From a virus, in the IMG/VR virus record IMGVR_UViG_3300049893_001444, positions 1-24,969 of that record: a stretch of DNA of 24,969 nt; one strand, 5' to 3'. The notes beneath the pieces are model-generated. The model did no database searches, was not told where the DNA came from, and saw only the letters and a list, made by a program, of their open reading frames with translations. Each line of letters opens with the position of its first letter. Positions within the stretch are counted from its first letter, which is position 1. This document shows positions 1 through 24,969 of the stretch, piece by piece. The position numbers and the translations under genes were made by a program.

Positions 1-471
1 GTGGCCACGATCAAGCAAAGGCGCATTTACCTTCGGCAGCTCATCGAGCATTATCGCGTAACAAAAATCCCCAAAGTGTTGCATCAATTTTTGCCGTCGC
101 AACAGCTGGAACGGCTGCAACAGCTGTTGCAGCTGGAACGGCTGCAACAGCTGCAACAGCTGCAACAGCTGCAACAGCTGGAACAGCTGTCGTTCTACGC
201 TAGCAGCTATGATGCCGTGCCATTGCTACCTAATAGCGTGATCTATTGCGATATCCCATATGAGAATACTCATGGATACACGCTGGCTTTCGACAGGCAA
301 AAGTTTTTAGATTGGGCAAGCAGCATCGAGCATCCTGTTTTTATATCTGAATACGAGATAAATGATTCTAGGTTTAAGATGTTTTATGAGGTTGAAAAGC
401 GGCCAATGCTCCAACAAAAAACCAGGATAGTCAAAACAAAATCGGAGCGCCTTTACTGGAACGGTAAATGA
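1..471 (+). CDS. DNA adenine methyltransferase, D12 class (probably 5'-partial)
   Basis: Probably transfers a methyl group to adenine N6 in DNA, protecting phage DNA or evading host restriction. About residues 80-156 match the C-terminal half of phage D12-class (Dam-like) methylases: IYCDIPY at about 82-88 is the DPPY-type catalytic motif IV with Ile in place of the first Pro, followed by a Tyr/Phe-rich stretch and FISEYE. The AdoMet-binding motif I expected near the N-terminus is absent, so the gene most likely starts upstream of the window and the GTG at base 1 may be internal. Residues 33-63 form a Leu/Gln repeat just ahead of the catalytic half. I recall similar low-complexity linkers in other phage methylases of this type, but cannot verify that here. 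The terminase starts 4 bases downstream, so the two genes are probably co-transcribed. Target specificity cannot be read from this fragment. Confidence 0.7.
   Translation: MATIKQRRIYLRQLIEHYRVTKIPKVLHQFLPSQQLERLQQLLQLERLQQLQQLQQLQQLEQLSFYASSYDAVPLLPNSVIYCDIPYENTHGYTLAFDRQKFLDWASSIEHPVFISEYEINDSRFKMFYEVEKRPMLQQKTRIVKTKSERLYWNGK
100..189 (+). repeat. Tandem 9-bp repeat CTGCAACAG inside the methylase gene
   Basis: Four perfect copies of CTGCAACAG occupy 142-177, flanked by variants such as CTGGAACAG and CTGGAACGG. They encode a Leu-Gln-Gln linker. Because each unit is 9 bases, gain or loss of a copy keeps the frame and changes only linker length. Bases 115-132 form a perfect 18-bp palindrome, CTGCAACAGCTGTTGCAG. 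Confidence 0.9.
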
Positions 472-475
472 ACAC

Positions 476-2281
476 ATGACCAAGATAGCCCGCATCCAGC
501 TACCCGAGCCGCATCCTGCTCAAGAGATTTTCACAGACTGGGAAACGACAAACCCAGAGGCAAGGGTATTGGTAGCACCGGCAGGCACGAAGGTCGGGAA
601 AGCCTTGCATGTCGAAACGCCAATACCTACGCCATCCGGTTGGGTGAGAATGGGAGACATAAGAGCCGGTGATTTTGTTTTTGATGAGCACGGCAAACCT
701 GTAAAGGTTATCTATGCAACTGAATGGAAGCATCATCGAGTTTGCTACGAGGTTGAGTTTTCTGACGGCTCAAAAATAATTGCTGATGCTGAACACCTTT
801 GGAAAACCACAACGCACTTTGTTGCTGTTAGAACGACCGACGAAATACGTTCGACAATAGATCAACGCCATTTTGTTGATTGGCGTTACATCGTAGCTGT
901 GCGTTCGGTGCCATCGGTGCCGGTATGCTGTATTCGGGTAGATAGCCTAACTCACATGTTTCTTGCTGGTAAGTCGTACATTCCGACACACAATAGCTTC
1001 GGATGCTCTTTGTGGGAGATCACCGCTCAGCTGGTAAACCCAGGCCTCTATGGCGTGTGGATCGCGCCAACGCTATACAAGTGCCGAGTAGGCTATCGCT
1101 ACATGAAGGCGATGCTGCCGGATATCCCCGGCATCAAGTGCCGTGATTCATCCCTTGAGATCAATCTAGCCAACCATAGCTTTATCAAATTCATGCATGG
1201 ACGGGATGCCGAGGTTACAGTCGAAGGTGACGCTATCGATACCTTCGTGATCGACGAATCAGGCAAGCAACGTGAGCAGCTTTGGCACTCGCTCTTTACC
1301 ACGATAACACAGACCGATGGGCGCGGGATCATCACCGGCACGCCTAGAGGGCGCAACTGGTACTATCATCTTTACACCAAGGCCATAGCTGGCGATCCTA
1401 TGCTATGCCACGCCAAGCTGAGGACTATCGATAGCCCTTACGTCAAGCAGGCAGCTGTTGACAGGGCAAAGCGCATCCTTCCACCTTTGCTTTACTCACA
1501 ATATTACCTTGCCGATTTCGTGTCTGATTCGTCGGTCTATGGCGCTCTTGACGGCGTTTGGCGTGATGAGCTTCCGGTATTAAGGCCTGGCTTTTGGCTG
1601 CATCCAGATGCCGAGCTGAGGCGGCAAACCGTGGTCATGGGGGTAGACCTTGCCAAGCGTCAAGACTACACGGTTATCATTGCGATCACCGGCAAAGGTG
1701 AGACGGTGGGTTTTCTTCGTATGAGGCGCAAGACCTACCAAGAGCAGGCGCAGATACTCGCCAAGTTTGCGAGCTACTTTGGCGGCGACGATAACGAGAT
1801 CCGTTACGACCGCACCGGGGTTGGCGATGCCGTCGGTGAGGAAATATCACGCATCTTTGACAAGCATCCGGGAGACTGGACGATAACGCCGGTTATCTTT
1901 ACCAACGCCTCTAAGCAAGAAATGGTAGCGCGTGTGACATGGGCGATCGAGGCAGGCTTTTGGCGATGCCCGCGCATACCGCGCCTAGAGCACGAAATGA
2001 TTAACCTCGAAGTCTCAACGTCCAAGTCTGGCCTAGCTACCTACTCGGCCCCTCCTGGCGATCACGATGACTGCCATTGGTCCTTAGCCCTAGCCCTATC
2101 TGGCGTGCATAGCTCGAACGCTATAGGCCGATCAGTCGACATGATCGAGGCAGCCATGAGCGGCCAGTTACTCACCGAAAGCGATGATGAGGATGATTTG
2201 GGGGACGATGATACAGACTTAGATGATACACTCGACGACTTAGACGACGATTTTTTGGATGACATACGGGAGATGATGTAA
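476..2281 (+). CDS. terL: Terminase large subunit, intein-containing
   Basis: ATP-driven DNA packaging motor and headful/cohesive-end nuclease that docks on the portal. The precursor is 601 aa; removal of the intein (residues 43-173) leaves 470 aa, a normal TerL size. The Walker A loop is split: AGTKVGK at 36-42 continues after the intein with SFG at 174. Walker B is TFVIDES (D260, E261), and the coupling motif TGTPRG is near 287-292. The RNase H-like nuclease domain shows Asp391 in GVDLAKRQDY, Asp445 in RYDRTGVGD, and the DHDD cluster at 529-532. The last ~40 residues are very rich in Asp and could contact the portal or another basic surface. No small terminase gene is visible; it may lie upstream. 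The portal gene begins 1 base after the stop. Packaging depends on splicing, since the unspliced P-loop cannot bind ATP normally. Confidence 0.95.
   Translation: MTKIARIQLPEPHPAQEIFTDWETTNPEARVLVAPAGTKVGKALHVETPIPTPSGWVRMGDIRAGDFVFDEHGKPVKVIYATEWKHHRVCYEVEFSDGSKIIADAEHLWKTTTHFVAVRTTDEIRSTIDQRHFVDWRYIVAVRSVPSVPVCCIRVDSLTHMFLAGKSYIPTHNSFGCSLWEITAQLVNPGLYGVWIAPTLYKCRVGYRYMKAMLPDIPGIKCRDSSLEINLANHSFIKFMHGRDAEVTVEGDAIDTFVIDESGKQREQLWHSLFTTITQTDGRGIITGTPRGRNWYYHLYTKAIAGDPMLCHAKLRTIDSPYVKQAAVDRAKRILPPLLYSQYYLADFVSDSSVYGALDGVWRDELPVLRPGFWLHPDAELRRQTVVMGVDLAKRQDYTVIIAITGKGETVGFLRMRRKTYQEQAQILAKFASYFGGDDNEIRYDRTGVGDAVGEEISRIFDKHPGDWTITPVIFTNASKQEMVARVTWAIEAGFWRCPRIPRLEHEMINLEVSTSKSGLATYSAPPGDHDDCHWSLALALSGVHSSNAIGRSVDMIEAAMSGQLLTESDDEDDLGDDDTDLDDTLDDLDDDFLDDIREMM
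602..994 (+). other. Class 3 mini-intein inserted in the terminase P-loop
   Basis: In-frame protein-splicing element of 131 residues (precursor residues 43-173). Its first residue is Ala rather than Cys or Ser, block A follows with ETPIPTPSGW, and it ends with PTHN before extein Ser174. The class 3 signature is complete: Trp109 two residues after block B His107 (B:12), Cys152 in VCCI at the position normally held by Asp in block F (F:4), and Thr171 before the penultimate His172 (G:5). In known class 3 inteins the F:4 Cys attacks the N-terminal junction directly, replacing the missing first nucleophile, and then passes the extein to the +1 residue, here Ser. The block B Thr of the usual TxxH motif is Asp104. 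There is no room for a homing endonuclease, so it is a minimal intein. Confidence 0.92.
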
Positions 2282-2282
2282 C

Positions 2283-4787
2283 ATGGCCTGGCCAAATTTT
2301 TTAAGCCGCCGCGATCTACCTAGCCAGCCTGCCCTACCTGCACGACGAAACCCCGAAATAGAGCCCGATGATTTTTCCGCTATCTATGCCTTACAGGCCA
2401 GGATTGCCGACCATTTTAAAAAATCTATGTCCTACGCCAACTATGTCGCGTGGGATAACGTCGATGACCAAGGCGGCTACTTCGGCACCGAGTTTGAGAT
2501 CAGATCGAACGCTGGCCGCATCAAGAGCCTTTATGCTCGTGAGCCATGGGTATGGGCCTCGGCAACGCTGGTAGCAAGATCCCTGTGCGTGTTGCCCTAC
2601 AAGGCCTACGTTCCAGGCACGGACCAAGAGATAGTAAATCACCCGGTAACCATGGTCATGAGGCAGGGCACGCCTACCTTGTCGCCGATCGCCACGCGCT
2701 GGCTGCAAATGCTCGATGTAATGCTAGGCGGCAATAGCATCTTGATCCTAGAGCCCGACATGAAAACCGTAGCCGGGATCGCGCCGATCGAGCTGGTCAA
2801 CTTTCAATACTCTAAGGATAGCAGCCAGATCGAATACGTCGACGTTTACGCCTACGGCGGCGATCAGAAGGCGGCAAGGTTCCCATACTCGCAGTGCGTG
2901 CATACGAAATACCCTAACCCCTATAACCCGTTTTATGGCCTTAGCCCGTTTATCGCGGCAGCCAGGCCGTTGCTATCAGACCGCTACGCCAGCGAGTTTG
3001 ATATGGCCTTTTATCTTAGAGGCGGCACGGCTAGCGGCGTGATCGAGACGACCGAGGAAATCTCAAAGAGCCGGTTCCAAAGGCTCATGCGAACCTTTGA
3101 AGCCAGTTTCACCGGCAGGTCGAATTGGTGGAGGACCCTCTTCCTTCCGAAGGGTACGGCATGGAAATCTGCACAGCTGACGCCGGCTGAGGCGCAGCAC
3201 CTAGACAAGCTCAAGGACAATCGCAAGGTCATTCTAGCTGTGCTCGGCATACCGCCTAGCATGGTAGGACTCATCGAGGACGTAAACCGCGCCACGGCAG
3301 AGCAGCAAGAGCGGGCCCTATGGGCAAACCTGCTCACGCCTATGGCAATCTTTAACGCCGATGGCTGGAACGCATCTAGCCTTGTGCGTGACACATACAA
3401 GGGCAAGGTCGAGGTCAAGCCAGACTTCTCAGCGGTCGAGGCAGTCGAGGGCTTTGTCGCTGCAAGGCGTGAGCGATCGGAAGCCATGTCGCCGTATTTC
3501 TTTATCGATGAGATCAGGGAAAAGGTATGGAAGGCGGAACCACTACCCGACGGCTTAGGCCAGCGTCTAGTTGCCGAGGTCAAGCCAGCCATGCCGACTT
3601 TAGCCTTGGCAGCTGGCGGCATTTCCACGCGCATGGCGGCGATACCTGATGGCATGTCTGTTCAAGCTTTGTATTTCCTCAAGGCGCAATTTGGCAAAGC
3701 AGAGGACGCGCAGCAATGGGCTAGGGAGCACGGCTTTGCAACGGCGCCGGTCCATGAAATGGCCGACGAATGGATGATCGAGCAAGAGGGCCTAGACCTT
3801 TACGAGCGCGAAACCATGAAACGTGTAACCCTTGAGGATGGCGTCAATGCAAACATAGGCGCTCGCAATCGCGTCGACGACAAGGCCGCCAAGGCAGCTA
3901 TCTTTAAAAGGGTAAAAGAGACGGCCATAGCAAGCCAGAACCGCGTGGAAACCAAGCTAGCCAAAGACTTCGAGGCAGCGCTTGCTAAATACGTTGAGGC
4001 TCTAGTTCTTGCCGCCAAGACGGCACTAGAGCGCAAGGCCAATGTGCAGGCGCATCTTGATGGCAAGGCAAGCGAGCGGCGAGAGATTTGGGCAGAGAAT
4101 GTGATACCGGTCCTTGAGAGGGCATTAGATCGCGGGTTCTCAGTCGGCCTTTCACAAGTTAGACTGTTTGACAAGGTGCAAATCAAAGAGGTTCGAGAGG
4201 GGTTTCCGGCGTTGAACGAAACAGACCGCCAAGCCGTCGATGTACTGCGTGAGCGCACGCGGTCTGGTAGGCGTGAAGTGCTGGCCAAACGTGGGCTAGA
4301 TCGATTCGTAGGGCTTGATAGACGGCAGACCGAGCAGGTCATGCAGATCATCGAGGACGGCGAAAACGACGGTAAGACCTTCGAGCAGATCGCCCAAACT
4401 ATCCGGCGTGACTTCGGCGAGGCTTACGGCAATCAGGCGAGGACTATTGTCAGGACGGAAATCCTTAGTGCAGTATCAGAGGGCCTTGCATGGAACCACG
4501 ACGTTTTGGGCCAGGTCTTTTCAGAGGTCCAAAAGCAATGGATACATCAGGGCGATGCTGGCTTGAATGACGACGCCCGCGAGGAACACGCAGCCCTTGA
4601 GGATGATCTGAAATCGGGCGATGATGCTTGGTCAGTGATCGACAGCAAAACAGGTGAGGCCTATACCTTGCGTTATCCTCGCGATCCCTCAGCACCGGCA
4701 TCAGGCGTGATCAACTGCCGTTGCTCTATGGTGACCGTCATACCAGATAGCGCAACGTCCAACGCCGACGCCATACTCGAAGGATAA
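2283..4787 (+). CDS. Portal protein fused to MuF-like minor head domain
   Basis: Forms the dodecameric vertex through which DNA is packaged, with an attached head-morphogenesis domain. Residues ~70-380 match HK97/lambdoid-type portals: REPWVWASATLVARSLCVLP, then a GNS-containing stretch, a NPYNPFYGLSP loop, LRGG, and a PPSMVGL segment followed by an ATAEQQ motif. Residues ~458-485 carry a small motif of the WAREHGF type that occurs as a linker domain in phage capsid proteins. Residues ~520-670 are helical and charged. Residues ~672-830 match the Mu protein F / SPP1 gp7 family, with RTEI, a QWIHQGD segment, an acidic REEHAALE and the hallmark INCRCS near the end. At 834 aa it is about twice a normal portal, consistent with fusion of two usually separate genes. 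Upstream junction to terL is 1 base; the protease starts 7 bases downstream. Confidence 0.9.
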   Translation: MAWPNFLSRRDLPSQPALPARRNPEIEPDDFSAIYALQARIADHFKKSMSYANYVAWDNVDDQGGYFGTEFEIRSNAGRIKSLYAREPWVWASATLVARSLCVLPYKAYVPGTDQEIVNHPVTMVMRQGTPTLSPIATRWLQMLDVMLGGNSILILEPDMKTVAGIAPIELVNFQYSKDSSQIEYVDVYAYGGDQKAARFPYSQCVHTKYPNPYNPFYGLSPFIAAARPLLSDRYASEFDMAFYLRGGTASGVIETTEEISKSRFQRLMRTFEASFTGRSNWWRTLFLPKGTAWKSAQLTPAEAQHLDKLKDNRKVILAVLGIPPSMVGLIEDVNRATAEQQERALWANLLTPMAIFNADGWNASSLVRDTYKGKVEVKPDFSAVEAVEGFVAARRERSEAMSPYFFIDEIREKVWKAEPLPDGLGQRLVAEVKPAMPTLALAAGGISTRMAAIPDGMSVQALYFLKAQFGKAEDAQQWAREHGFATAPVHEMADEWMIEQEGLDLYERETMKRVTLEDGVNANIGARNRVDDKAAKAAIFKRVKETAIASQNRVETKLAKDFEAALAKYVEALVLAAKTALERKANVQAHLDGKASERREIWAENVIPVLERALDRGFSVGLSQVRLFDKVQIKEVREGFPALNETDRQAVDVLRERTRSGRREVLAKRGLDRFVGLDRRQTEQVMQIIEDGENDGKTFEQIAQTIRRDFGEAYGNQARTIVRTEILSAVSEGLAWNHDVLGQVFSEVQKQWIHQGDAGLNDDAREEHAALEDDLKSGDDAWSVIDSKTGEAYTLRYPRDPSAPASGVINCRCSMVTVIPDSATSNADAILEG

Positions 4788-4794
4788 ACCCAGC

Positions 4795-5796
4795 ATGTTC
4801 CCAAGCATTGATAAGCTGATTGCTACCTATTCCAAGCGTTGGATCGATGTTGGCTACCGTATAGACGGCAAGGGCTTTTTGGTGCTGGCCAAGGCCAAGG
4901 ATGATTTCAAGCTCGCGACCAAGGGCATGACGTTCGAGACGAAGGCCTTTGACGAAAAGGCCAAGCTCTGGATCGTAGGCGTGGCTAACGCCAAAGAGAT
5001 CGACCGCATGAACGAAGTGCTCGATCCATCTGGCGTGGATGATAAGGCTTATCAGAAAAACGCCATGCTGCTACGCCAGCACAATCATGATTATCCGATA
5101 GGCCAGGTCACAGCTCTTAAGTCGGAAAACGATGGCGTTAAGTTTGAGGCATGGGTGGGCGATCCTGTAGCTGGCCCGCTTACCGATTGCCAGATCGAAA
5201 CACGGTCCTTGATCGCGCAAAAGATTTTGAAGGCGGTATCGGTCGGCTTTATCCCGACCAAGATCAGGATGCCTTCCTATAACGACCGTGGCGAAATGGT
5301 AGACCCGGCGGTTATCGAGCGTTGGGAAATGCTTGAGCTATCGGTCGTGTCGGTGCCGTGCAATGCTGGCAGCTTGTTCGATGCCAAGGAAGGCGCGGGC
5401 GATGACGACAAGAGCAAGGACAAAGGTACATCCGTTTTCTTCCCTCGGTTGGGAAGTGATGGTAAATTTTATAGCAAATCGGGGGATACCATGGACGAAT
5501 TGAAAGAACTGCTAAAGGGTTTGGCTACGTCGATCACCGACATGAGCAAGGGCATCAATTCCTTGGTCGATGGGCAAAAGACGGTTTTGAGTGCGATCGA
5601 AACCGTGGCCAAGGGCAAAAAGCCAAAGACCGACGATGAGGATGACGACGACATGACCGACGACGAAAAGAAGGCTCTGAACGACAAAATCAAAAAGCTC
5701 GAAGGCTCTGTTAAAGAGCTCAAGGAAACCGTCGATGAGCTGGTGACCTTGTGCGATAACCACGCCAAAACGATCGAGGCCCTTGTCAAAGCGTAA
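4795..5796 (+). CDS. Prohead protease with C-terminal scaffold-like region
   Basis: Capsid maturation serine protease of the HK97 gp4 / U35 type, acting inside the procapsid. Residues ~45-195 hold the protease fold with candidate triad His96 (in RQHNHDYPIGQV), Ser149 (in KAVSVGF) and Glu181 (in EMLELSVVS). After a charged linker at ~198-230, residues 233-333 are predicted coiled coil with an acidic hinge (DDEDDDD), resembling a scaffold or delta domain. The ATG at codon 233 (base 5491) is preceded by GGGGGA and could initiate a separate scaffold product. The start at 4795 has only a weak ribosome site (AAGGAT) and lies 7 bases after the portal stop. The order portal, protease, capsid protein is classical for HK97-like heads. 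Confidence 0.88.
   Translation: MFPSIDKLIATYSKRWIDVGYRIDGKGFLVLAKAKDDFKLATKGMTFETKAFDEKAKLWIVGVANAKEIDRMNEVLDPSGVDDKAYQKNAMLLRQHNHDYPIGQVTALKSENDGVKFEAWVGDPVAGPLTDCQIETRSLIAQKILKAVSVGFIPTKIRMPSYNDRGEMVDPAVIERWEMLELSVVSVPCNAGSLFDAKEGAGDDDKSKDKGTSVFFPRLGSDGKFYSKSGDTMDELKELLKGLATSITDMSKGINSLVDGQKTVLSAIETVAKGKKPKTDDEDDDDMTDDEKKALNDKIKKLEGSVKELKETVDELVTLCDNHAKTIEALVKA
5491..5796 (+). CDS. Possible nested scaffolding protein (internal start within protease gene)
   Basis: In-frame ATG at 5491 with GGGGGA about five bases upstream would give a 101-residue protein starting MDELKELLKGL and consisting of the coiled-coil, acidic C-terminal part of the protease gene. Lambda C/Nu3 is the known precedent for a scaffold translated from inside a protease gene. 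This is an inference from start position and composition; no direct proof is present. Confidence 0.35.
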   Translation: MDELKELLKGLATSITDMSKGINSLVDGQKTVLSAIETVAKGKKPKTDDEDDDDMTDDEKKALNDKIKKLEGSVKELKETVDELVTLCDNHAKTIEALVKA

Positions 5797-5844
5797 TCGC
5801 GGCGGTGCCGCTAAGCATAAATTTTAATACACAGGAGACGAAAG

Positions 5845-7200
5845 ATGGGTGCCGCCAAAACCTTGTTAGAAAACAGCCAGAAACTTTACGGGATGCTGGG
5901 CGACCGTAAAGCGCCCGCCGCTGGCGGTGTCGCCTTGAAGGCGATGCTTGGCAAAGACCTTGAGATAGCCAAGTCATTCGGTGCAGCTGGCTTTGCCGAC
6001 TTGTTCGGCCATCGTGAGCTATCCGACAATTCGCCAGTCGGCAGCTGCCTCAACTTCGGTAGCAAGTCGTCGGTCGGCGGTATGCCTGAGGAAACCAGGC
6101 TGCGCCTTTTCAACTTGAAAAAGCTGGTATCGAACGTCGAGATCCAGGCGCAGTATCTTTACAAGACGCCGCATCCCACGCCGGATCAAATGAAGTCGGT
6201 ACCATTGTTCAAGCAGCTTGAGCCGATGCTCAAGGCTTTTGACGTTACCGACTTTTCGACGTTCATTCAGACCGTGAACGTGCGTTTCTATTTCGAGGAA
6301 TACGAGATACCGCTCATGGTCGGCGATCTCTTTGATCAGCTGCCCATGGCCTCGGCATCCGAGAATGTTACCGGCATCCTCTCGCGCCTTTTCGGCAAGC
6401 TTGAGACCGATGCCGCTACCTACGGCGTTCAGAGCAACACGCAGTCAAACTATTTGATTGCCGCCAAGGATAACGTCGTACACACCGAGATCACGCAGGA
6501 CTTGAACCAAGATTCTGCGCCCGCAGTGATCGACAAGATCCGCAAGGAAGTAAACCTCGGTATCGCACGTTCCGAGGAACGCGCTTACCTTGACGGCGAC
6601 ACAACCGGCACGCACATGGACGCCGACGTTACCGCTGGTACCGACTTCCGCAAAGCCTACAAAGGCATTCGCAAACTCGGCCTTGCCAACAGCGCTAACG
6701 GCTCGGTCTATGACCATGCCGGCGATCTGCCGAGCAAGATCCTGTTTGATAACCTGCTCCTGAAGATGGGCAAGTTCGGCTCTGAAAAAGCTGACCTTTG
6801 CTGGATCATGGGTAGCTTTGTCGAAAACCGTTTAGTGACCGGCGCGATCCCTGAGCTTTTCACGGCGTTTGCTTTCGGTGGTCAAGCCTCGAACGTGACC
6901 GGCCAAGTGCCGCCAGTTTACGGCATCAAAGGTGTGACATCTGAATGGGTACGCGAGGACTTGGCAGCTACCGGCGTTTACACGGTCGGCGGCGAAACCA
7001 AGACCTGGATGGCGCTCGTCAAGAAAAGCCGCATCCTGCGCCATCTGCGTGCGCCGGTCCGCGTATGGGCTGCGCCTTCCTTGCCGTCTAGCGATAAGAT
7101 GCTGATGACCGCCAAAAAGCGTCACACCTTCTCGGCCTACCCGCAGTCGGCGACCGAGAAAAGCATCATCGTCGGTATCAACATCGAAACCGCCTTGTAA
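5845..7200 (+). CDS. Major capsid protein, HK97 fold
   Basis: Main shell protein of the icosahedral head. It is 451 aa and sits directly after the protease, the expected place. A strong ribosome site (AGGAGACG) precedes the ATG, fitting a high-copy protein. The N-terminal ~130 residues are helical and charged and may act as a delta domain that the protease removes. The rest contains capsid-like features: an E-loop-type stretch, repeated short strands, and a C-terminal segment with an RVWAAP turn and a final strand ending in NIETAL. Family assignment rests mainly on position, size and general character. I cannot place the cleavage site with certainty. Confidence 0.85.
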   Translation: MGAAKTLLENSQKLYGMLGDRKAPAAGGVALKAMLGKDLEIAKSFGAAGFADLFGHRELSDNSPVGSCLNFGSKSSVGGMPEETRLRLFNLKKLVSNVEIQAQYLYKTPHPTPDQMKSVPLFKQLEPMLKAFDVTDFSTFIQTVNVRFYFEEYEIPLMVGDLFDQLPMASASENVTGILSRLFGKLETDAATYGVQSNTQSNYLIAAKDNVVHTEITQDLNQDSAPAVIDKIRKEVNLGIARSEERAYLDGDTTGTHMDADVTAGTDFRKAYKGIRKLGLANSANGSVYDHAGDLPSKILFDNLLLKMGKFGSEKADLCWIMGSFVENRLVTGAIPELFTAFAFGGQASNVTGQVPPVYGIKGVTSEWVREDLAATGVYTVGGETKTWMALVKKSRILRHLRAPVRVWAAPSLPSSDKMLMTAKKRHTFSAYPQSATEKSIIVGINIETAL

Positions 7201-7228
7201 GATCAAGGCGACCTAAAGGGGTAGTGTT

Positions 7229-7582
7229 ATGAGCAACAAAGTTAAAACTTGCGCGGTCGAGGTCAAAGGCCTTGTCGGCAAGAACGTCTTAAGGCTGACC
7301 GAAGCCGGCGCGGTTCCGTTGGCAAACGGTGCCCGTGTGCAGCTGACTATCGACACGGCGCAAAGGCTGGTCGAGGAATACCCGGCTCACCTTAGCATTG
7401 TCGGGGCCTCGGCCTACGGCATCGCTGAGACATCGACCAAGGAAGAGGATGAGGGCTTTCGCTATCGCGTCCTAGGCGGTAAGGCTGATCCTGTAGCTAC
7501 GGAAGGCAAGGATGCGCCGGCAGCTGCCGAGGAAGGCAAGCCGTCTAATCGCAGCATGGCCGGCAAGGCTCAGAGCAAGTAA
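7229..7582 (+). CDS. Small head-proximal protein of unknown function
   Basis: A 117-residue protein directly downstream of the capsid gene, with AAAGGGG as ribosome site. Residues ~1-65 form a compact domain with a pattern of beta strands and a helix (KVKTCAVEV, NGARVQLTIDTAQRLVEEY) like small phage proteins found after capsid genes. The last ~40 residues are Ala, Lys, Glu and Gly rich and probably disordered. Its position before a strong terminator suggests expression together with the capsid protein, so a decoration or head-completion role is plausible. No catalytic motif or membrane segment is visible, and the function is not recognised. Confidence 0.75.
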   Translation: MSNKVKTCAVEVKGLVGKNVLRLTEAGAVPLANGARVQLTIDTAQRLVEEYPAHLSIVGASAYGIAETSTKEEDEGFRYRVLGGKADPVATEGKDAPAAAEEGKPSNRSMAGKAQSK

Positions 7583-7603
7583 TCAGCGGCCAAGGTTTTA
7601 TCG

Positions 7604-7646
7604 AGGCCCTTGGGCACTTTCAACGGTCCCAAGGGCCTTTATCTTA
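7604..7646 (+). terminator. Rho-independent terminator after the capsid module
   Basis: Perfect 11-bp stem AGGCCCTTGGG (7604-7614) with CCCAAGGGCCT (7628-7638), 13-base loop, followed by TTTATCTT. It lies in the 77-base gap between the small head protein and the connector. It probably attenuates transcription after the high-copy capsid genes. Confidence 0.85.
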
Positions 7647-7659
7647 AAAGGGATGATGC

Positions 7660-8283
7660 ATGTCTTACATAACCGCACTAGAGGCAGCAAAATGGATAAG
7701 CGGCATCACCATTCCCCTATCCTCTGATGTTGAGCAAATACTAAACGACCTGATCGCGACCGTGGATGAGGCGATCAACGCCTACACCGAAACACGTTTC
7801 GATGGCCCCCAGGTGCTCACTAACGAGCGGCACGACGGCGGGCGTAACGATATCGTCCTGTTTGAGAACTGGCCCTGCATCAGCGTGCAACAGGTAGTCG
7901 CCAACGTGAACGCCGACGGTTCTGGCGGCAGCGTGATACCTGCGACCGAGTACAACTACGATGATGCAGAGCTGCGCTTTAGGTTCCAGCACATGCCTTT
8001 GCAGCGTGGTTATCTTCGCATCGATTACACATGGGGCTATGCGGCGGTGCCTGCTCGCGTCAAGCAAGCGGCCAAGCTAGGCGTCGAGGCATATTGGCGT
8101 CATCGCGCAAGGCAAGGCGTGGGCATAACGTCAAAGAGCAAGGAAGGCGAATCGATAAGCTACCGTGGCGCGTGGGATGCCTTGAGCGGATTGCCTAAAG
8201 AGGCGACCAGCCTGCTCGCTGATTTCCGGTATTGCGAATGGCCAGCCGGCGCGAGAGGCGAGCTAGCGACAAGGCGCACATGA
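7660..8283 (+). CDS. Head-tail connector protein (gp6-like)
   Basis: Adaptor that binds under the portal and closes the filled head. The 207 aa match the gp6-like connector pattern: an N-terminal helical part (ALEAAKWISGI, then EQILNDLIATVDEAINAYTE), a central beta region with an RYN-like turn, and the LRIDYTWGYAAVPARVKQAA segment typical of the family. AAAAGGGATG precedes the ATG. The C-terminal ~25 residues are Arg/Ala rich. Its stop overlaps the ATG of the following small ORF (ATGA), which points to translational coupling. Confidence 0.82.
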   Translation: MSYITALEAAKWISGITIPLSSDVEQILNDLIATVDEAINAYTETRFDGPQVLTNERHDGGRNDIVLFENWPCISVQQVVANVNADGSGGSVIPATEYNYDDAELRFRFQHMPLQRGYLRIDYTWGYAAVPARVKQAAKLGVEAYWRHRARQGVGITSKSKEGESISYRGAWDALSGLPKEATSLLADFRYCEWPAGARGELATRRT

Positions 8284-8522
8284 TCGGCGTGGTTAATGTG
8301 ATCACTGTAGTTTTAGCGGCAGCTAGTTTGTTTTTCTCTGGTTACTCGATAGGGGTTTTGTCTGGCTACTCGATAAGAACAAGCGAGGAATACCGTGGCA
8401 AGAATCTACGAGATAAGGCAGCTAGCTGCGGTGATCAAAAGGATATCGGACAATACAAGGCTGGCCGAGATCCGGGCATTGATCAGGACGACACAGAAGG
8501 CCGAGCTACTGGCCAAGACTAA
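8280..8522 (+). CDS. Putative small single-span membrane protein, overlaps next gene
   Basis: An 80-residue ORF beginning with an ATGA overlap on the connector gene. Residues ~4-28 are strongly hydrophobic (VVNVITVVLAAASLFFSGYS) and read as one membrane segment; a short GYSI repeat follows. The rest is polar and charged, and its last 128 bases overlap the gp10-like gene in another frame, so that part may be coding-constrained by the neighbour. It fills an otherwise empty 111-base gap in a tightly packed operon, which supports it being real. Function is unknown; a holin-like or superinfection role would be guesswork. Chance ORF status is not excluded. Confidence 0.45.
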   Translation: MIGVVNVITVVLAAASLFFSGYSIGVLSGYSIRTSEEYRGKNLRDKAASCGDQKDIGQYKAGRDPGIDQDDTEGRATGQD

Positions 8523-9072
8523 CGCGAGAAACAACTTCACAGGCACCAAGATCAGGCCAAAGACCGGCGCGCTAATGAACGCCATCTTTAGCGGTTACGA
8601 GATATCTAAGAACCGCAAGGATATCGTCGGCGGCGTGGTCGGCGTGAAATCGCGCAAGGGACGCAGCGGCACTAGGCCCTATGGACGCATACACGAGTAT
8701 GGCGGCACCATAAAGCCGGTAAAGGCTAAGAACCTATGGATACCCCTGCTAGGGCCTAAGTCGAGCGGCCTAGCTGGCCGTTTCAAAAACATGACGCCCA
8801 GCGACTTTGTTGCAGCGATGCAGGCTAGCAATGATCCAACAGCTAGGTTTGCGATCATACCTGGCCGCAGCAATCCCGTGGCTATCGTCACGCTCAAACG
8901 CCAGTACAAAAGCGGCAAGGTCAAGAGCAAGATCATCGCCATGTTTTCTTTGCGTAAGAGCGTGGAAATGCCGGAAAGGCCATACATCAGACCAGCGATT
9001 GCCGAGGCTTTGGCAGGCCATCAAGAGCGCGTCGAAAACGAGCTGGCATCACTAGATAAGGATCATAGCTAA
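8395..9072 (+). CDS. HK97 gp10-like head-tail joining / tail completion protein
   Basis: Probably a neck or tail-completion protein. The 225 aa carry the family pattern: an N-terminal helix, TGALMNAIFSGYE, the small basic YGRIHEYGGTIKPVKAK stretch, an aromatic-containing LWIPLLGP, and a PERPYIRPAI motif close to the C-terminus. The start is GTG at 8395 with GCGAGGA as ribosome site; an in-frame TAA 18 bases upstream rules out a longer start. It overlaps the small membrane ORF by 128 bases and ends in TAATG with the next gene. It is longer than many gp10-like proteins, with an extra region at ~110-165. Confidence 0.82.
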   Translation: MARIYEIRQLAAVIKRISDNTRLAEIRALIRTTQKAELLAKTNARNNFTGTKIRPKTGALMNAIFSGYEISKNRKDIVGGVVGVKSRKGRSGTRPYGRIHEYGGTIKPVKAKNLWIPLLGPKSSGLAGRFKNMTPSDFVAAMQASNDPTARFAIIPGRSNPVAIVTLKRQYKSGKVKSKIIAMFSLRKSVEMPERPYIRPAIAEALAGHQERVENELASLDKDHS

Positions 9073-9542
9073 TGGGCAGCTCTTTGCGCTCCGATATTGG
9101 ATTAGCCATCAAGGCAAGGCTGGCGACTATCACGGCAGCCAATGGCTACGCGGCTGATCTTAAGGCGGTATACTATGACGAGATACCTATGGGCATGGAG
9201 CTATCAAGTGAGCAGCTGCCTGCCCTGTTCCTGCTCGATGACGGGCAAAACCATAACCACCTGCATGGCGTGATCGAGGTACAATGGTCACTGAGGATGC
9301 AGGTCTTTGCTGGCGAAAACGAAAGCGACGAATACTTGAACAAGATCATCAGAGCAGTCGCCAAAGCACTATGGGCAAATAGCCCTACAGCGGAAGTAAA
9401 CGACCAGTTTAGGTCCATACATCCATCGATATATCAGCTGACAAGCGTGGGTGACGAAACCGATCTGCATATGATCGACAGCAACCGCGTGGCTACCATT
9501 CGGGCAATAGTCCATTACCGGACGAAACCATATAATTTATAG
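9072..9542 (+). CDS. Tail terminator-like protein
   Basis: Likely caps the tail tube and joins it to the neck, as lambda gpU and HK97 gp10 neighbours do. It is 156 aa with alternating helix and strand: an N-terminal helix LRSDIGLAIKARLATITA, then LPALFLLDDG, a strand-rich core (VIEVQWSLRMQVFAGE) and a helix with DEYLNKIIRAVAKALW, ending with a beta strand near TNRVATIRAIVHYR-like residues. Position between the gp10-like gene and the tail tube region fits the family. The ATG overlaps the preceding TAA by one base. Sequence identity to a named family is moderate only. Confidence 0.72.
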   Translation: MGSSLRSDIGLAIKARLATITAANGYAADLKAVYYDEIPMGMELSSEQLPALFLLDDGQNHNHLHGVIEVQWSLRMQVFAGENESDEYLNKIIRAVAKALWANSPTAEVNDQFRSIHPSIYQLTSVGDETDLHMIDSNRVATIRAIVHYRTKPYNL

Positions 9543-9555
9543 AGGGGTTTGAATC

Positions 9556-9960
9556 ATGGAAAATCGTTTTAGGTATCATGTCCGTTTTTGGGCGATGGCT
9601 TTGGTTTCGCTACTCTTGGCGGCCATCCCAGCTCAAGCTCAAGTCGTATTTTTTCAAAATACCCGTGTCGGCTCGCTCGTCAATTATCACACGACCGTTG
9701 GCACCACCACGGCTCTGGCGATCCCATCGGCATCGGTAAGCACCGCCATACTTGGATGGCAGATTTGCAATGATGCCGTGAACACGTCGACCTATCTGCT
9801 TGTGGGCAAGGCCGCCGACGTTGCAACCGATGGCGTGCAGCTCGACAAGGGCCAATGCTTCCTTTGCCAAAACTGCAATCAAGCAACGCTCAAGGCGACA
9901 AAGGTCAAGGCGCAAGCCGCGTCAAACGGCTATAGCGTCACGCAATACAAGCAACAGTGA
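9556..9960 (+). CDS. Secreted small protein with CxxCxxC motif (paralogue 1)
   Basis: A 134-residue protein with a clear Sec signal peptide: basic n-region to Arg10, hydrophobic core ~12-24, and an AQA cleavage site after residue 28. The mature ~106 residues form one domain containing WQICN, NTSTYLLVGK, DGVQLDKGQC and the motif C101-x2-C104-x2-C107, ending VTQYKQQ. The same domain forms the C-terminal third of the next gene. The fold looks like a small beta sandwich as in phage decoration domains, but with an added Cys cluster that could bind metal or form disulfides in the periplasm. It lies between tail terminator and tail tube and has an AGAGGGG ribosome site. Function is not recognised. 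A secreted, surface or decoration role is inferred only. Confidence 0.8.
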   Translation: MENRFRYHVRFWAMALVSLLLAAIPAQAQVVFFQNTRVGSLVNYHTTVGTTTALAIPSASVSTAILGWQICNDAVNTSTYLLVGKAADVATDGVQLDKGQCFLCQNCNQATLKATKVKAQAASNGYSVTQYKQQ

Positions 9961-9995
9961 TCGCCTAAAACCAAACACCAAAGGGAGGGGTAAAA

Positions 9996-10742
9996 ATGAA
10001 ACTAAAAACAATACTCGCGGCATTTGCCTTGATGATTTTTCCAGCCTTGTTAGAGGCGCAGACTGCGCCGCCTGGCAAGGCAGTAACCGAGGTCACGCAC
10101 ACCAAAGACCAAGCCGGTCTGACCGTGGCCGAGGCATCCGACTTCACGACCGTTGCAGATAGCAGCGGGAACCTTGGCGGAACCTATTTCTATTTTTACG
10201 ATGCCGGTAACGTGCATTGCTATCAGCCTTGGTACGATGTTGATAACGGTGATTCTGCGCCTACTGCCGTGTCTGGCTGCACGCTTGTCGAGGTCGATAT
10301 CGCCGAAAACGATACCGCCGCGACTGTAGCAGGTAACACGCGCACCGCGTTAAACACTGCGCCATACAGCACATACTTTGCCATAACCGGCGCGACTGAT
10401 CATGTCATCGTGACGAGCCTTACCAAAGGCACGGCCAATGATGGCAACATCGGAACCTCTGGTTTTTCGGTGAGCAAGACGCAAGGTGTTAGCGGATCGC
10501 TAGCGATCGCAGCGGCATCTGTTGAGCCTGGCTTGCAAGGCTGGAAGGTCTGCAACTATGCAATCAACACGTCGACATGGCTCGCCGTAGGAAAGTCTAC
10601 GCTCGATCCGGATACCGATGGCGTAAGGCTGGCCAAAGGCAAATGCCTTGAGTGCCTATCATGTACGCCGAAAAGCCTCAAAGACGTTCGCTTGTCGGCG
10701 CAAGCGGCGGCCAATGATTACGCGGTCGTTCAGTTCAAATAA
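9996..10742 (+). CDS. Secreted two-domain protein with CxxCxxC domain (paralogue 2)
   Basis: A 248-residue protein with a signal peptide (KLK n-region, hydrophobic 5-19, LEA cleavage site after residue 21) and one of the strongest ribosome sites in the window (AAGGGAGGGG). Residues ~58-165 form a beta domain with a GTYFYFYDAG start, DVDNGDSAP, and a TAATVAGNTRTALN helix, resembling the IN-type domain repeated in phage tail and fibre proteins. Residues ~180-248 are paralogous to the preceding gene: WKVCN, NTSTWLAVGK, DGVRLAKGKC and C217-x2-C220-x2-C223. Two extra Cys occur near residues 73 and 89. It lies directly ahead of the tail tube gene. Function is unknown; a virion-attached or periplasmic binding role is inference. 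Confidence 0.82.
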   Translation: MKLKTILAAFALMIFPALLEAQTAPPGKAVTEVTHTKDQAGLTVAEASDFTTVADSSGNLGGTYFYFYDAGNVHCYQPWYDVDNGDSAPTAVSGCTLVEVDIAENDTAATVAGNTRTALNTAPYSTYFAITGATDHVIVTSLTKGTANDGNIGTSGFSVSKTQGVSGSLAIAAASVEPGLQGWKVCNYAINTSTWLAVGKSTLDPDTDGVRLAKGKCLECLSCTPKSLKDVRLSAQAAANDYAVVQFK

Positions 10743-10766
10743 CCAAAATTTTTCGAGGGCGAGGAT

Positions 10767-12374
10767 ATGGCAAAGTTTAGATCCAAAACGAATTACGCCC
10801 AGATTTATAGCTCTGATAAGCAGGGCTTTAACTTGGGCCTTGATGCCGCCATCTACCTAAAGCGTGAGACCACGCCCAGGGTTTTCAATCCGCCTGCGAT
10901 CGGCACGCAGGGCAAGTCGGAAGGTGCGGTAAGCGCCAGCACCGACATAACCGCGCACGCCACGCCGGCAACGCTCAAGGCAACGGTATCTGGCGGCGCT
11001 CAGGTCACGGCATCGGTAGCCGTGGCTGGCCTTAACACCGGCACCTTGATCGCAGCTGCTCTTGAGACTGCGATCAATACGGCGCTGGCTAACGACGGCC
11101 AGGATGCGCGCGTGTGGGTGGAGTTTGATGCCGCTGGTCCAGATCAATATACGGTCTGGAACCAGTCGACCGGCACGGCTGCCACGGTCGTGATCGCCGA
11201 CGGCACCAGCAACAATATCGCAGATGACCTAAACCTAGGCACGGCCAACGGCGGCACCGAAACCGCTGGCACCAATGACCAGGACTTTTTGCTTTACACG
11301 ACCGGCGGCCCAAAGCATGACCAGCCGATCGAATCGAACGCGCATCGCTCTGGTCGTTTCCATACCGGCATCATCAAGAAAAAGATCGTTGCCGAGTTTG
11401 ACTTTGAAACCTACGTCAACATGAGCGGATCGGCTGGCGCGTCGATCGACACCGCCGTGCAGCTGCTCATCGAATCGGCCTTAGGTAAGAAAACCACGAC
11501 CGGCACCTTTATCGACTTTGATCAAGACCTACCGAATATCGCCATGAGCATGGTGCGCGTGTCGACCATTTTTGGCGAGTATTACACGGGCGGTTATGTC
11601 CGTGACATGGAGCTTGATTTTCCTGGCGATGGCCCGGCCAAGATCAAGTATGCCGGCAAGGCCAGCAAGTCTTACATTGCAGGCCTAGCCCAGCTGAACG
11701 GCGCGGTATCTGCCTCGGCTAACATCATCCTAAACGCGGCTGAATCGGAAAGGTTCGAGGCCAATGCAAGGGTGATGCTGGTCGGTGCTGATGGCCGAAC
11801 CATTACCCACGGCCAAGACGGCTCGATCTATGTCGTGTCGGTCGACGATTCGACCGAAACCGTCGTGATCTCGACTTCGGTAAGCGTGGCTGATGATAGC
11901 TTTATCGTGCCATGGGATCCTGGCGCGGTTCAGCAAACCGGTCGCGATGCCATCTTTACCGACCTTGTAGGCTCAATGAAACTCGTAGCCTCTGGCTCGG
12001 CAGTTGACGTTACCGGCATCAATCTCAAGATCGCTAACGACCATAACGACTTTGACAATCGTTTTGGCTCGGACGCGAACAAGGGCTTTGCAGCCGGTAA
12101 CCGGATGACGGCTACCCTAGGCGTGACCTTTGACCTATCTAACGAAACTTTTGGGCAGGTCGTGAGGACAAGGCAGTTTGCTGGTTTCAATCCTGAAATT
12201 GTACTAGGCAGCGTTGCCTCTGGGCGCTACCTAAAGATCACGGCGCCAAAATGGATAACTAACGTGCCGGCCATCGAGGTGCCGGAGAATGGCACCACGC
12301 CGGTTACTTTGGAAGGCGTCCTCTACCAGTCTAGTGCTGGTTCCAAAGATCCGGTAAAGTTGCGCTTCGGGTGA
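10767..12374 (+). CDS. Tail tube (major tail) protein with inserted beta domains
   Basis: Forms the stacked rings of the tail tube around the tape measure. At 535 aa it is larger than simple tube proteins (~200-300 aa). Residues 1-45 and ~171-305 carry the core (MAKFRSKTNYAQIY, then KHDQPIESNAHRSGRFHTG, KKIVAEFDFETYVN). An inserted domain at ~52-170 shows an IN-type pattern (LIAALETAINTALA) like the secreted neighbour. A second insert at ~308-385 has RFEANARVMLVGADGR and a strand-rich VVSVDDSTETVVIS, a pattern met in tail tube proteins. The C-terminal portion ~395-535 ends in a predicted beta-rich block with ATLGVTFDLSNETFGQ. GAGGGCGAGG precedes the ATG. Followed by a terminator, in keeping with a high-copy protein. 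Confidence 0.82.
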   Translation: MAKFRSKTNYAQIYSSDKQGFNLGLDAAIYLKRETTPRVFNPPAIGTQGKSEGAVSASTDITAHATPATLKATVSGGAQVTASVAVAGLNTGTLIAAALETAINTALANDGQDARVWVEFDAAGPDQYTVWNQSTGTAATVVIADGTSNNIADDLNLGTANGGTETAGTNDQDFLLYTTGGPKHDQPIESNAHRSGRFHTGIIKKKIVAEFDFETYVNMSGSAGASIDTAVQLLIESALGKKTTTGTFIDFDQDLPNIAMSMVRVSTIFGEYYTGGYVRDMELDFPGDGPAKIKYAGKASKSYIAGLAQLNGAVSASANIILNAAESERFEANARVMLVGADGRTITHGQDGSIYVVSVDDSTETVVISTSVSVADDSFIVPWDPGAVQQTGRDAIFTDLVGSMKLVASGSAVDVTGINLKIANDHNDFDNRFGSDANKGFAAGNRMTATLGVTFDLSNETFGQVVRTRQFAGFNPEIVLGSVASGRYLKITAPKWITNVPAIEVPENGTTPVTLEGVLYQSSAGSKDPVKLRFG

Positions 12375-12410
12375 CATGAAGTAAAGCAAGGCTAATCCTT
12401 TTCAATTTGC

Positions 12411-12446
12411 TCACCGCTTGGGTTATCCTGGCGGTGACTTTTTTTT
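12411..12446 (+). terminator. Rho-independent terminator after the tail tube gene
   Basis: Stem TCACCGC (12411-12417) with GCGGTGA (12431-12437), 13-base loop, then C and eight T residues. It lies in the 89-base gap between the tail tube gene and the chaperone genes. Partial termination here would favour tube protein over the lower-copy chaperones and tape measure. Confidence 0.85.
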
Positions 12447-12463
12447 AAGCAAAGGGGTAAAGC

Positions 12464-12925
12464 ATGGCTATCAGGATCGAACGCAAGCGCGACCTCTCGA
12501 GCATCAAGTTAGTGGTCAAGGCCGACGACGCTATAGGCAACGTGGACGCATATGATGATTACATCGACACGCTTAACGAGGATTGCTTAGAGCTCAAGGG
12601 CGAGCCTACCTATCTAGTCTTGAATTTCGACATTAAGGGCAAGGATGCCGAGCGCATCAAAAACGCCATGGTGCAAGGCGGCGAGGACGGTAAGCCGACC
12701 ATAGCCATGGGCTCATGGCAGTTCACGATAGCCCGCCTAACGCTCAAGGGTATCGCTAACCCGGCTGACCTGCCCCTTGAGCAGCAAATTGTTTATCGTG
12801 AAAAGGATGGCAAGCCTTCCGAGGATACGCTCGCCTTCCTAGACCGCATCGGCGCGCTAGCTAATATCTTTGCCGCCTACCAGGCGCATGTTTTAAAGCC
12901 CACGAGGGCGCAAGCAAAAAACTGA
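12464..12925 (+). CDS. Tail assembly chaperone, G-like
   Basis: Equivalent of lambda gpG by position and by gene structure: it lies directly before the tape measure gene and ends at a -1 frameshift site. The 153 aa have no enzymatic motif; they include LVLNFDIKGKDAERIKNAM and a helical C-terminal half (EDTLAFLDRIGALANIFAAY). The protein should coat the tape measure and recruit tube subunits. The stop TGA (12923-12925) directly follows the slippery heptamer, so most ribosomes release here and a minority continue as G-T. AAGGGG precedes the ATG. Confidence 0.85.
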   Translation: MAIRIERKRDLSSIKLVVKADDAIGNVDAYDDYIDTLNEDCLELKGEPTYLVLNFDIKGKDAERIKNAMVQGGEDGKPTIAMGSWQFTIARLTLKGIANPADLPLEQQIVYREKDGKPSEDTLAFLDRIGALANIFAAYQAHVLKPTRAQAKN

Positions 12926-13341
12926 TAGCCGCGCTAGTCGACTTGCACTTTGCCGCTGATGATGACCGGCGCAAGTTCGACTGTGCGCGGTGCATCCGTA
13001 CTAATCCGTCCATAAGCCGCACGAGACGTTGCGGCGACCTTGGCTATCAAAACTTGCCGAAGCCTATGGCCGTGGACCGCCTAGGGTTTCCCGTGCCTTT
13101 TTGTCCAGGCAAGGCCCGCTGGTCTGAGGAAATGGCCGAGGTGTTCAACCAATGCCTGGTACTTGTCGAAACGGGAGCAAGCCCTAACCGTGGGGGTATG
13201 TCCGAGCAATCGGCTATACTTAACGAAGTGCTGCCGGTGTTTTTGGTGCGTTGGCGCGAGAGGCTTTACCAGCGTCTTTGGTCTGATGTTTCGACCTACA
13301 CAAAATCGGTGCTGCAAGCCGTGCTTGGCAAGAAAAAATAG
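12464..13341 (+). CDS. Tail assembly chaperone G-T fusion made by -1 frameshift
   Basis: The minor product of ribosomes slipping back one base at 12916-12922. G residues up to the AAA AAC codons are joined to 139 residues read from CTG at 12922 to the TAG at 13341, giving about 292 aa. The -1 frame is open through the whole junction and the T part has no convincing start of its own (only TTG at 12943, no ribosome site). The T part is Cys-containing (CARC near its start, a later RRCGD, and FCPGKAR), as in many T-like chaperone tails, and ends with KKK. In lambda, correct G to G-T ratio is needed for tail assembly. Confidence 0.87.
12916..12990 (+). promoter_or_regulatory. Programmed -1 ribosomal frameshift signal
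   Basis: Slippery heptamer A AAA AAC at 12916-12922, in the correct phase (gcA AAA AAC TGA), followed after a six-base spacer by a long stem. Pairs: CCGCGC (12929-12934) with GCGCGG (12985-12990), AGTCGA (12936-12941) with TCGACT (12977-12982), and CTTGC (12942-12946) with GCAAG (12971-12975). A wobble pair and single-base bulges separate the blocks. Four more pairs (12952-12955 with 12967-12970) can form inside the loop. Confidence 0.9.
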
Positions 13342-13349
13342 AGGGGATC

Positions 13350-16300
13350 ATGGCAATACGAAGCGGTGCCGAATTTGTCGAAACGGTCAGAGTAAAGGAT
13401 GAGGCTAGCGGCCCCTTGAAAAAAGCCGAGCAATCGGCCTCTAGTTTTTCCGTTGCCATGATCGCCGCAAACCAATCGCTTGAGCTGGCGCAAAAGGCCT
13501 TTAGCATCGTGAGCGGTTCGCTATCTGCCGTGGTCAATCCCTTCCTTGAGGCAGAGGACGGGATCAAGAGGCTAAGGAACACGCTGGCCATAGTCGGCGA
13601 GCAAAACATACCGAAGGCAATCGAAGGTTTTAAAGCTTGGTCGACCGAGCTGCAAGAATCGGCTGGCGTAGGTGATGATCTGGCTATCAAGCTTGTAACT
13701 CTGGCAAAGGCAACTGGCCTTACCGATGAGCGGTCAAAGCAGTTAGTCGAAACAGCGGCCGACTTGTCAGCCGTCACCGGAAAAGATTTAGATACATCGT
13801 TTCAAAAATTGATGGGTTCATTCAAGGGAAGCGCCGGATCTTTAGTCGATCTGCATGGTGATCTGCAAAACCTAACTAAAGAACAACTACAAAACGGCAT
13901 GGCCGTTGATATCCTCGCCGCCAAGTATCGAGGCTTTGCGAAGGCTGAGCTATCGACCTTTGCCGGGCAATCGAAGGTGATTGCAAACCTCTTGGATGAG
14001 ATCGCGGAAAACATCGGCAAAGCCGTCTTTGATTTGCTGCCTATCAAGTCAACAAAGAATGTCGTGATCGAGCTGCTTAAAGCACTTCAAGATATGTCCG
14101 AAGGCTTATCTAGTATTGCCAAAAACATATCGGCGACGTTCCAAGGTATCGCGGCGGCGATAGGCAGCGTGAACTGGCAAGGCTTTCTTGTTGGCGCTCA
14201 GGTGGTGATACTGACGCTAACGGTTATGTTCCCAGCGGCTGCCGTTGCCTTCGGCGCATCGATGGCCAGCATGATCCCTCAGATATGGGCATTTGTTGCT
14301 GCCTCTGCCGCAGCTGCAAGGAACGCCGCTTTTTTCGCAGCTCAGATAGCCGTGGTTGGCGTTCAAGCTGGCTTGGTAGTAGCTGGCGTGTCTACCCTAG
14401 TTTTTTATGTCGAGCTGCTAGCGCGAAACTTTAAGAACCTGGGCGACGTTTGGACCGTGACATGGACGGCGCTTTATGGCGGCATCCTTGAGATCAGCAA
14501 AGCCATATCTGAATCTGGCTTGCTCGGAAACCTGTCTAGGCCCGTCGAGGAAATAAACAAAGACCTAGAGGAACTAGCAACACGCTCGGCCAAGGCCTCG
14601 GAGAATCTTGATTTTGGCGTGACCGGCGAAGCGTTTGAAAACCTACAAAACACGATAGGCGAGTTTGCTGAGACCTATAAGAACGCTCGAAAGGAAGTAG
14701 ATAAGCCTCTCGACATAAAGCTGCCACGCCAACCAAAGATACCAGCTCTAGGCGGCGGCAACGCTGATGACGCTATGAAGGTCATCGACGAAATAGAGGC
14801 AGCAAGACGCCAGGCCGGTGTTGATTTAGCGATGCTTACAAAGAACGAAACCGATAGGGCTAAGATCGGTTTAGCTCAAGAGCAGCAAGCCTTGCAGGTA
14901 TTGCGGCAACGCATCACGCTATCCAAAGACCTTACGGGCACGCAGAAAGAACAGCTGCAAGCTATCGTCAACCAATCGGCTGCACTCAAGCAACAAGCCT
15001 TCGATATCAAGACGGCTGAGGCTGCCACGCAAAAATACCTTGATATCGAAACCGGACTAGAGGCCGTCAAGCGTGAGCTGGCCCGCCTAGACATGGATGC
15101 CGTCGAGCTGGCAGAGGATGAGCTGAATCATCAGCTGGCTCTGATCGAAGCCGAACGCATCAAGTTATCGGTAGACCGTGAGGCAAACGCCGCAGCTCTT
15201 GAGGCTTTGTATCTGCAACAGCAATTCACCAAAGAGCTAGGCGAGCGCAAAAAGCTGGAAGCTGGCGGCGGTGCAAACATCCTGGCTGGTTTCAGTGCAA
15301 GCATATCTAAGACGTTCGATGACGTTAAAAGCGATTTCCTAAAACCACTAGGCGAGTTTTGGGACAAGATTTATTACGAGAACGCGGATCAAAACATTAT
15401 CCAAAACCTAGGCGATGCTGCCGAGAATTTTGGGCGTGGCCTCCAAAGCCATATCAAGGCAGGGTTTAAACCGGAAAACCTCAAAGAGCTTGGTAAGGAT
15501 ATCGGCCTTAAGGTGTTCCAGGCTTTTGATTCTGCTTTGACGTTCCTTGCCGATAACTTCGTGACAATTTTCGAAGGCCTCGGAGATATCCTAGGCGGTG
15601 CCATGGTGAGCGCGTTTGCAGGCGTCCTCGATAGCCTTGCAAATATCGGCGACGTATGGAACGAAGCCTTTGAAAAGATCGACAAGGCTCTAGTCAAGCT
15701 GCTTAACACGGTGCCGAAAGCGATCCAGCAAATTATCGTGAAATTGCCAGAGATCGCAAAGCGCATCGCCGATGCCTTACCGATGATCGCTCAGGCTTTG
15801 GCCGATGCCGCGCCATCCTTGACCGCTGCCATCGTCAAAGCCATGCCCCAGGTGATCATAGCCATAGGCCAGGGCCTATCGATCCTGGCCGAAGCCTTGC
15901 CCGCTGTGGTCGAGCAGATCGCCAAGGGCCTGCCTGATATCATCCTGGCGCTTGCTAAAGCCGTGCCTCAGGTTATCCAAGCCTTTGTCGAGGCCATGCC
16001 TGCGATAGCCGAGGCCCTAGCAGATAACGCCGGCCCAATCGCCGAAGCACTCGTGATAGCCCTGGTCGGCGGATCTGGCAAGATCGCGGCAGGGCTCATA
16101 AACGAAATGCTCGTCAACGGCGGCCTCGAGCGCATAGGTGGTGCCATCCTTCGAGGTTTCCGCGATGCCTTGCTTGGTGCGATATCCGGTCTGGCAAAGG
16201 TCTTTAAGGGCGCCATGCCGACCATTGACGGCGATAGCCTTAAGCCTCTCAAAGACGCTGCCAAGAATCTTAAGGATGCGCTTACGACCGACCGCAGTGC

Positions 16301-17750
16301 GCTGTTTAACGTGACCGATCTACTTGACGAGGCAGCGGGCGGCGCGAGCCAAGAGGCTGCCAAGATATTCGGCGCGATCACGCACGGCATGAGCAAGGCC
16401 ACAAGCCTATTGCAGCAAGCCCTAGATGCGATGCTCGGCCTGTGGCGTCAATTCTGGGATGGCCTGGTGAACACTTGGCGGCAGCTTTGGGACACGTTGA
16501 CGAACCTTTGGCGCCAGCTTTGGGACGGCCTAGTAAATATCTGGCGCGGCCTTTGGGACGGTTTAACGACCGCCTGGCGCGCCGTATGGGATGGCATCAG
16601 CTTGCTATGGAACGGCATGATAAGCCTGCTCAGCGAGGCGTGGAACGTCATCTTTGGCGTACTCAAGACGGTATGGACCGAGCTGCTAAATCTGATATCG
16701 CCGATATTCAAACCCCTACAGGATTTTGCAACAAGCCTTACTGATCTGGTAGCCAGCGCGTTCGCGCCGGTTATCGCTATCTTTGGCGGCAAGACGCCTA
16801 GCCTTGTCGGCGTGGTTGGAACGGCCTTCATGCCTGTAACAGATATCTTTGGCGGCAAGACGCCAAGCCTATTTGCGACCGTGCTAAATTCCTTTAAGCC
16901 CGTCACGGATATCTTTGGCGGCAAGGCACCTTCCTTGATCGGCACAGTCAGCCTAGCCTTTGCTCCGATCACTGAAATCTTTGGCGGTAAAACGCCAACG
17001 CTGATTTCTACCGTGTCGAAAGCGTTTGAGCCTATTGTCGATATCTTTGCTGGAAAGTCGCCTAAGATTGTCGCCAACGCAGACAAGGCCTTTGATCCCA
17101 TTATCGGCATCTTTGGCGGCAAAGCTCCCGACGTTGTTGATAACGTGAAAAAGGCTTTTGAAGGTGTCATGTCATTATTCGGCGGAAAAAAGCCAACCGT
17201 CGTCGACACGCTAAAACTAGCCTTCAATCCGATAACGTCCTTTAAATGGTCGTGGCCAGAGCTCTCAACGCCTGGCTTTGTGTCGACGTTTTCCAATGCC
17301 GTGAACAGCCTTGGCAATACCCCTGGCTGGCTCAGCACGCTAACCGATGCAGTCAATAGGCTTGGCAGCATTGGCGGCGGCAGCGGCGGCGGCGGCGGTA
17401 TGCTTGGGAAAGTCTTTGGCTCTACTGGCGGACTTGTAACGCCGTCTGGCATCCAATATTTTGCTGATGGCGGTATGGCGCGAGGCAGTGACACTGTGCC
17501 GGCGATGCTCACGCCAGGTGAGTTTATCGTGAACCGTAGCGCAGCCGGTGAAAATATGAGCGCACTAAGAAACCTAAACAACGGCGGATCTTTTGGCTCT
17601 AGCGTGACCATTCAAAAGATCGAGATAAACGGCGCCAACATGACCGCCGATCAGATAGCTTCGCAGGTGATCCCAAAGATTGACCAGCACCTAAAACGCA
17701 AGAGCCAAGACGGCGGGTTCGTAATCGCTAAAAGCGGCATAAGGGGATAA
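13350..17750 (+). CDS. Tape measure protein
   Basis: Sets tail length and helps DNA entry into the host; it is threaded through the tube. At 1466 aa and about 0.15 nm per residue, the rule of thumb predicts a tail near 220 nm. Regions: helical N-terminus with a DEASGPLKKAEQSA motif; hydrophobic segments ~288-368 that may insert in the membrane; charged coiled coil ~470-640; an Ala/Pro-rich amphipathic repeat ~785-905; Trp-rich 11-residue repeats 1031-1107; 22-residue IFGGK repeats ~1144-1300; a Gly-rich linker; and the common C-terminal segment YFADGGMARGSDTVPAMLTP. No lysozyme or peptidase motif was recognised. AGAGGGGATC precedes the ATG. It follows the T stop by 8 bases. Confidence 0.95.
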   Translation: MAIRSGAEFVETVRVKDEASGPLKKAEQSASSFSVAMIAANQSLELAQKAFSIVSGSLSAVVNPFLEAEDGIKRLRNTLAIVGEQNIPKAIEGFKAWSTELQESAGVGDDLAIKLVTLAKATGLTDERSKQLVETAADLSAVTGKDLDTSFQKLMGSFKGSAGSLVDLHGDLQNLTKEQLQNGMAVDILAAKYRGFAKAELSTFAGQSKVIANLLDEIAENIGKAVFDLLPIKSTKNVVIELLKALQDMSEGLSSIAKNISATFQGIAAAIGSVNWQGFLVGAQVVILTLTVMFPAAAVAFGASMASMIPQIWAFVAASAAAARNAAFFAAQIAVVGVQAGLVVAGVSTLVFYVELLARNFKNLGDVWTVTWTALYGGILEISKAISESGLLGNLSRPVEEINKDLEELATRSAKASENLDFGVTGEAFENLQNTIGEFAETYKNARKEVDKPLDIKLPRQPKIPALGGGNADDAMKVIDEIEAARRQAGVDLAMLTKNETDRAKIGLAQEQQALQVLRQRITLSKDLTGTQKEQLQAIVNQSAALKQQAFDIKTAEAATQKYLDIETGLEAVKRELARLDMDAVELAEDELNHQLALIEAERIKLSVDREANAAALEALYLQQQFTKELGERKKLEAGGGANILAGFSASISKTFDDVKSDFLKPLGEFWDKIYYENADQNIIQNLGDAAENFGRGLQSHIKAGFKPENLKELGKDIGLKVFQAFDSALTFLADNFVTIFEGLGDILGGAMVSAFAGVLDSLANIGDVWNEAFEKIDKALVKLLNTVPKAIQQIIVKLPEIAKRIADALPMIAQALADAAPSLTAAIVKAMPQVIIAIGQGLSILAEALPAVVEQIAKGLPDIILALAKAVPQVIQAFVEAMPAIAEALADNAGPIAEALVIALVGGSGKIAAGLINEMLVNGGLERIGGAILRGFRDALLGAISGLAKVFKGAMPTIDGDSLKPLKDAAKNLKDALTTDRSALFNVTDLLDEAAGGASQEAAKIFGAITHGMSKATSLLQQALDAMLGLWRQFWDGLVNTWRQLWDTLTNLWRQLWDGLVNIWRGLWDGLTTAWRAVWDGISLLWNGMISLLSEAWNVIFGVLKTVWTELLNLISPIFKPLQDFATSLTDLVASAFAPVIAIFGGKTPSLVGVVGTAFMPVTDIFGGKTPSLFATVLNSFKPVTDIFGGKAPSLIGTVSLAFAPITEIFGGKTPTLISTVSKAFEPIVDIFAGKSPKIVANADKAFDPIIGIFGGKAPDVVDNVKKAFEGVMSLFGGKKPTVVDTLKLAFNPITSFKWSWPELSTPGFVSTFSNAVNSLGNTPGWLSTLTDAVNRLGSIGGGSGGGGGMLGKVFGSTGGLVTPSGIQYFADGGMARGSDTVPAMLTPGEFIVNRSAAGENMSALRNLNNGGSFGSSVTIQKIEINGANMTADQIASQVIPKIDQHLKRKSQDGGFVIAKSGIRG
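16440..16682 (+). repeat. 11-residue Trp repeats in the tape measure
   Basis: About seven units of 33 bases encode the pattern xWRQxWDGLxN, for example LWRQFWDGLVN, TWRQLWDTLTN and LWRQLWDGLVN, at residues ~1031-1107. Regularly spaced Trp and Phe at 11 or 18 residues are known in other tape measure proteins and fit an extended helix with repeated contacts to the tube. Confidence 0.9.
16713..17240 (+). repeat. 22-residue IFGGK repeats in the tape measure
   Basis: The motif IFGGK(T/A)P recurs every 66 bases, starting at 16779, 16845, 16911, 16977, 17043, 17109 and 17175. The 22-residue unit is twice the preceding 11-residue period, so both blocks can share one helical register. DNA identity between units is moderate, so the array is old rather than freshly duplicated. 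Confidence 0.9.
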
Positions 17751-17753
17751 TTG

Positions 17754-18740
17754 ATGCCTTCGCCAGTAATCACTTTACGCGGCTATGCCGAAACCGATTA
17801 CCTAACGCCAGAGCCTTACCTTTATAGCTCAGCCGATTACGCTTACGGCACGCAGGCCACGCTGCTTAGAACCAAAAAGGTAGGCTTTCAGGCAACGCTG
17901 GTTATCTACAATATCACGCAGCTCCGCATACTCTCAGAGTTTGCTAGCCGTGGTACGCCTGCCCTTCTCGGTAACAACTGGACCACGACAAGCCAGGCGT
18001 CCGGCGACTTCCTTCCGAGAAACCTAAACACCGATATTGAGGAACAGGTATTTAGGTCGGCTATCCCTAGCGTAACGCTCACCTGCGATACCGGGCTAAG
18101 CCAGGGCACGACAATAGACACGCTATCATTTCGCAATCATAACCTAACAACCGAGGCCTCGATCACGTTGCAAGGTAGCAAGGATAACTTTGCGACCATT
18201 GACGTATCGATCCCGATAGTGTCCGAAACCCAGCACCTTTATTATATCGCGCCGGTATTCCCTACGGGCACGGCGAATCAAAATAGGTACTGGCGTTTTG
18301 TGATCGATGATCCAACAAACCCCGACGGCTACATTGAGATAGGCTGCATCCTTTTCGGTAACGCTCGCATCTTTTCCAAAAAGGAAAGCTTCATAAACCC
18401 GATCAAGCATGGCTCTATTCACTTCGTCGACGGCATACCAACCGAAGGCTTTACGAGCAGCAATAATGATAGGGCTCTTAAAAAATTCATGTCGCTATCG
18501 TTCCAAGACCTAGACCGCAGTCTTGGCAATATCCGCATCATCGAGCGCGTGCTTGAGCTGTATCGCACTTCGCAAAAGGTGCTAGTGATACCTAGGCCGT
18601 CTAAGCCTTCGCGCTATGCCGTATTCGGCAAGCTGCGTGATATGCCAGAGCTGACCGAAACCGATGTAAGCAATGACGACGATGCGACAAGCGATACCGC
18701 TTACGTTAGCTTGGATCTAACCTGGGATGAGGCTAGATGA
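17754..18740 (+). CDS. Minor tail protein, distal-tail candidate, with discoidin-like domain
   Basis: First gene after the tape measure, the usual place for the distal tail protein that joins tube and tip. ATG 17754 is preferred over the TTG at 17751 because it has better spacing to AAGGGGA; this gives 328 aa. Residues ~120-206 form a beta-sandwich like carbohydrate-binding/discoidin domains of phage tail proteins (TLSFRNHNL, then RYWRFVIDDPTNPDGYIEIG). The N-terminal part holds an LRTKKVGFQATL strand region, and the C-terminal ~100 residues include QDLDRSLGNIRIIE. The stop overlaps the start of the next gene (ATGATG). Confidence 0.7.
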   Translation: MPSPVITLRGYAETDYLTPEPYLYSSADYAYGTQATLLRTKKVGFQATLVIYNITQLRILSEFASRGTPALLGNNWTTTSQASGDFLPRNLNTDIEEQVFRSAIPSVTLTCDTGLSQGTTIDTLSFRNHNLTTEASITLQGSKDNFATIDVSIPIVSETQHLYYIAPVFPTGTANQNRYWRFVIDDPTNPDGYIEIGCILFGNARIFSKKESFINPIKHGSIHFVDGIPTEGFTSSNNDRALKKFMSLSFQDLDRSLGNIRIIERVLELYRTSQKVLVIPRPSKPSRYAVFGKLRDMPELTETDVSNDDDATSDTAYVSLDLTWDEAR

Positions 18741-20470
18741 TGGGAACCTCAGACCGTAGGCCATACCTTACAGCGACCACGCTCAATCAAGCCTTGCTAG
18801 ATGAGATGGCAGACAACCTAGATTTCGGCTTGCAAATGATCGCCGATATCGAAGCGCCCGCGCCGATCACGACGATTAGGGCTTCTGACCGCAACAAGTA
18901 TGTTGGCACTGTTTTCTATGAGGCGATCTGTACCTTCCCGGTGATCAAGAGGACGCTTGGGGAATGGCTATCACCAGAGATAGAGTTTTCCACGCTTGAG
19001 CTGCCGCTATCTAACGTGGACGGGCGGTTCAATCCATACCTGCAAGGCGGCTCCAGCTTTACCGGATGGATCGGCAAGCAGGTCACGGTCAAGCTAGGCA
19101 TCAGAGATTCGGCATCTACCTACCTAGATATCTACCGTGGAACCGTGACCGACATAGGCGGCATGACACGCGATAGGTCAATCATGCGTGTTAGGACTAG
19201 GGATCTATTTGACAAGTTTAACCAGGATTTTCCCACCACTGCCCTAACGCAAAACACTTGGCCAGACCTTGAGGATTCTCTTGCAGGCACGGTGCTACCT
19301 GTAGCCTATGGCAACTGGACGGTATCGCCTTTGCAGCGTGGTAAAAATTCGACTGGCGCGGATATCGGCGAGACGGCATCGGTTCCGGCCTTTGTCGTGA
19401 ACGGCGCAAAGGCTAGCGTGCTGACCGGCGTTGATAACGTGAGGCTATTGATCACCGAGAACAACAATGCATCGTTTGATACAACTCAGGTTTGGATGCA
19501 AAGGGGTTCGGTATTCGGATTGATACCCGGCGCAAACATAACGGCGGTGAGCGGTAATCGTGATTTCGAGATCATCCAAGCGTTTACTTTTGACGGTGCG
19601 CCATACGTTTACCAGTCTGGCGATCTCGTTTGGTGCAGGATCACCGGCAAGTCACTACCTGGCTATGACTATAACGCTATTGAGCAGGCTAAGGACATTT
19701 TGATTACCTTTGCCGGCGCGGTGTCTGGCGACTTTGACACGACTTGGGACTATTACCGCGATAAGGCAACGCCAGCGGAAAGCGCCGTGGCAAACTTCAA
19801 TACGAGGATATGGGTTCAAGATCCGCAGTCAGTTATCGTTTACGTCTTGTCTTTGCTTGAGCAGGTCAGGCTTGAAATGTTCCAAAGCAAAGACCTAAAG
19901 CTAAGCCTATCCGCTTTGCACCTAGACGAGTTTGAGGCAACGCCAGCCTATACGGTCAAGCAATGGGACATTAAGGCAGACACCTTGCAGCCTAGCCTTG
20001 ATGACCGCAATATCTGGAACCGTGCTAGGGGTTCTTATGCGTTTGATCCATCGATCAAGGGCGAGGTCAGGGAGACGCCTATCTACCGTAACTCGGCCGC
20101 GATCACGCAGGCAGGCAAAGAGATCAGCAAGAGAGTGACATTTCCTAACCTCTATAACGAAGCCGACGTTGTTTTGAACCTAAAGGAAATGCTGAAACTC
20201 GCCACGGGCTACCCTGAGTTTATCAACGTGGTCTTAAGCCAAAGGGCATCGCTTTTAGATATCGGCGACTTTGTTTGCATCAATGTCGACATGGGCAGCA
20301 TCGTCTACCAGAACGTGCCTTGCATGATCCGCGATCTCGGCCATGATCCCGAAGGCTATTCGGTGCCAGTAAAGCTGTGGTCTTTTCAGATGACGCCATT
20401 TACCGGCTGGACGCCTGGCTATGCTGGAACGGTAGGCGGTTCAACTGCAACTATAACCGAGGAAACATAA
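18737..20470 (+). CDS. Tail tip / baseplate hub-like protein
   Basis: A 577-residue tail-tip protein, probably forming the hub or tail-associated part at the end of the tube. The first ~160 residues resemble hub beta domains (EFSTLELPLSNVDGRFNP, GKQVTVKLGI, IYRGTVTDIG), followed by VRTRDLFDKF and a VLPVAYG turn seen in tail-tip proteins. The middle has no recognised catalytic motif. The C-terminal part has LLDIGDFVCINVDMG. ATG 18737 overlaps the previous stop; ATG 18740 is an equally possible start. Assignment is from position, size and general pattern. Confidence 0.65.
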   Translation: MMGTSDRRPYLTATTLNQALLDEMADNLDFGLQMIADIEAPAPITTIRASDRNKYVGTVFYEAICTFPVIKRTLGEWLSPEIEFSTLELPLSNVDGRFNPYLQGGSSFTGWIGKQVTVKLGIRDSASTYLDIYRGTVTDIGGMTRDRSIMRVRTRDLFDKFNQDFPTTALTQNTWPDLEDSLAGTVLPVAYGNWTVSPLQRGKNSTGADIGETASVPAFVVNGAKASVLTGVDNVRLLITENNNASFDTTQVWMQRGSVFGLIPGANITAVSGNRDFEIIQAFTFDGAPYVYQSGDLVWCRITGKSLPGYDYNAIEQAKDILITFAGAVSGDFDTTWDYYRDKATPAESAVANFNTRIWVQDPQSVIVYVLSLLEQVRLEMFQSKDLKLSLSALHLDEFEATPAYTVKQWDIKADTLQPSLDDRNIWNRARGSYAFDPSIKGEVRETPIYRNSAAITQAGKEISKRVTFPNLYNEADVVLNLKEMLKLATGYPEFINVVLSQRASLLDIGDFVCINVDMGSIVYQNVPCMIRDLGHDPEGYSVPVKLWSFQMTPFTGWTPGYAGTVGGSTATITEET

Positions 20471-20474
20471 AGCT

Positions 20475-21137
20475 ATGTCAAATCTAACAGTATCATCGAC
20501 ATTAAACGGCTCAGCTGTTTCCGATAGTTTGCAAGGTGGTGGAACTGGTGTTGATCTTGGTTTTGTGCTTGAAGGTCAATATGCGCCTATCATCACGCAA
20601 AGTGCAAACAGCGGTTGGAAGGGGCTATACATTAGGCACGATGGCGCAAGCGCGATAAGCACGGTTAGAACCTTCATTGCACAGTTTTCTCAAGCCTACG
20701 GCGGGCAGGCGAGCGCGGCAGCTGATTTTACTTCTCTCAAAGCAAAGGGCCTAGCCTCTGACACTTCGGCAAATAACAGTACCGGCCTTAGTTCCGGCCT
20801 TCGCATCGAGCAAGACGCGGATCTTTTAGGCGTGCTTGGCGTTTCGGCGTTTGAAGGATCTAGGTCGCAGGTCAAAATTTATGGACGCGACTATGGATCA
20901 GGACCGCAAGGTATCGATTTAGCTACAGCGTTTACTATGCATCAAGATGCGATGATCTATAACAACGCCGGAACGCCAGCCGATGCTAGTGCGCCAGTAG
21001 CTGGCCAAATAGGTGCATCAGGTGATTCGGCTTTAGGCGATAGGGCATTTGTTAAAATGCGATTGTACCTAGAAAACAATCCGCCAGCGGCGGGCGTTTT
21101 TCAATTTGATTGGGTGATAAGCTATGCATTTAGTTGA
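20475..21137 (+). CDS. Tail-tip protein of unknown function
   Basis: A 220-residue protein between the hub and fibre genes. It has no signal peptide, membrane segment or coiled coil. It is beta-rich with many Gly, Ala and Ser, for example LGFVLEGQYAPIIT and VFQFDWVISYAFS at the very end, which suggests a trimeric or jelly-roll tail protein. GAGGAAAC precedes the ATG by about 12 bases. It overlaps the next gene by 14 bases. The function is not recognised. Confidence 0.7.
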   Translation: MSNLTVSSTLNGSAVSDSLQGGGTGVDLGFVLEGQYAPIITQSANSGWKGLYIRHDGASAISTVRTFIAQFSQAYGGQASAAADFTSLKAKGLASDTSANNSTGLSSGLRIEQDADLLGVLGVSAFEGSRSQVKIYGRDYGSGPQGIDLATAFTMHQDAMIYNNAGTPADASAPVAGQIGASGDSALGDRAFVKMRLYLENNPPAAGVFQFDWVISYAFS

Positions 21138-21531
21138 TCCATACCGGCATATCATCAAAAAGTTTTTGAGGATGCGTTGGCGTTTCGATTACCACGACGG
21201 CACGCACCGCGCAGGCCTATGGGATGAGGCAGGGAAAAGGCCAAGGGAAAAATGGTCTTACCAGCCGTCAAACGGTATGCTCAAGGCATCCATCGAAGTG
21301 GTCGATAAAAGCGGCGTGCCTTATCTGGCCGTGTCTGTTCCGGCCCATGACTTTAAACGGTTCGAGTATCACGCGGTAGCGATAGTCAAGAACGTCATAG
21401 CGTTTAACGGCAGCCAAGACCTAGATCGAAACATCATCGGCATGAGCATCTACACAAACAGCGGCAGAAAAATAACGATAAATTGCGATGCAACGCATTT
21501 CAATCACGAGATCAAGGAGTGCATTTCATGA
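21124..21531 (+). CDS. Hypothetical tail-tip protein
   Basis: A 135-residue protein beginning inside the end of the preceding gene (14-base overlap) and ending in ATGA with the fibre. It has a basic N-terminus (IIKKFLRMRWRF), then a beta-rich middle with LKASIEVVDKSGVPYLAV and an HDFKRFEYHAVAIVK strand region. No catalytic motif or signal peptide is visible. Its tight overlaps on both sides suggest translational coupling with the tip and fibre genes. Confidence 0.65.
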   Translation: MHLVDPYRHIIKKFLRMRWRFDYHDGTHRAGLWDEAGKRPREKWSYQPSNGMLKASIEVVDKSGVPYLAVSVPAHDFKRFEYHAVAIVKNVIAFNGSQDLDRNIIGMSIYTNSGRKITINCDATHFNHEIKECIS

Positions 21532-24500
21532 GATTTCTAGCATTGTTTTTGAGCTTGTTTGTAGGCGTGGCATCGCTCGCAGACAACGTGACGAGCGTGA
21601 GTAGGTTACAGCTAGATCATCCCAACATGGGACACACTGGCGGTGCTGCGCTGCATACCCATATCAATGACATTTATGTAAAGGTCGGCGATAACGTCGC
21701 CACGCGATACAAGGAATATACCGGCATTGCAAATAGCGCCGTGACTACCTACGAGCACAATCTGAACGTGCCGTTTTCCGATATGGTGCTAGTCCTCTGG
21801 TCTGGTGTGGGATCTGCAAAGACCAGGATCGAAAACCCAACGGCATCCGGCTGGACGATTGCGGCCACGCCTTCCTTTCTCAAGACCAAGGTAAACGTAA
21901 CCGCGCCAAGCTCTGGCGGCCCGCATAGCTTTACGGTCGAGATCCATTCGGGACTAAGAGCATTGTCCACGGTAAACCCTTCAAACGTGACGATAACCGG
22001 AAACGTCATCGAGGGATTTTCCACGCTGCTTTTGACCAGCACGACGGTTTATGATTGGCTGAGATTTCAAGAATCAGGCGGTAGCGACTATGTGCAAATG
22101 CAATCGCCTGCCCTTGCATCCAGCTATACTCTGACCTTACCAGCGACCGACGGCAACGCCGATGAGGTTTTGATCAACAGCGACGGCAGCGGGACCATGA
22201 CCTTCGGCAAGGTCGCTAATGCCAACGTGGCCTCTGCCGCGGCGATCGACTATAGCAAGCTGAACCTCAGCAATAGCATCGTGAACGGCGATGTAAACTC
22301 ATCGGCTGCAATCGCCTACAGCAAATTGAACCTAAGCAATAGCATCGTGAACGGCGACGTAAACGCATCGGCAGCAATAGACGCGACCAAGCTAGGTACT
22401 GGCACGGTCGACAATACGGAGCTGGGATATCTAAACGGCATAACCTCTGCCGTGCAAACCCAGCTTGATGCCAAGCTAAACAAGTCTGGCGGCGTGATGA
22501 CGGGATCGATCACGCTAGCAGGTGATGCCTCTAACCCGCTTGAGCCAGTAACTAAGCAGCAATTTGACGCAGGCCTAAACGGTATCGCATGGAAACAGCC
22601 AGTAAGAACGGCATCAAGTGCAGCGGGAACGCTCGCAACTGACTTTGAAAACGGCGATAGCGTGGGTGGTGTCACCATTGCAACTAATGACCGCATCCTA
22701 CTTAAAAATCAGGTTACGACTTCGGAAAACGGCATTTATCTGGTCAATGCCTCTGGCGCGCCAAGTCGTTCGGCTGATGCCGATGCTTACACTGAGCTAA
22801 ACGGTGCTGCGGTGATAGTGTCAGAGGGCACCTATGCGAATACTGGTTATTACCAATCTACTGAACTAACCAGCTTTTCCGGGCAAGTTTGGTTTCAGAA
22901 TTTCGGCACTGGTCTTTATCTTGCCGATGGCAACGGCATAGAGCTAAGCGGATCAACATTTAGCCTGGAGCTTGATGGCAACACGTTATCCAAGAGCGCG
23001 ACCGGCCTTAAGGTCGAGGAAGGAAACCTCACACTAGACAATATCAGCGGCACTCTTAGTGTGACCAAAGGTGGTACTGGCATCGCCAGCGGAACAAGCG
23101 GCGGCGTTCCTTATTACTCGGCATCTACCACGATAGCCAGCTCTGGCGCGTTAGGCCTTAATGGCGTGGTCTTAGGCGGCGGTGCTGGTAGCTCGCCGAC
23201 CACGACGGCAGCCGGTTCAGCCTATCAATCTTTGCGCGTGCCATCGGGCGGTGGTGCGCCAGCCTTCGGTGCTCTTGACGTTAGCCAGTCTGCGGCAGTA
23301 ACTGGAACACTTCAAGCTAGTAACGGTGGTACAGGGATAACATCACTTGGATCTGGAATACCTGCATTTTTAGGCACACCTAGCAGTTCTAATTTAGCCT
23401 CAGCCGTTACTGATGAAACTGGTACTGGATCGGCTGTGTTTGCTACGACGCCAACACTCGTAACCCCAAGAATCGATGACGCGCTAAACCTTGAGCAGAT
23501 AGCAACGCCTGCAAATCCGTCATCAGGTTTTACCAAAGTTTACCCTAAGACTGATGGCTTGCTTTACAAGCTCGACTCGGCAGGCAATGAAGTGCTAGTC
23601 GGCAGCGGCTCTGGTGCTGGCGAGATCAATATCGTCATCAACGCAGACGGCGACACCGCGCTAGACGGTGGCCGTACTGACGATGTAGGCGATTGGATTG
23701 ACAGCGGCACTGGCACGACTAGCACACGAGTAGACAGCTCAACACCGACGCAGATTCCTCTATATCCGACTAAGACTAACGCCATCAAGATCGCCAACGA
23801 CGGCAGCAGCACAGGCTACACACGCCTACGCATGACGCTCCCGGTAGCATTGCAAAATCGCAAGCTCAAGATAGCTTGGCAGCAGCTTTACAGCACTAGC
23901 ACTGCTTATGTGTCTGGCGATTTCAAGCTAGAGCTTTACAGCAATGCTAGCGCTGACTATAGCGGCGCATACACTCCTATATCGCTTTCCACCGACGCCT
24001 CTGGTGTTACGAGTATTCCCGCACTAAACGGGCAATTCCAAACTACCTTCGATACGTCCACAGCTAGCTATTTGGAGCTGAGAATCACGCGGGTAGCGGG
24101 GGCTGCGAGCAGCTATATAGCGCTAAATGCGGTGACTGTGGGACCGGGGATACAGCCGCAGGGTGCGGTGGTGGGGGAGTGGCAGAGTTATACACCAAGT
24201 TTCAATGGAATGTCGGCATCTAATATAAATGCTAGGCATCGCAGAAACGGAACGAGCGTTGATTTAGAGATTACTTTCAGCACAGCGGCATCAGCAGCAG
24301 AGGCCAGGATATCTTTACCGACAGGTTTAACAGCAACTAGCTTATCTAGCAATAAAGAGCTAGTCGGTAGAGCTTCAGTTGGTACAAGTTCCGCATCTAC
24401 TAGAAAGAACTACGCGGCTATAGGTGTCAGCGCCCAGCAATATATAGCATTAGGAGCAGATGATTATACTACGGCGGCAAACCCTTTCAGCTTAGTTGTA

Positions 24501-24969
24501 TGGAATGACGTTGGGGCTGGTTTGTTTGTGTCAGTTAGGGCTTCTGTGCCAATCGCCGAATTTTCCGGCTCCGGCACTGTGAACGTGGCGCAGAACGATT
24601 TGGAGTATGCGAGTAATTCAACTACCGCTGATACGGACGATACGACAAATTTTGCTTATGGTCAGTCAGGATCTTTACTGCCTGGAACGCTAACCCAAGG
24701 GAGAAATAAAAGGGTTAGATTTTTAACTCCTTTTCAGGAAAACGAAACCGCACACGTAGAAGTTCAAATTGGCGGCTCCGGTAACCCATGGATACCCGTT
24801 ACTGGATATAATGGCGTTGGTCCATTGCAAGAGCTGACAGTGCAAAACACGGTAGCCTATGGAGTTTCATGTCGGCGTGTAGCTGGAAGTACAACTGACA
24901 TAGATGTGCAATTTGGCCAATATGCTGCGAGCACAGGAGCAACATTTGCTTCTGCCGGTACTAACTGGG
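21528..24969 (+). CDS. Tail fibre, modular, with signal peptide (3'-partial)
   Basis: Open from ATG 21528 to the window edge, at least 1147 residues. AAGGAG at 21514-21519 gives an excellent ribosome site. The N-terminus MRFLALFLSLFVGVASLA reads as a Sec signal peptide with cleavage after residue 18. Then: a beta region to ~235; 22-residue repeats ~236-300 (YSKLNLSNSIVNGDVN) leading to NGITSAVQTQLDAKL; a common fibre domain ~353-460 (ATNDRILLKNQV, NGIYLVN); VTKGGTGI at ~513; VTDETGTGSAVF at ~626; a beta-sandwich ~700-868, perhaps carbohydrate-binding; and from ~880 an EWQSYTPS module of a type shared by many phage fibres. Codon use becomes more AT-rich from about base 24180. It should bind the host surface. 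The C-terminal receptor-binding end is outside the window. Confidence 0.88.
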   Translation, partial: MRFLALFLSLFVGVASLADNVTSVSRLQLDHPNMGHTGGAALHTHINDIYVKVGDNVATRYKEYTGIANSAVTTYEHNLNVPFSDMVLVLWSGVGSAKTRIENPTASGWTIAATPSFLKTKVNVTAPSSGGPHSFTVEIHSGLRALSTVNPSNVTITGNVIEGFSTLLLTSTTVYDWLRFQESGGSDYVQMQSPALASSYTLTLPATDGNADEVLINSDGSGTMTFGKVANANVASAAAIDYSKLNLSNSIVNGDVNSSAAIAYSKLNLSNSIVNGDVNASAAIDATKLGTGTVDNTELGYLNGITSAVQTQLDAKLNKSGGVMTGSITLAGDASNPLEPVTKQQFDAGLNGIAWKQPVRTASSAAGTLATDFENGDSVGGVTIATNDRILLKNQVTTSENGIYLVNASGAPSRSADADAYTELNGAAVIVSEGTYANTGYYQSTELTSFSGQVWFQNFGTGLYLADGNGIELSGSTFSLELDGNTLSKSATGLKVEEGNLTLDNISGTLSVTKGGTGIASGTSGGVPYYSASTTIASSGALGLNGVVLGGGAGSSPTTTAAGSAYQSLRVPSGGGAPAFGALDVSQSAAVTGTLQASNGGTGITSLGSGIPAFLGTPSSSNLASAVTDETGTGSAVFATTPTLVTPRIDDALNLEQIATPANPSSGFTKVYPKTDGLLYKLDSAGNEVLVGSGSGAGEINIVINADGDTALDGGRTDDVGDWIDSGTGTTSTRVDSSTPTQIPLYPTKTNAIKIANDGSSTGYTRLRMTLPVALQNRKLKIAWQQLYSTSTAYVSGDFKLELYSNASADYSGAYTPISLSTDASGVTSIPALNGQFQTTFDTSTASYLELRITRVAGAASSYIALNAVTVGPGIQPQGAVVGEWQSYTPSFNGMSASNINARHRRNGTSVDLEITFSTAASAAEARISLPTGLTATSLSSNKELVGRASVGTSSASTRKNYAAIGVSAQQYIALGADDYTTAANPFSLVVWNDVGAGLFVSVRASVPIAEFSGSGTVNVAQNDLEYASNSTTADTDDTTNFAYGQSGSLLPGTLTQGRNKRVRFLTPFQENETAHVEVQIGGSGNPWIPVTGYNGVGPLQELTVQNTVAYGVSCRRVAGSTTDIDVQFGQYAASTGATFASAGTNW
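22233..22364 (+). repeat. 66-bp direct repeat in the tail fibre gene
   Basis: Two near-identical 66-base units at 22233-22298 and 22299-22364, with a decayed third beginning at 22365. They encode YSKLNLSNSIVNGDVN and neighbours. Such short repeats usually form the shaft of trimeric fibres and can expand or contract by recombination. Confidence 0.88.

Follow-up and report, generated by a model that had tools for sequence, protein, structure and literature searches.

The window analysed here is the whole of a 24,969-base IMG/VR viral fragment, for which no near-identical DNA was found in named phages. It carries, close to its left end, an open reading frame for a 601-residue precursor of the terminase large subunit (TerL). 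This assignment is based on a Pfam match to Terminase_6C (E 1.2e-10), on a PHROG match to terminase large subunits and on PDB matches to TerL nuclease domains. A search of cellular genomes for the window TerL recovered a single MAG contig, at 34%. The frame is interrupted by an intein, and the features of the precursor are collected in Table 1.

Table 1. Features of the terL precursor and its intein. Positions are those of the window; residues are numbered within the intein unless TerL is stated.
Feature	Position	Strand	Basis
terL precursor ORF, ATPase and Terminase_6C RNase H-like nuclease, intein-interrupted	476-2281	+	Pfam, PHROG, PDB
N-extein, TerL residues 1-42, ending in APAGTKVGK	476-601	+	alignment with intein-free TerLs
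N-terminal half of the P-loop (AGTKVGK), to be completed by TerL Ser174 after splicing	581-601	+	unbroken [CA]GTKxGKS-type P-loop in 38 intein-free homologue loci
Class 3 mini-intein, 131 aa, Ala1 to Asn131	602-994	+	homology, alignment, predicted fold
Ala1 (block A:1, non-nucleophilic; TerL residue 43)	602-604	+	alignment
Cys48, counterpart of the disulfide partner Cys48 in Msm DnaBi1	743-745	+	column kept in 19/23 clade members; PMC6195587
Asp62 of block B DxxH (TerL Asp104)	785-787	+	alignment
His65 (B:10; TerL 107), predicted catalytic base	794-796	+	invariant; equivalent to His65 of the MchDnaB1 triad
Trp67 (B:12; TerL 109) of WCT	800-802	+	invariant
Short linker, residues 86-95, at the position of the relatives' homing endonuclease	857-886	+	alignment with L004/L039
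Cys110 (F:4; TerL 152) of WCT, predicted branch-point nucleophile	929-931	+	invariant; equivalent to Cys124 of MchDnaB1
His118, block F His, predicted aid to Asn cyclization	953-955	+	alignment; role from PMC7891396
Thr129 (G:5; TerL 171) of WCT	986-988	+	invariant
His130-Asn131 (TerL 172, 173), penultimate His and cyclizing Asn	989-994	+	invariant
Ser+1 (TerL Ser174), predicted splicing nucleophile, later P-loop Ser of mature TerL	995-997	+	GKS in homologues
C-extein	995-2278	+	Pfam; alignment with intein-free TerLs

The insert comprises TerL residues 43-173, that is, 131 codons in frame, and it is flanked by the P-loop residues Lys42 and Ser174, which is the insertion point known as TerL site 'a'. 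The boundaries given in an earlier note on this DNA (602-994) are exact to the base, and its placement of the insert between Lys42 and Ser174 is borne out by homologous TerLs that are empty at that very point. Thus, in the TerLs of the IMG/VR contigs L002 (70% identical) and L003 (67%), GK runs straight into S with no residue extra or missing, and an unbroken P-loop of the type listed in Table 1 is found in a total of 38 related loci. Because the intein splits the P-loop, it may soundly be inferred from the sequence that the ATPase activity of TerL would depend on splicing. For RadA, the presence of a P-loop intein has been reported to abolish ATPase activity, according to the account given in PMC6195587.

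The class 3 criteria of Tori and Perler (2011) were taken as they are stated in papers citing that work. Position 1 of the intein is Ala1 and thus offers no Cys, Ser or Thr nucleophile, and the WCT set (Trp67, Cys110 and Thr129) lines up with those of MchDnaB1 and of 32 further inteins. Block B His65 and the C-terminal Asn131 are present, and the predicted HINT fold resembles those of solved class 3 inteins (6bs8, Z 22.2). Across the 34 aligned inteins, the WCT residues, His65, His130 and Asn131 are invariant. The catalytic residues have been identified as His65, Cys124 and Thr143 in MchDnaB1 (PMC7664689), and as Trp67, Cys118, Thr137, Asp62 and His65 in Msm DnaBi1 (PMC6195587); Ala1, His65, Trp67, Cys110, Thr129, His130 and Asn131 of the window intein align with the catalytic residues of these two proteins. 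In particular, Cys110 (TerL Cys152) falls at F:4, opposite Cys124 of MchDnaB1.

When the whole intein (residues 1-131) was searched with phmmer, the best matches were the MchDnaB1 intein of M. chimaera (6rix, E 1.5e-30) and the Msm DnaBi1 intein of M. smegmatis (6bs8, E 1e-29), with an engineered gp41-1 variant far behind (E 5.8e-07). The class 3 assignment made in the earlier note therefore stands, with Ala1, the full WCT set and proven class 3 inteins as nearest relatives. That an intein of class 1 or 2 has been mistaken for one of class 3 has a negligible probability: gp41-1, a class 1 intein, is related in sequence and likewise has the Thr of THN, but class 1 inteins use Cys or Ser at position 1 as first nucleophile, which Ala1 excludes, while Trp67 and the Cys at F:4 are marks of class 3. 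Residue 1, the F:4 residue and the score gap (about 109 bits for the class 3 structures, 33 for the engineered gp41-1 variant) rule out both other classes. No Pfam or NCBIfam model recognised the intein above its cutoff; of the intein-type matches, the best were Hint_2, at E 0.033, and a radical SAM model that includes an intein, at E 0.028; a Tudor_2 match over 14 residues (E 0.0077), well under its cutoff, was taken as chance.

The intein also lacks the homing endonuclease domain present in its lineage and is in this sense a mini-intein, as the earlier note had stated. No endonuclease Pfam match was obtained in its 131 residues, compared with 345 residues and a LAGLIDADG_3 domain in the L004 intein. 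An AlphaFold2 model, built on an alignment of 12 inteins, has a mean pLDDT of 90.3, with lower confidence at the C-terminal end (pLDDT 59 for the last block). The PDB structure that it matches best is 6bs8, a class 3 DnaB intein, with a TM of 0.88, a Z of 22.2 and an rmsd of 1.1 A over 123 residues. Two trees place the window intein among the class 3 inteins of TerL and DnaB (support 99/96 and 100/99), with no supported exact neighbour. Among solved proteins, both sequence and predicted fold thus put it closest to two class 3 mini-inteins of DnaB, those of Mycobacterium smegmatis and M. chimaera.

Like the window intein, the latter two proteins (6bs8 and 6rix) are endonuclease-free, share the class 3 fold (Z about 22), and have the WCT set, the DxxH motif and Cys48; Msm DnaBi1 also occupies a P-loop site with Ser+1. 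Their size is similar (139-145 vs 131 residues). They differ in host protein, which is the mycobacterial DnaB helicase rather than TerL, and the identity is about 45%. The window intein has a shorter linker and an extra cysteine, Cys109, which immediately precedes Cys110 and is poorly conserved, being shared by one other intein (L101) of the 34 aligned. In mycobacteriophages, no protein hosts inteins more often than TerL, those of class 3 are common in it, and TerL1-a is a classic Lys/Thr P-loop intein site (PMC5050341). The inteins at this site, including that of phage Henry (L022), which is class 3 by its WCT set, lie like the window intein between the P-loop Lys and a hydroxyl residue, but they belong to a different TerL family and have Thr at +1. 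The Henry intein, at 331 residues, is about 200 residues longer than that of the window, which judged by length is the size expected for an endonuclease domain. Precedent for a class 3 mini-intein within the P-loop of a terminase comes from phiTHAF39, a Marinobacter phage-plasmid (L068), in which 140 residues separate the P-loop Lys and Thr; this terminase is of the GpA type, unlike that of the window, and the inteins are about 40% identical. No description of the phiTHAF39 GpA intein was found in the literature searched.

Two statements of the earlier note have to be corrected in the light of these comparisons. The replacement of the block B Thr by Asp (TerL Asp104) had been considered unusual; among the 34 aligned class 3 inteins, however, the block B residue is Asp in 19, Cys in five, Gly in five, Ser in four, Asn in one and Thr in none. 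As a rule, class 3 inteins have no Thr at this place in block B, and in Msm DnaBi1 Asp62 belongs to a DxxH motif (PMC6195587). Similarly, to call class 3 inteins uncommon was an overstatement given their frequency in mycobacteriophage TerL and the 1701 of them counted in nr by 2020, of which 82.5% have LAGLIDADG motifs and 17.5% do not (PMC7891396). Taken alone, the window intein is ordinary, nearly textbook.

A few further inserts came to light in the collected loci. By inspection, L085 (136 residues, Gly1) and L109/L110 (173 residues) also harbor P-loop mini-inteins in terminase-like proteins, and a 141-residue class 3 mini-intein lies in the P-loop of an SbcC-like ATPase on an unannotated human-gut phage scaffold (L069, 2501-2923; MT835601.1).

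The same insertion point is occupied in other IMG/VR contigs, L004/L062, L039-L042, L074 and L076, which share with the window the TerL family and the class 3 core, and whose inteins, of 265-345 residues, have an intact (L004, L074, L076) or decayed (L039) endonuclease, unlike that of the window. In L004/L062 the intein is 345 residues long, and LAGLIDADG_3 scores above its profile cutoff in L004; those of L074 (343 residues) and L076 (319 residues) have an intact endonuclease as judged by motif. The L039-L042 inteins have 265 residues; in L039, the first LAGLIDADG motif is lost and the second altered, and a profile search gave no endonuclease family match. In one terminase family, the same P-loop site is thus found empty, full, decaying and reduced to a mini-intein. 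Since other inteins at the same point have intact (345 residues) or decayed (265 residues) endonucleases, the window intein can be regarded as an endpoint of endonuclease loss. Aligned with L004 and L039, it retains the RTTDEIRST segment that precedes the endonuclease and the strand that follows it, YIVAVRSVPSV, with about ten residues joining the two. The most likely ancestor of the window intein is a same-site homing intein that lost its LAGLIDADG endonuclease by deletion. The L004 or L074 type is its likely direct source, with the limit that the same-site TerL inteins form no supported single clade in the tree. GC3 is 40% in the intein and 62% in the extein, and the intein value is below those of all 4122 coding stretches of the same length sampled in the window, which fits acquisition from a different background. 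The exact window allele is represented by one copy in the comparison. As one site in one terminase family shows every stage in the life cycle of an intein, comparison there can test how endonucleases are lost and why class 3 mini-inteins are retained.

The L074 intein, which starts near position 3034 of its locus (IMGVR_UViG_3300037488_002350), has the full class 3 WCT set and yet a Cys at position 1. Since class 3 is defined by the absence of that Cys, this intein may offer two candidate nucleophiles, or it may represent an intermediate between classes 1 and 3.

Sequence, model and analogy together make it very probable that, within the TerL precursor, the insert is a self-excising class 3 mini-intein, with the probable loss of a same-site endonuclease. 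Three related class 3 mini-inteins have been shown experimentally to splice (PMC5222942). In the proposed mechanism, Cys110, activated by His65 and Thr129, would attack the Lys42-Ala43 bond and generate a branched thioester, after which the N-extein would move to Ser+1. Cyclization of Asn131, aided by His118 and His130, would free the intein, and an O-N shift would link Lys42 to Ser174, restoring the AGTKVGKS P-loop. Ser174 would have a double role, first as splicing nucleophile and then as the P-loop Ser of mature TerL. Without its endonuclease the intein would be immobile, and it would be retained because TerL requires accurate excision. It is very unlikely that the insert is instead a class 3 intein in decay, with poor splicing or none, which would leave TerL inactive and the phage dead. 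The endonuclease is already gone and inteins can decay once immobile, but the catalytic residues are all intact, and the frame is open across the 601-residue TerL, as are head and tail genes downstream. Moreover, retention of the intein itself implies splicing, since a non-splicing P-loop intein in an essential gene should be lethal.

Self-excision would be compatible with an additional role for the intein as a redox-responsive switch by which DNA packaging is held back during oxidative stress, although this is rather improbable. In Msm DnaBi1, H2O2 joins Cys48 to the catalytic Cys118 and splicing stops (PMC6195587). Both members of this inhibitory pair are present in the window intein, and Cys109, adjacent to Cys110, provides an additional thiol. 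Although Cys48 was called non-conserved by the authors of that study (PMC6195587), it is found in 19 of the 23 members of the clade of the window intein and in none of the 11 members of its sister clade, counts that do not represent population frequencies, the sample having been gathered partly by similarity to the window. By analogy, it is conceivable, if doubtful, that oxidation links Cys48 to Cys110 (or Cys109 to Cys110) and holds the packaging motor as a precursor, reduction then freeing the active ATPase. On the other hand, all tested Cys48 mutants of Msm DnaBi1 fail to splice (PMC6195587), so that conservation of this residue may be structural, which is an equally good reading. If the switch does operate, endonuclease loss would amount to domestication, turning a mobile element into a regulator. 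The Cys48 and catalytic Cys pair extends to most of a phage TerL/DnaB clade, so that the idea of a redox sensor becomes open to test in DNA packaging.

Elsewhere in the window, an ORF at 1-471 (+), which may extend past the left end of the window, matches PHROG_56, a phage DNA methyltransferase (E 1.2e-13), and contains a DIPY motif. Within it, about 10 copies of a 9-bp unit, repeated in tandem and in frame at 99-189, yield an LQQ/LER stretch; a unit of this size cannot shift the frame, and the length of the repeat may vary. This ORF ends just before terL, and in the region ahead of terL (1-475) no small subunit of the terminase was recognised. Downstream, a single 834-residue ORF (2283-4787) combines a portal protein (Phage_portal, E 6e-39) with a head morphogenesis domain like that of Mu F (Phage_Mu_F, E 1e-05, just under its cutoff) in one fusion. 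A 451-residue protein in the position of the major capsid protein (5845-7200) had no PHROG or credible Pfam match and no tblastn match in 50,697 phage records, its only match being a weak, sub-cutoff one to an HK97 capsid model (NCBIfam, E 0.0064). Near the right end, a 66-bp direct tandem repeat (22245-22382, 2.1 copies) lies within an open frame that is probably a tail fibre gene.

What the first reader, a model, noticed from the sequence alone, without database searches (positions are those of the whole stretch)
9556..10742. Pair of secreted CxxCxxC paralogues inside the tail-assembly operon
Two adjacent genes between the tail terminator and tail tube genes each begin with a clear Sec signal peptide and share a ~70-residue domain: WQICN/WKVCN, NTSTYLLVGK/NTSTWLAVGK, DGVQLDKGQC/DGVRLAKGKC and a conserved CxxCxxC. 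Cytoplasmically assembled tails do not need secreted parts, so these proteins probably work in the periplasm or at the cell surface, for example in exclusion of other phages, or they load onto virions by an unusual route. The Cys cluster could bind metal or form disulfides once exported. I do not recognise the family.
Basis: partly seen in the sequence, partly recalled or inferred. Interest (0 to 1): 0.8.

Follow-up and report, generated by a model that had tools for sequence, protein, structure and literature searches.

The report
Exported disulfide-rich proteins in tail operon
A group of uncultured bacterial viruses carries, in the middle of its tail-building genes, one to three small proteins that look made to be exported out of the cytoplasm and held together by disulfide bonds; this is unusual, because tails are built in the cytoplasm, and it points to an undescribed viral action at the host cell surface or an unusual way of decorating virus particles.

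Summary
P1 (9556-9960) and P2 (9996-10742) share a domain (49% identity over 87 residues, E 2e-26). Relatives occur in 22 further IMG/VR contigs and in no searched bacterial genome, phage record, Pfam or PHROG family. All 31 distinct members begin with a Sec-type signal peptide, against 9 of 209 other ORFs tested by the same rules; the signal sequence diverges far faster than the mature part. Cysteine evidence also points to export: 3.2% Cys against 0.6% elsewhere, an even number in 29 of 30, extra Cys in P2 mostly in pairs at three different sites. P1 is a predicted jelly-roll like many small, unexported phage proteins; P2 adds a domain resembling tail-sheath insertion domains. The genes are accessory: five relatives lack them, and one has them after the lysis genes. 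Two distant relatives hold unrelated signal-peptide proteins in the same slot, and the window's own tail-fibre-like gene also begins with a signal peptide. I conclude that these are late, exported accessory proteins built from virion-type domains. Blocking of re-adsorption is the likeliest role (about 0.4); loading onto virions after lysis is the main rival (about 0.3). No function was tested.

The parts
9072..9542 (+). tail terminator gene; left border of the slot
   Evidence: PHROG tail terminator families phrog_5078 / phrog_4204, E 1e-4
9556..9960 (+). P1, exported Cys4 jelly-roll protein, 134 aa
   Evidence: ORF with RBS; family in 22 other contigs
9556..9639 (+). P1 signal peptide, cleavage predicted AQA|QVV
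   Evidence: rule-based test; conserved in type but not in letters among relatives
9640..9957 (+). P1 mature protein, predicted jelly-roll, 4 invariant Cys
   Evidence: AlphaFold2 pLDDT 90.5; alignment A7
9856..9876 (+). CxxCxxC of P1 (C101, C104, C107)
   Evidence: alignment
9996..10742 (+). P2, exported two-domain paralogue, 248 aa
   Evidence: ORF with RBS; 10 other distinct P2-type members
9996..10058 (+). P2 signal peptide, cleavage predicted LEA|QTA
   Evidence: rule-based test
10125..10496 (+). P2 N-terminal domain resembling tail-sheath / baseplate insertion domains
   Evidence: model m0f7c51dcf5fc; VIA Z 9.0 over 90 residues, rmsd 2.2, to cyanophage A-1(L) sheath
10476..10739 (+). P2 C-terminal Cys4 domain shared with P1
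10767..12374 (+). probable tail tube / major tail gene; right border of the slot
   Evidence: position between terminator and tape measure; 24 related loci; no database match
21528..24969 (+). tail-fibre-like gene (3' end cut by the window) that also begins with a signal peptide
   Evidence: relatives

Best explanation
P1 and P2 are late, accessory phage proteins made from virion-type beta domains behind cleavable Sec signal peptides. They are made with the tail proteins, exported, locked by disulfides outside the cytoplasm (2 in P1, about 3 in P2), and act in the periplasm or at the surface of the infected cell. Their most likely job is to stop phages, including the cell's own progeny, from adsorbing to or injecting into a cell or cell debris that is already spent (superinfection exclusion and debris protection, in the manner of T5 Llp). 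Supported here by sequence: paralogy, signal peptides, paired Cys, co-location with tail genes, dispensability. Inferred: actual cleavage, final location, disulfide pairing, and the blocking role.
For: 31/31 signal peptides against 9/209 controls. Signal region 22-54% identical while mature parts are 73-79% identical, the usual mark of a real signal peptide. Cys 3.17% against 0.59%, even in 29/30, with extra P2 Cys mostly in pairs at different sites in different clades. The genes are absent from close relatives with the same tail tube: L019 is sister to the window clade, and L029, L033, L034, L037 also lack them. In G008 they sit about 22 kb away behind the lysis genes, with an empty slot, so they are not needed at that place for tail assembly. 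Copy number varies 1-3 and domain composition varies. Two more distant phages have unrelated signal-peptide proteins with an even number of Cys in the same slot (L035, L036). Precedent: T5 Llp is a periplasmic, disulfide-bonded phage protein that blocks the receptor FhuA (PMC9586334).
Against: No exclusion protein is detectably related. Exclusion proteins are usually made early (PMC9586334); these lie in the late operon. P1 and P2 evolve about as slowly as the tail tube (dN 0.16-0.22 against 0.14-0.18), not like arms-race genes. Both domains are of virion type. The fibre gene of the same phage also carries a signal peptide, which exclusion alone does not explain.
Confidence: 0.4

Rival explanations
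1. P1/P2 (and in some phages the tail fibre) are virion decorations that are exported, oxidised outside the cytoplasm, and attach to finished particles during or after lysis.
For: P1 has the fold of many small caudovirus proteins, one of which, probably tf_60 of Pseudomonas phage tf, is one of a tandem pair beside tail-fibre and particle proteins. The P2 N-domain resembles tail-sheath and T4 gp11-type domains, and single members hit PHROG tail sheath and baseplate-connector families. The window fibre and those of G001, G002 and G012 have signal peptides before a conserved N-terminal domain that starts directly at Met in most other relatives. Slow evolution like the tube. Preferred position next to the tail tube.
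Against: No tailed phage is known to me to assemble parts this way (own knowledge; searches showed none by title or abstract, and those papers were not read). The genes are dispensable and can sit far from tail genes. P1/P2 presence does not track the fibre signal peptide: most fibres in P1-bearing phages lack one.
Confidence: 0.3
2. P1/P2 act on the envelope in timing or completing lysis, or in protecting the envelope late in infection.
For: In G008 they directly follow endolysin, holin-like and spanin-like genes. Periplasmic, signal-peptide phage antiholins exist (T4 RI, PMC8385771).
Against: In all other contigs with readable context they are in the tail slot. The beta jelly-roll is unlike any lysis protein I know of.
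Confidence: 0.12
3. The exported subunits polymerise by intermolecular disulfides into an extracellular coat or fibre, like Bacillus endospore appendages (Ena).
For: Ena subunits are among the best fold matches (7a02 Z 7.7, rmsd 4.7, 91 aligned) and are disulfide-linked (PMC12921279); 1-3 tandem paralogues.
Against: At this Z unrelated cupins and plant-virus coats match about as well. The Cys-bearing N-terminal connector of Ena is missing: all P1 Cys are in the domain.
Confidence: 0.08
4. The hydrophobic N-termini are not export signals but membrane or assembly anchors of cytoplasmic tail parts, and the Cys cluster binds zinc.
For: CxxCxxC is a common zinc-binding spacing; weak LIM / zinc-finger hits (E 0.004-1). 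Encoded among tail genes.
Against: Positive n-region, uncharged core and small residues at -3/-1 in 31/31. Extra Cys mostly gained or lost in pairs at other sites. Dispensable.
Confidence: 0.05

Closest known systems
Small jelly-roll proteins of unknown function in tailed phages (e.g. tf_60/tf_61 of Pseudomonas phage tf, a protein of Gordonia phage Bakery)
   Same: Predicted fold (Foldseek against BFVD, E 1e-5 to 1e-3, TM about 0.6-0.7); tf has a tandem pair beside tail-fibre genes.
   Different: tf_60/tf_61 have no signal peptide and no CxxCxxC; sequence identity of the BFVD matches only 10-23%.
Insertion domain of contractile tail sheaths (cyanophage A-1(L), PhiTE, Milano) and T4 gp11-like connectors
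   Same: Fold of the P2 N-terminal domain (Z 9.0, 8.1, 8.0 and 6.5); weak PHROG hits of single members.
   Different: P2 is not a sheath: it lacks the other sheath domains, has a signal peptide, and no sheath gene was recognised in the window.
T5 Llp / Cor superinfection-exclusion lipoproteins
   Same: Small exported phage proteins; Llp has a disulfide (PMC9586334).
   Different: No sequence relation found, no lipobox in P1/P2, late tail operon instead of early expression, different size.
Bacillus endospore appendage subunits (Ena)
   Same: Jelly-roll fold, disulfides, paralogous copies.
   Different: No Cys-bearing N-terminal connector; fold similarity at the level of unrelated jelly-rolls.

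Membership tests
Sec-exported (signal peptidase I) proteins | positive n-region, hydrophobic core, small residues at -3/-1 | tested here: met
   31/31 members by a rule-based test, controls 9/209; SignalP not available
Sec-exported (signal peptidase I) proteins | cleavage and periplasmic or extracellular location | not testable with these tools
   needs fractionation and N-terminal mass spectrometry
T5 Llp / Cor exclusion lipoproteins | lipobox and lipid anchor | tested here: not met
   no Cys in the P1 or P2 signal peptides
T5 Llp / Cor exclusion lipoproteins | binding to an outer-membrane receptor and loss of adsorption | not testable with these tools
   host unknown
Endospore appendage (Ena) subunits | N-terminal connector carrying Cys that cross-links subunits | tested here: not met
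   first mature Cys of P1 is about residue 42, inside the domain; no Cys in the N-terminal arm of any P1
Endospore appendage (Ena) subunits | jelly-roll fold close to Ena1B | tested here: inconclusive
   Z 7.7, rmsd 4.7, 91 aligned, tied with cupins and other jelly-rolls
Small caudovirus jelly-roll proteins (tf_60-like) | same fold | tested here: met
   BFVD matches with E down to 1.5e-5
Small caudovirus jelly-roll proteins (tf_60-like) | cytoplasmic, no signal peptide | tested here: not met
   P1/P2 have signal peptides, tf_60/tf_61 do not
Tail sheath proteins | full multi-domain sheath | tested here: not met
   only the insertion-type domain matches, residues 23-146 of mature P2
Known anti-phage defence families | match to a PADLOC model | tested here: not met
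   no hit at E 0.1 for P1 and P2

The most novel reading that the evidence does not exclude
These phages export virion parts (small decorations, and in some lineages the tail fibre itself) through the host Sec pathway, oxidise the small ones outside the cytoplasm, and fit them to the particles during or after lysis: a two-compartment assembly of a tailed phage.
Probability: 0.25. Interest if true: 0.88.

Novelty: new variant of a known kind. Interest (0 to 1): 0.62.

Why it matters
Tailed-phage virion parts are thought to be made and assembled in the cytoplasm. A family in which virion-type domains are routinely placed behind signal peptides and rebuilt with disulfides, usually in one fixed place among tail genes, means either an undescribed class of late envelope-acting phage proteins or an assembly route outside the cytoplasm. 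The signal peptide on the fibre of the same phages makes the question directly testable by N-terminal proteomics of one isolate.

Tried and rejected
No relatives in two genome-contig scans (31 and 16 pattern hits, none confirmed), so the host is unknown. No relatives in phage records. A profile-profile comparison of P2 with the tail tube, to test whether P2's N-domain derives from the tube's N-terminal region, found nothing. Zinc finger considered and put low. The idea that fibre signal peptides serve disulfides in the fibre is not supported: the G001 fibre has no Cys. Perfect co-occurrence of fibre signal peptides with P1+P2 was looked for and not found. A 31-row alignment was too diverse for a genome scan.

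Full report
What is there. The window is a 24,969-base virus record holding the packaging, head and tail genes of a siphophage-like virus: terminase, portal fused to a head-morphogenesis domain, head proteins, head-tail adaptor, neck protein, tail terminator, the slot with P1 and P2, a probable tail tube, tape measure, and a fibre-like gene at the end. P1 (134 aa) and P2 (248 aa) lie between terminator and tube, each with its own ribosome-binding site. The paralogy is beyond doubt: 49% identity over 87 residues, E 2e-26.

The family. Scans of IMG/VR with single proteins and alignments found relatives in 22 contigs, some of them near-duplicates. There are two types: P1-like (about 105 aa mature) and P2-like (an extra N-terminal domain of about 120 aa). 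One to three copies occur per phage. Every complete member keeps four Cys: one in the 'ICND' motif and the CxxCxxC. No relatives were found in 84,980 bacterial and archaeal genomes by pattern scan, in 50,697 phage records, or in Pfam, PHROGs or PADLOC. A negative scan is a limit of these methods, not proof of absence.

Export. A rule-based signal-peptide test (positive n-region, uncharged core with mean hydropathy of at least 1.8, small residues at -3/-1), allowing alternative starts for family and controls alike, accepts 31 of 31 distinct members and 9 of 209 other ORFs (p 3e-31). Of the nine control hits only one looks genuine, the window's own fibre gene. Among the window and its two nearest relatives the signal regions are 22-54% identical and the mature parts 73-79%, so hydrophobic character is kept while the letters change. 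A second, independent line is the cysteines. Mature parts hold 3.17% Cys against 0.59% in other ORFs. The number is 4, 6 or 8 in 29 of 30 members. In the P2 N-domain extra Cys appear as a pair at 52/72 in the window clade, at 29/88 in another group, and as four at about 47/53/104/114 in a third; L041 holds one unpaired. Paired gain at different sites is what disulfides produce. I take export into an oxidising compartment as very likely (about 0.93), though not shown by experiment.

Not needed for the tail. The tail-tube tree places L019, which has an empty slot, as sister to the window clade (support 100/98); L029 and L033, also empty, group with phages that have three copies. L034 and L037 are empty too. 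Searches of the contigs behind these loci found no copy elsewhere, but they are fragments. In G008 the tube's slot is empty (terminator to tube gap about 12 bases) and P1+P2 lie about 22 kb away, directly behind endolysin, holin-like and spanin-like genes. The genes are therefore accessory and movable. In two more distant phages (L035, L036; tube 36-39% identical) the same slot holds other signal-peptide proteins with 6 and 2 mature Cys, with no detectable relation to P1. The slot, rather than one protein, seems to be the constant.

Folds. AlphaFold2 gives P1 a confident jelly-roll (pLDDT 90.5). Its best solved matches (PM2 spike P1, a cupin-like protein, Ena1B; Z about 8) are at the level where unrelated jelly-rolls match. 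Against viral models the best matches are small uncharacterised proteins of tailed phages. One, from Pseudomonas phage tf, agrees in length with tf_60, half of a tandem pair beside its tail-fibre gene, without signal peptide or the Cys motif; that link is inferred from organism and length, not from an accession match. The P2 model (pLDDT 82) has an N-terminal domain whose best matches are tail-sheath insertion domains (A-1(L) Z 9.0, rmsd 2.2 over 90 residues; PhiTE 8.1; Milano 8.0) and T4 gp11 (6.5), echoed by weak single-member PHROG hits to tail sheath and a baseplate-fibre connector. So two virion-type modules have been placed behind signal peptides.

The fibre. The last gene of the window (21528 onwards) is a fibre-like protein of at least 1147 residues that starts MRFLALFLSLFVGVASLADNV, with aaggag upstream. 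The protein has matches in 12 of 14 related contigs, nearly all covering its N-terminal domain. In the window, G001 (full gene, 1395 aa), G002 and G012 that domain follows a signal peptide; in the other contigs with a readable start it begins directly at Met. This was not in the finding and is, to me, the most surprising part, because it suggests that a virion part itself may be exported in some lineages.

Mechanism. The best-supported statement is limited: late, Sec-exported, disulfide-stabilised accessory proteins. For the role I weigh exclusion or debris protection (0.4) against loading onto virions after lysis (0.3), lysis-related action (0.12), an extracellular polymer (0.08) and a non-exported tail part (0.05). 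Dispensability, changing copy number, movement to the lysis region and replacement by unrelated exported proteins favour an accessory envelope function with the logic of T5 Llp, which is periplasmic, disulfide-bonded and blocks its receptor (PMC9586334). Virion-type domains, slow evolution (dN 0.16-0.22 against 0.14-0.18 for the tube, dS near saturation) and the possibly exported fibre favour loading onto virions. The evidence does not decide between them.

Limits. Signal peptides were judged by simple rules. The tail-tube name is by position. The host is unknown. Disulfide pairing is inferred from counts. Most contigs are fragments.

Noticed in passing
window 21528-24969; also L071 (G001), L051 (G002), L052 (G012): The tail-fibre-like gene starts with a signal peptide before a conserved N-terminal domain that in most other relatives starts directly at Met. 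A possibly exported virion fibre.
   Followed up: partly
L035 5182-5961 and L036 2942-3277: In two distant relatives the terminator/tube slot holds other signal-peptide proteins with 6 and 2 mature Cys, with no detectable relation to P1; by eye the two share a C-terminal beta domain.
   Followed up: partly
L046 9905-11070 (G008): P1 and P2 lie directly behind a lysis cassette instead of in the tail slot, while the tube of the same genome has an empty slot.
   Followed up: yes
window 2283-4787: Portal protein apparently fused to a head-morphogenesis domain: 834 aa, PHROG portal at residues 65-546 and head morphogenesis at 649-826.
   Followed up: no
G006:C1:24296-24667 (L058): The fibre match in G006 is read through one TAA stop, so its start and integrity are uncertain.
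   Followed up: no
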